Source of the DNA: Natrialbaceae archaeon AArc-T1-2
Lineage (GTDB): Archaea; Halobacteriota; Halobacteria; Halobacteriales; Natrialbaceae
DNA length: 64,000 bases
Direction: 5' to 3'
Assembly: GCF_030273315.1 (NCBI RefSeq)
Contig: NZ_CP127174.1
Span: 2,728,001 to 2,792,000 of the forward strand
The position numbers were made by a program, and so were the translations under genes. Positions within the stretch are counted from its first letter, which is position 1; each line of letters opens with the position of its first letter. The notes beneath the pieces were generated by a model, which saw only the letters and a list, made by a program, of their open reading frames with translations, was not told where the DNA came from and made no database searches. Of this stretch, positions 1 to 64,000 are shown in pieces.

Positions 1-532
1 CCCGGAGTTCGATCGTCCGGTCGTAGCCCTCGATCGAGCGGTCGGGTTCGGGTCCGCTCTGGGGGTAGACCCGGTAGTCGCCACAGGTCTCGACGACGTC
101 CTCGAGGATCCCCTCGGGGTGACAGTCCGGCCGTTCGGGAGCGGTCATTCCTGGGACCAACGCCCCGTCGAACTCCCTGGGCGGGTGGGTCACGGGGACG
201 TTGACGACGACACTCGAGATGCCGTGGTCGCTTAGCAGTTCCCAGACGGCTCGTTCGCGGACGTGCGTCGCGTTTACCACGTCCCAGTCGTAGCCGTCGA
301 ACGAGAGAAAGTCGTAGACACCGTGTTTGCCCGGGTTCTTTCCCGTGTACAGCGATGGCCAGGCACTCGCCGTCCACGGCGGGATCTGTGACTCGAGCGG
401 CCCGCTTGCCCCGATCTCGAACAATCGACGTAACGTCGGCGCGTCGCCGGCCTCGAACAGTCGCTCGAGCACCGGCTGACAGCCGGCGTCGAGTCCGACG
501 ACGAGCAGTTCCAAGTCCTCCGAGCCGTTCAT
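1..532 (-). CDS. alkaline-phosphatase-superfamily phosphodiesterase, N-terminal part (runs off the window)
   Basis: The frame opens at an ATG (532) and stays open to base 1, giving the first ~177 residues. The N-terminus has LLVVGLDAG, the first metal-binding Asp of the alkaline phosphatase superfamily. About 45 residues on comes PPWTASAWPSLYTGKNPGKH, the nucleophile-region pattern (WTASAWPS) of type I phosphodiesterase/nucleotide pyrophosphatase-like proteins. The C-terminal metal ligands lie outside the window. In haloarchaea such proteins are often found in glycan or surface-polymer clusters. Substrate is unknown; family assignment is firm. Confidence 0.85.
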   Translation of the reverse strand, partial: MNGSEDLELLVVGLDAGCQPVLERLFEAGDAPTLRRLFEIGASGPLESQIPPWTASAWPSLYTGKNPGKHGVYDFLSFDGYDWDVVNATHVRERAVWELLSDHGISSVVVNVPVTHPPREFDGALVPGMTAPERPDCHPEGILEDVVETCGDYRVYPQSGPEPDRSIEGYDRTIELR

Positions 533-885
533 GACAGGAGAACCCACCGTCGATGGCTTTGTTATGCGACAACTGCTTCCCTTGTAAGGAACACGTGTTC
601 GCTGGCTTCGTTCCGTTCCGACAGTCCGATACGGCCCCATCAGAACGTGTAAGCGTCGCCTGTCGGTACGGCCTCGCGTCTCGGCTGCGACTTCGGGGTC
701 GTCGTCTCGTTACCGGTAGGCGGTCGTCGAACGCTCTGTTTCGAATCGAAGCGAGCGGACGAGAATTCCCGTCCCCAGGTCGCTCGAGACGGTCGTTCGA
801 GTCGCTGTAGCGGTTCGATACCGACGTAACATGCTGCATACACGGGGAAAGTAACTAAAGGTGGCGTACACGTGAGCAGTGACAG
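533..885. other. intergenic region between divergent genes
   Basis: 353 bp without a convincing gene. It must hold the promoters of the minus-strand phosphodiesterase and the plus-strand formyltransferase. The stretch just before the formyltransferase start (835-870) is the only relatively A/T-rich part (gtaactaaagg). A short open frame at 553-810 has haphazard, Arg/Ser-rich composition and is not believed. Confidence 0.5.
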
Positions 886-1758
886 ATGACCGCCGCCAGT
901 CCAGCGACGGTCGGCATCCTGGCCGAGCCGTACCTTCACGAGTGGCACGTTCGAGCGATCGAGCGGGTACGAGCAGAAACCCCCGTCGACGTTCCGCTGG
1001 TCGTCCGCAACGGGAGCAACGAGGAGCAGGAAGCCGAATCGTGGAACTCGAAAGAGCACATCGGTCTCGAGGACGTCACGCAGTTCGTCGACGGCTTTCG
1101 ACGGGAGAAAGCGTGGATGTTCGTCCTCGCCGAACGAACCGTTGGCCGGGTACTCGGCGACGAACAGCCCCTCTGGCACCGCCACTCCGTCGAGAACGTC
1201 GATGTCCTCGCCGACGCCGAACACGTCACGTGTGAGCCACGAACCGACGGCGTCTGGAACGAACTTCCGGACGACGTCGTCGCGAAACTCGCCGATCGCT
1301 GTGACGTCGTCGTCCGCTTCGGGTTCGGTCTCGTCCGCGGCGACGTCCTGACGGCGCCGGAGTACGGCGTCTTGAGCTTTCACCCTGCGGACATTCGCAC
1401 GTACCGCGGCATGGGACCGCCGGCGATCTTTCACGACGGAAACGACCGCGCCGGATCGACGCTCCAGCGACTGAACGACTCGATCGACGGCGGCGAGATC
1501 GTCGCGTACGACGAGGTCGACCTCGAGGATTGTTACACACTCTGGGACGTGTTCGACCGGGTTGCATCGTTACAGATCCGTCTCCTGGCCGACGGAATCG
1601 CCAACCTCCGCGACCCGACCTTCGAACCGCGAACCGTTCCCGACGAACAACTCGGTGAGTTCTACTACCGGGACCAGCGACGAACGCTCTCGTTCTCGAG
1701 TCGCGTCCTCGCGAAAAACGTCGCCGGGCGCGTTCGACGACAGCTCGGATCCGGCTAG
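886..1758 (+). CDS. formyltransferase-family protein
   Basis: A 290-residue protein related to methionyl-tRNA/sugar formyltransferases. Visible core: a Rossmann-type strand (DVVVRFGFGLVRGDVL), then SFHPADIRTYRGMGP with the catalytic His near residue 166, and LNDSIDGGEIV with the conserved Asp near 201. These are the His/Asp of the Fmt/GART fold that transfer formyl from 10-formyl-THF to an amine. The long N-terminal part (1-110) and the lack of an obvious tRNA-binding C-terminal domain argue against a genuine Fmt, which archaea do not need. A sugar- or metabolite-N-formyltransferase is more likely. The start is the ATG at 886; an ATG in another frame at 879 opens a shadow. Confidence 0.8.
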   Translation: MTAASPATVGILAEPYLHEWHVRAIERVRAETPVDVPLVVRNGSNEEQEAESWNSKEHIGLEDVTQFVDGFRREKAWMFVLAERTVGRVLGDEQPLWHRHSVENVDVLADAEHVTCEPRTDGVWNELPDDVVAKLADRCDVVVRFGFGLVRGDVLTAPEYGVLSFHPADIRTYRGMGPPAIFHDGNDRAGSTLQRLNDSIDGGEIVAYDEVDLEDCYTLWDVFDRVASLQIRLLADGIANLRDPTFEPRTVPDEQLGEFYYRDQRRTLSFSSRVLAKNVAGRVRRQLGSG

Positions 1759-1776
1759 TACCGTTCCAAGCGTCGA

Positions 1777-1820
1777 CTGATGAGTGAAACCGGTCAACCG
1801 CACTCGGTTTCACCCATCAG
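1777..1820. terminator. 16-bp-arm hairpin after the formyltransferase gene
   Basis: Arm 1777-1792 (ctgatgagtgaaaccg) pairs with arm 1805-1820 (cggtttcacccatcag) with one mismatch around a 12-nt loop. It lies 18 bp after the stop codon and 66 bp before the next start. Position suits a terminator, but there is no T-run after the stem, so it could equally be a repeat-element end or an operator for the following gene. Confidence 0.4.
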
Positions 1821-1885
1821 TTCAGGCTTTGAACGCCACTAGGGCTGCACCTACCTTTGTGGTGGTGGACGTCGAACCCACAGAC

Positions 1886-2299
1886 ATGACCGGGAACGAC
1901 CAGTACAAACCGTTCGGCGTCTACGTATCACGACCTGTCGCCGACGCACTCGCGACGGCCGCCTACGAGGAAGCCGGCGTCGTCGACCTCGCGGCGTACT
2001 TCGATCCCGACGCGACGACGATTCCCGCGGGCGATCCCGGAGCCGAGATGACCGCCGACCTCCTCGAGGCGGTGGTCGCGAACTTCGCCGGCCTGTACGA
2101 CGCGGCCGACTTCGAGTCGGCCCGCCGGATCGAACCCGACGGGTTCGAGCTCGTCCACCTCGCGGCCAGACCGGAGACGATCGCGAGCGCCCGAGAGCGC
2201 TTCCAGGCCGCCGCGACGATCCAGGAGACCGACCTGCGAACGGTCCAGACCGCCATCTTCGCCGCATGGTTGTCCGAGGACGGTCAGTCCCGTCCGTGA
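1886..2299 (+). CDS. conserved haloarchaeal hypothetical protein
   Basis: 137 residues from ATG 1886 (MTGNDQYKPFGVYV). The frame opens upstream to 1784, but that extension runs through the hairpin and lacks coding character, so the inner ATG is preferred. It is a soluble alpha-helical acidic protein with the pattern YVSRPVADALATAAYEEAG near the start and no cofactor motif I can recognise. Its 3' end overlaps the 3' end of the convergent herA gene by 16 bp. Function unknown. Confidence 0.65.
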   Translation: MTGNDQYKPFGVYVSRPVADALATAAYEEAGVVDLAAYFDPDATTIPAGDPGAEMTADLLEAVVANFAGLYDAADFESARRIEPDGFELVHLAARPETIASARERFQAAATIQETDLRTVQTAIFAAWLSEDGQSRP

Positions 2300-4089
2300 C
2301 GGGTCAGACACCGCGAGAGCCCGATCAGCTCGACGGGCTCTGAGTTATCCGGCGAGTAGACGACCATCTGCCCTTTCTCCATGTAAGGTACCTTCGACTC
2401 GAGGTTCGAGGGGATGTTGACGCTTTTGATCGCGTCCTCGTCGCCGAGGTTCAAGACGACGGTGGTGTTGATCTGTTTGAAGACGGCGTCGTCGATGTCC
2501 TGGGGATCCTGGGTGATCAAGAAGAGCCCGAGCCGTTCCTTTCGGCCCTGTTTGGCGGCCTCGGTGAACTTCCGGATGACCTTGCCGGCCTGGACGCTGT
2601 CGGCGTCGGTGAGGAAGTTGTGGGCCTCGTCCATGCCGAGCACGAGCGGCGTCTCTTTGATCCGGTCGTAGGTCGGATCGTTCGAGAGCTTCTGGTCGAT
2701 CAACAGCGACGAGAGCGCGAGGACGACGGTCTCGGCGGCCCGGGAGTCGGTGATGTGGTAGGTCGGGACGACGGTGAGCCCGCCGGGACGGACGAACTCG
2801 CTCACCAGGTCGGTGATCGGCTGGGCATCCTGATCGAAGACGTGACCAAAGCCGAGAACCCGCCGTCGGACGGCGTCGAAGGTCGCTTCGTGGACTCGCC
2901 CGGACTCGTCGAGTTCCTCCCGAAGCGCGGGGTCGTCGAGAAACGACGTGAACTGCTCGTAGGTAGCCTCCGGACCGTACTGGTTCTCGAACCGGGGCAG
3001 GAGGACGCTCGTGAGCGCGCCGTACTGGTTGTCGTTCAGCCCGCTGCCGGCGACCAGCCACGGATTCTCGTGGACCATCGAGAACGGGATGGTGAACTCG
3101 AGCTGTTCGGCGCGGTGATGACCCGCGGCGTACGACGCCGAGCCGACCGTCGGAACGAACGCGATCGTATCCTCGTGGCCGCCGTAGGCAACCCCCTCTC
3201 GCTCGAGACGCCGGGCGTACTCGTCGTCGAGCTCGGGGTTGTCGTCGTGCATCTGGGCGTACTCGTCCTGGGGGTCGAACTGGACGACGGCGGCCTGAGC
3301 GGTACGGCCGTCGTCCATCGGATAGGTCCGCTCGTCGGCGAGGTACTGCCGGAGGACGTTCTTTGCGGCGTGGGTCTTCCCCGAGCCCGTGCCGCCGGCG
3401 ATCAGGCTGTGTCGGAAGACGAGCGGGTCGCCGGCCTCGTAGTCGTCTTTCAGTCGGTAGTCGATCGTCGGCGGCGACGCTGCGGTCGTCACTGTCTCGC
3501 CGCCGACAGAGAGGTGTCCGAGGAAGACTCCGTCCTCGGGGATCTTCAGCCCCGTCTTGATCTCTGCGCTGTCGGTCGCCTCGCGGACGACCGTCTGGGG
3601 TTTCGGAACGCGATCGGTCATCCGGCGTTTCAACTCGCCGCCCTCGGTGTAGAGGACGGCGACGGGCTCGAGCGAGGCGACGAACTTGTACTCCGACTCG
3701 TCGATCCCGTCGGATCGCATCGCGCGTCGGGCGTGGATCTCCGTCGCGTCGTCGGCGTGGAACTGCTGGGCGTACTCGAGGCTGGCGATTCGACAGAACA
3801 GCGACTCACCGTCGGGGTAGGAGGCGAGCAGGTACGTGCCGATGCGGACCGACGCGCGGTTGCCCCGCGTGACGTACGCCCGCAGCGTCGTCTCGTCGTC
3901 GTCCTCGCCGATGCGAAGTCCCTCGGAGACGGTGATCGTCCCGACCCCGCTGTCCTCACCGCGTGGTTCGACCGCCGTCCGCTCGAACGCGTCGGACTCG
4001 CTCGAGTCGATCGGTTCCGTGTCGTCCGCCGTCCCGTCGCCGTCGCCCTCGTCGGCGCTGTAGTCGTCGAAGTCGCCCAGATCGACCAT
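2284..4089 (-). CDS. herA: HerA-type DNA-translocating ATPase (DUF87 family)
   Basis: 601 residues. Walker A AGGTGSGKTH lies at 231-240, and a Walker B of type LVLGMDEAHNF lies near 485, followed by a sensor-like QDPQDID segment. Residues 50-220 form the HerA N-terminal beta-barrel (HAS-barrel) region, and the first 45 are acidic and low-complexity. HerA hexamers work with NurA to resect DNA ends for homologous recombination, and nurA lies 1.4 kb upstream on the same strand. ATG 4089 (MVDLGDF) is chosen over the longer frame to 4143, whose extra residues are Arg/Cys-rich and non-acidic. The 3' end overlaps the convergent gene by 16 bp. Confidence 0.85.
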   Translation of the reverse strand: MVDLGDFDDYSADEGDGDGTADDTEPIDSSESDAFERTAVEPRGEDSGVGTITVSEGLRIGEDDDETTLRAYVTRGNRASVRIGTYLLASYPDGESLFCRIASLEYAQQFHADDATEIHARRAMRSDGIDESEYKFVASLEPVAVLYTEGGELKRRMTDRVPKPQTVVREATDSAEIKTGLKIPEDGVFLGHLSVGGETVTTAASPPTIDYRLKDDYEAGDPLVFRHSLIAGGTGSGKTHAAKNVLRQYLADERTYPMDDGRTAQAAVVQFDPQDEYAQMHDDNPELDDEYARRLEREGVAYGGHEDTIAFVPTVGSASYAAGHHRAEQLEFTIPFSMVHENPWLVAGSGLNDNQYGALTSVLLPRFENQYGPEATYEQFTSFLDDPALREELDESGRVHEATFDAVRRRVLGFGHVFDQDAQPITDLVSEFVRPGGLTVVPTYHITDSRAAETVVLALSSLLIDQKLSNDPTYDRIKETPLVLGMDEAHNFLTDADSVQAGKVIRKFTEAAKQGRKERLGLFLITQDPQDIDDAVFKQINTTVVLNLGDEDAIKSVNIPSNLESKVPYMEKGQMVVYSPDNSEPVELIGLSRCLTRHGRD

Positions 4090-4258
4090 ACACACGTCAT
4101 CCGGGCCGGTCCTAAAACACGTTTCCCATCTCGGGACAGTCACGGCAACGGACGAGACGACGTCACGTCCGCGCGGTCGGAGACGGTGAGGCTAGTCTAT
4201 CGGTCGGAGAAAGTACCGCAGAACAACGGACGGAGACCAGGGGAGTCGTCTCGGCGTC

Positions 4259-4915
4259 TCACCAGCCGCTACGCGGCGGTTGTTCGGTGTCGGAGACCTC
4301 GCCGGCCGCTGGATCGTACTCGAGGACGTCCGATTCGGCCATCGCCGGCAGGTGGACGTGTCGGAGTCGAATGTGGACGGATTCGGCTTCGGACGCCGAA
4401 ACGTCGTCCGGCGAGACGCCGCGCTCGGCAGCGACGAGACGCGCCGCGAGCGCACGAACTGTGACAGCGCCGTCGCAGTCGGCGAGCAGGGACCGGAGCC
4501 GCTCCCGTCTGGTTCGCGACCGATCCGTAACCGACCGTCCGGCGTAACTGGACGACTCCGATTCCGACTCGAGTTCGGCCGCGAGTCGATCCGGCGCGAG
4601 CGAGAGCGTCACGCGGTCGTGCTCTCGGCTCCAGACGACGACGTCGACGTCGTCGAGTTTCGGCAGGTGGTTGTGAGAGAGGCTGATGTGGACGTCTCGA
4701 CGCAGCGACTCGCCGACGTCGTCGGGCGATTCGTCTGCCCCCCGGGCGGCGACTAGCGTCGCGAGTCGTTCGACCGACACCACGTCGTCGCGCTCGAGCA
4801 GAACCGCGCAGACGGCCGACCGGCGGGGGTGAGAACACGCCGTAGTCACCGCGTCGTCGCTGGCGTGAGAGACCGGGTCGAGCGCGTCGTCGTCGAGTCG
4901 AACACCTGAACTCAT
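4259..4915 (-). CDS. tandem winged-helix DUF7344-type regulator
   Basis: 218 residues made of two similar ~80-residue HTH units. Unit 1 covers about 30-110 and unit 2 about 135-210. Each has the pattern (R)xxLL...VxxxALAxxxxA followed by VHIxLxHxHLPxxxxxDVxxxxx: VHISLSHNHLPKLDDVDV in the first and VHIRLRHVHLPAMAESDV in the second. This is the haloarchaeal DUF7344 layout seen in small transcription-factor-like proteins. It sits between herA and nurA on the same strand with ~170-bp gaps on either side, so it may have its own promoter. The target is unknown. Confidence 0.7.
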   Translation of the reverse strand: MSSGVRLDDDALDPVSHASDDAVTTACSHPRRSAVCAVLLERDDVVSVERLATLVAARGADESPDDVGESLRRDVHISLSHNHLPKLDDVDVVVWSREHDRVTLSLAPDRLAAELESESESSSYAGRSVTDRSRTRRERLRSLLADCDGAVTVRALAARLVAAERGVSPDDVSASEAESVHIRLRHVHLPAMAESDVLEYDPAAGEVSDTEQPPRSGW

Positions 4916-5074
4916 ACTCGAATGAACTCTCCGGAGGTGGTTAACCCCCGTTCCTAAACGGTTTGGTCACGAAATCCGATCGGTCGTCCAGTTCGGGCTC
5001 GGGAGACGCTGTCACGACGTGTATCGACTGCCCCGTCGTTCTCGTGGGGTTCGCCGCTAACCGCCAACCGCATC

Positions 5075-5425
5075 CTAACACACTGGAGACGTCCCCTCGC
5101 GTTCTTTCTCGACGACGATCTCGACGTCGTCCGGCTCGATCCCGATGCGGGCGAACTGCGTTCGGACGTGCTCTTTGGCCGCCTCGAGTGCCTGGTCTTT
5201 CGTGTCGAACCCGCGTGGCATCGGCGACTCGAACGCGACGTTGATCTCTCTGTCGTCGACTGTCAGACTCGAGCCGCCGCTGTCGACTTCGTAGAACTCG
5301 TCACAGACCCAGACGTAGGCGGCGTCTTCGTCGGGTGCCCCCCTGAAGCTAGGCGCGTCTTCGCCGCGCTCGTAGATCGTCCCGGTGAGTTCGGTCCCCC
5401 CTGCGCGGCCGCGAACGAGGATCAT
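5075..5425 (-). CDS. small conserved haloarchaeal protein (DUF7113-like)
   Basis: 116 residues. An N-terminal beta-rich part (MILVRGRAGGTELTGTIYER) is followed by a helix (DQALEAAKEHVRTQFARIGI) and a final strand (DDVEIVVEKE). It looks like a small alpha/beta sandwich with no catalytic motif. It is 45 bp downstream of nurA and probably cotranscribed with it. The DUF number is from memory and uncertain; function is unknown. Confidence 0.65.
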   Translation of the reverse strand: MILVRGRAGGTELTGTIYERGEDAPSFRGAPDEDAAYVWVCDEFYEVDSGGSSLTVDDREINVAFESPMPRGFDTKDQALEAAKEHVRTQFARIGIEPDDVEIVVEKEREGTSPVC

Positions 5426-5470
5426 ACCCGACCTACGACGCCGACGTGTAAAAGGGGCGTGAGACGACGC

Positions 5471-6742
5471 TCACTCGCCCCACCGGTGGTCGTCGTAGGT
5501 CCGGTCCCGTTCGGTGTCGAACGCCGTCTCGAGGGTCTCCCTGAGCGATCGTTTCTCCTGGCTCGCGATTCTGGCCAGGTCGTCCGCCTTCTCGACGATC
5601 GTCGGCGGTCCGCCCGCGACGGCGACATCCTTGAGCAGCTGGCGAGTGAGCGCCTCGCGGGTGTCGCTGTCGCGTGTGAACGCGTATGGGGCTTCGATCC
5701 GGTAACAGAGGTCCTCGCGGGGATCGTAGACGACGAAGAAGGTGACCTCGTAGGTCTCGCGTGCGAGCGCGCGTTCGACCCCCAGTGCGTCGCCGTCGAT
5801 CGAGAGCGGTCGGTCGACGCCACCTCGAGACCGAAACCAGTTCGTGTAGGTGAGTACCGAGGTGTCTCGCTCCCAGCGATTCCCATCGACGTCGTCGACG
5901 TACTCGCCGCGTTCGAGCACGCGCGTGAACAAGGCGGCGTCGTCGACCCACGGGGCGTCGATTCCGCCCGATCGCTTTCGCTTGAGCGTTCGGCAGACGA
6001 CTCTCGTCGAGGGATTCTTGACGAACCCGACGAGAGGCACGCCGCGTTCGACGAACTCCTCGACTAAGCGCACGTAGTTCTCGAGGACCGTCGTCGGCTG
6101 GGATTCCTCTTCGAGAATCGTCGCCAGGTCCGGGTGTTGATCCGACCAGCGCAGCAGACCACGAGGGTACAGGGGGCCGTCGAGGACGAGCAGATCGGAG
6201 ACGGTAGCGGCGTGTTCGAGGGCGTGTTCGCTCTCGGCGAGATACAACGCGAGCGCGTGAACGACGCCCTCGGCGAACCGGGGGAGTCGCGGAACCTTCA
6301 CGGCGCGACTGCGGCTGTAGCCCGCATCGAACGTCCCCCAGCGGTCGTCGACGCGTGCGGTCTCGTCGTTCGAGTGCACCGTCGCGACGACGGTTCGCGA
6401 ACGGTGTAACTCGAGATCACTCGGCGTTGCACTCATCGCCGCCTGTGCGACGTCGACGACCAGCCCGTTGCGAAACGTCGTCGGGTTGATCGTCCCGGCG
6501 TCGAGACCGTGCTCGGTGGGAAACGGCGACTCGGCCAGCGCGACGTCCTCGAGGTCGACCAGGTGCCGGGAGACCTCGTCGACGGGTTCGATGACGGTAC
6601 GGCCCTCGCGGTCGAGGAGGGGATCGAGAAACTCGGCCCAGACCGTCTCGGCGAACTCGCGGTGGTCACGCTCGTCGGCACCGTGGTCGATCCGTCGCGC
6701 GAGCTGTGCGATGCCGTCGACGTGGACCGGATCGAGCGTCAT
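5471..6742 (-). CDS. nurA: NurA-domain 5'-3' nuclease, partner of HerA
   Basis: 423 residues with the two NurA acidic motifs: HGLDAGTINPTTF near residue 80 and LLVLDGPLYPRGLL near 187. The latter is followed by the conserved LVGFVKNPSTRV segment near 240, typical of archaeal NurA. NurA is a Mn-dependent RNase H-like nuclease that associates with the HerA hexamer in DNA-end resection. The start at 6742 (MTLDPVHVDG) is preferred over the upstream ATG at 6769 because conservation as I recall it begins at TLDPVH. herA is on the same strand 1.4 kb downstream; a regulator and a small protein lie between. Confidence 0.87.
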   Translation of the reverse strand: MTLDPVHVDGIAQLARRIDHGADERDHREFAETVWAEFLDPLLDREGRTVIEPVDEVSRHLVDLEDVALAESPFPTEHGLDAGTINPTTFRNGLVVDVAQAAMSATPSDLELHRSRTVVATVHSNDETARVDDRWGTFDAGYSRSRAVKVPRLPRFAEGVVHALALYLAESEHALEHAATVSDLLVLDGPLYPRGLLRWSDQHPDLATILEEESQPTTVLENYVRLVEEFVERGVPLVGFVKNPSTRVVCRTLKRKRSGGIDAPWVDDAALFTRVLERGEYVDDVDGNRWERDTSVLTYTNWFRSRGGVDRPLSIDGDALGVERALARETYEVTFFVVYDPREDLCYRIEAPYAFTRDSDTREALTRQLLKDVAVAGGPPTIVEKADDLARIASQEKRSLRETLETAFDTERDRTYDDHRWGE

Positions 6743-6819
6743 GTGCGTCTCGACCGACGGAACCGTCAAAAGTCCAGTGATCGGCCCGTCGCCGTCCGTG
6801 GACCGACACGACTCTCTGA

Positions 6820-7356
6820 TCAGAACAGGAGCCCGCCAGAACCGAACCGTTTGGCGTTCTCACTCGCCTCGAGGAGGTGCTCCCGTTTCGAGCCCTCCGC
6901 GTCCGCGGCCAGCGCCTCGAGCTCGGCCACAAGCGCCGACAGCGTCTCCTCGTCGCCGTTGGCCCCGTAGGCACGGAAGACGTCTTTGAGGGCACGGTTC
7001 CCAGCCCGGCGGACGCGGCCGTCCTCGTCCTGCAGGGCCTCGAGCAGAAAGCCACAGCATTCGTCCGTCCACCTGCGAACGTCCTCGCGGTCGGCATCCT
7101 CGAGTCGCCGGGCCGGAGCGTCTTCGAGCGCCGAGAGGACGTACACACCCATCGTGAACTCCTTCGTGGCCCGGACGACGGACTGGCGGACGTAGCCGTC
7201 GTCGCTGTCGGCGTATATCGCCTCGAGGTCGTCGATCACCGCCTCGAACAGCGGCATTCGATCCTCGATATCCGTCTCGTTGAGGTCGTCGAGCGCCCGG
7301 TTCACGCGGTCGGCGTCGCCCGAGCGAAGCGCCGCGGCGAGTTCGTCGCGGTCCAT
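6820..7356 (-). CDS. helical-repeat (HEAT-like) hypothetical protein
   Basis: 178 residues, almost entirely helical, from ATG 7356 (MDRDELAAALRSGD). Repeated units of ~35 residues contain VRQSVVRATKEF, VRRWTDECCGFLLEAL and VRRAGNRALKDVF, as in HEAT/armadillo-like solenoids used for protein binding. It lies 77 bp upstream of nurA and 32 bp downstream of the aldehyde dehydrogenase on the same strand. No enzymatic motif. Confidence 0.7.
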   Translation of the reverse strand: MDRDELAAALRSGDADRVNRALDDLNETDIEDRMPLFEAVIDDLEAIYADSDDGYVRQSVVRATKEFTMGVYVLSALEDAPARRLEDADREDVRRWTDECCGFLLEALQDEDGRVRRAGNRALKDVFRAYGANGDEETLSALVAELEALAADAEGSKREHLLEASENAKRFGSGGLLF

Positions 7357-7388
7357 GGGCGGTCGGTTCGGCCGGCGGCCACGTAGTC

Positions 7389-8924
7389 CTACTCGTCTCG
7401 AGTCGTGATGTCGGCCGACAGCCCCTGTGCCATCTCGATGTCTGTCTCGTTGTTCAGCGTCCAGGCGGTCCGTTCGGTGACGGCTTCGATCGCCTCGCGG
7501 GCGGAGGGGTAGCCGTTGCCGGACTTCTTGACGCCGCCGAAGGGGAGCTGGATCTCCGCACCGATACACGGCAGGTTGGCGTAGGCCAGTCCTAACTCGG
7601 CGTGGTCCCGGAAGTAGTTGAGCTGGCGGTAGTCCTCCGAGACGATCGCACCCGCCAGCCCGTAGGGGGTGTCGTTGTGGATCTCCACCGCACGTTCGAT
7701 ATCGCCCTCGTACTCGATCACGGCGACGTGGGGGCCGAAACACTCCTCACGAAGACAGCGAAGGCCGCTGTCGTGTTCGATCCCGTAGACGAACGGACCG
7801 ACCCAGTGGCCATCGGCGTGACCCTCCGGAATCTCCTCTTCCTCGAGGTCGTACCGGTCGACGAGCACCTCCCCGCCTTCCTCGATCGCGAGTTCGTTGT
7901 GCCTGCGGATCTTCTCTCGGTGGTCGGCCTCGATCGCCGGTCCCATGAACGTCTCCTCGGCGAGGGGATCGCCGACGGCGACGTCTTCAGCGAGGGCGAC
8001 GAATCGATCCGTGAACTCCTCGTAGACGTCGGTGTGGACGATCAGCCGTTCGCTCGAGACACACCGTTGCCCGGTCGTCTTGAAACTCGACATCACCGCG
8101 GCGTGGACGGCGACGTCAACGTCTGCGTGTTCGGTGATGACGATCCCGTTTTTCCCGCCCATCTCGCAGGCGGCGAGCTTGCCGGGTTCGGGACCGGCCT
8201 TACCGGCGATCTCGTGGCCCACTTCCGCAGAGCCCGTAAAGAGCACGGTGTCGACGCGCGGGTCGTCGACGATGGCGGCTCCGGCGTCGCCGTAGCCCTG
8301 GACCATGTTGAACACCCCGTCGGGGACGCCGGCGTCTTCTATCATCTCGGCGACGACTTGCCCACACCAGGGAGTCTGCTCGGCGGGTTTCCAGACGACC
8401 GTGTTCCCCTCGACGAGCGCGATCGCCATGTGCCAGAACGGGATCGCGACCGGGAAGTTCCACGGCGTGATGCAGCCGACGACGCCGCGTGGCTTGCGGC
8501 GCATGTAGGAGTCCTTTCCGGCGATCTCACTCGGCACCACGTCGCCGTGGGGGTGGCGAGCGTTGCCCGCCGCCCACTCGACCATGTGTGCCGCCTCGAC
8601 GACATCTGCGTTCCCCTCGGAGATTTCCTTGCCACACTCTTTTGTGACGATCTCGCCGAGCTCGTCGGTTCGCTCGCGCAGCTCGTGGTAGACGTTCCAC
8701 AGGTACTCCGCACGGTCGACGTACGACAGCGCTCGCCACTCCTCGGCGGCGTCCGCTGCGGCCTCGAGTGCGGCGTCGACGTCTCCCTCGGTGCCGCGGC
8801 GAAACGTCGCGAGTGACTCGCCGGTCGCTGGGTTCTCGCTTTCGAACACCTCGGTCCCGTCGCCGTCGACCCACTCGCCGTCGACGTAGTGTCCGACGAC
8901 CGATTTCGTGGCCTGTGTTCCCAT
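7389..8924 (-). CDS. NAD(P)-dependent aldehyde dehydrogenase
   Basis: 511 residues, the usual ALDH length. Visible motifs: TPWNFPVAIPFW (cofactor loop), FTGSAEVGHEI (nucleotide binding), ACEMGGKNG with the general-base Glu near 253, TTGQRCVSSERL with the nucleophilic Cys near 286, and REECFGPHVAV near 385. It oxidises an aldehyde to the acid with NAD(P)+. The EMGGKN and QRCVSS variants resemble the semialdehyde-dehydrogenase branch, but the substrate cannot be read from sequence. ATG 8924 (MGTQATKSVV) is used, not the upstream frame to 8972. Confidence 0.9.
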   Translation of the reverse strand: MGTQATKSVVGHYVDGEWVDGDGTEVFESENPATGESLATFRRGTEGDVDAALEAAADAAEEWRALSYVDRAEYLWNVYHELRERTDELGEIVTKECGKEISEGNADVVEAAHMVEWAAGNARHPHGDVVPSEIAGKDSYMRRKPRGVVGCITPWNFPVAIPFWHMAIALVEGNTVVWKPAEQTPWCGQVVAEMIEDAGVPDGVFNMVQGYGDAGAAIVDDPRVDTVLFTGSAEVGHEIAGKAGPEPGKLAACEMGGKNGIVITEHADVDVAVHAAVMSSFKTTGQRCVSSERLIVHTDVYEEFTDRFVALAEDVAVGDPLAEETFMGPAIEADHREKIRRHNELAIEEGGEVLVDRYDLEEEEIPEGHADGHWVGPFVYGIEHDSGLRCLREECFGPHVAVIEYEGDIERAVEIHNDTPYGLAGAIVSEDYRQLNYFRDHAELGLAYANLPCIGAEIQLPFGGVKKSGNGYPSAREAIEAVTERTAWTLNNETDIEMAQGLSADITTRDE

Positions 8925-8993
8925 ACCAGAACGTTCGACGACCGGCAGCAAAAACCTGCTGCCGGCTCTCATCGAGAGCTGCCGACACCCGAT

Positions 8994-9803
8994 TTACCCT
9001 CGGTCGAGGTCGGCGACCTTCTCGATCTCGCTTCGCAGTTTCGTCGTGTCGAACTCGTGGTCGGGACGAAACCGGACGAACTCGAGGAACTCGCGTGCCG
9101 ACAGCAGATCGGACGATCCGTAGTACTCGGCGGCTGCATCGACGGTCTCGCGAGCGCCGATCCGCGGTTCGAGGACGGCCATCGCCGAGGCGAGGTCGTA
9201 GGCGGTCGTCTCCGCGACGCGGTCTTCGAGGACCCGGGTCGCATCGATAAAGTAGAGCTCGCCCCGACACCGGAGGATGTTTTCGGCCCGCAGATCACCG
9301 TGTGCCAGACCGTGTTCGTGTAGCGTCGCGAGCATCTCGAACAGTTCGGGAGCGAGTTCGCGGACCACCTCGTCCGGAAGCTCCTCTAACGTCTCGAACT
9401 CGGGCAAATACTCGAGCACGAGCACGCCGAGGCCGTTGACCTCGAAGGCCTCGATCGGACGCGGGGCGTTGAGTCCGATCTCGCGCATCCGTTTCGTCGC
9501 CTCGTACTCGTGTTCGACCATGCCCAGTGGGGTCTCGAACCGATCGAAAAATCCACCCGTCCCCGAGGTGATCGCGCCGACGTTGCGACCCGTCGTGAGC
9601 AACGCGTGGACGAGGGCGTTCTGGCGCGTGACGATCTTGACGAACCACTCGTCGTCGACGACACACGGCGTTGACAGCCAGTTGTCTGCCTCGAGAAACT
9701 CGACGCGAACGACCGTGCGGTCGTACCGCTCCGCCAGCGTCCGGAAGACGCGCTCGAGTCGATCCCACTCGACTGTCCCGCGTGCGAGCTGGCGGATGTC
9801 CAT
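8994..9803 (-). CDS. RIO/Kdo-kinase-like protein kinase
   Basis: 269 residues. The catalytic loop HGLAHGDLRAENIL (near 165-178) and a metal-binding FIDATRV about 15 residues later replace the HRD/DFG of eukaryotic-type kinases, as in RIO, AarF and lipopolysaccharide-kinase-like families. An EHEYEATKRM helix (near 100) carries the conserved Glu. N-terminal residues 1-60 look like a lone beta-rich region (VVRVEFLEADNWLSTP). ATG 9803 (MDIRQLARG) is chosen; the frame continues upstream to 10229 antisense to the next gene. Cytoplasmic; substrate unknown. Confidence 0.8.
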   Translation of the reverse strand: MDIRQLARGTVEWDRLERVFRTLAERYDRTVVRVEFLEADNWLSTPCVVDDEWFVKIVTRQNALVHALLTTGRNVGAITSGTGGFFDRFETPLGMVEHEYEATKRMREIGLNAPRPIEAFEVNGLGVLVLEYLPEFETLEELPDEVVRELAPELFEMLATLHEHGLAHGDLRAENILRCRGELYFIDATRVLEDRVAETTAYDLASAMAVLEPRIGARETVDAAAEYYGSSDLLSAREFLEFVRFRPDHEFDTTKLRSEIEKVADLDRG

Positions 9804-9914
9804 ACGTCCGGCAAACGGACGCGTGAATAAATATACGATGGTCGATCGCGCTCGCCGAACGGTCGGCGACGACGAGTCGAAACCCCGAAAGCGCTCACCC
9901 TCCTCGATTCGGGC

Positions 9915-10388
9915 ATGGACGAGAAGACCGGCACGTTCGTCGTCACGCACGCCGAGGAAGACTGTGCGGTCGTTCGCGACGTCGAGACCGCACAGGTTCA
10001 CACCCTCTCGTCGAATCCCGGCGTCGAGGTCGACGAGGTTCTCGAGGCGACCGTTGCGCCGGACCCACCGCTCGAGGTCACCTGGCAAGTCGTCGAGGTC
10101 GAATCCAGCCGGCGGATCGAACTGGTCGACAGCGACCTCGAGCCGACCCAGCACTCGAAAGCGATCGCGAGCGACGCGTCGGTCGGCGACCTCGTGACAG
10201 AAGAGCGAGCCGGCACCGGCGAGATTCACGTGCTGTCGGTGCCGCCGGAAGACGTCGAGGACGCCGCAGCCGACGTCCTCGAGGACGAGGAGACGATCGC
10301 CCGGGCGGCCAGACTCGAGGCGGTTCGGGTGGAGGTTCGCCGATCGATCGACGACGGCGTGTTGAGCGTCCGGTACCTGCCGGAGTGA
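9915..10388 (+). CDS. conserved haloarchaeal protein upstream of secF (DUF5812-like)
   Basis: 157 acidic residues, MDEKTGTFVVTHAEEDCAVV at the start. The first ~70 residues look like a small beta-barrel (CAVVRDVETAQVHTL, LEATVAPDPPLEVTW) and the C-terminal half is helical (DVEDAAADVLEDEETIARAARLEAVRV). It precedes secF by ~105 bp in the same orientation but secF appears to have its own promoter. The DUF name is from memory; function unknown. Confidence 0.7.
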   Translation: MDEKTGTFVVTHAEEDCAVVRDVETAQVHTLSSNPGVEVDEVLEATVAPDPPLEVTWQVVEVESSRRIELVDSDLEPTQHSKAIASDASVGDLVTEERAGTGEIHVLSVPPEDVEDAAADVLEDEETIARAARLEAVRVEVRRSIDDGVLSVRYLPE

Positions 10389-10460
10389 GGGGCTCGAACG
10401 TAACCGCCCCGGTTCATTACGACAATTTTCTCCCGGGAAAAACCATCGAGAATTGAGAAG

Positions 10461-10470
10461 GCTTACTTTA
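10461..10470 (+). promoter_or_regulatory. TATA-box-like element of secFD
   Basis: gcttacttta lies 24-33 bp upstream of the secF ATG, the expected TATA position for a leaderless or very short-leader haloarchaeal transcript. No Shine-Dalgarno sequence is apparent. Confidence 0.45.
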
Positions 10471-10493
10471 CCCCGCTCCCAGGGTCAGCACAT

Positions 10494-11363
10494 ATGGGGT
10501 CTTTCGACGTACCGGAGATCGATTACACCCGGTACACGAACCGCCAGCTCGCGGCGGTGCCGCTTGCGGTTCTCGCCGTGGCGCTTGCCATTCTCGGCGG
10601 CTGGTACCTGGCCTTCGGCATGCCGGTAGACGCCGGAATCGAGTTCGCCGGAGGCACCGAGCTGACGATCGAGACGGAGGCAGACGAGTCAGAGATCGAA
10701 GCGGCCTTCGAGGAGGAGCCGTCGTCGGTCCAGTCGGTACAGGCGGAGGCGGACCAGTACATCGTCCAGTTTACGTCGCCCGACTCGGAGGCGTTGACCG
10801 ACCAGGCCGAAGCGAACTTGGGCGGCGGAGACGTCGTCCAGCAGACGTCGTCGGTCTCGCCATCGTTTGCCGCCCAGGCCCAGCAAACGGCGCTGCTCGG
10901 ACTCGCGGTCGCGTTCGTCGGCATGAGCATCATCGCGTTCTTGCTCTTTCGGACGTTCGTCCCGTCGATCGCCATCGTCGCGTCGGCGTTTTCAGACCTC
11001 GTGATCCCGCTTGCGTTCATGAACATCGTCGGGATCGAACTCACGCTCGGGACCGTCGCCGCACTGTTGTTGCTCATCGGCTACTCCGTGGACTCGGACA
11101 TCCTGTTGAACAACCACGTGTTGCGACGGACCGGTGACTTCTACGAGAGCACCTACCGCGCGATGCGAACCGGCGTAACGATGACTGTGACCTCGATGGT
11201 CGCGATGCTCGTGATGGCGATTTCGGGGTACATCTTCGGCGTCGAGTTGCTCGCGTCGGTCGGCATCATCCTCTTCGTTGGCCTCGCCGCCGACCTGATG
11301 AACACCTACATGTTGAACCTCAGCCTGCTTCGCTGGTACAAATTCAAGGGGGTGGCTCGGTAA
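10494..11363 (+). CDS. secF: protein-export membrane protein SecF
   Basis: 289 residues. It has one N-terminal TM (about 20-45), an extracytoplasmic loop with the D1-type motif GIEFAGGTELTI, then five C-terminal TM segments with FLLFRTFVPSIAIV and LLLIGYSVDSDILLNNHVLR. This is the SecF half of the RND-type SecDF complex that assists late translocation through SecYEG. The gene order secF-secD is the usual haloarchaeal one, and secD starts 3 bp after the secF stop, so the two are cotranscribed and probably translationally coupled. Confidence 0.95.
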   Translation: MGSFDVPEIDYTRYTNRQLAAVPLAVLAVALAILGGWYLAFGMPVDAGIEFAGGTELTIETEADESEIEAAFEEEPSSVQSVQAEADQYIVQFTSPDSEALTDQAEANLGGGDVVQQTSSVSPSFAAQAQQTALLGLAVAFVGMSIIAFLLFRTFVPSIAIVASAFSDLVIPLAFMNIVGIELTLGTVAALLLLIGYSVDSDILLNNHVLRRTGDFYESTYRAMRTGVTMTVTSMVAMLVMAISGYIFGVELLASVGIILFVGLAADLMNTYMLNLSLLRWYKFKGVAR

Positions 11364-11365
11364 GT

Positions 11366-13015
11366 ATGCTCGGTAGTATCAAAGAGAACTGGCGGCTCAT
11401 CCTGCTCGTGATCTTCGTCGCCGCCGCCCTGTTCGCGCTGTTCGTCCCCGGTGGCGTCTTCGGCGACGAGGGCGGCACCGACGCCGTCGAGGAAACCGAA
11501 GACGACGCCGTCGAGGAGGGGCTGACGAACCTCGAGTACGGACTCGGGCTCGACGGCGGGACGCGCATCAGCGCTCCCGTCGTCGGTATGACGGCCGAGG
11601 ACATCGACAGCGGCGCGATCGACGAAGAGGAGGGCGTCATCGACGAACAGCGACTCGGCGAGATCGAGACCACCGTGCAAGACGACCTCGAGCTCGCCGC
11701 GGCCGACGTCCGCGTCGGCTACCACGAGGACGACAACGCGGTCCACGCCGAGGTGTTCTCCGAGGAGGTCGACGAGAGCGAGTTCGTCGACGCGCTCGCT
11801 GCAGCCGACGTCGACTACGACGCAGGCGACGTTCGCGACGGCGTCACCGACGAGACCCGCGCCGAGATCGTCAGCACGCTCGAGTTGCGTATCAACGAGG
11901 CCGGCCTCTCGGGCGGGCAGGCGACCGAACGTGCCGCCGTCGGCGGCGAACACTTCGTCGTCGTCGAGGTCCCCGATATGGGAGAAGAGGAGCTGCGCGA
12001 GCTGATCTCCGAACGAGGCGTCGTCGAGATCTGGGCGTACCACCCCGACGAGAACGGCGAGCAGGTCAACGAGACGGTGCTCACGGGCGAGGAGATCGCC
12101 GACGTCGATCCGCCGCGGGCGAGCGAAGAAGGTGACGGATACGAGGTGCCGGTGGAGGTCGAACCGGACGCCGCGCCCGCCTTCCAGGACCGAATGAACG
12201 ACCTCGAGTTTACCACCACCGGGCAGGGCCAGTGTGCCCTCCGCGGTGACGGTGAGACGATCAACTTCGACCACGACGACCCACAGTACTGTCTGCTTAC
12301 GGTCTCGGACGGCGAGCCCGTCGACGCCCACAGCATGGGGCCGCGGCTGGCCGACAACATGCACGGCGGCGACTGGGAACATAGCCCGTCGTTCTTCATG
12401 GGTGCCCAGAGCCAGACGCAGGCGCACTCGCTGTCGGTCGACCTGCGTGCCGGCAGCCTGCCCGCGCCGATCGACCTGAGTCCCCAGAGCAGCCAGACGT
12501 TCTCGATCACGCCGGCGCTTGCCGATCAGTTCAAGCTCTACTCGCTTTTCATCGGCGTCCTGTCGGTGCTCGCGGTCAGCGGAATGGTCTACCTGCGCTA
12601 CTCCGACGCCCGGGTCGCCGCGCCGATGATCATCACCGCGCTGGCGGAGGTGGTAATCCTGCTCGGCTTCGCGGCGGCGATACGCATGCCGCTCGATCTC
12701 TCACACGTCGCCGGGTTCATCGCGGTCGTCGGCACGGGCGTCGACGACCTCATCGTCATCGCCGACGAGGTGATGTCCGAAGGTGAGGTCAACCAGCAGA
12801 AGATCTTCGACTCGCGGTTCCGGAAGGCGTTCTGGGTCATCGGCGCTGCCGCAGCGACGACGATCGTCGCCATGTCGCCACTGGCCGTGCTCAGCGGCCT
12901 GGGTGACCTCCGCGGGTTCGCGATCATCACGATTCTCGGCGTGTTGATCGGCGTGCTCGTCACCCGGCCGGCCTACGGTGACATCCTGCGACACCTGCTG
13001 ACCGGCGACAAGTAA
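11366..13015 (+). CDS. secD: protein-export membrane protein SecD
   Basis: 549 residues. N-terminal TM (about 8-28), large acidic extracytoplasmic P1 domain (30-380) with GLGLDGGTRISAPVVG, and a C-terminal five-TM RND domain containing DLRAGSLPAPI, GTGVDDLIVIADEV and a closing VLVTRPAY. Partner of SecF in archaeal SecDF. The acidic insert after the first TM (EGGTDAVEETEDDAVEEG) is typical halophile surface adaptation. It begins immediately after secF. Confidence 0.95.
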   Translation: MLGSIKENWRLILLVIFVAAALFALFVPGGVFGDEGGTDAVEETEDDAVEEGLTNLEYGLGLDGGTRISAPVVGMTAEDIDSGAIDEEEGVIDEQRLGEIETTVQDDLELAAADVRVGYHEDDNAVHAEVFSEEVDESEFVDALAAADVDYDAGDVRDGVTDETRAEIVSTLELRINEAGLSGGQATERAAVGGEHFVVVEVPDMGEEELRELISERGVVEIWAYHPDENGEQVNETVLTGEEIADVDPPRASEEGDGYEVPVEVEPDAAPAFQDRMNDLEFTTTGQGQCALRGDGETINFDHDDPQYCLLTVSDGEPVDAHSMGPRLADNMHGGDWEHSPSFFMGAQSQTQAHSLSVDLRAGSLPAPIDLSPQSSQTFSITPALADQFKLYSLFIGVLSVLAVSGMVYLRYSDARVAAPMIITALAEVVILLGFAAAIRMPLDLSHVAGFIAVVGTGVDDLIVIADEVMSEGEVNQQKIFDSRFRKAFWVIGAAAATTIVAMSPLAVLSGLGDLRGFAIITILGVLIGVLVTRPAYGDILRHLLTGDK

Positions 13016-13045
13016 CCGTCTCTCGCGATTCGTTCGCGTTCGTCG

Positions 13046-14053
13046 TTAGGTCGGCACGACGGTCGTCGCACCGATGCTCTCCGCGAGAATCCACACCACG
13101 AACAGGCCATACAGCGCCAGTAACAGCGTCGCTTCACGCCGCGAAAGCAACATCTCCGTCCGCGCCACGGCAAAGAACACGACCGTCGCGAGGACCAGAA
13201 ACCCCATCATCGGGACGACGTGTTCGAACGTGATCGTCAACGCGCCGGCGACGACGACCCCGAGCGGGACAGCCACCAGCAGATCGAAGGTATTGCTCCC
13301 GAGGACGTTTGCGAGGCTGACGTCGTGACGACCGGCCCTGGCTGCCGCGACGCTGACGAACGCGTCGGGAACGCTCGAGCCGGCGGCGACGACGACCATT
13401 CCCCACAGGAACGTCGGGGTGTCGAAGACCGAACCGAATCCGATCGCGGCCCGCACGAGCGCCTCGACGCCGACGACGATGAGTGCGAGTCCGGCCGCAA
13501 ACACCAGCCAGGTCCGGATACCGACGCCGACGCCGGAGGAGCTATCGTGTTCGGTGGTGTCGAGGTACTGCGTGAACACGTAGAGGGCGTACAACGCGAT
13601 CGGGAACAGTGCGAGCGGACGTGTCACCGTTCCCTGGATCGGACCGTCGCCGCCGACGGGGTTGTAGATGACCGCAAGCGAGAACGTAAGTAAGAGCACG
13701 GCCACCGCGAGCATATAAAACAGCGCCTCCTTGTACACCAGGCTGCGACTCGTCTCCATGCTGCCGGCGAGCAACACCACGACGCCAGGGATGACGAGCA
13801 GGTTGAACACCGCGGAGCCGACGACGGCCCCGATACCGAGTTCGAACTCGCCGTGGAGCAACGTAGCGAGAAGGACGCTTACCAGCTCGGGCATACTCGA
13901 GCCGACAGCTGCGATGACCGCCCCCTGGACGACCCCCGGAACGCCGTACCCCGTCGCGATCCGGTCGGCGGCGTCCTCGAGCCAGATGCTCCCTTTCCAG
14001 ACGACGACGGTTCCGACGGCGGCCAGCCCGAGGAGCGCGAGGACCCGGATCAC
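13046..14053 (-). CDS. sodium/calcium exchanger-type antiporter
   Basis: 335 residues with about ten TM segments and the two inverted alpha-repeats of the CaCA superfamily: AVGSSMPELVSVLLATLLHG near 60 with VGSAVFNLLVIPG after it, and AAGSSVPDAFVSVAAARAG near 240 with LGSNTFDLLVAVP. The (G)SS(M/V)P(E/D) cores carry the ion-binding acidic residues. It catalyses cation/Na+ exchange across the cytoplasmic membrane. The start is taken as GTG 14053 (VIRVLALLGL); the open frame upstream reads through rnhB on the same strand in another register and is not coding. Confidence 0.87.
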   Translation of the reverse strand: MIRVLALLGLAAVGTVVVWKGSIWLEDAADRIATGYGVPGVVQGAVIAAVGSSMPELVSVLLATLLHGEFELGIGAVVGSAVFNLLVIPGVVVLLAGSMETSRSLVYKEALFYMLAVAVLLLTFSLAVIYNPVGGDGPIQGTVTRPLALFPIALYALYVFTQYLDTTEHDSSSGVGVGIRTWLVFAAGLALIVVGVEALVRAAIGFGSVFDTPTFLWGMVVVAAGSSVPDAFVSVAAARAGRHDVSLANVLGSNTFDLLVAVPLGVVVAGALTITFEHVVPMMGFLVLATVVFFAVARTEMLLSRREATLLLALYGLFVVWILAESIGATTVVPT

Positions 14054-14096
14054 GGTTTCTCTTTCGTCCGGCTGATCATAAACGTCGAGTACCGGG

Positions 14097-14771
14097 TCAG
14101 AACTGATCGAGCCCCGTCTGTTCGGCCGACGCGAGGACGTCCTCGCAAGTCGACCACGACTCGCGGGCGATCGGCGGCAATCGGCCGTGGTCAGCGACGT
14201 AAGACTCGAGAAACGCTCGCGTCCTCGAGTCGCCGGGGTAGCCGCTGCCGACGTCGCCGTACTCCGAAGCGAGGTTGGCGACGTGGGCGTCGCGTTCGAC
14301 TTTCGCAATCACGCTCGCCGCAGCGACGACCGGGTCGTCGTCGTCCGCACCGTGGGCGGCCTCGACTTCGAGGCTTACGTCGACCGTACAGGCATCTGCG
14401 ACTCGGCGGGCGAAGCGGTCGGCGTCGGTGTCGCACGCGTCACAGCGACCCCACACGTCCGCGAAGTCGATCGACCCGTCCCCGTCACCGAGTGCTGTCT
14501 CGATCGCCGTCGCGTGGGCGGCGACCGCGAGCCCGTTCATGTCCGTCGCTGGATCGTCGATCCGTTCGACCGGCACCTCGGCGACACCGACGGCGATCCG
14601 GTCGTCCGTCCGAAGCCGTGTCGTGAGTTCCTCGCGTCGCGTCGCCGAGAGTCGTTTCGAGTCGGCGACTCCGTCGGGCAAGCGTGTCGGATCCTCGAGA
14701 CAGACCGCAGCCGCAAACATCGATCCGAGCACCGGTCCTTTTCCCGCCTCGTCGACACCGAACCTGGCCAT
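14097..14771 (-). CDS. rnhB: ribonuclease HII
   Basis: 224 residues. The N-terminus MARFGVDEAGKGPVLGSMF has the catalytic Asp-Glu pair of RNase HII. Further acidic residues follow in DFADVWGRCD (near 110) and near 130. ASVIAKVERDAH and GSGYPGDSRTRAFL (near 155-185) are signature RNase HII segments. It cleaves the RNA strand of RNA-DNA hybrids and single ribonucleotides in DNA. The gene ends 43 bp upstream of the antiporter start on the same strand. Confidence 0.95.
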   Translation of the reverse strand: MARFGVDEAGKGPVLGSMFAAAVCLEDPTRLPDGVADSKRLSATRREELTTRLRTDDRIAVGVAEVPVERIDDPATDMNGLAVAAHATAIETALGDGDGSIDFADVWGRCDACDTDADRFARRVADACTVDVSLEVEAAHGADDDDPVVAAASVIAKVERDAHVANLASEYGDVGSGYPGDSRTRAFLESYVADHGRLPPIARESWSTCEDVLASAEQTGLDQF

Positions 14772-14874
14772 GCGCTCGAGTTGTGTCGGCCCGGATCAAA
14801 GCGGTTGTGTTCCCTGCCCCTGTCTCGTCGAACCGCGACCGAAACGAGTGGGCCGTACGTGGCCGGGCTGACGG

Positions 14875-15189
14875 CTACCGGCCGAGGACGCGGAGACGAA
14901 GCCATCCGAGCAGTCCGGATGGTGGTGTGTCGTCCGCTTCGCCGTACTCCTCGTACAGATAGGCAACGATGTCGTCGCTCTCGGGAAGGCCATCGACGCC
15001 GTTCGTCCGATCGACGAGGACGGGAACCTCGTACTGTCCGCTCGCCTCGTAGACGTCCGTCCGGTCGCGTTTCGAGGCCGGAACGTCGTATGACTCGTAG
15101 TCGAGGTCGAGGTCGGTGAGTGCCCAGCGCACCTTCGCACAGTACGGACAACCGCCGAGCTCGTACAGTTCGAGATCGGGCCTGGTCAT
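14875..15189 (-). CDS. glutaredoxin-like thiol protein (copy 1)
   Basis: 104 residues with a thioredoxin fold: LELYELGGCPYCAKVRWAL with the CPYC redox pair near 14-17, VPVLVDRTNGVDGLPESDDI with the cis-Pro, and the GST-N-like closing helix IVAYLYEEYG. A 20-residue tail follows. It is clearly paralogous to the shorter glutaredoxin at 28336-28596, sharing DLDL.Y and ESDDIVAYL. Haloarchaea lack glutathione, so the reductant is more likely gamma-glutamylcysteine or thioredoxin. Confidence 0.87.
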   Translation of the reverse strand: MTRPDLELYELGGCPYCAKVRWALTDLDLDYESYDVPASKRDRTDVYEASGQYEVPVLVDRTNGVDGLPESDDIVAYLYEEYGEADDTPPSGLLGWLRLRVLGR

Positions 15190-15228
15190 GTATAGTATAG
15201 TGGCGACTGCGAAACGAATCTGTTCCGG

Positions 15229-16581
15229 TTACTCGCCGCGGTCGTCCCGGAAGAACGCTTCGCGTTCGAACGGCTCGTCTTCCCCTTCGACGCCGACGAC
15301 GTCGAGTGCGGCTACCTCGGCGTCGATCCCGAGCAGGCCGGCGAGGCTCGGTTCGGTGCGACCGCCGTCGCCGCTTATCAGCTCTTTCACGTAAAGTCCA
15401 CCCTCGCCGTGGAGTTCGACGACCGCCCGGGTCGACGCCTCGTTCTCGAGGTCGCCGTCGATCGCGTAGACGGTCCGTTCGCGGGTCAGCCCTGCCCGTC
15501 GATGGTCGACCCGCTGGGGCGTGTACTGCTCGACGGTTTTCCCCTCGAGTCGCTCGAGTGTGTCTTCGAAGGCCGCCTCGTCGACCGGGTCCGCGAACTC
15601 GACGTCCGCACGGTAGTGCTTGCTCGCGTCGTGTTCCTTGACGCGTTCGACCATCTCGTAGGTCGCGAGACGAAGCCCCTCGACCTCGACGCCGTCTGTG
15701 GCCGCGTTGACCTCGCGTTCGAGGGTCTCGACGTCGGGGCTGCGCTCGCGGGGCCGTTTGACCTCGAGGACGAACGGTCGCCCCTCGCCGAGCATGCGCG
15801 CGTCGACGTCCTCCCGGCCCGCGCCGTGGAAGGTGCCCTCGTCGCCGTCCATCGCCTCGACGACGTGAGGGCGGACGACCTGTTCGACGCTCGTCTCGTA
15901 CATGTATCCGGAGCCGTCACAGTACTCGCAGGGTTCCTCTCCGTCTGCGCCCAGTTGGACGCCGCTGCCGCCACACTCCCGGCAGGGCCACTCCGTCTGG
16001 GGGATGTCGCGCTCGAGTTTCCGGTAGCGACCGTAGACGAACGCCGGGTTGAGCTGGACGTCGACCGCGTGGCTCGTGACCGTCTCGGTCTCGATCGCCT
16101 CGAGCGGGTCGAACGCCTCGAGATCGACCACGGCCAGCACGTCTGGCCGGTCGAAGTCGACGTCCGTGCCCGTCCGTGCGCCGACGCGACGGCCGACCTC
16201 GCGGTTGACCTCGCGTTTGAGCGACTCGCCGACGTCCTCCTCGAGGCCGGCGTCGGCGCGCAACAGGCGGTCGTTTTCCTCCGCGAGCGGCGGGACACGA
16301 CAGCCGACCTGGTAGGTCTCGAAGTCGACACCCTCAAGTTCGGCCACGATCGCGTCGGCGACGGCGTCGAACGTCCCGCAGTATCCATCACAGACCCAGC
16401 AGTCGGCCGGATCGACCGGGTCGAACGGCTCGTCGTCTGCAAGTGAAACGGTCGTCCGCAGCGCCCTGCCGCGCTCGGCGTTGGTCAGACCGAAGCTTCG
16501 AGCTGCGAAGGGGCGGCCGAGACACGAGTCACAGACGGCTCCCGTCGCCAGCAGCGCACGGACGTCTTCGGTAAGCGTCAT
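15229..16581 (-). CDS. pus10: tRNA pseudouridine(54/55) synthase Pus10
   Basis: 450 residues. The N-terminal accessory domain has paired cysteines (CDSCLGRPF and CWVCDGYC) and a second zinc-knuckle pair CRECGGSG / CEYCDGSG near 190-210. The catalytic Asp lies in GREDVDARMLG near 262, followed by RPFVLEVKRPR. Pus10 makes pseudouridine at positions 54 and 55 of archaeal tRNAs. Its product at 54 is the substrate of TrmY, encoded 2.5 kb away. ATG 16581 (MTLTEDVRALL) is used; the open frame continues to 17799 antisense to the protease gene and is spurious there. Confidence 0.95.
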   Translation of the reverse strand: MTLTEDVRALLATGAVCDSCLGRPFAARSFGLTNAERGRALRTTVSLADDEPFDPVDPADCWVCDGYCGTFDAVADAIVAELEGVDFETYQVGCRVPPLAEENDRLLRADAGLEEDVGESLKREVNREVGRRVGARTGTDVDFDRPDVLAVVDLEAFDPLEAIETETVTSHAVDVQLNPAFVYGRYRKLERDIPQTEWPCRECGGSGVQLGADGEEPCEYCDGSGYMYETSVEQVVRPHVVEAMDGDEGTFHGAGREDVDARMLGEGRPFVLEVKRPRERSPDVETLEREVNAATDGVEVEGLRLATYEMVERVKEHDASKHYRADVEFADPVDEAAFEDTLERLEGKTVEQYTPQRVDHRRAGLTRERTVYAIDGDLENEASTRAVVELHGEGGLYVKELISGDGGRTEPSLAGLLGIDAEVAALDVVGVEGEDEPFEREAFFRDDRGE

Positions 16582-16668
16582 GTCCCGACTCTCGGGACGC
16601 GTGCGATAACACCCTTTTCGTTTGGCTGTCCCGGCAGGATTCAAGTCGGTGGCGTCCCAGACGCCCGT

Positions 16669-17793
16669 ATGGACGAACGAACTTTCGGTCGCCGTGAGTT
16701 TCTCGGCGCGGCGGGTGCGATGTTTCTCGGCTCGGTCGCGGGCTGTACCGAACCCCACGCTGGCACGTCGTTCGAAGCCGGTGACGACGACCCGATCATC
16801 GACACCGACGATCGCGTCGACGGCTCCGTCTACACCGACATCTACGAGGCGACGATCGATTCGGTCACGCTGGTTCGAGTGCTCGGCGTTGACGACCCGT
16901 TCGGTGACCAAGGCCAGGGTCAGGGGTCGGCGTTTCTCTACGACGAGCGCCACGTGGTCACCAACGAACACGTGATCGGCGACGGTGCCGAGGTCGACCT
17001 CCAGTACGTAAACGGCGACTGGACCTCGACCGAGATCGTCGGGACAGACTTTCACAGCGATCTGGCCGTCCTCGAGGTCGATCACGTCCCCGACGCGGCC
17101 GAACCGCTGTCGCTTCTCGACCAGCACCCGGCCGTCGGCCAGGAGGTGCTCGCGATCGGCAACCCCCTCGGACTCGAGGGATCGATGACCAAGGGAATCG
17201 TAAGCGGTGTCGACCGATCGCCGGCGGTTCCGGGAACGGAGTTCCAGGAGCCGCGTCAGTTCCCCCACGTCGTTCAGTTCGACGCCGCCGTCAACCCGGG
17301 CAACAGCGGCGGCCCGCTCGTCGACATGGACGGCGACGTCGTCGGCGTCGTCAACGCCGGCGGCGGAGACAACATCGGCTTTGCGATCTCGGCTGCGCTG
17401 ACCAGCCGGGTCGTCCCGTCGCTCGTTGAAACCGGCGAGTACCGCCATCCCTACGTCGGCTTCATCCCTGTCACCGTCGATCGGATCGTCGCCGAGGAAA
17501 ACGGCCTCGACGAGCCGACTGGTGTCATCGTCGCCGAGGTCGAACCTGAAACGCCCGCCGACGGCGTTCTGGAAGAAAGCCAGAGCGAAACCCGTCGCCA
17601 CGGCAGTTCCGTCCCGATCGGCGGCGACGTCGTGCTCGCCATCGACGGCGAACCGATCCCGAACGCGGACGCTCTCTCGACGTACCTCTCGCTCGAGGCC
17701 TCTCCCGGTGACGACGTCGAGATCGAGATCCGACGCGACGGCGATCGCCGAACCGTCGAGCTGACGCTCGGAGAGCGACCGCAGAACCCCTGA
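16669..17793 (+). CDS. HtrA/DegP-like serine protease lipoprotein with PDZ domain
   Basis: 374 residues. The N-terminus has a twin-arginine-type signal (RREFLGAAGAMFLG) ending in a lipobox (SVAGC), so it is probably exported and lipid-anchored. Trypsin-fold triad: His in VVTNEHVIG near 101, Asp in HSDLAVL near 131, Ser in NPGNSGGPLV near 213. A PDZ-like C-terminal domain begins near 265 (YVGFIPVTV) and includes GGDVVLAIDGEPI. It degrades or refolds damaged exported proteins. Divergent from pus10 with an 87-bp spacer. Confidence 0.92.
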   Translation: MDERTFGRREFLGAAGAMFLGSVAGCTEPHAGTSFEAGDDDPIIDTDDRVDGSVYTDIYEATIDSVTLVRVLGVDDPFGDQGQGQGSAFLYDERHVVTNEHVIGDGAEVDLQYVNGDWTSTEIVGTDFHSDLAVLEVDHVPDAAEPLSLLDQHPAVGQEVLAIGNPLGLEGSMTKGIVSGVDRSPAVPGTEFQEPRQFPHVVQFDAAVNPGNSGGPLVDMDGDVVGVVNAGGGDNIGFAISAALTSRVVPSLVETGEYRHPYVGFIPVTVDRIVAEENGLDEPTGVIVAEVEPETPADGVLEESQSETRRHGSSVPIGGDVVLAIDGEPIPNADALSTYLSLEASPGDDVEIEIRRDGDRRTVELTLGERPQNP

Positions 17794-18053
17794 TCCCAAC
17801 GTTACCGATCGTTACCGTTCCCCGGCCGAAGGAACCGCTTACCGGGCCGATAGAGCGATACCGTCGGCGAAATGACCGATATAATGAGGACGTACATCGC
17901 AGGCGTTAGTGTCATGTTTGTCACTCGATTGTATCTATTGAACTGGTCCGAATCGGGCACTACTGTACGCCTCCCGGCAGTAGCCGATCGATAACAATAG
18001 TCCAGTTCGATGTACGACCGCTCGACGCGCCCGTCACAGCCCGCCCACGAGCC

Positions 18054-18254
18054 ATGACTCACGACACAGACAGCCGGACGGATCGTACCGACCCCGAAGA
18101 ACCATCTGTCGATCTCGTCCACGTCACGATCGACCCCGACGACGGTCCCAGCGAGTGTGCGATCTTTCCCAGAGACGACCGCGACGATCAGCGTCGGGCC
18201 GCCTGGATCACCGCCCAGGACGGCTCGTTCGTCGAACTCGAGTCGATGCGATAA
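18054..18254 (+). CDS. small DUF7511-type protein (copy 1 of 3)
   Basis: 66 residues from ATG 18054. The C-terminal signature is CAIFPRDD...AAWITAQDGSFVELESMR. It matches two other tiny proteins in this window (36401-36607 and 50172-50360), all ending with W, a polar stretch, then a Phe/Val-Val/Leu-x-Leu-Glu segment and a terminal Arg. Four bp separate its stop from the next small membrane-protein gene, so the two form a pair. Function unknown. Confidence 0.7.
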   Translation: MTHDTDSRTDRTDPEEPSVDLVHVTIDPDDGPSECAIFPRDDRDDQRRAAWITAQDGSFVELESMR

Positions 18255-18257
18255 CCG

Positions 18258-18443
18258 ATGCACGTCTCGAGTACCGTCACCGCGATATCGTTCTGGCTCG
18301 CAACGCTCTTGCCAGTGCTTTACGTGCCCATGTTCATCATCGGCCTCGATTCGGTTATCAAATTCGCTACATTTATCGTATTGCTCACCATCAACGTCAT
18401 CGCCCTCGTCGTCGGACACGACTACCGGACGAAAACGACGTAG
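18258..18443 (+). CDS. small two-TM membrane protein
   Basis: 61 residues, ATG three bases after the preceding stop codon. Two hydrophobic stretches (about 7-30, ISFWLATLLPVLYVPMFIIG, and 36-53, ATFIVLLTINVIALVVG) are followed by a charged C-terminus. The strongly hydrophobic composition and tight coupling to the preceding gene support it being real despite its size. No recognised family. Confidence 0.6.
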   Translation: MHVSSTVTAISFWLATLLPVLYVPMFIIGLDSVIKFATFIVLLTINVIALVVGHDYRTKTT

Positions 18444-18529
18444 CTTTCCTGCGTTTTTCGATCGCTTCCGCGGGTCAGGCTTCGAACTGGGATCACGACA
18501 CGTGTGGCGGTTAGCTGAGAAAGAGGGCG

Positions 18530-18590
18530 CTACGTCCCCGTCCTCAAGGAGCGAATGAGCGCAAGCGAGTGAGCGAGTAGGGCGGAGAGA
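18530..18590 (+). mobile_element. relic of the 3' end of an IS200/IS605-group tnpB (possible omega-RNA region)
   Basis: One frame reads YVPVLKERMSASE then stop, like the VLKER-(T/M)-ASA-SE tails of haloarchaeal TnpB proteins. The DNA has the matching arms cccgtcct (18537-18544) and agggcgga downstream, which fold the 3' end of such elements into a stem. This is also where TnpB guide (omega) RNAs lie. No upstream tnpB body remains. It overlaps the 3' boundary of the zinc-finger gene that follows. Confidence 0.5.
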
Positions 18591-18596
18591 CAGCGT

Positions 18597-18773
18597 TCAT
18601 GCCGTGTCCCAGACCTGTGCCTGAGGCGTGTTACAGCTATCACAGACGACGGCTTCGTTCCCCTTGTACGTCGACCGAACGAGCTTCCCGGCTGTACAGC
18701 GCGGGCAGTTCCGTCCCTCGAGTGTAGCGAGCAACTGCTGTTGTGGTGACTGCGATGACCACGGTCGTGCCAT
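18597..18773 (-). CDS. 58-residue double-CxxC zinc-finger protein (HVO_A0556-like)
   Basis: Reading the minus strand from ATG 18773 gives MARPWSSQSPQQQLLATLEG, then NCPRCTAGKLVRSTYKGNEA and VVCDSCNTPQAQVWDTA. CPRC and CDSC are spaced 20 residues apart and form one treble-clef-like zinc site. LEGRNC..C.xGxLvRxxYKGNxAVVCDxCxTPxAQvW matches what I recall of the haloarchaeal HVO_A0556 zinc-finger family. Likely a small regulator or binding protein. Its stop codon abuts the tnpB relic. Confidence 0.75.
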   Translation of the reverse strand: MARPWSSQSPQQQLLATLEGRNCPRCTAGKLVRSTYKGNEAVVCDSCNTPQAQVWDTA

Positions 18774-19049
18774 ATCGGACAGGCGGTGGCCCTACCCTAA
18801 CCGATTGAGCATGGGTATGCAACGACCCGACGCTACGCCGTGATCTCGAGCGTCCAGTTCCCGTCGGCCTCGACGTTCCGGCTCAGTTGTGGGTACTGGA
18901 TCGGTTTAACAGCGTATTAGGTCCCGGTAGCCGGATCTGTGACGCTCTCCCGATCGGGATCGTCTGTGTCTACCCGACGGCACACCCCGACACCGGACTC
19001 CCAGCTTGCGACCGAGAGGACTATCCTGCTTGCTCCCGACTCCCCGCGT

Positions 19050-19640
19050 ATGCGACAGTTCGTCGTCATCGGTCACGACGCCCCCACCGAACCCGACTTC
19101 TCGCTCGACGATCTCGCCGGCGGTGCCGGTCGTCTCGACGCCCTCTGTCGGTCGATCACCTCGGCGTTCGTCCTCTCACACGGTATCCGCGAGGACGTCC
19201 GCGTTCACCTGGTCCTTCAGGACGACCTCACGATCACGTTCGACGGGGCAACGCTGCGCCGGCTCAACCCCGACGAGCGCTCAACCGCCGCCCTCGTCCG
19301 GACCGCCCTTGAGCACCGCGACGAAGCTATCGGCGCGCTCCCGGCCGATCCCAGCCCCGGCGTAAAGCTCTACCGGCGTGGCCTCGAGGACACGCTCGAG
19401 GCCGCCGACGGTACCGTCATCACCCTCCACGAGGACGGCGACCCGATCGGCGACGTCGACGTCCCCGCCGATCCCGTCTTCGTCCTCTCTGACCACCACG
19501 ACTTCGAGCCCTGGGAGCGGGAGCGGCTCGAGGCAGTGACCGATCGACATCTTCGGCTGGGACCGAAGCGGTTACACGCCGATCACGCGATCACGATCAC
19601 ACACCACTATCTCGATACGGGCGGATACGAGCGATTCTGA
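19050..19640 (+). CDS. trmY: tRNA (pseudouridine(54)-N1)-methyltransferase TrmY
   Basis: 196 residues from ATG 19050 (MRQFVVIGHDAPTEPDFSLD). SPOUT-fold features: N-terminal FVVIGHDAPT, central VHLVLQDDLTITFDG, and the C-terminal knot VFVLSDHHDFEPWERERL followed by LGPKRLHADHAITITHHYLD. It methylates pseudouridine-54 (made by Pus10) to m1-pseudouridine, which replaces m5U54 in archaeal tRNAs. Cytoplasmic. It lies ~80 bp upstream of tRNA-Pro. Confidence 0.95.
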   Translation: MRQFVVIGHDAPTEPDFSLDDLAGGAGRLDALCRSITSAFVLSHGIREDVRVHLVLQDDLTITFDGATLRRLNPDERSTAALVRTALEHRDEAIGALPADPSPGVKLYRRGLEDTLEAADGTVITLHEDGDPIGDVDVPADPVFVLSDHHDFEPWERERLEAVTDRHLRLGPKRLHADHAITITHHYLDTGGYERF

Positions 19641-19720
19641 CGGCTCTGGGAAGCGATCACACGCGACGTGTCCGTTGACAAAGCAAGAATTATACGCAGT
19701 CACCATCTTTGTCAACGTGC

Positions 19721-19793
19721 GGGCCGGTGGGGTAGCTTGGCATCCTTCGGCCTTCGGGTGGCCGTAACCGCAGTTCGAATCTGCGCCGGCCCA
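19721..19793 (+). tRNA. tRNA-Pro (anticodon CGG)
   Basis: Cloverleaf can be drawn: acceptor GGGCCGG/CCGGCCC plus discriminator A, D stem GGGT/ATCC with TTGG in the loop, anticodon stem CGGCC/GGCCG around TTCGGGT (anticodon CGG), T stem CGCAG/CTGCG around TTCGAAT. No intron, and CCA is not encoded. Its last 15 nt recur 139 bp downstream (see the attachment-like repeat). Confidence 0.93.
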
Positions 19794-19797
19794 TACT

Positions 19798-19860
19798 ACT
19801 CCCGCACTCTAAACCGCCGAGCGGAGCACATGCGACGCGAGGCAGTCAGAGTGCGGGAGT
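19798..19860. repeat. perfect 13-bp inverted repeat downstream of tRNA-Pro
   Basis: actcccgcactct (19798-19810) and agagtgcgggagt (19848-19860) are perfect reverse complements separated by 37 bp. The first arm starts 5 bp after the tRNA. It could form a large hairpin (terminator or processing structure) or mark the end of a vanished insertion. Confidence 0.75.
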
Positions 19861-19867
19861 CGATGAC

Positions 19868-19932
19868 GGCGCGCAGATTCGAATCAGGGAGGAGCTCTGC
19901 TCCGACCGTGGTTCGATATCTGCGCCGGCCCA
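19868..19932. repeat. attachment-like duplication of the tRNA-Pro 3' end
   Basis: 19918-19932 (atctgcgccggccca) is an exact copy of the last 15 nt of tRNA-Pro (19779-19793), and the preceding gttcga is also shared apart from one extra base. Upstream at 19868-19883 the same T-arm sequence recurs in inverted orientation (gcgcagattcgaa), so this block can also fold back on itself. A direct repeat of a tRNA 3' end is what integration at tRNA genes leaves behind; here only ~125 bp lie between the copies. Confidence 0.6.
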
Positions 19933-20092
19933 TTTTCACCCCACTTCAAACGACGAACGTAGCGAGGAGTCCGTAATACGGGAGAAACAGTCGTTTCAAG
20001 GGGGAGCTCGAGACCGAACGACACGACACGCCAGACGCTCGGTCCGCGAGTCTTCGACAGAACCCGCCGGGCCCGCACACGGTGGCGGCGTA

Positions 20093-20662
20093 TCAGCTTT
20101 CTTCGTCGGTCCGGTCGTCGTCGAACAGCCGGTAGTACGAGACGCCGAGGACGGTTCGGCCGTCTCGGACTTCGCCGTCGCCGATGGCGGTCACGAGCTC
20201 CTCGAGCGTCGTCGTCGTGACCCGGATGCTCTCGTCGTGGTCGAGTTGCTGATCCGCCGTTTGACGACAGCCGCGCGCGACGAAGAGGTGTAAGACGGCG
20301 TTTGAGATGCCGTTTGCTGGCTCGACGGTTACCAGCTCCTCGAGCGTCTCGGCCTCGTAGCCGGTCTCCTCGGCGAGTTCGCGACGGGCCGCGGCCGCTA
20401 TGGCCTCGTCGTCGGATTCGACGCCGCCGACGGGGAGGCCGCGACTGACGCGGTCGACGGCCTGTCGCCACTCCTCGATGAGGACGACCTCGCCGTCGGC
20501 GGTAAAGGGAAGGACCGCAACGCTCGGATCGTCCGCGAGGTAATCGAAGTCGGTCTCCGTCCCATCAGGAAGCTGAACGGTCTCGTTAACGATATCGAAT
20601 CCCGGACAGGTGTAGGCTACGCTTCGGTCGAGCGTTTCCCAGGCGAGGGGATCGGTAGGCAT
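20093..20662 (-). CDS. NUDIX hydrolase (ADP-ribose-pyrophosphatase-like)
   Basis: 189 residues from ATG 20662 (MPTDPLAWETLDRS). The Nudix box GGVESDDEAIAAAARRELAE-ETGY is at about 80-103 and fits GX5EX7REUXEEXGU. VVLIEEWRQAV before it and PVGG at its start resemble ADP-ribose/NDP-sugar pyrophosphatases. It hydrolyses a nucleoside-diphosphate-X substrate to NMP plus X-phosphate. The frame runs on upstream to 20881 without conserved sequence, so the inner start is used. Confidence 0.85.
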   Translation of the reverse strand: MPTDPLAWETLDRSVAYTCPGFDIVNETVQLPDGTETDFDYLADDPSVAVLPFTADGEVVLIEEWRQAVDRVSRGLPVGGVESDDEAIAAAARRELAEETGYEAETLEELVTVEPANGISNAVLHLFVARGCRQTADQQLDHDESIRVTTTTLEELVTAIGDGEVRDGRTVLGVSYYRLFDDDRTDEES

Positions 20663-20913
20663 GCACGTGCGTACTCGCGAGGCATCAAAAAAGGCCCCGT
20701 GACGCGGTCGAACCGGCAAACGTGACGACGAAGTGTTCGAGTAAGGGGCTGGCCGATCGGACACCGGCCAGTCGGTACTGGCGGCCGATCCCGACCACCG
20801 CGTAAATCGGCCCATCCCGATGTATACGTCGTTCGTTCCGGTCGGCCGACACCACGTACCGCGCCTATAACAAAGCCACAAATCGGTGAAGGTCGGTACT
20901 CAGAGGGTGATCC

Positions 20914-21189
20914 ATGGACCAGCTCACTGGCTTCCAACGCGACCTGCTGTACGTCATCTCTGGGATGGATCGACCGTCCGGTCAAGAGATCCTCGATCGA
21001 ATCAACGAGTACATCGACCAGCCGGTCACCCACGGCCGGCTGTACCCCAACCTCGATACGCTCGTCGAGAAAGATCTCATCGAGAAAGGAGAACTCGACC
21101 GTCGGACGAACTACTACGCACTGACGCCGAAAGGTCGGCGTGAACTCGAGAAGCGCCAGGAGTGGGTCGACCGACACGTCGACGTCTGA
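20914..21189 (+). CDS. PadR-family transcriptional regulator
   Basis: 91 residues: a winged helix with LTGFQRDLLYVISGMDRPSG, recognition region QPVTHGRLYPNLDTLVEKDL, wing (EKGELDRRTNYYALTPKGRR) and a short C-terminal helix. This is the haloarchaeal short PadR form. A TATA-like cctataacaaag lies about 45-55 bp upstream (20862-20873). A second PadR regulator is encoded at 57816-58097. Confidence 0.88.
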   Translation: MDQLTGFQRDLLYVISGMDRPSGQEILDRINEYIDQPVTHGRLYPNLDTLVEKDLIEKGELDRRTNYYALTPKGRRELEKRQEWVDRHVDV

Positions 21190-21667
21190 CGCTGGCCCCA
21201 GACCACGATACGGTGGTCCCGGTGGCAGCCGTGGCGGCGATCGTCAGCCGACGATCGGTGCTCGCTCGCGTCGCAGTCGTCGTCGACCGACACTACTTCC
21301 TCGCAACCAATACACCGCGCAGTTGCTCCTCGATCGATGCTCCAGGAACCAGCGGCCGACCGTGACGACCGTCGGTTCTCGAGTATCGTTCGTTGACGCG
21401 GATTACCGCCCCGTAGGGAACCGGTATCCACGGAAACGACATCGTACCCGGGACGGTCCTCGTTTGCGATGGATCGGATTCGGATAGAGAGCGTTCGGTC
21501 CGCTCCGTACGTAGGCCGCGGCCGACGGAGTGTCGAACGCGCCGTCGTCACCCGGTAGCGAGTCCGGATGGCGGATTCCCTGCCCAGTCTGACAGTCGAG
21601 ATTGCTGTCGCTAGCATGTTTGGAAGCGGCGTTAACGTGATCGTTGTCGTAGGTACGTTCGAACATC
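21190..21667. other. gene-free interval between the PadR and HTH-10 regulators
   Basis: 478 bp in which no frame has convincing coding character; open frames on both strands are Arg/Ser/Thr-rich shadows. The last ~50 bp upstream of 21668 must hold the HTH-10 gene promoter. No RNA gene or repeat was recognised. Confidence 0.5.
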
Positions 21668-22330
21668 ATGACAACAGTTGTAGACATCCGTCTGCCCGCT
21701 CGCGACACCGTTATGGGCTCCGTATTCGAGTCAGTCCCGGAGATCGGCTGTGAGATGGAACAGGTCATCGCCGCCGACGGCCACCGCCTCTGGTTCACTG
21801 GCGCGGATCAGTCGGCGATCGATTCGGCGCTCGAGACCGCCCCATCGGTTACGTCGTCTACCACGATTCTGGCCGGTGACGACCGATGGCTGTACGACGT
21901 CGAGTTTGCGTCGGACGCCGTCGACGTCTTCAGCCTGCTCACCGAGATGCACGGGACGGTCCTGTCTGCGTCCGCGACGGACGGAACGTGGACGCTGCAG
22001 GCCCGCTTTTCGGATCGCAAAGACGTCAGCCGGACGTACGATACGCTGCTCGAACGCGGCGTCAGCGCGAACCTGGTTCGGCTCACCGATCTGGCAGAAG
22101 ACGTTCCCTCGAAACACGGTCTCACCACCAAGCAGTACGAAACGCTCGTCGCGGCACACGACCACGGCTACTTCACCATTCCTCGCGAGACGTCGATGGA
22201 GGAGCTCGCGGACGAGCTCGACGTCTCCCACCAGGCGCTCTCCGAGCGACTTCGTCGGGCCTACCGGTGTCTCGTCGCGACGGAGCTAAACACGACCGAA
22301 CGCGCCGATTCGCCGTCCATGCACGGGTAA
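21668..22330 (+). CDS. HTH-10 (bacterio-opsin-activator-type) regulator, copy 1
   Basis: 220 residues. The N-terminal ~150 residues form the two-layer GAF-like sensor of this family (VVDIRLPARDTVMGSVFE, then RWLYDVEFASDAVDVFSLL). The C-terminal HTH-10 is LTTKQYETLVAAHDHGYF then ELADELDVSHQALSERLRRA (about 155-205). It is paralogous to the regulator at 28666-29340, which shares HGYxxxPR and LDxSHQALSERLRRA. Ligand and targets unknown. Confidence 0.88.
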   Translation: MTTVVDIRLPARDTVMGSVFESVPEIGCEMEQVIAADGHRLWFTGADQSAIDSALETAPSVTSSTTILAGDDRWLYDVEFASDAVDVFSLLTEMHGTVLSASATDGTWTLQARFSDRKDVSRTYDTLLERGVSANLVRLTDLAEDVPSKHGLTTKQYETLVAAHDHGYFTIPRETSMEELADELDVSHQALSERLRRAYRCLVATELNTTERADSPSMHG

Positions 22331-22374
22331 CGTACGTAACACACCCCAGCCGCTTCGGATCGAGATCGGAGTCG

Positions 22375-23601
22375 CTACAGCGCAGCCGATTCGGCTACCG
22401 CATCGGTCGCCTCGAGCAGCCGGCTTCGTTCGCGTTCGTTCTCGACGTAGGTCTCGACGAGTTCGCGGCCGAGTCGAGCGAGGTCGGGATCGTCGGTCGG
22501 GGTCCACTCGCCGTTCGAGCGCGTCTCGAGCAGTTCCCCTTCGGGTCGCCACTCGTAGCGCCAGTTCGTTCCGCGGACGAGGATCGCGGGGTCGTAGTTT
22601 CGGGCCCAGACCGTCGGCTCGAGAAACGGCTCGTAGGAGCCGTCGGTCGCCAGCGCCGGCAACAGCTCCGGAAGCTGGCGCAGCGAGATCGGTCGATCGA
22701 CGGTTCCCGTCGGGCCGTTGGCGACGACGAACGGGACGTGTAACGTCTCCTCGGAGATCTCCGGTCCGTGTCCGTAGACGCCGTTTTCGCCGAACGCCTC
22801 GCCGTGGTCGCCGGTGATCGCGACCAGCGGCTCGTCGCCGACGTCGGCGAAGAATCGACGGAAGAAGTCGTCGGTGTACCGGATCGTGTCGTCGTAGGTG
22901 TCGACTAGCACGTCGTGAAACAGCGACTCGTACCGACCGGCAAACAGCGATACGTTCGCCGGGTAAGTCAGAAGCCGCGATCGGGACCGGTAGCCGTCGG
23001 GGGGGAAGTACGGCATGTGTACGTCGACGAGAAAGAGCCACAGGAAATACGGCGAGTCGGCGTCGTCGATCCAGTCGACCACGTCGTCGTAGAACGACTC
23101 CCAGGCCATGAACATGTCCTGGCCCTGGTACCAGTTCAACAGCTGGGCGAGCAGGTCACTCGCCAGCCCGCGCTTGTCGCTACCGCCCTCGACGAGTCCA
23201 CTCGAGAGGTTCTCGTCCATGAAGTCCTCGAAGTGATCGAAGTCCCGATCGAACCCGAAGTACCGCGAGGTCCAGGGGTTCGCCGTAAACGCGGCGGTCT
23301 CGTATCCGAGTTCCGAAAAGCGCTGTGGCAGCGTCCGGCTGGTCTTCATGTGGCGTCGGGTTCGTTCGGTGTAGTTCGCAGCGTCCGACTCGAGGTCCGG
23401 ATTCGTGTACGCGCCCGTGAATATAGCCGGGACAGAGCCGTTCGTCTCCGGCGACGGCGCGATCGCGTTCTCGAAGACGAGTCCCTCCGTCGCGATCGCA
23501 TCGAGCGTCGGCGTGACGTTTCGCTCGTAGCCCATGAACCCGCAGTGGTCGGCGCGCCAGCTGTCGACGGTAACGAGAACGACGTCCCGTGGCTCGGTCA
23601 T
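22375..23601 (-). CDS. sulfatase-family (alkaline phosphatase superfamily) protein
   Basis: 408 residues from ATG 23601 (MTEPRDVVLVTVDSWRADHC). Metal-site motifs: VTVDSWRADHCGFMGYE at the N-terminus and VAITGDHGEAFGENGVYGHG near 265-285. In place of the C/S-x-P-x-R formylglycine site of true sulfatases there is PSPETNGSVPAIFTG near 50, so it is probably a phosphodiesterase, phosphatase or phosphoglycerol-transferase-like enzyme, not an activated sulfatase. No signal peptide or TM is visible. Possibly cell-surface polymer metabolism. Confidence 0.85.
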   Translation of the reverse strand: MTEPRDVVLVTVDSWRADHCGFMGYERNVTPTLDAIATEGLVFENAIAPSPETNGSVPAIFTGAYTNPDLESDAANYTERTRRHMKTSRTLPQRFSELGYETAAFTANPWTSRYFGFDRDFDHFEDFMDENLSSGLVEGGSDKRGLASDLLAQLLNWYQGQDMFMAWESFYDDVVDWIDDADSPYFLWLFLVDVHMPYFPPDGYRSRSRLLTYPANVSLFAGRYESLFHDVLVDTYDDTIRYTDDFFRRFFADVGDEPLVAITGDHGEAFGENGVYGHGPEISEETLHVPFVVANGPTGTVDRPISLRQLPELLPALATDGSYEPFLEPTVWARNYDPAILVRGTNWRYEWRPEGELLETRSNGEWTPTDDPDLARLGRELVETYVENERERSRLLEATDAVAESAAL

Positions 23602-23778
23602 CGCCCGGAGGGGAGACGAGCGAACACTTAGTAATGTGTTCTCCACAGGACGTGGCCGTCGTCGAATCGGTGGCCGAGGCGTCGGTTTCCGTGGCCGTCA
23701 TCGTCGGAGCTCACTCGAGTGGACCGTCGATAGCGTCGGCATAACAATGCCGACGGACGGTCACGGGTCGAACGGATC

Positions 23779-24039
23779 ATGGATCGGCGGAATACGAGCC
23801 AGTCGGAGTCGACACGGACGGGAACGATCGCGACCGTCGAACTACCCGCGACGTTGCTCGAGCGCGTCGAGGCCCGCGTGCCGAGAAGCGAGTTCGACAC
23901 GACCGAGGAGTACGTCGCGTTCGTTCTGGAGGAGGTGCTCGCACGCGTCGAAGACGAAACCGACGGCGGGGGCGATTACGACGCCGTCGATCAGGACGAA
24001 GTCGAAACGCGGCTCAAGTCGCTCGGCTATCTAGATTGA
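23779..24039 (+). CDS. ribbon-helix-helix (CopG-like) protein
   Basis: 86 residues. ATVELPATLLERVEARVPRS (about 17-36) gives the beta-strand and first helix of a ribbon-helix-helix DNA-binding fold, and DTTEEYVAFVLEEVLARVED the second helix. An acidic linker and KSLGYLD tail follow. Such proteins act as dimeric regulators or antitoxin-like factors; no toxin gene lies beside it. It is followed 158 bp later by protoglobin on the same strand. Confidence 0.75.
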   Translation: MDRRNTSQSESTRTGTIATVELPATLLERVEARVPRSEFDTTEEYVAFVLEEVLARVEDETDGGGDYDAVDQDEVETRLKSLGYLD

Positions 24040-24164
24040 GCCCTCCGATAGCGTCGGCGAAACCACGACCAGTCTGTGGGTTCGTCGGTAACTCGTTACC
24101 ACAGACCGTATCAGTCGCCGGCCGAAGATTTCGGCTTCGCTGATTCGAGGTAACTGTTATGCTA

Positions 24165-24181
24165 CCACACACTGTGTGTGG
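24165..24181. promoter_or_regulatory. perfect palindrome upstream of the protoglobin gene
   Basis: ccacacac-t-gtgtgtgg: 8-bp arms around a single base, ending 16 bp before the protoglobin ATG. Just upstream are taactgttatg, a weak TATA candidate, and a small hairpin ccgaagatttcgg (24122-24134). Position across or just after the likely transcription start suggests a repressor operator. Confidence 0.5.
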
Positions 24182-24197
24182 CGAGCGGGGATCACCC

Positions 24198-24791
24198 ATG
24201 AGTGACGAGCAGATACCTGGCTACACACTGGGCGACGACGACGTCCCGGAGGCTCCGATCGATCGGGCGGCGTTCGACCGACTCCAGCAGTCCGTGATGT
24301 TCACCGACGACGACGAGGAGTACCTGCAGATGGCCGGCGACGTCCTCGAGCCCCAGATAGACGACATACTCGAGGTCTGGTACGGGTTCGTCGGTGACCA
24401 CGACTTCCTGCTCGAGTACTTCGCCGACGCCGACTCGGGCGAGCCGATCGAGGAGTACCTCGACCGCGTGCGAGAACGGTTCGGACAGTGGATCCGTGAC
24501 ACCTGTGACACGCCCTACGACGACGACTGGCTCGATTATCAGTTCGAGATCGGCCGTCGTCACCATCGGATGGGAAAGAACGAGGCCGACGACGTGGACG
24601 CCGTCGAGCACATCCACATGCGATACCTCGTGGGGTTCATCTACCCCATCACCGCGACGATCCGGGACTTCCTCGAGAACAGCGACCACTCGGCGGAGGA
24701 AGTCGAGAAGATGTATCACGCGTGGTTCAAGTCGGTGACGTTGCAGGTGACGCTGTGGACCTATCCGTACGTTCCGGACGAAGACTGGTAA
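24198..24791 (+). CDS. protoglobin
   Basis: 197 residues, the usual length of single-domain archaeal protoglobin (about 195). Start is ATG 24198 (MSDEQIPGYTLGDDDV); an upstream in-frame ATG at 24159 would run through the palindrome. Helical globin core: DDILEVWYGFVGDHDFLLEYF (E-helix region, split here after 21 positions at most), then FEIGRRHHRMGKN near 118-130 with the proximal heme His, and a C-terminal HAWFKSVTLQVTLWTYPYV. Protoglobins bind O2, CO or NO and may act in gas sensing or NO handling. Confidence 0.88.
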   Translation: MSDEQIPGYTLGDDDVPEAPIDRAAFDRLQQSVMFTDDDEEYLQMAGDVLEPQIDDILEVWYGFVGDHDFLLEYFADADSGEPIEEYLDRVRERFGQWIRDTCDTPYDDDWLDYQFEIGRRHHRMGKNEADDVDAVEHIHMRYLVGFIYPITATIRDFLENSDHSAEEVEKMYHAWFKSVTLQVTLWTYPYVPDEDW

Positions 24792-24826
24792 TCCGACGAC
24801 GGTTGCGACCGAGCGGCCGATGTCGA

Positions 24827-26113
24827 TTACCGCTCCGGATGCGTCGGTGCGTCGAATCCGCCACGGACCAGCGGCTTCGCGATGTGACGACGAGCACACG
24901 GCGGCACCTCGTACCACCCTTCCTCGAGGTCACGCTCGAGGGCGACCTCGTCCTTCCCGGCCGCGCTCGTCCCACAATCCCGACACCGATAGCCCTGGTT
25001 CCGGCCGGCACTTTCCATCGTCCGGCCACAGTCCGGACAGCTCGGGGTGACCCGTTCGGTCCGGACGCGTTCGCGGACGGCGACTTTCTCGAGTTTGCAC
25101 GTTCCCCGTGACACCTCGCCACAGGCGGTGATCCGGTCGCCGACCTGCAACGCGCGAACGCGGTCTCGAAACCGCTTCGTGGGCTCGAAGGCGGCACACT
25201 CGAGACGATCGCTGTCGTCCGTCGCATCGTCCCCGCCCTCGAGGTCGGCTGCGAGCGAGAAGAAGACGTGTCCGCCCCGACGGGTCTCCGGCTCCGAGGC
25301 GACCACCCCGTCGACGCGGTAGGCGCGGCCGTCCTCTACGTCGCCGAGAGATCCGTTCCGGAGGTGACCGTCGGTTCCCTGGTTGGTACAAAACAGCTGG
25401 CGGCGCTCGATCGGCTCGCTCTCGATGCGGCGGGCGACCTCACGGACGGCGTCTGGGTCGTCGCCGCGGATACCGTGGAGGATCGGACCGGGCGTGTGCG
25501 GAACGCAGACGGGGTCGTTCTCGCCGCGGTCGACGGTGTCCCAGACCACGGGGTAGCCCCAGTCGGCGGCGGCGAACACGCTCTCGCCGTCGACGTCCCG
25601 GGGGCTGCCCCAGCGATCCGGCTCGCGATAGGAGAGACACTCGTAAGTCCAGTCCTCGAACGCCCGCCAGGCACCGATCGCGGCCAGCGCGCCGATCCGA
25701 CCGCGACCGTCGCCCGCGTACCACGTCCGGTAGCTGTGGCGTTCGATCAGGGTCGTCGCGTCGTCGATCTCGAGGTGGTCGCGGACGGCCGTTCCGGCGA
25801 ACTCGCGGACGTCGTCGGGAACGTCACCTGGATCGTGCCCGGCGACGACCAGCCCCGGATTCGTCCTGTCGTCTGTGATCTCGGCGAGTTCTTCGAGTTC
25901 CTCACGGGCGATCGAGACCGCCCGTTCGGGGTCGCAGTCGGCGTGGATCGCGAGCGCGGCGTTGCCCCGCGTCTTGTACGGGACGGCGGGGTTGAGCCGG
26001 ACGAGCAGCAGTCGCTCGACGTCGGGGAGGCGGTCGGCGATCCGCACGGCGACGTAGGTCGTACACATCCCACGTTCCCGGGAGTCGGTGTCGTCGAGAG
26101 CGACGACGGTCAT
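24827..26113 (-). CDS. tiaS: tRNA(Ile2) 2-agmatinylcytidine synthetase TiaS
   Basis: 428 residues. The N-terminal kinase-like TCKD domain starts VVALDDTDSRERGMCTTYVA. The middle region contains RHSYRTWYAGDGRGRIGALAAIG, RREPDRWG and PHTPGPILHGIRGDD. An OB-fold (near 330) and a C-terminal zinc ribbon CPDCGRTMES / CRDCG complete the TiaS layout. It attaches agmatine to C34 of tRNA-Ile(CAU) so that it reads AUA. ATG 26113 starts the conserved sequence. Confidence 0.95.
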   Translation of the reverse strand: MTVVALDDTDSRERGMCTTYVAVRIADRLPDVERLLLVRLNPAVPYKTRGNAALAIHADCDPERAVSIAREELEELAEITDDRTNPGLVVAGHDPGDVPDDVREFAGTAVRDHLEIDDATTLIERHSYRTWYAGDGRGRIGALAAIGAWRAFEDWTYECLSYREPDRWGSPRDVDGESVFAAADWGYPVVWDTVDRGENDPVCVPHTPGPILHGIRGDDPDAVREVARRIESEPIERRQLFCTNQGTDGHLRNGSLGDVEDGRAYRVDGVVASEPETRRGGHVFFSLAADLEGGDDATDDSDRLECAAFEPTKRFRDRVRALQVGDRITACGEVSRGTCKLEKVAVRERVRTERVTPSCPDCGRTMESAGRNQGYRCRDCGTSAAGKDEVALERDLEEGWYEVPPCARRHIAKPLVRGGFDAPTHPER

Positions 26114-26246
26114 TGCCCGACGTTGTCGGGCGAGCGGGTAACGCCTTTCGGGTCCGTTCCGTCACCGGATTTCGTGAACTAGTATATAAGCGTACCTCGA
26201 GCGAGAACCCGAACCGCCAGACGGCGGCTGTTCCGGCAGGGAAAAG

Positions 26247-26254
26247 TTATTATA
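26247..26254 (+). promoter_or_regulatory. TATA box of the HTH regulator gene
   Basis: ttattata preceded by the purine-rich BRE-like gaaaag, 23-30 bp upstream of the ATG at 26277; consistent with a leaderless transcript. Confidence 0.55.
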
Positions 26255-26276
26255 CGAGGAATCGCTATCTCACGCT

Positions 26277-27245
26277 ATGTCCCGGTCCGCACTGGTCGGC
26301 AACGTCACCGCGATGCTCGAGGATGCGGGCTTTACGGTGAGCGACCGGTGTGCGATTCGTCCGAAGAGTTTCGACGTCGCAGCCCGTCGTGGCAAGGACC
26401 TCGTGCTCGTGAAGATTCTCGGAAACATCGACGCGTTCAACGAGGCGACCGGTCACGAGATGCGCCGGCTCGGTACCTACCTCGAGGCGACGCCGCTCGT
26501 GATCGGGCTGCGAAGCCGCGACGAGGACCTGAAACCCGACGTGGTGTACTTCCGTCACGGCGTCCCGGTCTTGAGCCCCGACACCGCGTACAACCTGTTC
26601 GTCGAGGAGGTGCCGCCGCTTATCTATGCCGCACCCGGTGGCCTGTACGTCAACATCGACGGCGACTTACTCTCCGACGAGCGTGAACAGCGCGACTGGA
26701 GTCTCGGTCAACTCGCGAACGAACTCGGCGTCTCCAGACGGACGGTCTCGAAGTACGAAGACGGGATGAACGCCTCCATCGAGGTTGCGATGGCGCTTGA
26801 GGAGCTGTTCGACGCACCACTGACCAACCCCGTCGACGTCCTCGAAGGGGCCGAGGACGTCCACGAAACCGATTCGACCCCCGACGACCCCGAGGCCGAC
26901 CCCGACGACGAGGAGGTCGTCGCCGTCTTGACCCGGGCCGGCTTCCGGGTCCATCCGACGGTTCGATCGCCGTTCAAGGCCGTCAGCAGGGAGGAAGACG
27001 ACGGGAACGACGTCGTCCTCACCGGTCACTCGGAGTTTACCAAAGCCGCCGAGAAACGTGCCCGGATCATGAGTTCGATCGGTCACGTCGCCCGCACCCG
27101 CTCGGTCTACGTCGTCGACCGGGCTAGCCGCGAGTCCGTCGAGGGGACCGCCCTCGTCGAACGTGACGAACTCTCGACGTTCCACGACGCCGACGAACTT
27201 CGAAAGATCATCCGAGAACGCGCCGAACGCGAGGAAGCGGTCTGA
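26277..27245 (+). CDS. archaeal HTH-type transcriptional regulator (XRE HTH with flanking sensor-like domains)
   Basis: 322 residues. An N-terminal restriction-endonuclease-like/sensor domain ([20 protein letters not shown], then [15 protein letters not shown]) leads into a Cro/CI HTH at about 135-185 ([20 protein letters not shown]). An acidic linker and a C-terminal repeat of the N-terminal motif follow ([20 protein letters not shown]). This is the conserved archaeal putative HTH-type regulatory protein family. The IS630-type element inserted 5 bp after its stop codon, leaving the gene intact. Confidence 0.85.
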
Positions 27246-27295
27246 TTCTATAGTAACCGTTAGAATTTTCCGCCCATAGATTGTTGCTACTTCTA

Positions 27296-27820
27296 ATGGA
27301 TCATCTCGACGATATCTCCGTCGAAGAACTTCACGACGCACTCGACAACGTCGAGGGAAGGAAGCCGACACAACGGCTGTTAGCGGCAATTGCGTACAAA
27401 AACGGCGTTACGCAGACCGAACTAGCCGAGTGGCATAACACCGGCCGGCGAACAATCTATAGTTGGCTCAAGCGACTCGACACTGACGAGTCGCTTGAGC
27501 AGGCCGTTACTGATGCTCATCGGTCTGGAAGAAAGCGAAAACTCTCAGAAAAAGAGCAACAAGAGTTCGAAGAAACAGTCCACAGGTCTCCTGAAGAAGT
27601 TGGCTTTGACGCGCCGGCGTGGACGCCGGCGCTTGTCCAGCAGCATCTCGCCGAGACCTACGATGTCGAGTACTCAATCCCAAGCTGCCGGCGGTTGCTC
27701 AAAGAAGCGGGATTGAGCTTCCAAAAACCACGCCGTACAGCCGCCGAATCAGATGCTGAGGACCAAGAAACGTTCCGCGAGGAACTCAAAAAAAGCGGCG
27801 GGAAATGGACGCCACAGTAG
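27296..27820 (+). CDS. IS630-type transposase, N-terminal part (OrfA)
   Basis: 174 residues from ATG 27296 (MDHLDDISVEELHDALDNVE). The N-terminal helix-turn-helix contains KNGVTQTELAEWHNTGRRTI then YSWLKRLD, followed by a second HTH (WTPALVQQHLAETYDVEYSI) typical of IS630 orfA DNA-binding regions. It ends shortly after an A7 run (27788-27794). A -1 shift there would enter the orfB frame, which is open through this point. Confidence 0.87.
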   Translation: MDHLDDISVEELHDALDNVEGRKPTQRLLAAIAYKNGVTQTELAEWHNTGRRTIYSWLKRLDTDESLEQAVTDAHRSGRKRKLSEKEQQEFEETVHRSPEEVGFDAPAWTPALVQQHLAETYDVEYSIPSCRRLLKEAGLSFQKPRRTAAESDAEDQETFREELKKSGGKWTPQ

Positions 27821-28296
27821 TCTGTATCGATCAAACCAAGAAATCCGTCCAAGTTGAGCCGCGTGCCGCGTGGTTTCCTCGCGGCACGCGACCGTCTGTT
27901 GAATTGTCCGGACAACGCGACTGGACGTGTCTCTTAGGCGCGATCACCGAGGACGGTGATCGCTTTTTCTCTCGATTTGAAGAGTACGTTACCGCCGATC
28001 ACGCAAAACATTTCATTCTTGCGTTATGCCAAGAGTTCGAAGATGACTTGATTATTGTGTTGGATGGAGCGCCATATTTTCGGGCGTCGGCCGTCACGGA
28101 CCTGGCGGCCCGTGACGACCTCGCCTTCGTGACGTTGCCAGCGTATTCACCTGAGCTAAATCCGGTCGAAGAGTGCTGGAGACAACTCCAAGCAGCACTC
28201 AGCAATCGCTTCTTTGACTCACTCAACGAGCTCACAACAGCGATTGATACCGCTATTGATCAACTCTCGCTTCCAGAAGTGAGCAATTACTTCTAA
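27805..28296 (+). CDS. IS630-type transposase, catalytic part (OrfB)
   Basis: 163 residues containing the DDE triad: VVCIDQTKK (first Asp), LIIVLDGAPYF (second Asp) and SPELNPVEECWRQLQ (Glu), the standard IS630 motifs. It overlaps orfA by 16 bp in the -1 frame, and its frame is open back through the A7 run, so a fused OrfAB is plausible through ribosomal or transcriptional slippage. The stop codon lies inside the right terminal inverted repeat. Confidence 0.9.
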   Translation: MDATVVCIDQTKKSVQVEPRAAWFPRGTRPSVELSGQRDWTCLLGAITEDGDRFFSRFEEYVTADHAKHFILALCQEFEDDLIIVLDGAPYFRASAVTDLAARDDLAFVTLPAYSPELNPVEECWRQLQAALSNRFFDSLNELTTAIDTAIDQLSLPEVSNYF

Positions 28297-28335
28297 CGCC
28301 TACTATAGCTCCCGGTCCGACCGCCCGAGTCGGGT

Positions 28336-28596
28336 TCAGCGTTCGTTTCTGGAGCCGTAGGTCTCCTCGAGGTAAGCGACGATGTCGTCGCTTTCGGCCA
28401 TCCCTTCGACGCCGTGGGCCTCGTCGACGATGACGGGGACGCCGGTCTGGCCGCTCACCGACTCGACCTCGGTACGCTGGGCGTGACTCCGTGGGACTTC
28501 GACAACGTCGTACTCCAGGTCGAGGTCGTCGAGCGTTCGTTTCACTTTCAGACAGAACGGACAGCCCGGAAGGTCATACAGCGTGATGTCGGTCAT
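28336..28596 (-). CDS. glutaredoxin (copy 2)
   Basis: 86 residues: ITLYDLPGCPFCLKVKRTLD with the CPFC redox pair at 12-15, VPVIVDEAHGVEGMAESDDI with the cis-Pro, and the IVAYLEETYG helix. It is a paralog of the 104-residue protein at 14875-15189 but lacks the tail. A thiol-disulfide oxidoreductase acting in the cytoplasm. It sits 30 bp from the IS630-type element; the promoter side is untouched. Confidence 0.88.
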   Translation of the reverse strand: MTDITLYDLPGCPFCLKVKRTLDDLDLEYDVVEVPRSHAQRTEVESVSGQTGVPVIVDEAHGVEGMAESDDIVAYLEETYGSRNER

Positions 28597-28665
28597 GACG
28601 GTTCGTACGCCGCGGCCGCCCCAAGAGTGCTCCGATAGATCGACGACGGCAGGCGAGAACGACGA

Positions 28666-29340
28666 TCAATCGGATACTGCTTCCGCCGTCGATTCGTCTA
28701 CCTGTTCGCTGGCGAGAACCTTGTTCGCCCGCCGGAGCCGTTCGGACAGCGCCTGGTGGGAGATGTCGAGTTCGGCCGCGAGGTCCTCGAGCGAGATGCG
28801 TCGGGGAACGTCGTAGTAGCCGTGACGGTACGCCTCCGTGATCGCTTCCTCCTGTGCTTCGGTCAGGGCGGCGGTCACCTCGAGGTCGGCGTCACGGCCC
28901 GCTTCGACCATCCGCTTGACGTCGATCCTGACGCCTCGATCCTCGAACTCGCCGATGGCGTCTGAGAGTGAGTCCCGGTCGGGGAACAACAGCCGGAGCG
29001 TCCAGCGACCCGTCGAACCGTGGGCGTCGAGGATCGTCCCGCCGTGGTCGAAGATCACACGACAGCGGTCGGCGACGGCGTCCGCGTACTCCAGCCGGTA
29101 GAGGAACGTTCCCTCCTCGTCGGCGAGCAGATGCATGAACGCATCGACCGACGGGTCGGACGCCAGCGTGTCCTCGAGGTCGTCGCGGTCGACGCCGCCG
29201 ACCCAGACGAGTGGCATGGCCTGGGACGATTGCTCGCCGACGACGCTCTCGACGCGGATCTCGAGTCCCGACAGCGCATCGAACGTCTCCTCGAGTGCGA
29301 CGTTCGCCGCCGAGACGGTGATTTCGGTGACCGTCGTCAT
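28666..29340 (-). CDS. HTH-10 (bacterio-opsin-activator-type) regulator, copy 2
   Basis: 224 residues. The N-terminal sensor domain (EITVSAANVALEETFDALSG; then TFLYRLEYADAVADRCRVIF) and the C-terminal HTH-10 (LTEAQEEAITEAYRHGYYDV; then DLAAELDISHQALSERLRRA) match the layout of the regulator at 21668-22330. The similarity runs along the whole length, which indicates paralogs and not just a shared HTH. Targets unknown. Confidence 0.88.
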   Translation of the reverse strand: MTTVTEITVSAANVALEETFDALSGLEIRVESVVGEQSSQAMPLVWVGGVDRDDLEDTLASDPSVDAFMHLLADEEGTFLYRLEYADAVADRCRVIFDHGGTILDAHGSTGRWTLRLLFPDRDSLSDAIGEFEDRGVRIDVKRMVEAGRDADLEVTAALTEAQEEAITEAYRHGYYDVPRRISLEDLAAELDISHQALSERLRRANKVLASEQVDESTAEAVSD

Positions 29341-29646
29341 CCGGACTCACCTCCCGATACGACGGGAGTCGGTTCGCGAGCGATCCGGCTCTCGATCGTG
29401 GCGAATAGGGGTGACTGGATCATGGTATCAGTTCAGTTCGATAGGCCACCGGATCGACTGCCAGGGCGTCGCGAAAAATCATCGCCCCGTCGTTCGTCGG
29501 CGTGTGCTGTACTACCGTACAGTCCTGACGCCGTTGACCTGCGGGCTTGTGTACTCCAGCGGTTTAAACCGGCCGCACGAGGGCGACGCGGTAACTCGGT
29601 GCGCTCGAGCGCTCCGGGGATAGATCGGCCGTCCGAAACGATGTCC
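29341..29646. other. intergenic region upstream of the second HTH-10 gene
   Basis: 306 bp without a believable gene. It must include the promoter of the minus-strand HTH-10 regulator and the 3' flank of the HAD gene. A palindromic cggtttaaaccg (about 29561-29572) is the only notable element; its TTTAAA core could be a TATA box, but it lies ~225 bp from any start codon. Confidence 0.45.
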
Positions 29647-30891
29647 CTACCCGAGCCGTGCGAGTCGGTTGAGCGCGTAGACCGTCCGCAACACGTCGAC
29701 GCTTTTCCCGCGATCGAAGACGAGCTCGTCGGTGTGAAGGACGTGATCCAGCGTCTCCCGGGAGGCGTGTTCCGGCGCGGCGGCGATGCCGGCGTCGTGC
29801 TCGTCGGCCCACCGCATCACGCGCAGGTCGCTTTTCGAGTCGCCCATCACGAGCGCGAACGGATCCTCGACGCCCAACACCTCGAGTGCTCGCTCGACGC
29901 CGACGACCTTGTTCAGCTCGAGGCTGCCGATCTCGGCGGCGTCGGCCTCGTAGTAAGCGACGTCGATCCGCTCGAGGACGTCGGCGAGTTCGCCGGGGAC
30001 GTCGGCGGGCGAGACGTCCGGGTGGACGCCTTCACCTTCCAGCACGCTCCGGATCTCGGGATCCTGATCGGCGTAGAAGGTGCGGGTCCACGCGCTCGCG
30101 TCGTCGACGTCGACGTCGGTCACGCCGACGACGGCGTCGGCGAGCAACTCGAGTACGTAGACGAGCGCCTCGTCGATGATCTCGCGCGCCCGACTCGAGC
30201 CGGTTTCGAAGTTCGGCTTCAGGGTGACGTTGAACTCGTTGCCCTGCAGGTGACAGCCGCGCCGGATATCTTCGGGAGCTTCGGGCAGAACCCGGGATCG
30301 AACCGTATCGAAGACGTCGCGGATCTCGGTCGCCAGCTCTTCGTAGAGGAGCTGTTTCGTGTCCGCGCCGTGGCCCGGCGTGAACACACCCGTCCCGGCC
30401 TCGTAGACGATCGACAGCTTCCCGGAGTGGACGATCTCGCTGCCCAGTCCCTGGATCGCAAATCCCTTGACGTTCTCCAGGGTCTGGCCGGTACAGATGA
30501 CGATCGGGACGCCAGCCTCGTGAAATTCGGTGAGCACGTGCAGCGTCTCCCGGGGAATCTCGTTGTCGGTGCCACCCGCCGAACGGAGCGTCTCGTCGAC
30601 GTCCAACACGAGAACGTTCACCGCCCGGCCGTACTTCGACTCGAGGTCGAGCGCGGTAAACGCCTGATCGCGAGTGGCGCGTGCGGCGACCTCCGCGAGC
30701 GTCTCGCCCGTCGCGAACTCGCCTCTGATCTCGTCTTTGCGTCGCTCGAGTTCTTCGTTTGCGCTCTGCCAGTGCTCTAATGCGACTCGGGAGTCGACGG
30801 CCGGAAAGAGGTCGACGAACTCCTGGTACTCCCGAACCGTCTTCGTATCGAACTCGTCGTAGAGTCTGTAGACGAGGTCGTACCGTTCCAT
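29647..30891 (-). CDS. HAD-superfamily hydrolase with helical N-terminal extension
   Basis: 414 residues from ATG 30891 (MERYDLVYRLYDEFD). The first ~100 residues are helical and charged. The HAD core begins with VLVLDVDETLRSAGG (nucleophile Asp, DxD motif), then IVICTGQTLENVKG (motif II region), a cap domain, and VMGDSKSDLRVMRWAD (motif IV). It is Cof/SPP-like in layout and likely a phosphatase acting on a small phosphorylated metabolite. The N-terminal extension is not part of the usual family. The substrate cannot be told. Confidence 0.82.
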   Translation of the reverse strand: MERYDLVYRLYDEFDTKTVREYQEFVDLFPAVDSRVALEHWQSANEELERRKDEIRGEFATGETLAEVAARATRDQAFTALDLESKYGRAVNVLVLDVDETLRSAGGTDNEIPRETLHVLTEFHEAGVPIVICTGQTLENVKGFAIQGLGSEIVHSGKLSIVYEAGTGVFTPGHGADTKQLLYEELATEIRDVFDTVRSRVLPEAPEDIRRGCHLQGNEFNVTLKPNFETGSSRAREIIDEALVYVLELLADAVVGVTDVDVDDASAWTRTFYADQDPEIRSVLEGEGVHPDVSPADVPGELADVLERIDVAYYEADAAEIGSLELNKVVGVERALEVLGVEDPFALVMGDSKSDLRVMRWADEHDAGIAAAPEHASRETLDHVLHTDELVFDRGKSVDVLRTVYALNRLARLG

Positions 30892-30974
30892 GAGACGAAC
30901 ACCACTGGGCAACACGTTAACGGTTGTTGTGTCGCGGGACAATAGCTAAGGATGCGCCTCGAGACGACCCACGT

Positions 30975-31310
30975 ATGGGAGACGACGATTCGGCGACGCA
31001 CCCTGTCGACGCCCCCGACGTCCCCGACGAGGATCCGACCGATTCGATCGACCTCGAACTGACCGACCGGGCGACCGTCGGCGTGAGTCGCGGCGAGACG
31101 GGCCAGGAGATCGGCCCGCCGCGGGAGTACCCGGATCGCGTCGACGTCTCGGTCCGACCGGACGAGGACACCCGTCTCGTGATGACCGTCGACGTGATGG
31201 CCGGCGATCACGCACGCGGGTACGTCGACGTCGACCTCACGCTCGAGGAAGCACGCGAACTCGGCGACGTCCTAGACGAGACGGTCCGGTGGATGGAAGC
31301 GGAGGAGTGA
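30975..31310 (+). CDS. conserved haloarchaeal hypothetical protein
   Basis: 111 residues from ATG 30975 (MGDDDSATHPVDAPDVPDED). The N-terminal half is acidic and disordered. The C-terminal half has alternating strands (RVDVSVRPDEDTRLVMTVDV) and a helix (LEEARELGDVLDETVRWMEA). The frame extends upstream to 30924 without conserved-looking sequence. Divergent from the HAD gene. No family recognised. Confidence 0.6.
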   Translation: MGDDDSATHPVDAPDVPDEDPTDSIDLELTDRATVGVSRGETGQEIGPPREYPDRVDVSVRPDEDTRLVMTVDVMAGDHARGYVDVDLTLEEARELGDVLDETVRWMEAEE

Positions 31311-31405
31311 CTGTGAGTCCGACCGAATACTGAAACCTTCTTGACCGACCGCACCGGCAATAGGGATATGGAACGCGGCGGCCGCACCGACCCGGGGTGG
31401 TGTCG

Positions 31406-32425
31406 ATGACGAGTGTCAAGGAGTTTCGCATCGAGGAGGAGGCGACGGCCGACGCCCTCGGCCGGGGATCGTTCGTGTTCACCGACGCTTACTCGGTGTT
31501 CGACTGGGGGAAGATGCCCGATACGATCCCCCAGAAAGGCGAGAGTCTCTGTACCATGGGCGCGTTCAACTTCGAGCTGCTCGAGGACGCTGACGTCCCC
31601 ACTCACTACCGCGGTGTTGTCGACGACGGCGAGGTCGTCGCACTCGAGGAGGCGACCAGCCCGCCCTGGGAGATGGCGATCGATCTCACCCGGGTTCCCG
31701 AGCTGCCACACGAGGGCCGGGAGTACGACTACGATTCCTACCACGCCGACGCGGGAGAGAACTACCTCGTCCCCCTCGAGATCGTCTTTCGCAACCGTGT
31801 CCCCGTGGGCTCGAGTCTGCGTCGTCGATCCGAGCCCGCCGACCACGGCCTCGCGTTCGAGGAGTGGCCCGAGGAGGCCGTCGACCTCGCGGAGCCGATC
31901 GTCGAGTTCTCGACGAAGTACGAGGAGAGCGACCGCTACCTCGACCGCGAGGAGGCAGATTCCATCGCCGGCACGGCGAGCATCGACGACCTCGAGTCGG
32001 TCGCCCGCGAGGTAAACCAGATCGTCACCGACCAGGCCGAGTCGGCGGGGTTGGTCCACGAAGACGGCAAGATCGAGTGTCTGTACTACGATGGCGAGAT
32101 CCAGGTCGCCGACGTCGTCGGCACGTTCGACGAGAACCGCTTCAGCTACGAGGGGACCCAGCTCTCGAAGGAGGTGCTTCGCCAGTACCACAAGCGCACC
32201 CAGCCCGAGTGGGTCGAGGCCGTCCAGGCGGCGAAAACGGAGGCGAAAGAACGCGACGTCGCAGACTGGAAGTCCCGCTGTGCGGTCGAGCCCGAACCGC
32301 TCGATGAGGGGGTCCTCAAGACGGCTCGAGGCATGTACTGCGCCGGGGCCAACGCCTACACCGGCATAGAGCTGTTCGACGCCCCGCCGCTTTCGAGTGC
32401 GATCGGTTCGGTCCGACGGCTGTAG
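31406..32425 (+). CDS. purC: phosphoribosylaminoimidazole-succinocarboxamide (SAICAR) synthase
   Basis: 339 residues in the long archaeal form. ATP-grasp-like features: [20 protein letters not shown] near 20-40, a strand-loop [20 protein letters not shown] near 120-140 (PurC signature), and [20 protein letters not shown] near 225. It joins aspartate to CAIR in purine synthesis. ATG 31406 (MTSVKEF) is used; two in-frame GTG codons lie just upstream (31397, 31400). PurU, which supplies formate for purine synthesis, is encoded 2 kb away. Confidence 0.92.
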
Positions 32426-32440
32426 ACGGTAGGGCTTCGG

Positions 32441-32662
32441 TCACTCCTGTTCTTGCCCCTGGCTCTGGCCCTGTCCCCGCTCGAACGGCAACGGGTGACA
32501 GCTCGTCGACTCGATCGTGTGACCCGTCTCGACGAAGTGCTCGAGCGTTCGACGCGAGACGTCCTCGATACTGTCTGCATCGTCTAAGCTCACCGACCAC
32601 CCGCACTCGAGACAGTATTTGCGTACGGATCGGTCTGCATCGGTTTCGTCGAACGGGCCCAT
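32441..32662 (-). CDS. small CxxC protein with Gln-rich tail
   Basis: 73 residues. YCLECGWSVSLDD near 17-29 and HFVETGHTIESTSCH near 41-55 give Cys-x-x-Cys and His positions compatible with a zinc finger (C..C..H..H). The C-terminus is low-complexity (GQGQSQGQEQE). Convergent with purC (15-bp gap). Conserved-looking but no named family recognised. Confidence 0.62.
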   Translation of the reverse strand: MGPFDETDADRSVRKYCLECGWSVSLDDADSIEDVSRRTLEHFVETGHTIESTSCHPLPFERGQGQSQGQEQE

Positions 32663-32797
32663 ACTACGAGTGAGCCCTTCCGTGCGGTTGACGCCACTGC
32701 ATGAGTGTGCACGTCAGTGGGTAGGTTCGGTGTCACTCGTCTCGCGTCGAGACGGGACGATCGTTTTTCTACGCCGGAGCCGTGGAGTTGCGTACGC

Positions 32798-33058
32798 ATG
32801 GATATCACGGTCTACGGCCCGCTGCGAAGCGCGACCGGCGAGAAGACCGTCTCTCTCGCGTTCGAGGGCGAGACCGTCGCCGACGCGATCGAGGCGTTCG
32901 TCGACGTCTACCCGCGTGCGCGGTCTCAGCTTTACGACGGCGACGAGTTGCGACCGAGCGTTCGGGTCGCTCTCGAGGGCGAACGTGTCGACCTCGAGAC
33001 GCCCTGTCCCGAAAACGCCGAGCTAGCGCTGTTTCCGGCCGTCCAGGGCGGATTATAG
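32798..33058 (+). CDS. ubiquitin-like small archaeal modifier / MoaD-family protein
   Basis: 86 residues from ATG 32798 (MDITVYGPLRSATGEKTVSL), a beta-grasp fold ending ELALFPAVQGGL. MoaD/SAMP proteins are adenylated by a UbaA-type E1 at a C-terminal Gly-Gly and then act as sulfur donors or are conjugated to lysines. Here a Leu follows the diglycine, so either trimming is required or this paralog is not conjugated. Its stop overlaps the convergent acetamidase gene by 6 bp. Confidence 0.85.
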   Translation: MDITVYGPLRSATGEKTVSLAFEGETVADAIEAFVDVYPRARSQLYDGDELRPSVRVALEGERVDLETPCPENAELALFPAVQGGL

Positions 33059-34360
33059 GTTGTACTGTTCGGCCACGAGGTGGGCGATGCCACGCTCTTC
33101 GAGGACGTCCATCGGCGCGAGCACGTCGAGCTGGACGACGCCGGGGAGTCGGCCGATCTGGACGCCGCCGGTGAACGTACACCGCGCCCGGACCTCGCCT
33201 TCGCTCATCTCGAGTAACGCGCCTGCACGCTCGAAGGCGTTGTCGGTCGCGTCGTTTATCGTCGCGCCGGTACCGATGACCTGGATTGGACCCATCTCTT
33301 CTTCGAGGCCCACGTCGTGGACGTCGGCGAGTTCCCGGCCGGTCTCGAGTTCGTCGTCGCTGTAGGGGGCGCTGATGTGTGGCAGGTCCGCCTCGTTGGG
33401 CAGGAGGATCGGACCGTCGAGCTCCAGGCCCTCGATCACCTCGACGTCCATCTCGACGGTGCCGCTGACGTCGGTCGTGTGCAGGGCGAGTTCGCCGTCG
33501 CCCTGGTTGGCGTGGAGGTCGCCGACGTAGACGCCTGCACCGTCGACTTTGACGGGACAGAGCAGCGTCGCGCCCGCGCGGACCTCCGAGACGTCCATGT
33601 GGCCGTCGGTGCGCTGTGCGAGTTCGTCCTCGTCCGCGAGCCCCCAGTCGTGTTCCGCGCCGATGAGGAACTGGCCGAAGTCGCCAGCGTTGTGGGAGTC
33701 GGGCAGCTCGACCGGCGGCGTCGTGCCGACGTTTCCGATGAACGGGCGGAGTCGACCGAGGGTGCCCGGCATCTCGTCGGGTTCGTAGAGGACGATGGGG
33801 TGCTGACGGGAGTTCTCGGGGATGTCCATCACCTCCTCGGCGTCTGTCGCGAGCTCGTGGGCGGCTTCGTCGTCCATCGTGAGGCCGACGGTGTGATCGT
33901 CGTCGAAAGCGACGGTGAAGCCGTACTCGAAGCCGAAGGAGGAGGCGTTCGCGCCGCAGTCGGCACACCGGATCGCGTCTTCGCCAGTGCCCTCGACGAC
34001 CGAGTCGGGCCACTCGGTGCCACACTCCGGACAGCGGTGGTCGACGAACGGGTCGTCGCCGAAGGCCTCCTCGCGTTCGGCCATCGTCCCCGTACTCGTC
34101 GCCATGCTCGTTACCTCGACCTCCCGGATCCGCAACGCGACCGCGTCACCGACCTCGGCGTTCTCGACGCGGATCGGTCGGGTCACCTCGTGGCCGCCGC
34201 GAAACTCCGGCGTGATCATCGGCCCCCAACACGCCGGCGGCGTGTACGTGGTGATCGTCCCGCCGTCGGCGACGGTGCCGGCCCACTCCTGGTCGGGACC
34301 GACGAGCCCGAGCGTGTACTGGTCGACGAAGAGCTCTTGCTCTATTTCTTGTTGTGACAT
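33053..34360 (-). CDS. acetamidase/formamidase-family protein with inserted zinc ribbon
   Basis: 435 residues. Family features: GGHEVTRPIRVENAEVGDAV near 55-75, DSHNAGDFGQFLIG near 230 and VYVGDLHANQGDGEL near 290, the FmdA/AmdA metal-site region. Unusually, residues ~105-135 carry a zinc ribbon (CPECGTEW ... CADCG) inserted before the core continues. It hydrolyses short-chain amides such as formamide or acetamide to acid plus ammonia. Start ATG 34360. Confidence 0.87.
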   Translation of the reverse strand: MSQQEIEQELFVDQYTLGLVGPDQEWAGTVADGGTITTYTPPACWGPMITPEFRGGHEVTRPIRVENAEVGDAVALRIREVEVTSMATSTGTMAEREEAFGDDPFVDHRCPECGTEWPDSVVEGTGEDAIRCADCGANASSFGFEYGFTVAFDDDHTVGLTMDDEAAHELATDAEEVMDIPENSRQHPIVLYEPDEMPGTLGRLRPFIGNVGTTPPVELPDSHNAGDFGQFLIGAEHDWGLADEDELAQRTDGHMDVSEVRAGATLLCPVKVDGAGVYVGDLHANQGDGELALHTTDVSGTVEMDVEVIEGLELDGPILLPNEADLPHISAPYSDDELETGRELADVHDVGLEEEMGPIQVIGTGATINDATDNAFERAGALLEMSEGEVRARCTFTGGVQIGRLPGVVQLDVLAPMDVLEERGIAHLVAEQYNL

Positions 34361-34425
34361 ACCATACCAACGTACGTCACCACCGACTATAAAGCGTGCT
34401 GGCGGGCATCCTCGAGCGGACAGAA

Positions 34426-35382
34426 TCAGTCGTCGTCCGCTCTCGCCACGACGTCCCCAATGCCGTCGACCGGCCGATCCGGCGTCATCTCGTCGACCTC
34501 GTCGGGCAGGCCGAGCTGGTACTTCGTGCCGTTTTCCCGGACTGTCGTCCGACCCCGATGGACCGAGACGTCGCCGTTCAAGTGCAGACGAACGGCCTCG
34601 AGCAGGGCAGTGGCCTCGAGTGGCTGGCCGCGGCGTTTCATCTCTGCTAGGTCGGCGTCGTCGGGGACGTCGAAGGCGCGCTGGGTGATGATCGGACCCT
34701 GATCTAAGTCCGTGGTGACGTAGTGGGCGGTGACGCCGGCGACGCGAACCCCCTCCTCTAGGGCCTGCCGGTAGGCTTCCGCGCCGGGGAAGGCGGGTAA
34801 CAGGGAGGGGTGGACGTTGATGATGCGATCCTCGTAGCGAAAGACCACGTTCGGGCTCAAAATACGCATGTACCGTGCGAGCACGATCAGGTCGACCTCG
34901 TACTCGCCGAGCAAATCGAGCAACTCGTCCTCGTCGGGAAGGCCGTTCTCGTCGCCGACGTCGTGGAAGGGAACGTCGTAGTGTTCGGCAAGCGGCTGGA
35001 GGTCGTCGTGGTTTCCGATGACGACGCCGATGTCCGCGCCGAGGTCGTCGTTGGTCCAGGCCTCGAACAACGCCTCGAGGCAGTGGCTCTCTTTCGTGAC
35101 GAGGACGGCGATCTGCTGGTGGTCGCGGTCGGCCGGAAACCGGACCTGGACGTCGAGTCCGAGGTCGTCGCCGAGGTCGTGGAGGTCGGCACGTAGCTTT
35201 CCTTCGGTACAGACCATCTCGGCGGTGTCGACGGCGAGATACATCCGGAAGACGCCGTCGCGGACCGCCTGGTCGAGATCTTCGATGTTGATTCCGCGCT
35301 CGAAGAGGAGGCTCGTCACCTGGGCGATCAGTCCGGTGTCGTCGTCTCCAATGACCGTGATCTCGGTGAGATCGGTCGTCAT
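34426..35382 (-). CDS. purU: formyltetrahydrofolate deformylase
   Basis: 318 residues. An N-terminal ACT domain (ITVIGDDDTGLIAQVTSLLF) precedes a GART-like formyl hydrolase domain beginning IAVLVTKESHCLEALFEAW near 90. It contains the catalytic INVHPSLLPAFPGAEAYRQA near 200 and VTAHYVTTDLDQGPIITQ. The enzyme hydrolyses 10-formyl-THF to formate and THF, supplying formate for purine synthesis. A ~40-residue tail follows the catalytic domain (GTKYQLGLPDEVDEM). ATG 35382 is used. Confidence 0.92.
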   Translation of the reverse strand: MTTDLTEITVIGDDDTGLIAQVTSLLFERGINIEDLDQAVRDGVFRMYLAVDTAEMVCTEGKLRADLHDLGDDLGLDVQVRFPADRDHQQIAVLVTKESHCLEALFEAWTNDDLGADIGVVIGNHDDLQPLAEHYDVPFHDVGDENGLPDEDELLDLLGEYEVDLIVLARYMRILSPNVVFRYEDRIINVHPSLLPAFPGAEAYRQALEEGVRVAGVTAHYVTTDLDQGPIITQRAFDVPDDADLAEMKRRGQPLEATALLEAVRLHLNGDVSVHRGRTTVRENGTKYQLGLPDEVDEMTPDRPVDGIGDVVARADDD

Positions 35383-35507
35383 CGACACCACCTCCGCTCG
35401 AGCGACGTTCGGGGCATCACTCGCCTCTCAAGCCGGGGTCGGCTAAAAGCCCTGCTATCTCCGTCTCCGGTCGTCGCTCGCTCGTGCTGACGCGTACGTA
35501 CTCATCA

Positions 35508-35819
35508 TCACTCACTGACCGCCGGCTCCGCGACCGTCATCGTCGCCTCGTACGTCTCGAGGCCGACCCGCTCGACCTCTTCGATCGTCACCGCGTCGGC
35601 TGAAACGCCGTGTTCGTCGAGTTCATAGCGCAAGTCGTCGACGTAGTCGTCACGACAGCAGGTCGTACAGAACGGTCCCTCGAACTCGACTCGGAACCGA
35701 CGGCCCGAGCGCTCGAGGACGGTCGCACGTGCCATCGGCTCCCGGTACCGGTTGTACGTCTCGACGGCGTCGCGCAGGCGTTGCTCGAGCACGTCGCCGA
35801 CTACGATCTCGAGAACCAA
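35508..35819 (-). CDS. conserved haloarchaeal hypothetical protein with CTTCC motif
   Basis: 103 residues. An N-terminal helix (DVLEQRLRDAVETYNRYREP), central strands (ATVLERSGRRFRVEFEG), then PFCTTCCRDDYVDDLRYEL with three clustered cysteines and a C-terminal strand pair. The cysteine cluster could bind metal. A C2H2 zinc-finger gene lies 45 bp upstream on the same strand, so they may be cotranscribed. Function unknown. Confidence 0.65.
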   Translation of the reverse strand: MVLEIVVGDVLEQRLRDAVETYNRYREPMARATVLERSGRRFRVEFEGPFCTTCCRDDYVDDLRYELDEHGVSADAVTIEEVERVGLETYEATMTVAEPAVSE

Positions 35820-35864
35820 ATCCCCCTCGGCGGGGTCGGTCGTACTGCTGGCTGTGAGTCGGTA

Positions 35865-36017
35865 TCAGTGCTCGGCGTGGACGTGCTCACGGAGCGACTT
35901 CGTGTCGTCGAAGTTCTCGTCACAGACCGCACAGGTGTCGTGGTGCAACGCGACGTGCTGGGTGACGCCGGCTGCCGAACTGAACTGCTCGTCACAGGTG
36001 GAACAGGTGTACGCCAT
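35865..36017 (-). CDS. 50-residue C2H2 zinc-finger protein
   Basis: Read from ATG 36017: MAYTCSTCDEQFSSAAGVTQ, HVALHHDTCAVCDENFDDTK, SLREHVHAEH, stop. It contains two classical fingers, C-x2-C-x12-H-x4-H then C-x2-C-x12-H-x4-H, each with a Phe in the expected core position. Such micro-proteins are common in haloarchaea and may bind DNA or protein. The upstream side is AT-richer (ttttacgtgaaaccg). Same strand as the following hypothetical gene. Confidence 0.82.
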   Translation of the reverse strand: MAYTCSTCDEQFSSAAGVTQHVALHHDTCAVCDENFDDTKSLREHVHAEH

Positions 36018-36128
36018 GTCGTTCACAACTCAAACGGTTTCACGTAAAAAGCCTTGCTAGGAAAATTGGGGCTTCTCCTCGTACAAGTTATTAACTGGCC
36101 GTCGAGTTCTGGTAGATGCGAGAGCCGA

Positions 36129-36386
36129 CTACTCGAGTTCGTCGGCTCGACGGCGAAGGGAGGGCTCGAGTGCCGTCTCCCCGGCCAGGTCGGCGAGGGC
36201 GTCGCTCGCATTACAGTCACCGAGTGCGTCGAGAGCGTACCGGCGAAACTCCCCGTGGAGGCCGCCCGTTCGGACGAGCACCTCGAGGCTCGTGCGATCG
36301 CCCTCGCCTGCGAGTCGGTCGATGGCCGCGTATCGTTTCTCCCGCCGTACGTTCGATCGAACCGCAGTCTGGAATACCTTCGACAT
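36129..36386 (-). CDS. small HEAT-repeat-like protein
   Basis: 85 residues from ATG 36386 (MSKVFQTAVRSNVRREKRYA). Two helical repeats are visible: RREKRYAAIDRLAGEGDRTS and GEFRRYALDALGDCNASDAL, each with the Leu/Ala-Asp-Leu-(A/G) pattern of HEAT units. It is the last gene of a three-gene minus-strand run: COG0523 GTPase, DUF7511-type protein, then this gene, with gaps of 2 and 14 bp. A protein-binding role is inferred. Confidence 0.72.
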   Translation of the reverse strand: MSKVFQTAVRSNVRREKRYAAIDRLAGEGDRTSLEVLVRTGGLHGEFRRYALDALGDCNASDALADLAGETALEPSLRRRADELE

Positions 36387-36400
36387 GTCTTGGATAGGGA

Positions 36401-36607
36401 TTAGCGGGCGTCCTCGAGGTCGACGAACGATCCCTCTTTGGCGGAGAGCCAGGTCGTTCGCAACGGCGTCGTCCCGCCGCCGTCGTAGATCGTACAGACG
36501 TCGGGCTCGTCGTCGTAACGTTTGACGACGGCAGTGCAGGCGATCGGCGTCCGATCGGCCGCCGGCGTCGCGTCCTCGTCGTCGCCTCGTGGCTGTCGTT
36601 CGCTCAC
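36401..36607 (-). CDS. small DUF7511-type protein (copy 2 of 3)
   Basis: 68 residues starting at GTG 36607 (SERQPRGDDEDATPAADRTP), two bases after the TGA of the GTPase gene, so translation is probably coupled. The C-terminal half CTIYDGGGTTPLRTTWLSAK then EGSFVDLEDAR matches the proteins at 18054-18254 and 50172-50360. Its place in a metal-chaperone operon is the only hint of function. Confidence 0.72.
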   Translation of the reverse strand: MSERQPRGDDEDATPAADRTPIACTAVVKRYDDEPDVCTIYDGGGTTPLRTTWLSAKEGSFVDLEDAR

Positions 36608-36609
36608 GC

Positions 36610-37878
36610 TCAGTCCGCGAGCCCGACCTCTTCTTGGGCGTCGGCGTCGGCGTTGTCTCCCTCCTCCTCGGCTTCCTCGTAGTCGAACGTCGGGAACCGG
36701 TCCTCGTAGGTCGACCAGTCCTCTTCGAGTTCGTCCGCGGTGAGCAGACAGGACTCGAGGTCGGCCCGGATCGCGTCGTGGTCCATCTCGGTCCCGATGA
36801 CGACGAGCATGACGTTGCGGTCGCCGACCTCCTCGTCCCAGCTCGCCTCGAGTTCGGGGTTGGCCTCGAGCTGGGCCTGTTGCTCCTCGGGCGGGAGCGC
36901 AGCGACCCACGTGCCGCCGGGACCGACCCGGATCGACCTGCCGGCGACGTTGACCGTGAGCGCCTCGTCCCCGCGGCCGGCGATCCAGAAGTGTCCTTTC
37001 GCACGGACGACGGTCTCCGGGAACGAATCGAGGTAGTCGGCGAACCGTTCGGGATGGAACGGCCCACGGGCCTCGAAGACGACGGAGGTGACGCCGTGTT
37101 CCTCCTCGGCGGACTCGTGGGGCTCTTGCAGCTCCTGGATCCAGCCCGCCGACGTCCGGGCGTCCTCGAAGTCGAACCGGCCCGTGTCGACGAGCGCGTC
37201 GGGATCGACCGCGCCGTGTTCGGTCCGGACGATCTCCGCGCGGGGCTGGAGTGCCTCGAGCGTCTCCTCGATCTCGGCGAGCGTCTCCTCGTCGACGAGG
37301 TCACACTTGTTGAGCAAGAGGACGTCACAGAACTCGACCTGTTCGACCAGCAGGTCGCCGAGGTGTTTTTTCGTCCCGTCGTCGTCGAGGATCTCCTCGG
37401 ATTCCATCGCCTCGTGGAACTGGTGGGCGTCGACGACGGTGACGGTCGTGTCGAGGTGACAGCGCTCGAGGGGTTCGATGCCGGTCTCCTCGTAGAACTC
37501 GGTGGGATCCAGGTCGGACTGGTCGAAGCCCATCGTCAGCGTCTGGGCGACCGGCAGCGGTTCGGCCACGCCCGTGGACTCGACGACCAGGGCGTCGAAC
37601 TCCCGCTCGCTGGTGAGTGCGCCGACGGCGTCGAGCAAGTCGCCACGCAGCTCACAGCAGATACAGCCGTTCGAGAGCTCGACGAGCTCTTCTTCCTCCT
37701 CGGAGATGTCCGAGGACTCGGCGACGAGGTCGGCGTCGACGTTGACCTCGCCCATGTCGTTGACGAGCACCGCGAGGTCGCGCTCGTCGCTCTCACGGAG
37801 GACGTGGTTGAGCACGGTCGTCTTGCCGGCGCCGAGCGTGCCGCTGAGTACAGTGACGGGGATCGAGTCGTCGACCAT
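36610..37878 (-). CDS. COG0523 (CobW/YciC-type) metallochaperone GTPase
   Basis: 422 residues from ATG 37878 (MVDDSIPVTVLSGTLGAGKT). Walker A GTLGAGKTT at ~13-21, the metal-binding NGCICC (CxCC, ~70-75), Walker-B-like VVESTGVAEP near 100, guanine motif LLNKCDLVD near 190, and a C-terminal CobW_C domain (PFHPERFADYLDSF...). GTPases with CxCC load or handle zinc, cobalt or iron; zinc-limitation genes are the commonest case. It leads a three-gene operon and is divergent from an FAD-dependent oxidoreductase across a shared AT-rich intergenic region. Acidic tail. Confidence 0.88.
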   Translation of the reverse strand: MVDDSIPVTVLSGTLGAGKTTVLNHVLRESDERDLAVLVNDMGEVNVDADLVAESSDISEEEEELVELSNGCICCELRGDLLDAVGALTSEREFDALVVESTGVAEPLPVAQTLTMGFDQSDLDPTEFYEETGIEPLERCHLDTTVTVVDAHQFHEAMESEEILDDDGTKKHLGDLLVEQVEFCDVLLLNKCDLVDEETLAEIEETLEALQPRAEIVRTEHGAVDPDALVDTGRFDFEDARTSAGWIQELQEPHESAEEEHGVTSVVFEARGPFHPERFADYLDSFPETVVRAKGHFWIAGRGDEALTVNVAGRSIRVGPGGTWVAALPPEEQQAQLEANPELEASWDEEVGDRNVMLVVIGTEMDHDAIRADLESCLLTADELEEDWSTYEDRFPTFDYEEAEEEGDNADADAQEEVGLAD

Positions 37879-37881
37879 GGT

Positions 37882-37939
37882 TAATAACATACTCTTTCAG
37901 CTAATAACTCTTGCTATAATAGAAGGCAATATTATTATA
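37882..37939. promoter_or_regulatory. AT-rich divergent promoter/operator region
   Basis: Between the GTPase and oxidoreductase starts lie two direct repeats TAATAAC (37882-37888 and 37902-37908, spaced exactly 20 bp) and an inverted repeat tataata/tattata (37915-37921 and 37933-37939, 11-bp spacer). The A/T composition is in sharp contrast to the flanks. The arms of the inverted repeat can serve as TATA boxes for both directions, and the helically phased repeats are good regulator-site candidates. Confidence 0.5.
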
Positions 37940-37981
37940 CTGTGCGCCAGTACTGGTAACCGACCCGCGACCACGACACCC

Positions 37982-39256
37982 ATGTCTTACGCTTCCCGCT
38001 CCGGGCCACTCGAGTGTGTGATCGTCGGCGGTGGCATCCACGGCACGTACCTGCTCCAGCGACTGCTCGAGGACGCCGGTCTCGATCGTGAGGCGGTTAC
38101 GATCGTCGACCCACACGAGCGGCTGCTCGACTCGTTCCGCCGGAAGGCACGCGCCTGTGAGATGACCGAACTCCGCTCGACGTTCGTCCACCACGTCGGC
38201 ACCGAGCCGTTCGGCCTCGAGGACTTCGCCGAGGCACGCGGCCGTACCGACGAGCTCCTGCCGACGCCCGGCTACCCGCGTCGGCCGTCGCTGTCGCTGT
38301 TTCTGGACTACGCGGACTACGTGATCGACGGCAACGACCTCGCCGCGTTGCACCGACAGGCGAGCGTCGAGACGATCCGCCCGACCGCGAGCGACCGTGA
38401 CGACGGGCTCGTCCTCGAGACGAGCGACGGCCCGATCCGTACGCGTCACGCCGTGCTCGCGATCGGCCACGGCGGTCGGTATCGCCGACCCGACTGGGCC
38501 GAGGGCGTCGACGGCGTCACCCACGTCTGGGACGAGTTCGATCCCGACGCCCGCGTCGACGAGACAGTCGTCGTCGGCGGCGGGATCACCGCCTGTCAGC
38601 TCGCGACCTGCCTGGCAGAGCGAGAGGCCGTGACGGTGCTCTCCCGACATCCCGTCGAGCGTGCGGTCACCGAGGCGGACCCGCGCTGGATCAACTGGAA
38701 CCACATCGAGTCCCACCTCCATCGCCACCCATCGGGCTCGCGAGCCCGTTACGAGACCGTCGGAGCGGCGCGCAACGACGCCACCGTTCCCCCATATCTC
38801 CACGACAGGCTCGAGGCGGCCGTCGACCGTGGCGACCTCGCGGTCCGTCGCGGGGACATCGGGTCTGCACGCACGGTCGACGGCACGGTCCGGCTGCTAC
38901 TGGCCGACGGCGGCTGTCTCGTCGCCGACCGGGTCGTCCTCGCGACCGGCTTCGCCCCCGTCTTCGAACATCCCTTCGTCGAGCGGGTCGCCCGGAACCT
39001 CGACCTCGAGCGAGGCTATCGCGGAATGGCGGTCCTCGAGGACGAGACGCTCGCCTGGCGGCGGATCGACGGCGGCCGGTCACGACTGTTCGTCACCGGG
39101 GCGCTCGCGGCGGGGACGGTCGGCCCGCTCGCGGGCAACGTCGCCGGCGCGCGACGGAGTGCGGATCGGATCGCGGCGACGCTCGAGACGGAGGGGGACG
39201 GCCTCGAGGCGGTGTCTGCAGGCGAGGAGACGGCCGGACCGGAGCCATCCGCCTGA
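37982..39256 (+). CDS. FAD/NAD(P)-binding oxidoreductase (monooxygenase-like)
   Basis: 424 residues from ATG 37982. First dinucleotide-binding motif CVIVGGGIHGTYLLQRLLED at ~12-31 and a second at ~195-207 (TVVVGGGITACQLATCLAE), with an ATG-type motif VVLATGFAPV near 320. Two Rossmann motifs put it with flavin N-monooxygenase/lysine-hydroxylase-like and pyridine nucleotide oxidoreductases. Its divergent pairing with the metallochaperone GTPase suggests a link to metal homeostasis. Substrate unknown. Confidence 0.82.
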   Translation: MSYASRSGPLECVIVGGGIHGTYLLQRLLEDAGLDREAVTIVDPHERLLDSFRRKARACEMTELRSTFVHHVGTEPFGLEDFAEARGRTDELLPTPGYPRRPSLSLFLDYADYVIDGNDLAALHRQASVETIRPTASDRDDGLVLETSDGPIRTRHAVLAIGHGGRYRRPDWAEGVDGVTHVWDEFDPDARVDETVVVGGGITACQLATCLAEREAVTVLSRHPVERAVTEADPRWINWNHIESHLHRHPSGSRARYETVGAARNDATVPPYLHDRLEAAVDRGDLAVRRGDIGSARTVDGTVRLLLADGGCLVADRVVLATGFAPVFEHPFVERVARNLDLERGYRGMAVLEDETLAWRRIDGGRSRLFVTGALAAGTVGPLAGNVAGARRSADRIAATLETEGDGLEAVSAGEETAGPEPSA

Positions 39257-39319
39257 CCCGTTTGCCCCACTCACCCCCGTTTCGCAGGGTTTTTGACGGT
39301 TACCGGGAAACGGAGCGGT

Positions 39320-40021
39320 ATGACTGCGCCCTGGGACGACTGGGACCACGTTCTCAAACTCGATCCCGAGAAGGAGCTTCCCGACGGCGTCACCTACGGC
39401 GACATCTGTGCGACCGGGACCGACGCCATCGAGGTCGGCGGCACGACCGGCATGACCGAGGAGAACATGTCCGCAGTGATCGCGGCCTGTGCAGAACACG
39501 ACGTACCGCTGTACCAGGAACCGTCGAACCCCTCCGTCGTCGTCGAGGACGACGCGCTCGAGGGGTATCTCATTCCAACGGTGTTCAACGCCGGCTCGCC
39601 GTTCTGGATCACCGGCGCTCACAAGGAGTGGGTCCGGATCGACGACGACGTCGACTGGGAACGGACGACGACCGAGGCCTACATCGTGATGAACCCCGAG
39701 GCCGACGTCGCGACGCTGACCGAGGCCGACTGCGAGCTGTCGGCCGACGACGTCGCGTCCTATGCGACGGTCGCCGAGCGCATGTTCGGCCAGGAGATTG
39801 TCTACATCGAGTACTCGGGCACCTACGGCGATCCCGAAATTGTCAGGGCCGCAAGCGAGGCGACCGAGGAGTCGGCGCTTTTCTACGGCGGCGGCGTTTC
39901 CAACTACGACTCGGCGTACGAGATGGGCCGTCACGCCGACGTCGTCGTCGTCGGCAACCTCGCCTACGACGAGGGCATCGAGGCGATTGCCGAGACGGTC
40001 GACGGCGCGAAAGACGCCTGA
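39320..40021 (+). CDS. geranylgeranylglyceryl phosphate (GGGP) synthase
   Basis: 233 residues from ATG 39320 ([20 protein letters not shown]). TIM-barrel features: [20 protein letters not shown] near 30-50, [11 protein letters not shown] near 115, and the prenyl-phosphate-binding [12 protein letters not shown] near 165 and [20 protein letters not shown] near 195. It makes the first ether bond of archaeal lipids (sn-glycerol-1-phosphate + GGPP). The next enzyme of the pathway is encoded at 50489-51343. Confidence 0.95.
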
Positions 40022-40043
40022 GTTCGTCTCGGACTCGACGTCG

Positions 40044-41804
40044 TTACGGATCCGTCGGATCGGTTGCGAGCGACGCCACGACGTCGTCGTCGAGCGCGTA
40101 CATCCGCTCTGCGGTCCGATCGAGGATCGACTCCGTTCGCAGTTCCGACAGCAGGCTCTGGACGGCGACCGGCGACCGATCGACGCGTGTCGCGATCGCC
40201 TCCGTCCGTAACGGACCCTCGCGCGCGAGCGTCGAGACGACCCGCTGTGCCGTCTCCTCGGAGCATCGCGAGTTCGCACACGCCCGCTCGAGGTGGTTGC
40301 GGACCCCCGGCGTCTCGAGCACCTCCTCGAGTCGGGATGGCTCGTCACTGTCTGTGGCGTCGTCCTTTTCGGTGTCGTCGCTGACGGTCGTATAGCCGAA
40401 CTCGATCGGATCGCCGTCGCCGTGGACGATCTCCTCGTCGCTTTCGTTTCTCACCGCCGCGTCGTCGGCGTCCGTTTCCGTGCTCACGCCCTCACCCTCG
40501 TCCTCGCCCTCGCCTTCGTCTTCGAGAGTGCGAAGCCGCGCCCGCAGCCGTTCGTTCTCGCGCTCGAGGGCGTCGATGCGCTGGCTTCGAGCCTCGAGTT
40601 CGTCTTCCCGGTCGGCCAGTTTGTCGGCGAGTTCCTCGCGTTCGCGCTCGAGGGCAGCCAGTTCGGCCTCGCGCGCGTCGAGTTCGGCCTCGAGTTCCTC
40701 GCAGGCGTCCTCGAGGGAGACGGCCTCCTCGTGAAGCCGACGCAGTTCGTCGCTCGAGTCCGGCAGCTGGGACTGGACCGTCTCGGGCTGGGCCAGCGCG
40801 TCGGCCATCCGTTCGGCGGCCGCCGAGACGTCCCGTGCAGCGGCGAGTTCGTCCTCGAGGTCGTCGATCCGTCGCTCGCGTTCGTCGAGTTCGGCCTCGA
40901 GCTCTTCGATTCGGCTCCGTTCGCGTTGCTGGCGCTCGCTGATCGATTGCAGGTCGTCGACGAGGGTGTCGGAGACGGACTTGAGGTCGGGCCGGTCGAC
41001 GTCTTCTAGCCCCGGCGTCGCGCCGGCGTCGAAGGTCCGCTTGCGCCGGAACTGGATCTTGCGGACGCCGCCGTCGGTCCAGTCGGTCTGGAGAAAGGCC
41101 TCGCCGTCTCCGAGTTCGGAGACGCGCTCGGCGTACTCCGAGTCGATGATCCGGCCGACGACGTTCGTGTCGTTGTCCCAGGTCAGCCGGTGCCAGACGA
41201 GCCAGTTCGCCTGGGTGATGAAGTCTTTCTTGACGTCGGCCGGGCGCTGGCTGATTCCGACGATCCCCAGCCCGTGTTTGCGTCCGCGTTTGCCGATCTT
41301 GATCAGCATCCGACCGGTCTCGCCGACGCCGCCACCTTCCGGAATGTACTCGTGGACCTCCTCGACGACCAGGAGAAACGGCTTTTTGAGCTTTTTCTCC
41401 TTGACGAACAGCTGGCGGGCGGTCTCACGTAGGAGTTCGTTTGCGACCCCCTCCTCGAGGTAGCCCGAGACGTCGAGAATAACGGGGACGTTCTCCTCTA
41501 GGGCGATCGTCGCGATCCGGTCTGCGTGTTCGGGGCCGATCTGGATGTCACACTCCTCGTCGGCTCCCGCGTGTAACATCTCGTACTCCTCTTTGAGCCC
41601 GTAGTACTCGCCGTCGGTGTCGACGACGAGCAGGGGGTAGCCGGCTTCTAAGAGTTCTTCGGCGACGACGGAGGCGGTGTTCGACTTTCCGGACCCCGAC
41701 TTTCCGGTCACGAAGCCACGACCCGTCAGCAACCGGATGACAGGCAGCGCCACCGGCTCGCCGTCGTCGTTCTCCCCGACGGTGATCTCTCGTCTGTCGC
41801 TCAC
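40044..41804 (-). CDS. HerA-like ATPase with coiled coil and C-terminal HTH
   Basis: 586 residues. A HerA/DUF87 ATPase module has Walker A GRGFVTGKSGSGKSNTAS (~28-45), Walker B PFLLVVEEVHEYIP (~150) and GIVGISQRPADVKKD with the sensor Gln/Arg. It is followed by a long Glu/Arg-rich coiled coil (~285-440), an acidic linker and a C-terminal winged-helix-like domain (~500-580, STLAREGPLRTEAIATRVDR). Start is probably GTG 41804 (SDRREITVGENDD); another GTG lies at 41825. Unlike the first HerA there is no nuclease gene beside it. Probably a DNA-bound motor. Confidence 0.82.
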   Translation of the reverse strand: MSDRREITVGENDDGEPVALPVIRLLTGRGFVTGKSGSGKSNTASVVAEELLEAGYPLLVVDTDGEYYGLKEEYEMLHAGADEECDIQIGPEHADRIATIALEENVPVILDVSGYLEEGVANELLRETARQLFVKEKKLKKPFLLVVEEVHEYIPEGGGVGETGRMLIKIGKRGRKHGLGIVGISQRPADVKKDFITQANWLVWHRLTWDNDTNVVGRIIDSEYAERVSELGDGEAFLQTDWTDGGVRKIQFRRKRTFDAGATPGLEDVDRPDLKSVSDTLVDDLQSISERQQRERSRIEELEAELDERERRIDDLEDELAAARDVSAAAERMADALAQPETVQSQLPDSSDELRRLHEEAVSLEDACEELEAELDAREAELAALEREREELADKLADREDELEARSQRIDALERENERLRARLRTLEDEGEGEDEGEGVSTETDADDAAVRNESDEEIVHGDGDPIEFGYTTVSDDTEKDDATDSDEPSRLEEVLETPGVRNHLERACANSRCSEETAQRVVSTLAREGPLRTEAIATRVDRSPVAVQSLLSELRTESILDRTAERMYALDDDVVASLATDPTDP

Positions 41805-42021
41805 GGATCGGTCACCCCACTGCACTCGAGCGTTCGTACGGCGATCGCGTTCACGGTATCGAATAGTTCAGGTACGCGGACTTGAATATTGGCCTAAGAC
41901 CCGTCGACCGACCGATCACGGTGACCGATCGGCCACTCAACGAACCGACGGGTGTCGAACCGTAACACACTTCTCGACGGTCGCAAACATTCGAATCAAC
42001 CATGTCCTGGACGGGGGGTCG

Positions 42022-43356
42022 ATGCGCGTAGTCGTCGTCGGCGCCGGTGAGGTCGGCCGGTCGATCGCCGCGAACCTCGAGGGCTCTCACGACGTCGTCG
42101 TCGTCGATCGGGACGCCGAGACCGTCGAGGAACTCACCTACTCACTCGACGTGCTCGCGATCGAAGGCGACGGCACCGAACTCGAGACGCTGCGGGAAGC
42201 CCGTATCGAGGACGCCGAACTCGTAATCGCCTGTACCGACGACGACGAGACGAACGTCGTCATCTGTGGGGCAGCAAAGACCGGCAGCGAGGCGTTCACC
42301 ATCGCCCGCGTTCGGCGACGAACGCTGCTCGAGACCTGGGAGGGGTCGCAGGGGGCATTCGGCGTCGATTTCATGGTCTGTACGGACCTGTTGACTGCCC
42401 AGGCAATCTTTCGGATCTCGGGGCTGCCGGCCGCCCAGGACGTCGACATGTTCGCCGGCGGCCTCGTGCGGATGGCGGAGTTCGAGATCGGCCCGGACAG
42501 CCCGATCGCCGACCAGACTGTCCGCGAGGCCGACAGATACGACTCGCTTACCTTCGCCGGCATCTTCCGTGGCGAGGAAATGATCGTCGCCCGTGGTGAC
42601 ACCACGATCAGTCCCGGCGACAGAATCGTCGTCATCGGAAGTCCAAGCTCCGTCAGCGGGTTCGCCACCGACGTCGCCGAACCGAAAGGCGAGGGAACGG
42701 ACGAGGTCGTCATCATCGGAGCCAGCGAGATCGGCTACCAGGTCGCCCGCGAGTTCGAAGAGCACGGCTACCGACCTCGCATGATCGAACAGGACCCCGA
42801 CCGTGCCCGCGAAGTCGCCGAGTCGCTTCGAAAAACGATGGTGATGGAAAACGACGCCACCGACGCCGGGTTCTTAGAGCGCGAACACGTCGGCGAGGCA
42901 GACCTCGTCGTCGCCGCCTTAGACGGCGACGAGAAGAACCTGCTCGTCTCGCTTCTGGCTCGCCGACTCGGCGTCGATCGCACCGTCGCCGTCATCGAGA
43001 ACCTCGAGTACGCCGAGCTGTTCGAGACCGTCGGCATCGACGTCGCGATCAATCCCCGCGAGGAGACTGCCGAGGAGATCGTCCGCTTTACCCGCGCCGA
43101 TCACACGGAGAAAGTCGCCATGCTTGAGCACGACCGCGCGGAGGTCCTCGAGATCGAGGTCACCGACAACAGCGTCCTCGCGGGCCGGGAGATCGCCGAG
43201 GCGACCGCCGACCTGCCCGAGCGTGTCGTCATCGGTGCCATCTCCCGCGGCGGCGACCTCGTGACGCCGCGGGGGACGACCGTCATCGAACCCGGCGATC
43301 ACGTCGTCATCTTCGTCGACGCGGGCGTCCTCGAGGAAGTCATCGAGTCGATCTGA
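42022..43356 (+). CDS. trkA: TrkA-type potassium-uptake regulatory protein
   Basis: 444 residues with duplicated RCK modules. First RCK_N: MRVVVVGAGEVGRSIAANLE; RCK_C about 140-215 (DSPIADQTVREADRYDS). Second RCK_N: EVVIIGASEIGYQVAREFEE near 230; second RCK_C about 370-440 (DNSVLAGREIAEATADLPER). It binds NAD(H) and gates TrkH-type K+ channels on the cytoplasmic side, essential in salt-in halophiles. No trkH gene is adjacent. ATG 42022 starts the conserved sequence. Confidence 0.92.
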   Translation: MRVVVVGAGEVGRSIAANLEGSHDVVVVDRDAETVEELTYSLDVLAIEGDGTELETLREARIEDAELVIACTDDDETNVVICGAAKTGSEAFTIARVRRRTLLETWEGSQGAFGVDFMVCTDLLTAQAIFRISGLPAAQDVDMFAGGLVRMAEFEIGPDSPIADQTVREADRYDSLTFAGIFRGEEMIVARGDTTISPGDRIVVIGSPSSVSGFATDVAEPKGEGTDEVVIIGASEIGYQVAREFEEHGYRPRMIEQDPDRAREVAESLRKTMVMENDATDAGFLEREHVGEADLVVAALDGDEKNLLVSLLARRLGVDRTVAVIENLEYAELFETVGIDVAINPREETAEEIVRFTRADHTEKVAMLEHDRAEVLEIEVTDNSVLAGREIAEATADLPERVVIGAISRGGDLVTPRGTTVIEPGDHVVIFVDAGVLEEVIESI

Positions 43357-43549
43357 GGCAGCTGTGAGTCTTCGCGTCACCGCCAGCGTGTTCATCATCG
43401 CCATCTTCGATCACGACTCCGTAACGCATTTCGAAATCCTGGCAAAACTGCGTACGCCGTAAGTACGGTGGTAGACGGAACGATCGATGCGGCCGTCGGC
43501 GGAATTCTCGGAGTCAGGACCGCACGGGCATCGCTGTCGATCTCGAGTG

Positions 43550-44902
43550 TTACTCGAGGCGTTCTTCTTCTTCGGGGCTATCGGGGACGTCGCGGTCGAC
43601 TCGCTTGCCGACGTCGACCCGGTAATGCTCTAAGATGTCCCGCCCGAGGATGACGGGATAGTCCATATGTTCCCGATCCTCGACGCTCGCGGTGACGGTG
43701 TGTTGGTTGCCCCCGACGCCGACGACGACGTCGACGACAGGGCGACTCTTCGTCGTCTTGGTGGTGCCGGATTTGACGCGCGTAATGGACTTGATCGGTC
43801 CCGCGCCGATGTCCGCGGCGAGGCGGGTGTCGATGCTCGTCCGGGAGGCACCGGTGTCTGCCTTCGCGACGACGCCTTCCGTACCACTGGTTCCCGACAG
43901 GACGACTTCTTCGGTGTACCCGATCGTCGCTGGCTCTCCGTCTTCGACCGGAAGGCCCGATGGCATCACAGACGGCGTCGAGTCGTCGAGCGTGCGGGCG
44001 AGTTCCGGGACGCGGTCGTCGTCGACCTCGCCACCAGCGTGCTCGATCGCGAGTTTCGCGATGTAGGGGGCCGGGCTGATGCCGGTCGCCTCGTACAGTC
44101 CCTTGAACCCGGCCGTGGGGTTGACCTCGAGAACGAACCAGCCGCTTTCGCCCTCGACGAGGTCCACGCCGGCGTAGTCTAAGCCGATCGCATCGGTCGA
44201 TCGGCGGGCCATCTCTCGGACTTCCTCCGGAATGTCGTCGGTCGCGTCCTCGACGTTACCGCCGAGTGCGACGTTGGTCCGCCAGTCGTTGTCGGGAGCG
44301 TACCGATACATCGCGGCGACGACCTCACCACCGACGACGTAGACGCGAACGTCGCGATGGCGCTTTTCGTCGTGGTCGATCAGCTCCTGCAGGAAGGCGT
44401 ACCGGTTGCCGACCTTCGCGTTGATCGGGTCCTGGGGACCGACCTTCCAGGTGCCGCCGCCGTGGGTACCGATCGCGGTCTTGTAGACTGCCTCCTCGCC
44501 GAACTCCTCGCGGGCCGCGTTGAGCCGGTCCGACGCGAGTGCGAGAAAGACGTCGGGGACGCGGACGTCGTGTGCTGCAAGCGTCGCGGCCGTCGAGAGC
44601 TTGTGCGTCGCCGAAAGCGTCGCCGACGGCTCGTTCAGCGTCGGGACGAGCTGTGAGAGGGTATTCGCCAGCCCGAGTTCCTCACAGGGCTGTTCGGTGT
44701 TCGAGAGCAACATCCGATTGGCGATCACGTCGACTGCCGGCTCGAGTTCGACGCTTCCTTTCTTGACCCGTATCGTGGTGTTTTCGGTCCGGAGCCACTC
44801 GGGGTGATGTCCCAGCTCCTCGATCGCGTTACAGATCGCCTTCGATTCCTTGCTCGTATGCAGACTCAAAACCCCGGCACGGACGGCGCGGTCGGTGGGC
44901 AT
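43550..44902 (-). CDS. RimK-type ATP-grasp ligase fused to an aspartyl-protease-like domain
   Basis: 450 residues from ATG 44902 (MPTDRAVRAGVLSLHTSKES). Residues 1-290 are RimK-like ATP-grasp: TAIGTHGGGTWKVG (ATP loop), VRVYVVGGEVVAAMYR, DYAGVDLVEGESGWFVLEVN (Mg site) and PTAGFKGL. From ~315 follows a retropepsin-like domain with the VAKADTGASRTSIDTRLAAD aspartyl motif, related to RimK-associated proteases (PF05618). RimK proteins add amino acids (often Glu) to proteins or cofactors; the attached domain may trim or bind the product. Target unknown. Confidence 0.87.
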   Translation of the reverse strand: MPTDRAVRAGVLSLHTSKESKAICNAIEELGHHPEWLRTENTTIRVKKGSVELEPAVDVIANRMLLSNTEQPCEELGLANTLSQLVPTLNEPSATLSATHKLSTAATLAAHDVRVPDVFLALASDRLNAAREEFGEEAVYKTAIGTHGGGTWKVGPQDPINAKVGNRYAFLQELIDHDEKRHRDVRVYVVGGEVVAAMYRYAPDNDWRTNVALGGNVEDATDDIPEEVREMARRSTDAIGLDYAGVDLVEGESGWFVLEVNPTAGFKGLYEATGISPAPYIAKLAIEHAGGEVDDDRVPELARTLDDSTPSVMPSGLPVEDGEPATIGYTEEVVLSGTSGTEGVVAKADTGASRTSIDTRLAADIGAGPIKSITRVKSGTTKTTKSRPVVDVVVGVGGNQHTVTASVEDREHMDYPVILGRDILEHYRVDVGKRVDRDVPDSPEEEERLE

Positions 44903-45035
44903 ACGCGAATAACTCCTGCCCACCGGAAAAGCGTTGTCAGTGTTTCTGATATCGTTCTACGATACCACGTCGCAATCGACCGTTCGCGACCGGCGTCGAA
45001 CCCCGGCGTCGTCTCGAGCGGGCGTAACGTCGGGC

Positions 45036-45791
45036 TTACAGATACGACGCGTCCCACCGCGTCGCCTTCCGCCTGTTCCCGCAGTCGTTGCACTCGACTC
45101 GGCCCATCGCGTCCATCGCGGTGTCGAACGAATCGCAGTTGCCACAGAACCAGCCGTACCGTTCGGTGCCGTCCTCGTCCTCGTAGGCCGTATAAAACGG
45201 CGCGTGCGATCCGCGTGCGGGCTCGCCGTAGCTGACGTACAGCCGTTCGCCGTTGGCGTCGACCGTCTCGAGCGCACGCCACTCGCCGGTTCGCTCGAGG
45301 TCGCTCCCGACGTAGACGTTCTCCGTGTACCGCTCCTCGCCGACTTCGATCTCGCGCGTTCCGGCGCGTTCGAAGCCGTGTGTGGCGTAAAACTCGTTCC
45401 CAAGTTCGTTTTTTTCCAGGACGACGCCGTGTATCTCCGCGGCTCCCTCCTCGAGCAGCTCCTCGCGGGTCCGGGCCAAAAGGCGAACGCCGACCCCGTC
45501 GCCGCGACGATCCGGATCGACGTGCAACCAGAGGATCCGCCCGGTAGTGTGGCCGTCGCCGACGAGTTCGGTCTGTGAGAACGCGACGACGTCGCCGTCA
45601 TCTTCGACGACGAGTACGAGCGCGTTCTCGTCGTCGATCTCGTCGGCGAGCGCGTCGTCGTCGTACCACTGGGCGACCGCCTCATCGATCGTCTCCGACG
45701 GCAGGAAATCGGTGTACGACGAGCGAAGCGAGTCGTGAGCGATCGCCCGAATTCGGTCGGCGTCCTCGAGGGTAGCCTCGCGGATTTCCAT
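45036..45791 (-). CDS. GNAT acetyltransferase with C-terminal zinc ribbon
   Basis: 251 residues from ATG 45791 (MEIREATLEDADRIRAIAHD). GNAT domain 1-150 with the acetyl-CoA loop LHVDPDRRGDGVGVRLLART and NELGNEFYATHGFERAG. The C-terminal part (~165-251) is a separate beta-rich domain ending in a zinc ribbon (GWFCGNCDSFDTAM ... VECNDCGNRRKA). This fused layout is, as I recall, a haloarchaeal speciality (DUF5816-like tail). Substrate unknown. Confidence 0.83.
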   Translation of the reverse strand: MEIREATLEDADRIRAIAHDSLRSSYTDFLPSETIDEAVAQWYDDDALADEIDDENALVLVVEDDGDVVAFSQTELVGDGHTTGRILWLHVDPDRRGDGVGVRLLARTREELLEEGAAEIHGVVLEKNELGNEFYATHGFERAGTREIEVGEERYTENVYVGSDLERTGEWRALETVDANGERLYVSYGEPARGSHAPFYTAYEDEDGTERYGWFCGNCDSFDTAMDAMGRVECNDCGNRRKATRWDASYL

Positions 45792-45921
45792 AACCGGTCG
45801 TACGATTCCCTCGTACAAATACTCACGGCAGACTGTCACACGCTCGTCGACACGACACTCACGACGCGTCTGGCTTCGCGTCCACGCTTGCGCTCACGCT
45901 CACGCTCGGGCGGGCGGCCCG

Positions 45922-46388
45922 TCACATCACGCGCTTGCTCCATCCGCCGTCGACGGGGAGTACCGCCCCCGTGATGTACGACGCCGCCGGCGAGGAGATA
46001 AATACGACCGCGTCACCGAACTCTTCGATCGTTCCCAGCTCGGAAACCGACAGCTCCTCGACGCGCAGCTCGCGGACCGCCGCCTCGCTTATCCCCTCGC
46101 GTTCGGCACGGGCAGTGATCTTCGATTCGATCCGATCGGAGAGCACTCCGCGAGGGGCGACGCAGTTGGACCTGACGCCGCGTTCACCTTCCTCGTTGGC
46201 AAGCAGTTTCGAGAGCCCGTAGATCCCCGGACGAAACACGTTCCCGATAGCGCCACGGGGCGTCGGTTCGGCGGCCGAGGCGGCGGCGAGGTGGGTGATC
46301 GTACCGCCACCGTCGCGAAGCGCCGGCAGTGCCGTCTTACACAGCGTCAGCGTACTGCGAAGGACGTCGTTGTATCCGTCTTCGAACC
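45922..46388 (-). pseudogene. short-chain dehydrogenase/reductase, 5'-truncated relic
   Basis: The minus-strand reading from ~46388 to the stop at 45922 matches the C-terminal ~155 residues of a classical SDR: FEDGYNDVLRSTLTLCKTAL, a strand leading to ITHLAAASAAEP, the catalytic YGLSK (YxxxK), NCVAPRGV and the closing AASYITGAVLPVDGGWSKR. The Rossmann half with its TGxxxGxG motif is absent. The open frame continues upstream to 46869, but that sequence is antisense to another relic and unrelated to SDRs. Non-functional as read. Confidence 0.8.
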
Positions 46389-46431
46389 CCCGCGTGGACG
46401 TATCCGGACGTGTCTCGATGGCGGTGCACCT

Positions 46432-47021
46432 GACGCCGTCCGGGCGATCGATACCGCGCGTGAATACGGCTGGCTCCACGCCGAGTTCGGTGACGAGACG
46501 TTTTCGGAACTGAATGCACTCATCGCAAACGTCTTCTCCGGAGGATCGATCGCCGAACAGTACTACCAGCCGTCGTTCGCACTCACCCAACACGGCGAGC
46601 AAGCGCACGTAACCGACGCGCTCGAGCTGGTCGGGGTCGACTACTGGACCGTCGACGATCGTGACGGCCGTGCCGACGAGATTCGACCGACCGACGACAG
46701 CCCAGTCCTGGGGCGTACGCTGGCGGCACTCGGCACGCCCGTCGGTCCGAAAACCGGAAACGGCTGGCACTTCCTGACTACCTCGAGGGCGCACCGGACG
46801 AGACGCGAGAACGGTTCGTGCATGCGTATCTCGAGAACCGTGCGATCGAACGCGAGGGGAAAGATACACTGACGGTTCGCGAGGAACGCAACCGGGAGTA
46901 CCTGACGTCGCTGGCCGACCTCATCGAGGACGTCGCCGGTGGTCCGGTCCGGCTCGGTGAGAGAGACATCATCATCTCTGCGGATGCAGCTCGAAGCCTC
47001 GAGGGTTTGGTGACCCAGTGA
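46432..47021 (+). pseudogene. frameshifted, 5'-truncated hypothetical gene relic
   Basis: Plus-strand coding sequence in two registers. The first part (DAVRAIDTAREYGWLHAEFG ... DSPVLGRTLAALGTPVGPKT) is frame-consistent to about 46760. It then continues in another frame as LPDYLEGAPDETRERFVHAY and on to ...ADAARSLEGLVTQ, stop 47021. A single-base indel between ~46750 and 46775 would join them into ~195 residues. No start codon fits, and its 5' end meets the SDR relic head-on. Family unknown. Confidence 0.65.
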
Positions 47022-47135
47022 GAAGTTCGTCCTCGTCACGAGACACGCTGTCGATGTTCTGCTCGGACTTGGGCAGGACGGGTCGTGCTCGTCGGCAGCC
47101 ACGATCGCGCTGGTGTCCGTCGGTGAACCCCGGAC

Positions 47136-47816
47136 GGCTCTGGTGAATCGCTACACTACGTGGGATTGTAGTGTCTTGCAGTCTTCCTGAGATCGGCCAA
47201 TCGGTTCGTCACCGGCGGATTCCTCGAGCTTACGGTCACGATCATTCCAGACGGACGCCTCGAGCGACATGATCTCCCACATTGACATCCTCCTCCGCGT
47301 AAACGCGGAGGAATCCCGAGCGGTGGGAGTTTCAGGTTCGCAACCATGACTCCGTCACTTTACGGGAATCCGTTTAACCCAGCCATCGTGCCGGTGGCTG
47401 ACTGGCCATGCCAAATGGCCGTTACTCCTATCCTCGGCGTCGTCGGCGTTCGTGGTTGTTTTTGCCCGGCGAACGCCGAGCCAGCGTCAGAAGACTCGGA
47501 GGTATCATGGGCTTGCTGAAACAGGAGGCACGTGACCGCACTCTTCTGGAATGCGGCGTTCACCGCCTGTCTTTCGGATATTGTCTCGTTACGTGGGCGG
47601 ACAGGCCGCCTCCGACGGTCGTTCGGAATCCGCTCCGTTCCGACCTGACCTTACCGATGTATAGGGATTCCTGTGAGTTGAACGTTAGGGTTGGAAACTC
47701 GGCTATGCTCTTGATGGTGGAACGTGGCACTGAGTGACGGCGCGTATCCACGGCCTGAAGGCCGTGGTATTGCGCCTGTTCAGCGTATAAATCGCCGCCG
47801 CCTAGTGATTCATCAG
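47136..47816 (+). mobile_element. ~180-bp inverted-repeat (MITE-like) element, copy 1, interrupted
   Basis: The left end GGCTCTGGTGAATCGCTA (47136-47153) and the right end tagtgattcatcag (47803-47816) are inverted copies. The interior (gtagtgtcttgcagtctt; cctcgagcttacggtcacga; cctcgagcgacatgatctc) aligns with copy 2 at 48751-49865. Without the inserted 47281-47780 block, copy 1 is ~181 bp. No transposase is encoded. Same orientation as copy 2. Confidence 0.65.
47281..47780. mobile_element. IS200/IS605-group-like remnant with subterminal hairpins
   Basis: Near each end is a perfect 8-bp stem with a 4-nt loop: cctccgcg-taaa-cgcggagg (47292-47311) and ccacggcc-tgaa-ggccgtgg (47748-47767). Such subterminal hairpins, and these particular sequences as I recall them, border haloarchaeal IS200/IS605 elements, which leave no target duplication. 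The ~430 bp between has only short unconvincing frames, so it is a transposase-less derivative. Exact ends are approximate. It sits inside MITE-like copy 1. Confidence 0.55.
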
Positions 47817-47818
47817 TT

Positions 47819-48226
47819 CTATCCGTTGATGTTTTCTTCCTCCCGAAGTAAAATATCGCGGACTATCTGATTGTGCGTTATTACTCCGTGAAACTCTTGA
47901 TGCTTCCCGACTACTGGCAAATAATCAGTATCTTCATCTTGCATCATTTCAATAACATTTATAATTTTTATATTTTTGATAGGAACGGTAGTAGTAACAA
48001 CACCAGGCGATTCTAATATATCCTCCTTGTCTAAGAATTCCCACATAGAGTATTTATCACTTTCTAAATCATCAACTCTATCAGTAATCTGATTTATCGT
48101 TCCGTTACGGAAGGCAGTACTGATTTCAAGCAAACCCGCAAATTCTTCACCTCTTGTGAATAAGATATATTGAATAGTTTCGTTTCTATCTTCTGTTAAT
48201 GCCTTCAGGTATGTTTTTATTTGCAT
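47819..48226 (-). CDS. CBS-domain protein (3' half of a possibly frameshifted gene)
   Basis: 135 residues from ATG 48226 (MQIKTYLKALTEDRNETIQY). Two CBS-like units: ETIQYILFTRGEEFAGLLEI near 15-35, and IINVIEMMQDEDTDYLPVVG then KHQEFHGVITHNQIVRDILL near 88-125. The frame is open upstream of the ATG as ISEQIQDQETTILSIDINED and reaches an A6 run just before the stop of the upstream 2-TM gene. It reads as the cytosolic continuation of that protein after a -1 shift. Very AT-rich compared with all surrounding genes, so probably acquired. CBS pairs bind adenosyl nucleotides. Confidence 0.7.
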   Translation of the reverse strand: MQIKTYLKALTEDRNETIQYILFTRGEEFAGLLEISTAFRNGTINQITDRVDDLESDKYSMWEFLDKEDILESPGVVTTTVPIKNIKIINVIEMMQDEDTDYLPVVGKHQEFHGVITHNQIVRDILLREEENING

Positions 48227-48291
48227 TGGTTTATGATCTTCATTAATGTCAATTGAAAGTATAGTTGTTTCCTGATCTTGTATTTGCTCAC

Positions 48292-48624
48292 TTATTTTTT
48301 GATATTTCTCTCCATATCATCAAATCTCAAGATATCTTCTTCGGCTGCCATTTCTCCCTTTAGTATCAACTCTTCTGATTCACTACTTCCAAGAATATCA
48401 AAAAGCAATTTATATCCTTTAGGAGTTTGAATTTCCGTGAGCACAATAATCTCTGAAATTAGTAGGGTAATAAGTACTGGGACGAGACCAATAATCACTA
48501 CTTCTGGACCAGGATCAAGTCCAGCGATTACAGTCAAGTAAACAAGAATGAGAAAAATAATTGAAAGTACAATTATTACACCAATCCTCTTCACAGTTTT
48601 TGATGAGTTCTCATTCTGTGTCAT
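48292..48624 (-). CDS. two-TM membrane protein (5' half of a possibly frameshifted gene)
   Basis: 110 residues from ATG 48624 (MTQNENSSKTVKRIGVIIVL). Two TM helices (about 14-36 and 42-64) are followed by a charged cytoplasmic segment (TPKGYKLLFDILGSSESEEL ... ILRFDDMERNIKK). The stop TAA directly follows an A6 run; a -1 slip there continues as ISEQIQDQETT into the CBS frame, giving a ~268-residue membrane sensor-like protein. AT-rich, foreign-looking. Intact fusion, programmed frameshift, or a decayed gene are all possible. Confidence 0.7.
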   Translation of the reverse strand: MTQNENSSKTVKRIGVIIVLSIIFLILVYLTVIAGLDPGPEVVIIGLVPVLITLLISEIIVLTEIQTPKGYKLLFDILGSSESEELILKGEMAAEEDILRFDDMERNIKK

Positions 48625-48844
48625 CTAATCGACTCCTCATAACATTACCATTTCAGACATCTGCTTAAAGCCCATCCCAGATGGGTGTGAAACAAATATG
48701 GTTGTTAATTTCATTCATCAAAACACGAGTGAGAAAACAGCCAAATAGACGGCTCTGATGAATCGCTAAACACGTCGGGTTATAGTGTCTCACTGTCTTT
48801 GCGAGCCCGTCAAATCGATTAGCCAACGCCAGATACCTCGAGAT

Positions 48845-49772
48845 TGCTCTGTTGAAGAGCGATCTAATCAGCTGATATCACGGGTTAGAAGGATGAAGTC
48901 GAGGAAATCGAGGTTGGTATGGAAATCGATATCCTCGACTTCGTTGAGCAGTGTCGAGACCTAGCCAAACAAGCGTTGGGGAAGCACGCGGGCGAGCCCG
49001 CCAGCGGCGGGTTCGCCCGCTGGGTACATGTCGTTTTGCACTGTTTTCGGCTCGAAGAGGGCCATAGCTACCGTGAAACGCCGAACCGGCTGAAGTACAT
49101 GTCTGAGGTTCGTGACGTACTTGGCCTCGATCAGGACGAGTTGCCGGATTACAGCACGATCTACAAGTCGTTCGATCGGCTGAAAATGTGGGTGTGGCGG
49201 GCGTTGCTGCGCGTTTCAGCGCAGCAACACCCGCAGTCTGGACACGTCGCTCTCGACAGTACGTTCTTCGACCGACACGCTGCATCATCGTATTACCGTC
49301 AGCGATCCGGGAATAGCGTGCAGACGCTGAAAGTGACCACATTAACCGATGTAGAGTCTCTTGCAGTTCTTGACGTTCATATCTCAGCCCGGTGGAAACA
49401 CGATACGAAGACAGGGCCGCAGGTCGTCCGCCGGAACGCGGACGACCTGCTTTCCGTCGCTGCTGACAAAGCCTTCCACAACTGGCACACCAAATACGAG
49501 TTCTACGCCCTCGGTGTCGAACCACTGATCTTACAGCGTGGATCGAAACCACTCACGACAGGGAACAACACGCTTATCCGGACAAAAGGCTACGCTCAGC
49601 GCTGGATGGCCGAAACGTCGTACTCGACAACGAAGCGCTCGCTCGGCGATGCCGTGCGAGCGCTGGGCTGGTATCGACAGTTCCGTGAAATTGTCCTCAT
49701 GTTCGCCATCATCAACATAGAAAAGCTCTGTGAGCCACTCTAACCATCGTTCAGCAGCTATTCAACAAAGCA
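48845..49772 (+). mobile_element. complete IS5-family insertion sequence with 8-bp target duplication
   Basis: 928 bp. Terminal inverted repeats TGCTCTGTTGAAGAGC (48845-48860) and, at the right end read inwards, TGCTTTGTTGAATAGC (49772-49757), 14 of 16 matching. Flanked by perfect direct repeats ctcgagat (48837-48844 and 49773-49780). The uninterrupted target is preserved in MITE-like copy 1. One transposase gene fills it. The intact ends and duplication indicate a relatively recent insertion. Confidence 0.92.
48919..49743 (+). CDS. IS5-family transposase
   Basis: 274 residues, apparently intact. An N-terminal helical region (VEQCRDLAKQALGKHAGE; ARWVHVVLHCFRLEEGHSYR) is followed by a DDE domain: SGHVALDSTFFDRH (first Asp), LLSVAADKAFHNWH (second Asp) and RWMAETSYSTTKRSLGD (Glu in the Y-x-R/K-E-like region). 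Closest to the haloarchaeal IS5/ISH1-like group, which makes 8-bp duplications as seen here. Codon use is less GC-rich than the chromosomal genes. Confidence 0.92.
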   Translation: MEIDILDFVEQCRDLAKQALGKHAGEPASGGFARWVHVVLHCFRLEEGHSYRETPNRLKYMSEVRDVLGLDQDELPDYSTIYKSFDRLKMWVWRALLRVSAQQHPQSGHVALDSTFFDRHAASSYYRQRSGNSVQTLKVTTLTDVESLAVLDVHISARWKHDTKTGPQVVRRNADDLLSVAADKAFHNWHTKYEFYALGVEPLILQRGSKPLTTGNNTLIRTKGYAQRWMAETSYSTTKRSLGDAVRALGWYRQFREIVLMFAIINIEKLCEPL

Positions 49773-49921
49773 CTCGAGATTACAGTCACAATTGTTCCAG
49801 AGTAACGTCTCGAGCGGCGTGATATCTCATCGATAGTCGACGCTGTCTAGCGATTCACCAGAGCCATCACTTATAAGAGTTGTACTGCCGTCTGCCAAAT
49901 GTTGCCCGTCATGCAGAATGA

Positions 49922-49996
49922 TGGGCGCTGCAGGATTTGAACCCGCGGCAGCTTGGTCCGAAGCCAAGTACTCTGTCCAGACTGAGCTAAGCGCCC
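49922..49996 (-). tRNA. tRNA-Arg (anticodon TCG)
   Basis: Minus strand 49996 to 49922: acceptor GGGCGCT/AGCGCCC plus A, D stem GCTC/GAGT, anticodon stem CTTGG/CCAAG around CTTCGGA (anticodon TCG), T stem GCGGG/CCTGC around TTCAAAT. No intron, no encoded CCA. Its 3' end points at the IS-rich region, a typical integration-site arrangement, but no duplicate of its 3' end was found in the window. Confidence 0.93.
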
Positions 49997-50171
49997 TCGA
50001 GTCATCGTATCCGTCGGTTCCGTATAAGTTCCTCGGTTTTGCGGCGGTGCGGGCGTCGATACCATTGCGCCGTCACGCGGTCTTTTCACAACTATCGGTA
50101 ACGCTGATTCCAGGGCAGTGAAAATCAACGCAAGGGAACTTAGGGTGTGAACACCAACCTCAACGCGAGCC

Positions 50172-50360
50172 ATGACCGTGAACGACACACCCGTCGGTCG
50201 GGCTGACGACGAGCCGACCTCCGCAGAACCGCTCGAGTTACTCGCTGACGACGACGAGTGGTATACCCTCGTCCCGGTCGAAGCGACTGGCGAGGAGCGA
50301 CTGACCCAGTGGTTCTCGGTCGATAACGACGTGCTCTGTGACCTCGAGAAGTGGCGGTAG
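50172..50360 (+). CDS. small DUF7511-like protein (copy 3 of 3)
   Basis: 62 residues (MTVNDTPVGRADDEPTSAEP...). The C-terminal part WYTLVPVEATGEERLTQWFS then VDNDVLCDLEKWR follows the same pattern as the proteins at 18054 and 36401 (a strand, a charged loop, a conserved Trp, then LExxR at the end), though it is the most diverged. Stands alone between tRNA-Arg and the DGGGP synthase gene. Function unknown. Confidence 0.65.
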   Translation: MTVNDTPVGRADDEPTSAEPLELLADDDEWYTLVPVEATGEERLTQWFSVDNDVLCDLEKWR

Positions 50361-50458
50361 TGACTGTGTTCCTGTCTCTACGTGCTAGCCGGTGAGACTG
50401 GCCGGTCGGCGCTAGACTGAAACGCCACACATCCCCACGGAGCCGACGTATCGTACTG

Positions 50459-50464
50459 TTTATA
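50459..50464 (+). promoter_or_regulatory. TATA box of the DGGGP synthase gene
   Basis: tttata (within actgtttatacccc) lies 25-30 bp before the ATG at 50489, the expected distance for a leaderless archaeal transcript. Confidence 0.5.
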
Positions 50465-50488
50465 CCCCGGCAATCGTCACACCAGTGC

Positions 50489-51343
50489 ATGGCGCTGGGG
50501 GATACCGTACGCGGATTACTCGAGTTGACGCGGCCGGTGAATTCGATCGCAGCCGGCGTGTTGACGTTCATCGGCGCCTACATCGCCGGCGGGGTCACGG
50601 GAGCGCCTCTCGAGACGACCGCAGCGGTCGGGGCGACGGTGCTCGCGACGAGTGCGGGAAACGCGATCAACGACTACTTCGATCGCGAGATCGACCGTAT
50701 CAACCGGCCCGAGCGGGCGATTCCGCGGGGTGCAGTCAGTCCGCGTGGCGCGCTCGCATTCAGTCTCATCTGCTTTGTGCTTGCAGTCGTGCTTGCGCTT
50801 ACGTTACCGCCGCTTGCGATCGCTATCGCGGCCGTGAACCTGCTCGCGTTGCTCGCGTACACGGAACTGTTCAAGGGGTTGCCGGGCGTGGGCAACGTCG
50901 TCGTCGCCTACCTCGGTGGTAGTACGTTCCTGTTCGGCGGTGCGGCGGTCGGCGACGTCGGGGCTGCAGGCGTGTTATTTCTGCTTGCTGCGCTGTCGAC
51001 GGTCACGCGTGAGATCGTCAAAGACGTCGAAGACCTCGAGGGAGACCGCGAGGAGGGGCTCAACACCTTGCCGATTGCGATCGGTGAGCGGAAGGCGTTG
51101 CTGGTCGGGGCCACGGCGCTGGTCCTCGCGGTGCTTGCGAGTCCGGTGCCGTATCTCCGTGGCGACTTCGGCGTCGCGTACCTGATCGTCGTCGTTCCGG
51201 CCGTCGCGCTCATGTTGTATGCCACCTACGAGAGCTTCGAGGATCCGACGACAGCCCAGAATCGACTCAAGTACGGCATGTTTCTCGCGGCGCTTGCGTT
51301 CATCGTCGGCCGACTGGCAGCTGATACGACGCTGCTCGTGTAA
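50489..51343 (+). CDS. digeranylgeranylglyceryl phosphate (DGGGP) synthase, UbiA family
   Basis: 284 residues with 8-9 TM helices. UbiA prenyltransferase signatures: NAINDYFDREIDRINRPERA (first Asp-rich motif N-D-x-x-D, near 55-75) and REIVKDVEDLEGDREEGLNT (second Asp-rich motif, near 170-190). It adds the second geranylgeranyl chain to GGGP in the membrane, the step after GGGP synthase (39320-40021). The length fits the archaeal enzyme. The family also includes menaquinone prenyltransferases, but the archaeal motif spacing favours lipid synthesis. Confidence 0.9.
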   Translation: MALGDTVRGLLELTRPVNSIAAGVLTFIGAYIAGGVTGAPLETTAAVGATVLATSAGNAINDYFDREIDRINRPERAIPRGAVSPRGALAFSLICFVLAVVLALTLPPLAIAIAAVNLLALLAYTELFKGLPGVGNVVVAYLGGSTFLFGGAAVGDVGAAGVLFLLAALSTVTREIVKDVEDLEGDREEGLNTLPIAIGERKALLVGATALVLAVLASPVPYLRGDFGVAYLIVVVPAVALMLYATYESFEDPTTAQNRLKYGMFLAALAFIVGRLAADTTLLV

Positions 51344-51488
51344 GTGAACGTCGGATCGGATCGGGTTCGCCGATGCAGCGAATCGGTGCCGTACCCATCG
51401 AGGAGGACGATTTCCGAACTGCCGATAAAATCGAACGTCACGACCACAGCGAGTCAGGTACATACACGTCGCCGCGTAAGTGTAACGC

Positions 51489-52028
51489 ATGACGGAGATC
51501 GCGACGTTCGGCGGCGGCTGTTTCTGGTGTATCGAAGCCCCGTTCACGGAACTCGACGGTGTGGAGTCGGTTACGTCGGGGTACGCGGGTGGTCACGTCG
51601 ACGACCCAACCTACCGCGAGGTGTGTTCGGGCACGACCGGACACGCCGAAGTGGTCCAGGTGGAGTACGCGCCGGCGGAGATCGGATACGACGAGTTGCT
51701 CGAGGTGTTCTTCGCGGTTCACGATCCGACACAGCTGAACCGACAGGGGCCGGACGTCGGGACGCAGTATCGTTCGATCGTCCTCTATCACGACGACGAG
51801 CAACGGGAGCTGGCGCAGGCGTACATCGAGGCGCTCGAGGAAGACGGCGGGTACGACGACGAGATCGTGACCGAACTGCAGCCCCTCGAGGAGTTCTGGC
51901 GAGCGGAGGAGTACCACCAGAACTACTTCGAGAAGAATCCTCGCGATGCGTACTGTCGGATGCACGCACAGCCGAAGGTCGAAAAAGTGCGCGAGAGCTT
52001 CGCCGAGAAGGTGACGACGTCGACGTAG
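51489..52028 (+). CDS. msrA: peptide-methionine (S)-S-oxide reductase MsrA
   Basis: 179 residues, standard length. The N-terminal ATFGGGCFWCIEAPF holds the nucleophilic Cys; GYAGGHVDDPTYREVCSGTTG-type sequence (here split: VTSGYAGGHVDDPTYREV) and HAEVVQVEYAP follow. FWRAEEYHQNYFEKNP near 140 is the family signature. It reduces methionine-S-sulfoxide in oxidised proteins. Start ATG 51489. Confidence 0.95.
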   Translation: MTEIATFGGGCFWCIEAPFTELDGVESVTSGYAGGHVDDPTYREVCSGTTGHAEVVQVEYAPAEIGYDELLEVFFAVHDPTQLNRQGPDVGTQYRSIVLYHDDEQRELAQAYIEALEEDGGYDDEIVTELQPLEEFWRAEEYHQNYFEKNPRDAYCRMHAQPKVEKVRESFAEKVTTST

Positions 52029-52036
52029 CGTCCGGG

Positions 52037-52444
52037 CTACCGGCTGACGTCTTCCTCGTCGGTGTCGTCGCCCGTTCCAGGAAGCGTACGCGGGCCAGCC
52101 GAGTCGTCCTCGCTCGAGTCCGAGTCCGAGTTCGAGCTTGAACGCGAACTCGAGGACGTCGGCAGCGTGTGGGGATCGGCCGGCTCGTCGCCGTGTTTCG
52201 CGTCGTCGCGTTCGAACAGGTACACCGCCGGCCCGGCGAGCGCGACCACGAGCAGCCCCGGTCGTGGCACGGTCGGGACGGCCAGTGCGGTGACGAGTGC
52301 GACCGCACAGGTCCCGCCGGCGAGCGTCGCCCAGAACGCCGGCCTGCCGAGACCGAGCCGCTGGGCGTCCCAGTAAACGAACGCGGTGAGGCCGACGATG
52401 ACCGTGATGGCCACGAGGACGGCAAACAGTGCAAGCGGCGTCAT
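52037..52444 (-). CDS. small membrane protein with acidic Ser-rich tail
   Basis: 135 residues from ATG 52444 (MTPLALFAVLVAITVIVGLT). Three hydrophobic helices in the first ~75 residues (LALFAVLVAITVIVGL; FWATLAGGTCAVALVTALAV; GLLVVALAGPAVYLF) are followed by a disordered Ser/Asp tail (SSSSRSSSNSDSDSSEDD). Convergent with msrA (8-bp gap). Conserved in haloarchaea as I recall; function unknown. Confidence 0.68.
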   Translation of the reverse strand: MTPLALFAVLVAITVIVGLTAFVYWDAQRLGLGRPAFWATLAGGTCAVALVTALAVPTVPRPGLLVVALAGPAVYLFERDDAKHGDEPADPHTLPTSSSSRSSSNSDSDSSEDDSAGPRTLPGTGDDTDEEDVSR

Positions 52445-52521
52445 TGTGCCCCGGTTCGGTCGCGGCGAGGAAAACGTTCCGGATCGACGGCTCTCGCACC
52501 GACTCACGTCCGAGGGCGCCA

Positions 52522-53181
52522 TCACTCGCGAACTGCAACCGCCCGAACCGGCGCGGCGTCACCGGCTGCGAGCGCGAGCGGATACGCGTGTAGTTCGAAG
52601 GTGTCGGGAACCGCCGCGAGCCCCCGGAGGTTCTCGAGGAGCAGCCGGTCGTCCGCGAAGAGGGCACGATGGACCGGGAAACCGTCCGGCTCGTCCGCTT
52701 CGGCGTTTGCCGTCGGCGTCGGGTCCACGTTCGGGGTGTCGATCCCGACGTGGACGTCCCACTCGAGAAGTACCTCGGCGGCGTCCGCAGTGAGGTAGGG
52801 GTGCTCGAGGTAGCGATCGGTCCCCCAGGTCTCGTCCCAGCCGGTCTGGACGACGAGCAGGTCGGCCGCCGTGACGGTCGACGGCGTGACGTCCCGCAGT
52901 CGACCGGCGTCGATCGGCTCGCGGGCCGCGAGCGGTCGGAGGTCGATCCGACGAGCCCCAAACCGGAACGTCTCGAGCGGGTAGGACTCGAGGCCGGGTC
53001 CATCTGCGAGCAGATGGGCGGGTGCGTCGACGTGCGTGCCGGCGTGAGTTCCAAGCGAGAGGGAAGTGACGCGGTAGCCATCGTCGCCGACGGTCGCAGC
53101 CGGTTCGACTTCGACCGGCGGATCGCCCGGATAGACCGGCGTCCCATCTGCGAGCGGATGCGAGAGATCGTACGTCGCCAT
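52522..53181 (-). CDS. cyclase-family (kynurenine-formamidase-like) hydrolase
   Basis: 219 residues. The N-terminal ATYDLSHPLADGTPVYPGDP and the metal-binding LGTHAGTHVDAPAHLLADGP (HxGTHxDxPxH, ~43-60) define the PF04199 cyclase family. DLLVVQTGWDETWG and GIDTPNVDP follow. Members are metal-dependent hydrolases, including arylformamidase; the actual substrate is not determined by sequence. Divergent from the aldo/keto reductase with a ~105-bp spacer. Confidence 0.88.
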   Translation of the reverse strand: MATYDLSHPLADGTPVYPGDPPVEVEPAATVGDDGYRVTSLSLGTHAGTHVDAPAHLLADGPGLESYPLETFRFGARRIDLRPLAAREPIDAGRLRDVTPSTVTAADLLVVQTGWDETWGTDRYLEHPYLTADAAEVLLEWDVHVGIDTPNVDPTPTANAEADEPDGFPVHRALFADDRLLLENLRGLAAVPDTFELHAYPLALAAGDAAPVRAVAVRE

Positions 53182-53287
53182 CGGACGGATCGACGGTCGC
53201 GACCGTCTTGGGTTTTGGTTTGCTCGGCCCAGCCGAGCCGGCAGCCACGCCCCTCAGCGTTTTGTCGGTCGCCTTCGAACGCCATCC

Positions 53288-54307
53288 ATGGAGTACGTCA
53301 CGCTCGGGAACACCGGTATGACAGTCTCGAGACTCGGCCTCGGAACCTGGCGGTTCGGGAAACGACACGGCGACGTCGTCGAGACCGATCGCGAACAGGC
53401 CCACGAACTGCTCGAGGCCAGCCGGGACCGCGGGATCAACTTCATCGATACGGCAAACGGCTACGGCGATCCGGACGGCACCGCAGAGACGTGGATCGGC
53501 GAGTGGCTCACAGACCACGACCGCGAGGAGTTCGTCATCGCCTCGAAGGTGTACTTTCCCTTCGACGGCTGGGGCGAACCCGGACCCAACGACTCCGGTC
53601 TGAGCAGAAAGCACATCCGCGCCCAGATCGAGGGCACCCTCGAGCGACTCGGGACGGACTACCTCGACATCTACTACATTCACCGCTGGGACGAGTCGAC
53701 GCCGATCCGTGAGACGCTTTCGGTTCTCGATGATCTCGTCCACGAGGGGAAAGTCCACTATCTGGGTGCCTCGAGTATGGCCGCCTGGCAGCTGGCAAAG
53801 GCGCTGTGGACGAGCGACGTCGAGGGACTCGAGCGCTTCGAGGTGACCCAGCCGATGGTCAACGCGGTCCAGTACGACGCCGTCGGCGACTACCTCGAGG
53901 TCTGTGCCGACCAGGAGCTCGCGGTCTGTCCGTACTCGCCGCTTGCGGGTGGCTTTCTCACCGGCAAGTACGAGCGCGGTCCGGACGGCTCCGTCGAGGC
54001 ACCGGACGGCACCCGGGCGAGTCTCACCGAGACGTTCGGCGAGCACTACACGACCGGCCGGGCCTGGGACGTCCTCGAGGCGGTCGAGTCGGTCGCCGAC
54101 GAACTCGACGCGACGCCGGCGCAGGTGTCGCTACGCTGGTTGATGTACCACCAGGCCCAGTTCACGTGCGTACCGATCATCGGCGCGCGAACGAAATCTC
54201 AGTTCGAAGAGAACGTCGGTGCGACCGACCTCGAGTTCTCCCGTGAACAGTACGACCGCATCCACGAGGCGCGGACGACCGATCAGCGCGCGAGCGGTCG
54301 CCAGTAG
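53288..54307 (+). CDS. aldo/keto reductase
   Basis: 339 residues forming an (alpha/beta)8 barrel. MEYVTLGNTGMTVSRLGLGT; INFIDTANGYG with catalytic Asp and Tyr (~53-60); FVIASKVYFPF with catalytic Lys (~85); and IYYIHRWDESTPIRET, where His is the fourth tetrad residue. C-terminal VPIIGARTKSQFEENVGA is the NADPH-phosphate loop. An NADPH-dependent carbonyl reductase of the YajO/AKR-like branch. The 3' end overlaps the convergent membrane-protein gene by 25 bp. Confidence 0.92.
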   Translation: MEYVTLGNTGMTVSRLGLGTWRFGKRHGDVVETDREQAHELLEASRDRGINFIDTANGYGDPDGTAETWIGEWLTDHDREEFVIASKVYFPFDGWGEPGPNDSGLSRKHIRAQIEGTLERLGTDYLDIYYIHRWDESTPIRETLSVLDDLVHEGKVHYLGASSMAAWQLAKALWTSDVEGLERFEVTQPMVNAVQYDAVGDYLEVCADQELAVCPYSPLAGGFLTGKYERGPDGSVEAPDGTRASLTETFGEHYTTGRAWDVLEAVESVADELDATPAQVSLRWLMYHQAQFTCVPIIGARTKSQFEENVGATDLEFSREQYDRIHEARTTDQRASGRQ

Positions 54308-54948
54308 AGCAACGCGACGGTGAGGACGAAGGCGACCGTCGAGAGTTCGTAAGCCTGGGCGTACACCGCCGTCGCGACGGCGGTCCCGGCACCGGCCGTA
54401 CCGGTCGTCAGCGAGGCGAGAATCGGCCAGGCACAGCTCACGCAGGCGAACAGCCCGACGACGCCGCCGGCGGCGGACCTGGCGGCGTCGAGCACCGTCA
54501 CGTAGACCAGGTAAGCAAGCGAGAGATAGCCTACGAGCTGATACGGAACCAGGGAGACGAGTAGCCACGAGCCGCTGTAAAAGAGTGCGGGCCCGTAACC
54601 CGGGGGAAGCGTCGCCTCGAGGCGGAGCCCGTGCGCGTGCCAGTCGCTCGTGAACAGACTCGTCGCGAACAGCCCGCCGACGGCGGCCAGGACGAGAAAG
54701 TAGCCGACGGCGACCGCCCCGGCGATCGACTTCTGGCGACGGGTCCCGCCGGTCGGCGTCGTCCGCGCCACGGCCCAGACGCCGACGTTGATCCAGACGA
54801 ACGGGTAGAGATGAAAGAGGCCGACGTCGACGTTCGCAACCGTGACGTAGATCCCGACGAGTGCGACCTCGAGCGCGACGACGGCACTCCAGACGAGTAT
54901 CGAGAACGGACTCGGCCGCGAGACGTCGACGTGATCGAGTGTCGACAT
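54283..54948 (-). CDS. conserved haloarchaeal membrane protein beside ctaAB
   Basis: 221 residues with about six TM helices, starting MSTLDHVDVSRPSPFSILVW. A C-terminal FACVSCAWPILASL segment carries two cysteines in a TM, as in some haloarchaeal proteins next to heme-copper oxidase genes. Its ATG directly adjoins the stop codon of the heme-synthesis fusion, so the two are cotranscribed; a role in cytochrome oxidase assembly is inferred only from this. Confidence 0.75.
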   Translation of the reverse strand: MSTLDHVDVSRPSPFSILVWSAVVALEVALVGIYVTVANVDVGLFHLYPFVWINVGVWAVARTTPTGGTRRQKSIAGAVAVGYFLVLAAVGGLFATSLFTSDWHAHGLRLEATLPPGYGPALFYSGSWLLVSLVPYQLVGYLSLAYLVYVTVLDAARSAAGGVVGLFACVSCAWPILASLTTGTAGAGTAVATAVYAQAYELSTVAFVLTVALLYWRPLAR

Positions 54949-56370
54949 TCAGAGTACCATCGCGTCGACGAAGATCGCGACGAGGACGGTCCCGAGGAAG
55001 GCGTTAGAGGCGTGAAACGCCCGGAATGCGGCGGCTTCGGTCTGCTCGAAATGCAACCGAACGGCGGCCCAGAGGAAGACGCCACCGAAGACGACGACGG
55101 TCGCGGCGTACAGCACGCCGAGGTCGGTGACCCAGGCGAGGCCGATGGCTCCGGCGAGCGTCGCAGCGATGTAGTAGACGATGTGCTTTCGCGTGGTCGT
55201 CTCGCCGCGGACGACGGGCATCATCGGGAAGCCGCCGCGGGCGTAGTCCTCGCGGTAGGCGAGCGCGAGGTTGTAAAAGTGCGCCGGCGTCCACAGGAAG
55301 ATGAGTCCGGCCAGTGCGAGCGCCGGGATGCCGATCTCGTTCGTCACCGCCGCCCAGCCGATCAACGCGGGCAACGCGCCGGCCGCGCCGCCGATGACCG
55401 TGTTCTGGACCGTATGCGGCTTGAGCAACAGCGTGTAGACGACGCTGTAGAACAGGATTGCAGCCAGTCCAAGCGCCGCGGCCAGGGCGTTGATCGTCAG
55501 GAAAACGGAGACCGACGCCCCCGTCAGGAACAGGCCGAACAACACGGCGTTGCGGACGGGAACCAGGTCGGTCGCGAGCGGCCGATCCTCGGTCCGGGAC
55601 ATCCGTCGATCGATGTCGCGCTCTAGGACGTTGTTGAACGTTCCCGAGGCACCGATCGCGAGCACGCCGCCGCCGAGCGTCGCGACGACGGTGTAGAGAT
55701 CGAGTGCGGGCCCGGCTGCGAGTGCCATCCCGGCGGCGGCGACGAGACAGAGCAGCCACATCAGCCGGGGTTTCATCATCTCGAAGTAGGCTGCCGCCGT
55801 CAGCTTCGTCCGGGCGAGCGGACTCGAGGGAAGTTCGCGTGGAGGAGCGGGCTCGTCCTCGAGGGGAGCCGGTTCGGGGGCCGGCTCGATCGCGTCGTCG
55901 TTGCCACCGGTCGTCGCCTCGAGGTCCCACGCGAGTGCGAGGACGACGACCGTGAAGACGACGAGTCCGAGCGTCAGGTGGAGGCCGGGAGCGATCGCCG
56001 CAGGCCCCATCGTCGCAGTCACCGCGCCGACGCCGACCTGGACGCCGTAGAGGGCAACGCCGGCAGCGAGCGCGTACCGGACCCGGGCGGTGACGTCACC
56101 GGCCCAGGCGGCGACCGTCGAGGCGACGACCAACAGCCCGACGAGGACGGCGGCGAGTCGGTGTCCCCAGGCGATGGCGAGTTCGGTCTGGCTCAGGGGG
56201 TCGGTCGGCGTGTGACAGAGCGGCCAGGTCGAACAGGCCGATCCGGCACCGGTCAACGACGTGGTCGCGCCCACGACGAGCAACAGGTAGATCCCGAGCG
56301 CGGTCGCTGCAAGCAGTCCGGAGAACCGCGTTCGCGTCCCGATCGGTCGCGGGAGGGTGTCCGATGCCAC
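54949..56370 (-). CDS. ctaB: CtaA-like domain fused to heme o synthase (protoheme IX farnesyltransferase)
   Basis: 473 residues in two membrane modules. Residues 1-150 resemble the four-TM half of heme A synthase (TSLTGAGSACSTWPLCHTPT with two cysteines, then AWGHRLAAVLVG with the heme His). After an acidic Pro-rich linker (~165-200) comes a UbiA-type prenyltransferase: YFEMMKPRLMWLL, ASGTFNNVLERDIDRRMSRT (first Asp motif) and FYNLALAYREDYARGGFPMM (second). It converts heme b to heme o for terminal oxidases. GTG 56370 is preferred to ATG 56403, which would include a ggatgg/ccatcc hairpin. Confidence 0.88.
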   Translation of the reverse strand: MASDTLPRPIGTRTRFSGLLAATALGIYLLLVVGATTSLTGAGSACSTWPLCHTPTDPLSQTELAIAWGHRLAAVLVGLLVVASTVAAWAGDVTARVRYALAAGVALYGVQVGVGAVTATMGPAAIAPGLHLTLGLVVFTVVVLALAWDLEATTGGNDDAIEPAPEPAPLEDEPAPPRELPSSPLARTKLTAAAYFEMMKPRLMWLLCLVAAAGMALAAGPALDLYTVVATLGGGVLAIGASGTFNNVLERDIDRRMSRTEDRPLATDLVPVRNAVLFGLFLTGASVSVFLTINALAAALGLAAILFYSVVYTLLLKPHTVQNTVIGGAAGALPALIGWAAVTNEIGIPALALAGLIFLWTPAHFYNLALAYREDYARGGFPMMPVVRGETTTRKHIVYYIAATLAGAIGLAWVTDLGVLYAATVVVFGGVFLWAAVRLHFEQTEAAAFRAFHASNAFLGTVLVAIFVDAMVL

Positions 56371-56456
56371 GGCTATTCTACTGGATGGTTCGAGCCATCC
56401 CACTTAGGCGCTTCGAGATTCGAACCAGGCGACCACCCCGGCTGATCGATACGATC

Positions 56457-56744
56457 TCACATCCCCATGTCCTCGGCTGCGTCCGGCACCGGAAGCGACG
56501 CCGGCGAAACCTCGAGCAACTCGGCCGCGTGGTCGAGTGCCATCTCGAACCCGTAGTAGCGCTCGAGTTCGTCGCCGTCGGCCGTCGGGCGAACTTTCAA
56601 CATCGCGTAGCCGTCGACGTTCTGGGCGATTGCCGCGGTTCGACCGTCGCGTTCGAACGCGAGGAGCCGTTCCGTCTCGGTCTCGGTGTAGCGTGCGGTG
56701 ACGTCTCCCGTCTCGGCGGTGGTCGCTGCGTCCACATCGCTCAT
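56457..56744 (-). CDS. small conserved haloarchaeal protein
   Basis: 95 residues from ATG 56744 (MSDVDAATTAETGDVTARYT). Strand-rich middle part (TERLLAFERDGRTAAIAQNV, GYAMLKVRP) then a helix (ELERYYGFEMALDHAAELLE). No catalytic motif. It lies ~85 bp upstream of the ctaAB start on the same strand and is divergent from the membrane metalloprotease gene. DUF7111-like by memory; function unknown. Confidence 0.65.
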   Translation of the reverse strand: MSDVDAATTAETGDVTARYTETETERLLAFERDGRTAAIAQNVDGYAMLKVRPTADGDELERYYGFEMALDHAAELLEVSPASLPVPDAAEDMGM

Positions 56745-56832
56745 GTCTCGAGCTGGGTGACGAACGAACGCCAAGCTATCGGTTCCGGATCACATCGATA
56801 CGGCTTTTTCCCTGGTATCTCGAGTCGATGTC

Positions 56833-57783
56833 GTGACGTCGTCGATCCGAACGAGTGCGAACGACCTCGAGCTGGTCGGCTCGATCGACCCCACGGCCGC
56901 AGCCACGAGGCGGTGGCTCGTCGTCTCGATCGCGGCGTTCGTCGCGTTCTGCTTCGGATTCGGGGCCGTCTTCGAACGGATCACGGGAGCCGGACTCGAG
57001 CCGATCGTGATCACCGCGTCGTCGCCACGTGCGGTTCTCGCTGGAACCGGCCTTCTCGTCTTCTTGCTCGTGTTCGTCGTCGTCCCTCACGAGTTGCTCC
57101 ACGGCCTGTGTCTGGTCCGCTACGGCGGCGACCCCACCTACGGCGTCGGTCTCGGCGCTCCCGCCTTTCTCCACCCCCGCGCCTACGCGAGCAGCGAGGC
57201 CGTCTACACCAGAAACCAGCTGCTCGTCGCCGCACTCGCCCCGTTCGTCGTCATCACGGTCGCCGGCGTCGGGGCGCTCGCGGTCCTCGAGTCGCCGCTT
57301 TTGATCGTTCCGCTCGCAGCCAACGCCGCGGGATCGGTCGGCGACTTCCGGGTGGCCGCAAGCCTCGCTCGCTACCCTGCGGACGTCCGCGTCACCGGTC
57401 TCCCGGACGGGAGCGGGCTGGGGGTCTACGGCCGGCCCTCGAGCCGATCCCCGGCCGAGGTCCCGTTCGATGACGTGCTCGCGACGGTGCTCGTGGGCGC
57501 GGCTGGCACGCTCACCCTCACGGTCGCGACGCTTTTCGCGGCAGTCGTCACGTCGATCGCCGCCGGCTCCGGAACGATCGTCGTCGGCGAGCCCGACGGT
57601 CCGTGGTACCGGTTTCTGTTCCGTCACGACCTCATCCGAGGAGGAACCGGTGCGGCCGTCGAGTTCGGCGTTCCGGCGATCGGCGTCCTCGCGTTCGTCG
57701 GCGGACTCACGTGGGCGCTTGCCGTCGCGGTCGTCGACCGCCTCATCGGGTCGGCCGACGAACACGCGTCGACCGAACCGTAA
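56833..57783 (+). CDS. DUF3267-type membrane metalloprotease
   Basis: 316 residues starting at GTG 56833, six or so TM helices. VVVPHELLHGLCLVRYGGDP near 83-102 contains HELLH, an HExxH zinc-protease motif at a membrane helix, as in the DUF3267/M50-like family. The second half has TM helices and a ~50-residue insert (about 195-215). Probably cleaves a membrane or membrane-proximal substrate. A PadR regulator gene starts 32 bp after its stop, and may control it. Confidence 0.8.
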   Translation: MTSSIRTSANDLELVGSIDPTAAATRRWLVVSIAAFVAFCFGFGAVFERITGAGLEPIVITASSPRAVLAGTGLLVFLLVFVVVPHELLHGLCLVRYGGDPTYGVGLGAPAFLHPRAYASSEAVYTRNQLLVAALAPFVVITVAGVGALAVLESPLLIVPLAANAAGSVGDFRVAASLARYPADVRVTGLPDGSGLGVYGRPSSRSPAEVPFDDVLATVLVGAAGTLTLTVATLFAAVVTSIAAGSGTIVVGEPDGPWYRFLFRHDLIRGGTGAAVEFGVPAIGVLAFVGGLTWALAVAVVDRLIGSADEHASTEP

Positions 57784-57815
57784 CGCTCGAGCGCTCCCCC
57801 TGCGAACGCCACCGC

Positions 57816-58097
57816 ATGCAGTGGCTCCAGAGCGGACGACGACGCGACCTCTGTGTCGTACTCGCCAGCGCCGGCGAACTCCGCGGACAGCAACTGAAGT
57901 CGCAACTCGAGTCGCGGTACGAGACACGCCTCGAGCCCCGATCGTTCTACGACTCGCTGTCGGCGCTGGTCGAAGCGGGACTCGTCGAGAAACGGACCGA
58001 GGGCGTCCACGACGTCTACGTGCTGACCGACGACGGCGAGAAACGCCTGCGAGAACACTACGAGTGGGTTCGGAACTGTCTCGAAGAGGGCTCGTGA
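57816..58097 (+). CDS. PadR-family regulator (copy 2)
   Basis: 93 residues from ATG 57816 (MQWLQSGRRRDLCVVLASAG). Winged helix with LRGQQLKSQLESRYETRLEP, RSFYDSLSALVEAGLVEKRT (recognition helix region) and a wing EGVHDVYVLTDDGEKRLREH. It differs from the PadR protein at 20914-21189 in the first helix and is probably cotranscribed with the upstream metalloprotease gene (32-bp gap). Confidence 0.85.
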   Translation: MQWLQSGRRRDLCVVLASAGELRGQQLKSQLESRYETRLEPRSFYDSLSALVEAGLVEKRTEGVHDVYVLTDDGEKRLREHYEWVRNCLEEGS

Positions 58098-58215
58098 TAC
58101 CGCCTGCCAACACGGCAGACACCGATCGCGTCTCGATGCCCGCCACGTTCCGCGACGGCGTCTCGAGTGTGATCGGGCGTTCACTGACTGTTGTCTAGCA
58201 GTATGACCGGGTCGC

Positions 58216-59520
58216 TTAGCGGAACCACGACGGAGTCGGCACCGCGTTCGCTGTCTCGTCGACGCCGCGTTTCAACACGTCGCCCAGGCCGGGTGCGTGT
58301 CGGGTCTGGGCGAGTTCGGCGAGCAACGGAAGGTCCCCGAGGTGCAACAGCCGTGCGATCGCGGCCTTGTTCCCCCGGTTTGCCTTCGCCAGGGTGTTCT
58401 CGTCGAGGCGTCGCAGGTCGGCCATCAGCGTATCGTAGCGCTCGTTCGGCGCGAGATAGAGGAGATGGGTCATCAGCAGTCGCGAATCCATCCGCGGGGC
58501 GACGTCGCGGTGCCACAGTTTATCGTACAGCGCCATCTGTTCGGCGGAGGTGTCGGCGACGCCGTTGTCGAGACAGGCGTCGACCGTCGACGCTGCGGCA
58601 CGGGCTGACTTCATCCCCTTGTGGATACCCTCACCCCAGAGCGGATCGATCGTCGGAACCGTATCGCCGATGGCCACGAAGTTGTCCGTGCTCAACGAGC
58701 CGGGCGGCTGGATGTGTGCCGAACCCCGGTGCTGGATGCCTTCGATTCGCTCTGCACCGTGGAGCCGGGGGTCGGTCTCCATCCAGAACTCGAGGTAGTC
58801 GTCGATCGTGAACCCCTCGCGGGCGTTGCGTTCGTGGATGTCGTTTTGGATGTAACAGAGCCCGACCTTCGCGGTGTCCTCGCCCGTGTGGAAGATCCAG
58901 GAGTAGCCTCCGGGTGCGAGGTTGTGATCCAGTCGAAGCATCATCGCGTCGGTGAGGTCGGCGAAGCCGGGATGGGAGACGTCGACGCCCTCGAGTTCGT
59001 ACTCGATCCCGATGGCGTGGTTCTCGCGTTTCAGATCGCTTACGCCGAGTGCCTTTGCAAGCGGCGCACTCGGACCGGTCGCGTCGACGACGATCTTCCC
59101 GTAGACCTCCTCGCTGCCGTTGTACTCGACGCCGACGATCTCGCCGTTTTCCATGATGGGGGCAGTGACGCGGGCGTCGAAGCGGTACTCGGCACCGTGT
59201 TCGCGGCCGTCGTCGACGAGGAACCACTTGAAGTCGGCGAACTCGAGAACGGCACCGGCCTGTTCCTGTACGAAGTGGTCGTTCGGCGACTCGAGAACGA
59301 CGCTGTCGGTGTAGTTCATGACGACATCGTCGGGGATCCCGAACGCGGTCATCATCGAGGGGAACGTCCCCGCGGTGGACTTGTTGCTCGTGCGCGGGAA
59401 CTGCTCTTCCGGTTCGGTCTCGAGGACGACGACGTCGTAGCCCCGTGACGCGAGGTCGCGAGCACACTGTGCCCCGGCGGGGCCGGCACCCGCGATCACT
59501 ACGTCGTAATCTTCGCTCAT
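58216..59520 (-). CDS. geranylgeranyl reductase family FAD protein (DGGGP-lipid reductase-like)
   Basis: 434 residues. FAD-binding GxGxxG in YDVVIAGAGPAGAQCARDLA (5-24), central DATGPSAPLAKALG near 150, PGGYSWIFHTGEDTAKVGLC near 230 (family signature) and FVAIGDTVPTIDPLWGEGIH near 285 (second FAD motif). These saturate the isoprenoid chains of archaeal lipids or related prenyl compounds. Haloarchaea have several paralogs, so this one may act on menaquinone or another polyprenol. Confidence 0.87.
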   Translation of the reverse strand: MSEDYDVVIAGAGPAGAQCARDLASRGYDVVVLETEPEEQFPRTSNKSTAGTFPSMMTAFGIPDDVVMNYTDSVVLESPNDHFVQEQAGAVLEFADFKWFLVDDGREHGAEYRFDARVTAPIMENGEIVGVEYNGSEEVYGKIVVDATGPSAPLAKALGVSDLKRENHAIGIEYELEGVDVSHPGFADLTDAMMLRLDHNLAPGGYSWIFHTGEDTAKVGLCYIQNDIHERNAREGFTIDDYLEFWMETDPRLHGAERIEGIQHRGSAHIQPPGSLSTDNFVAIGDTVPTIDPLWGEGIHKGMKSARAAASTVDACLDNGVADTSAEQMALYDKLWHRDVAPRMDSRLLMTHLLYLAPNERYDTLMADLRRLDENTLAKANRGNKAAIARLLHLGDLPLLAELAQTRHAPGLGDVLKRGVDETANAVPTPSWFR

Positions 59521-59559
59521 ACGAGAGTTACTGGGCTGGAGGATAATCAGGCTTCCCAG

Positions 59560-60273
59560 TCAGAGCAGGTGTCGACACGCGCCAAGCGGTGGAAACCACA
59601 GCGACTCTTCGCTGTCGGGATCCCGAACCACGGGGTGAAAATCATCGATCGCGGTCACGAGCGGCGAGTGGATATCCCGACCCGAGACGGTATTTACCGT
59701 CATCCCGGAGGCGAGTCGGGTGATAGCCGGCACGACGACCACGTCGGCTCCCTCGTAGGTGTCGGGTCCGTACAGCAGACAGGGCCGTTTCCGACCGTCG
59801 ATCGACAGCGCCGGGTGGACGTGACCGATCACGTACCGCCTCGCTTCGAGGTCGGGACGTTCGTGGCCGTGGGTGACGACCGTCTCGTCGTCGGAGAGAC
59901 GATAGTCGGCGGTCGTCTCCCCGTCGTAGACGTCCTCGAGCATCGTATCGTGGTTACCGGGCGTGACGACGAGGGACGCACCGGTCCGGGAGACGGCCGC
60001 CTCGAGATCCGCGACCGATTCGGAGACGCCACGTGGAACCCGCGAAAACGAGTGCAACAGGTCGCCCGCGACGACGACCGTCGCCGGATCGAACCGCTCG
60101 AGTGCGTCCTCGAGGCGGGCGAGAACGTCCGACCCGTCCGCGATGGGCGCGTCGACGGCCGACGCCGCTGCCCGTCCGAGGTGGGCGTCGGCGACGACGA
60201 GCGCGTCGGCGTCGGGGACGTAGACGGCCCTGTTCGCGACGGAAAACGGGACGTCGACGTCGATCGTCGTCAT
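59560..60273 (-). CDS. calcineurin-like metallophosphoesterase
   Basis: 237 residues from ATG 60273 (MTTIDVDVPFSVANRAVYVP). The five-motif metal site is visible: ALVVADAHLGRA (D-x-H), TVVVAGDLLHSF (GD), VTPGNHDTML (GNHD), VVTHGHERPD (GH near 150) and YVIGHVHPAL (GHxH). Like other archaeal YfcE/MJ0037-type proteins, it is a predicted phosphodiesterase or nuclease-like phosphatase. Its start codon overlaps the archaeosortase stop by 4 bp, so the two are translationally coupled. Confidence 0.88.
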   Translation of the reverse strand: MTTIDVDVPFSVANRAVYVPDADALVVADAHLGRAAASAVDAPIADGSDVLARLEDALERFDPATVVVAGDLLHSFSRVPRGVSESVADLEAAVSRTGASLVVTPGNHDTMLEDVYDGETTADYRLSDDETVVTHGHERPDLEARRYVIGHVHPALSIDGRKRPCLLYGPDTYEGADVVVVPAITRLASGMTVNTVSGRDIHSPLVTAIDDFHPVVRDPDSEESLWFPPLGACRHLL

Positions 60274-61301
60274 CGATCGGGTTCCGTTCCGCCGTCGGCC
60301 CGCGTCGGTTCCCCGCTGAGGGCGGCCTCGAGGTCGTACTCCGAACCAGTGAGCACGAACAGGACGTCCTCTAGGATCTCGAAGACTTCGGGCACGATGC
60401 GAACGACGAGGTAGGTGATCGCGACCAGCGCGACGATCGACAGCGACTGGGCGATGAAGTTGTGTGCCACGAGGAAGGAGGTGCGACTCGCTGGTTCGCC
60501 CATGTACGTCGTGACGACGTAGATCAGCGGCTCGTACTGGAACCAGCCCCACGGGGAGGCGAGCCCGATGAAGACGTTGCGTGCGAGGTTGAGGATCCAG
60601 ATGATTCCGACCGCGAGGACGAACGCCGTGAGTTTACGCCGCAACGGTGCCCGCACGGCAGCGACCAGCCCGCCGAAAATCGAGATGCTCCCGATGCCCG
60701 TACACGCCATCACGATGTAGGTCGTCCGGCCGGTCACCGTCTCGTCGGGGTCGAAGTCGAAGCGGCTCCGGTAGCCGTTTGCACCCTCGTTGAGCCCCGG
60801 ACTGTGTCCGAACAGCTCCATCCCCCAGTGAGTCTGGGCCGCCACCGTCTCGATGAGCCACTGGCGGACAAACGGGATCGTCTCGGCTGGGAGGTAGATG
60901 ATCCCCATGAGCGCGACCGCCTTGGTGAGCAAGAACAGCGAGTCCCGACCGCCCACGAGGAGATAGCCCGTGTAGGCACACAGCGGCAGGGCAGCGAGTG
61001 CCAGTATCGTCTGGAGCGGGCTCCGGGCGTCGTAGTAGTAGTACGGCACCATCGTCAGCCAGAAAACGCCGAACGCGAGCCAGGCGGCCGCGCCGACGTA
61101 GCGAGGCAGGTCCGGGACGTCCCGCCACTCGAGGGCAAGCGCGAGCACGAACGCACCGATCGCGAGCCACGCCAGCGCATCGGTCGCGGAGACGGACCCG
61201 ACGAACGCCGCCGTCGGGCCGATCGATTCCGGACCGAGGAGAGCGGACAATCCGGCAGACGTCAGCCCGACGGCCGACGGAACGACGGCGAGGATCGACA
61301 T
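60270..61301 (-). CDS. artA: archaeosortase A
   Basis: 343 residues with 8-9 TM helices. Sortase-like catalytic Cys in VMACTGIGSISIFGG near 199 and Arg in LNLARNVFIG near 240 (41 apart), followed by a TSFLVAHNFIAQ helix. It removes the PGF-CTERM helix of surface proteins and enables their lipid anchoring in haloarchaea. It needs archaetidyl lipid acceptors, linking it to the lipid genes in this window. A 4-bp overlap with the metallophosphoesterase gene. Confidence 0.92.
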   Translation of the reverse strand: MSILAVVPSAVGLTSAGLSALLGPESIGPTAAFVGSVSATDALAWLAIGAFVLALALEWRDVPDLPRYVGAAAWLAFGVFWLTMVPYYYYDARSPLQTILALAALPLCAYTGYLLVGGRDSLFLLTKAVALMGIIYLPAETIPFVRQWLIETVAAQTHWGMELFGHSPGLNEGANGYRSRFDFDPDETVTGRTTYIVMACTGIGSISIFGGLVAAVRAPLRRKLTAFVLAVGIIWILNLARNVFIGLASPWGWFQYEPLIYVVTTYMGEPASRTSFLVAHNFIAQSLSIVALVAITYLVVRIVPEVFEILEDVLFVLTGSEYDLEAALSGEPTRADGGTEPDR

Positions 61302-61434
61302 TGATCAGTTCGAACCCACGACCGCTCGCGCTATCAACTTGACGCCTTCGAGGACTGTCGTCCTACCGACAACAAGCACGACGAGATCGACGGCCCCGTA
61401 CCGACCATCGCTCACCGCTGGACAAGTAGTAGCA

Positions 61435-62499
61435 TTATCGAACCGTTGGTGTACGCACTTCGGATTCTACAGGCAACTCCTCACCCACTTTCCTGAGGAG
61501 AGCCGTTATGAAGCCTGTCACGTCGATTTTTTCGTTCAACAGCCGCTGTCGACGGTTTTGCCACTGCGTTGGAACGGTCTCGTCGACCGCGAGCTCACGC
61601 ACCAGCTCGATCGCCTCCTCGTCGTCGTCCGTCGATCGAAGAAGGTCGTACTCCTCTAGTTCGTGGAAGTTACTGAAGGCCGTGAACGACTGACAGCGGA
61701 CCGCCGGCGTTCCGAGTACTGCCGCCTCGGTCGCCATCGTGCCCGAGTCGCCCGCGTACAGGTCGGCTGCAGCCAACAGTTCGTGGACGAGCGTCGGTGG
61801 CACCGGTAGCTCGTAGGGTTGCAGTGCCGGCGGAAGTTCGGTTTCGCTCGTCACGTACACGTCGCCGTACTCGTCGAGCAGCGAGACGAGACGACGCCTG
61901 GCATCGGACGACAGTCCCTTCTCCCCGACATCGTGGAGAGCGCCAAATCGCCCGAACCGAAGCAAGAACAGCCGGTTCTCGGGATCGATTCCGTACGATC
62001 GCAGCCGATCCGGATCGGGGTCAAATCGGTCGGGATGGAGATACGCAAGCTCCTGGTAGCCGTCGTAGCGGACGTGTTTGTCGCCGTAATCGTCGTTGAA
62101 CCGTCGGGGCGTGCAAACGACGTCCGCAACGGGCGTCGTAATTCGGTGAGACGCGGCCCCCTCGTTGTCGATGAAGACGACGCTGCGAGCACCGACCAGC
62201 GGCGCGACGTGCGAGACGGCAACGCCACCGATAGCGGTCATCACGTCGGGGTCGAGCGCGCGCGCTCGGCGGAGCAGCTTGGCTTCGAAGGTCAACTGCA
62301 CCAGAGCGAGGTCGAATATCGAATCGTGAGACCCGACGAGTACCTCGTGGTCGATGTCGTAGGCGCGAAGCAGGGGAACGGCGAGGTCCTTTTCGCGCGC
62401 GAAGACGTGCACCTCGTGACCGTCGGCTTCGAGTTCGTCGATGGCGTGTCGGTAGAAGTGGACGTGGGCAGGGTGCTGGATGGTGATGATGACGTTCAT
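61435..62499 (-). CDS. DUF354 glycosyltransferase-like protein
   Basis: 354 residues with GT-B-like organisation. The N-terminus MNVIITIQHPAHVHFYRHAI is a DUF354 hallmark. SVVFIDNEGAASHRITTPVA near 105-125 and LAAADLYAGDSGTMATEAAV near 265, with LGTPAVRCQSF, follow. DUF354 proteins resemble UDP-GlcNAc 2-epimerase and MurG-type transferases and occur in surface-glycan loci. Cytoplasmic. Same strand as, and ~350 bp downstream of, the MBL-fold gene. Confidence 0.87.
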   Translation of the reverse strand: MNVIITIQHPAHVHFYRHAIDELEADGHEVHVFAREKDLAVPLLRAYDIDHEVLVGSHDSIFDLALVQLTFEAKLLRRARALDPDVMTAIGGVAVSHVAPLVGARSVVFIDNEGAASHRITTPVADVVCTPRRFNDDYGDKHVRYDGYQELAYLHPDRFDPDPDRLRSYGIDPENRLFLLRFGRFGALHDVGEKGLSSDARRRLVSLLDEYGDVYVTSETELPPALQPYELPVPPTLVHELLAAADLYAGDSGTMATEAAVLGTPAVRCQSFTAFSNFHELEEYDLLRSTDDDEEAIELVRELAVDETVPTQWQNRRQRLLNEKIDVTGFITALLRKVGEELPVESEVRTPTVR

Positions 62500-62851
62500 A
62501 CGAGCTGGCTCACCCGATTTCGGCCGACCTACTGCGCCGTATTAGAGCAGCTTCCGGTCCAAGAGTAATACTATCTGCTGCCACTGTGTGACGATCCTTG
62601 CCACCCCGTGGCGGCGAGAATCGCACGCGACGTACAGCCGGCAGTGTAAGAGGGTTCTGTCGGGTCATTGCGGGAGATGAAATCACAGCTAGGTAGTGTG
62701 ATTGTTATGTACTGCCCACACCCCGCCGGGACCCAGTACGCACGCGCTAGTAGCCGTCTCAAATACTCTCCAGGGACCAGAGCTCGACACGATGACGCTG
62801 TACCGGACCGATTACGGAGCGGGCGAGACAAAACGTCGTCTACAGGCAGAG
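62500..62851. other. intergenic region between DUF354 and MBL-fold genes
   Basis: 352 bp, less GC-rich than the genes. Includes an inverted repeat aatcaca/tgtgatt (62681-62687 and 62697-62703, 9-bp spacer) and several short frames without coding character. It probably holds the promoter of the DUF354 gene. No RNA gene recognised. Confidence 0.45.
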
Positions 62852-64000
62852 TCAAGAACGCTCAGCCAGCGACTGTCCGACCGCCTGAGACTCGACATCG
62901 TGTCCGTCCGCGTGGAACGATCCCAGACAGTTGAACAGCCCTCGTTCGTAGATGTCGGGTTCTTTGCTGATTCCGAGGTGTGAGCCGATCTTCGCGTCAG
63001 CCCAGTAGGCGCTGTGTGGCCCGTCTAACAGTCGGTTCAAGAGGCGCGGATCGATCTCCATTTTCACGTAACCGTCGTACTCACAGACCGCAGGTTTCGA
63101 CACGACTCGGTAACCGTCGCCGTTCATCGTTAGCTCGAGGTACTCGTCGTCGAGCAACGAGACGAGTACCGTCGTGTCGGTGCTGTAGCCGATGCGCTTG
63201 CGTTTGTCCTCTAAGTTCTCGTACGCGTACGGCACGTACGCCTGCAGTTCTGCGAGCGTCGGCATCGGATCGTGCTCGTACTCGAACGTCCGCGTGGCGA
63301 GTTCTTCCTCGACGTACGCCTTCACTGCAGCGGGATCGGTCGGCTCGAACGGCGCGGATCGCTCGCCGGATTCGAGATCGATGTACTCACCCGAGTTGAG
63401 GAAGACGCACTCGTGGTCGTCGGGGTCGACTCGCGATTCGAAGAACTCGAGTGCGCGCTGGCGTGGCGGGTTCGCCGTGTACTCGTTCAGGTGTGCGAGA
63501 CTTCCGGCCAGGAGGTACTCGCCGGCGAACGGCATGTAGTAATCGGGCTCGAAGATGTCCAGAAACTCGAGTGCGAGTTCGTGCTTCTCGCGAATCACCC
63601 GTTCACGTTCGCGAACCTTCCGCTCGTGATCGTAGTTGGTCACGGCCTGTGGATAGAACTGGGCCGCGCTGTACTGGTGACAGACCAGATCGATGTGGCC
63701 GTAATCGCGTTTGATCTTTCGGCAGCCGGATTCGGCGAGCTGGTACGGACAATCGTTCGTGTTCACGATGGTGTGCTCACCGTCGTCGATGACGGCCATC
63801 GAATCGACCTGCGTCGATCCCGGTTCGTCGGCCTGGTCGTCGTACCACGTACAGCCGAAGTAGTTACCACACAGCTGTGGATCGCAGCCGTCGGCTGCGA
63901 GAACGTTGATGTGCAGATCGCCCGCCAGGTGCGTTCGCTCGTCGTGTGGGAGTTCGATCGCTTCGTACCCGAGATCCTCGACCGCTTCTCGCAGATAATC
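62852..64000 (-). CDS. MBL-fold protein of the CMP-sialate-hydroxylase-like group, 5' end beyond window
   Basis: The frame is open from base 64000 to the stop at 62852 (382 visible residues); the start lies outside. Features include GDLHINVLAADGCDPQLCGN, GEHTIVNTNDCPYQLAESGC, HIDLVCHQYSAAQFYPQAV and YYMPFAGEYLLAGSLAHLNE. The VNxND..., QYS...YP and FAGxYxLxGxLxxLN patterns recall the metallo-beta-lactamase part of CMP-Neu5Ac hydroxylase and UlaG-like proteins. A sialic-acid-like or other surface-sugar role is inferred, supported by the neighbouring DUF354 gene. Catalytic metal ligands cannot be fully checked here. Confidence 0.72.
   Translation of the reverse strand, partial: DYLREAVEDLGYEAIELPHDERTHLAGDLHINVLAADGCDPQLCGNYFGCTWYDDQADEPGSTQVDSMAVIDDGEHTIVNTNDCPYQLAESGCRKIKRDYGHIDLVCHQYSAAQFYPQAVTNYDHERKVRERERVIREKHELALEFLDIFEPDYYMPFAGEYLLAGSLAHLNEYTANPPRQRALEFFESRVDPDDHECVFLNSGEYIDLESGERSAPFEPTDPAAVKAYVEEELATRTFEYEHDPMPTLAELQAYVPYAYENLEDKRKRIGYSTDTTVLVSLLDDEYLELTMNGDGYRVVSKPAVCEYDGYVKMEIDPRLLNRLLDGPHSAYWADAKIGSHLGISKEPDIYERGLFNCLGSFHADGHDVESQAVGQSLAERS

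Follow-up and report, generated by a model that had tools for sequence, protein, structure and literature searches.

The stretch of DNA analysed here (the window, 64,000 nucleotides from Natrialbaceae archaeon AArc-T1-2) contains two open reading frames on the minus strand which we find to be one gene with a change of frame. Read across the shift, the gene encodes a 2-TM anchor, a helical linker and a divergent CBS pair. The hydrophobic helices of the first frame lie at residues ~8-40 and ~38-68 (19-residue windows), so that the two-helix anchor of the original prediction is borne out by hydropathy. The first frame ends in ...ERNIKK (ATC AAA AAA TAA), with the stop codon immediately 3' of the A6 run. 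In the -1 frame the sequence reads ISEQIQDQETTILSIDINEDHKP without a stop for 23 codons and then reaches a methionine at 48226, all of which was present where the original prediction had placed it. The CBS frame is open from 48316 to 47819 and is closed upstream by a TGA just before 48316. A sequence scan found no ATG, GTG or TTG in this frame between the TGA and 48226, in agreement with the claim that the extension has no start codon of its own. The fused protein, expected to have about 268 residues, counts exactly 268. The interval first cited for it, 48220-48624, covers the first frame and the junction, but the full feature reaches 47819. The features of the locus are listed in Table 1. Reading the sequence before the second ATG (48226), we found no Shine-Dalgarno-like sequence there.

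Table 1. Coordinates of the interrupted gene, its surroundings and the homologous cluster.
Feature	Position	Strand	Basis
Whole gene, 268 codons across the frame shift	47819..48624	minus	Frame reading and collinear uninterrupted homolog L047:1405-2343
ORF 1, 110 aa, two-helix membrane frame and start of charged linker	48624..48292	minus	ORF translation, hydropathy
A6 run immediately 5' of TAA, site of the change to the -1 coding phase	48300-48295	minus	Sequence and phase scan
23-codon extension in the CBS frame, ISEQIQDQETTILSIDINEDHKP, containing predicted strand 1 of CBS domain 1	48227..48295	minus	Composition model, homolog alignment, structure model
CBS ORF, 135 aa counted from the first ATG, comprising CBS domain 2 in full and the greater part of CBS domain 1	47819..48226	minus	Translation and PF00571 match
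GAGGAG, Shine-Dalgarno-like, 8 nt 5' of the first-frame ATG	48633..48638	minus	Read from sequence
TTTAAG, possible TATA-like box, ~40 nt 5' of the start codon	48664..48669	minus	Read from sequence; candidate
AT-rich segment (34.6% GC; window 64% GC), the 2TM-CBS gene its sole content	47826-48747		Composition
Inverted repeats, 25 nt, 88% complementary	48748-48772 and 49844-49868		Sequence
IS5-type transposase element between the inverted repeats	48845-49772		Sequence comparison
Another copy of the left inverted-repeat end, 24 nt, 92%	47133-47161		Sequence
Weak right counterpart of that end	47803-47816		Sequence
IS200/IS605-like hairpin pair, remnant enclosed by the 47133-47825 ends	~47290-47320 and ~47739-47776		Identified by eye
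tRNA-Arg (tcg)	49922-49996		Sequence
Two overlapping MgtE-domain genes, PhoU/TrkA_C gene and intact 2-TM CBS homolog, on one strand	L048:4142-7734	one strand	Haloarchaeal cluster

The open extension alone is weak evidence for coding, because 24 codons remain open in 14% of first-order Markov simulations of the AT-rich segment. Codon phase is the stronger evidence. We trained a position-specific composition model on the two flanking ORFs only, leaving the extension out. Within the extension it favoured the CBS frame by a factor of 10^3.8 relative to the runner-up, a margin attained in 0.125% of trials with base-shuffled extensions. At the three codon positions the extension has G+C fractions of 0.52, 0.22 and 0.13, similar to those of both flanking frames (0.49, 0.27, 0.27 and 0.47, 0.27, 0.32). 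In a sliding scan, given by the starts of the scanning windows, frame 0 was preferred to ~48345 and the CBS frame from ~48318. This change of preference places the phase switch at the A6 run (~48310-48300).

Further evidence for a single gene comes from an intact relative. When the read-through protein was searched against 146 genomes from another haloarchaeal family, one match was found, which covers residues 18-260 with an E-value of 2.6e-6 for that genome. The E-value is per genome, and as ~1,990 genome searches were made overall, many of them repeating the same genomes, its search-wide significance alone is modest. The match is nevertheless firm because of independent checks. The homolog (L047:1405-2343, in haloarchaeal genome G814) is a single uninterrupted ORF of 312 aa, collinear with the read-through protein at 28-29% identity, and has two N-terminal TM helices and a C-terminal PF00571 domain above the cut-off. 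The read-through protein aligns to it with a score of 137, which none of 1000 shuffles reached (34.7 +/- 5.2); the same was true of 1000 local shuffles (42.8 +/- 8.7).

The extension itself takes part in this alignment. It pairs with the homolog without a gap (ISEQIQDQETTILSIDINEDHKP / LGDRIRDARPSVLSFTIGERYSS, 6 identities), and the alignment continues into IKTY/IKEY. Adding the extension to the CBS half raises its BLASTP result from 31.2 bits (4e-6), obtained from the ATG onward, to 42.7 bits (8e-10). With only the extension shuffled, the mean score was 75.8 against 105 for the real sequence, a value that none of 2000 shuffles attained. For the CBS 1 part, 78 of 1000 shuffles were as good without the extension and 0 of 1000 with it. 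Taken together, the gapless alignment, the BLASTP gain and the shuffle tests mean that the extension is genuine coding sequence of the protein, and the ATG at 48226 is therefore an internal methionine. The first frame alone matches the homolog weakly (23.5 bits, E 0.001, with 34 of 1000 local shuffles scoring equally well); it is collinear and has the same two-helix plan. The original prediction had proposed that fused single-ORF homologs would support one gene, and one such homolog, aligning both halves and the extension, has been found. With the phase switch at the A6 run and this uninterrupted relative, the view that both frames belong to one gene is upheld. An uninterrupted homolog spanning the lesion is also one of the features expected of a frameshifted pseudogene.

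The CBS pair that had been proposed is supported to a different degree in its two domains. Only the second is matched by the PF00571 profile, at 20.5 bits in the window copy against a curated cut-off of 24; in the intact homolog the matched CBS domain is again the second, which passes at 29.3 bits. The first domain is predicted from the alignment and the expected order of its strands in the model. A single-sequence model of domain 1, with a mean pLDDT of only 52, gives the order E17-23, H31-42, E48-55, E58-64, H65-70, and in this low-confidence model residues 17-23, the first strand of the CBS fold, fall upstream of the second ATG. A Foldseek search returned no significant match, with CBS chains ranking first (best E 0.033). 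The profile of SpxR (NF038279), which like CbpB (NF041630) is a CBS-domain protein, spans both CBS domains of the window gene, and its match begins inside the extension. The window gene differs from SpxR and CbpB in scoring 25 bits against 600, far under the family cut-offs, in being without a HotDog or DRTGG part, and in being membrane-anchored.

Only one full-length homolog was found in our searches. Relatives of either half were found neither in the own genome beyond the gene itself, nor among 199 related genomes, in GTDB contigs (peptide-pattern search), or in IMG/VR, plasmids or phages, and PADLOC and PHROGs gave nothing useful for the gene. Several weak matches were rejected. One, in the own genome, is on the strand opposite a 740-aa ORF that looks like an archaeal ATPase subunit I, another is a ParB-like protein (L005), a third is a winged-helix protein (L040), and the further ones, apart from the own gene, are CBS-only. 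A separate, ambiguous match in genome G210 (L006) has 38% identity over ~60 residues, covers TM residues only and belongs to an ORF for a different small membrane protein.

What changed the frame is a question of probabilities, and an ordinary cause is the most likely. We consider it highly probable that this is one 2TM-CBS gene, acquired horizontally and carrying one frame lesion, which would be a recent mutation or a base-calling error. The gene would encode a membrane-anchored CBS-domain sensor, and in this assembly the lesion would lie at or near the A6 run; the alignment leaves a range of ~22 nt for its position. It is the only lesion in 268 codons, so the damage should be very recent or a sequencing artefact, and for the same reason the gene may have been hit only lately or may still serve the cell. 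If the lesion is real, the main product would be a membrane stub of 110 residues, and the CBS pair would be lost or produced at trace level only, which may amount to loss of function. Between the two readings of the original prediction, frameshift expression and single-base decay, decay (or a base-calling error) is favoured, and frameshift expression is without positive evidence.

A base-calling or assembly error at the A6 run, with the gene intact in the cell, is one half of this explanation and is set apart here because it predicts a normal protein. We regard it as a tentative possibility. The sole lesion in 268 codons falls at a homopolymer, and in the GeneTack survey about two thirds of orphan frameshifted singletons were attributed to sequencing errors or indels (67%, the other 33% to gene overlaps; PMC3711429), but six A's make a short run for an error of this kind on most sequencing platforms.

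Programmed or tolerated -1 slippage by the ribosome or RNA polymerase, which would give some 268-residue protein beside the 110-residue stub, is unlikely in our view. The P-site tRNA-Lys might slip on AAA AAA before the TAA, or RNA polymerase on the A6 run. The A run adjoins the stop codon, re-pairing from AAA to AAA in the P site would be perfect, and all the downstream sequence is open. There is also an archaeal precedent in fucA1 of Sulfolobus solfataricus, where a -1 shift at A-AAA-AAT gives ~10% full-length product in vitro (PMC8211752). Since fucA1 also has intact full-length relatives (PMC8211752), an intact relative alone does not exclude recoding. Against slippage, AUC AAA AAA UAA gives C-AAA-AAA rather than the canonical X-XXY-YYZ heptamer, and a fold of 141 nt (pseudoknots left out) pointed to no stimulatory RNA structure (z +0.68, with 149 of 200 shuffles folding equally or better). 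The shift is not conserved in the sole full-length homolog, which is a single open frame, and six A's are below the runs of >7 given for transcriptional slippage (PMC3711429). The window gene shares with fucA1 a -1 arrangement at an A-rich stretch and intact relatives. It differs in that fucA1 has A-AAA-AAT, rare codons, a stem-loop and a demonstrated product (PMC8211752), whereas the heptamer of the window gene is non-canonical, its RNA fold pointed to no structure, and the gene is known from sequence alone. It is improbable that lysyl-tRNA or RNA polymerase slips on the six A's before the stop so as to yield two forms of a membrane sensor, the 110-residue stub and the full one of 268 residues. 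If the full-length protein were made despite the shift, this would be a second archaeal cellular gene of the fucA1 kind, but nothing here requires it.

Two genuine genes, for a 2-TM protein and a soluble CBS protein starting at 48226, overlapping or coupled, are very improbable: both frames have a start and about a third of orphan cases are expected to be gene overlaps (PMC3711429), but a start at 48226 would omit 23 residues alignable to the homolog as well as the strand predicted to open CBS domain 1, the coding phase of the extension also speaks against it, and gene overlap is argued against by the fusion of the two parts in the homolog.

An origin of the interrupted gene by horizontal transfer is probable from its surroundings, which fit acquisition in a spot rich in mobile elements. 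The gene is flanked on both sides by repeat structures resembling mobile elements, with the tRNA-Arg gene close by. The IS5-type element has five further identical copies in the genome and is 87% like ISNph4. The region 48748-49868 resembles a small MITE-like element with an IS nested inside it. We also observe that the TIR-like end of the 47133-47825 structure overlaps the stop codon of the CBS frame. In a congener (genome G001), DNA similarity runs from a prenyltransferase-like gene through the same tRNA-Arg and ends directly after it, and the tRNA therefore marks a variable spot. Five window proteins from the far side of the tRNA, including the transposase, were searched for in that stretch of the congener, and none was found.

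The intact homolog has the same order of parts as the window gene, namely two N-terminal TM helices, a linker, a divergent CBS 1 and a clear CBS 2. It differs in being one open frame, in its longer linker, in being GC-rich and in its MgtE and PhoU/TrkA_C neighbours. The window copy, by comparison, is the only gene of its AT-rich segment and has no MgtE or PhoU/TrkA_C neighbours in the window. Beside the homolog, two overlapping MgtE-domain genes are followed by a gene with PhoU and TrkA_C domains, and the homolog comes 98 bp downstream of the latter. CBS, PhoU and TrkA_C parts are known from MgtE and Trk systems, where they regulate the flow of cations according to nucleotide or ion signals. 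From this one neighbourhood we infer that the members of the family may regulate cation transport as CBS proteins anchored in the membrane. Through its CBS pair the intact protein would sense a putative adenine-nucleotide or similar ligand, and its target would be a membrane partner, plausibly a transporter of cations.

We suggest a single annotation for the two ORFs, as one interrupted gene. Together with its intact relative, this gene brings to light a small family of 2-TM CBS proteins in haloarchaea that does not yet bear a name.
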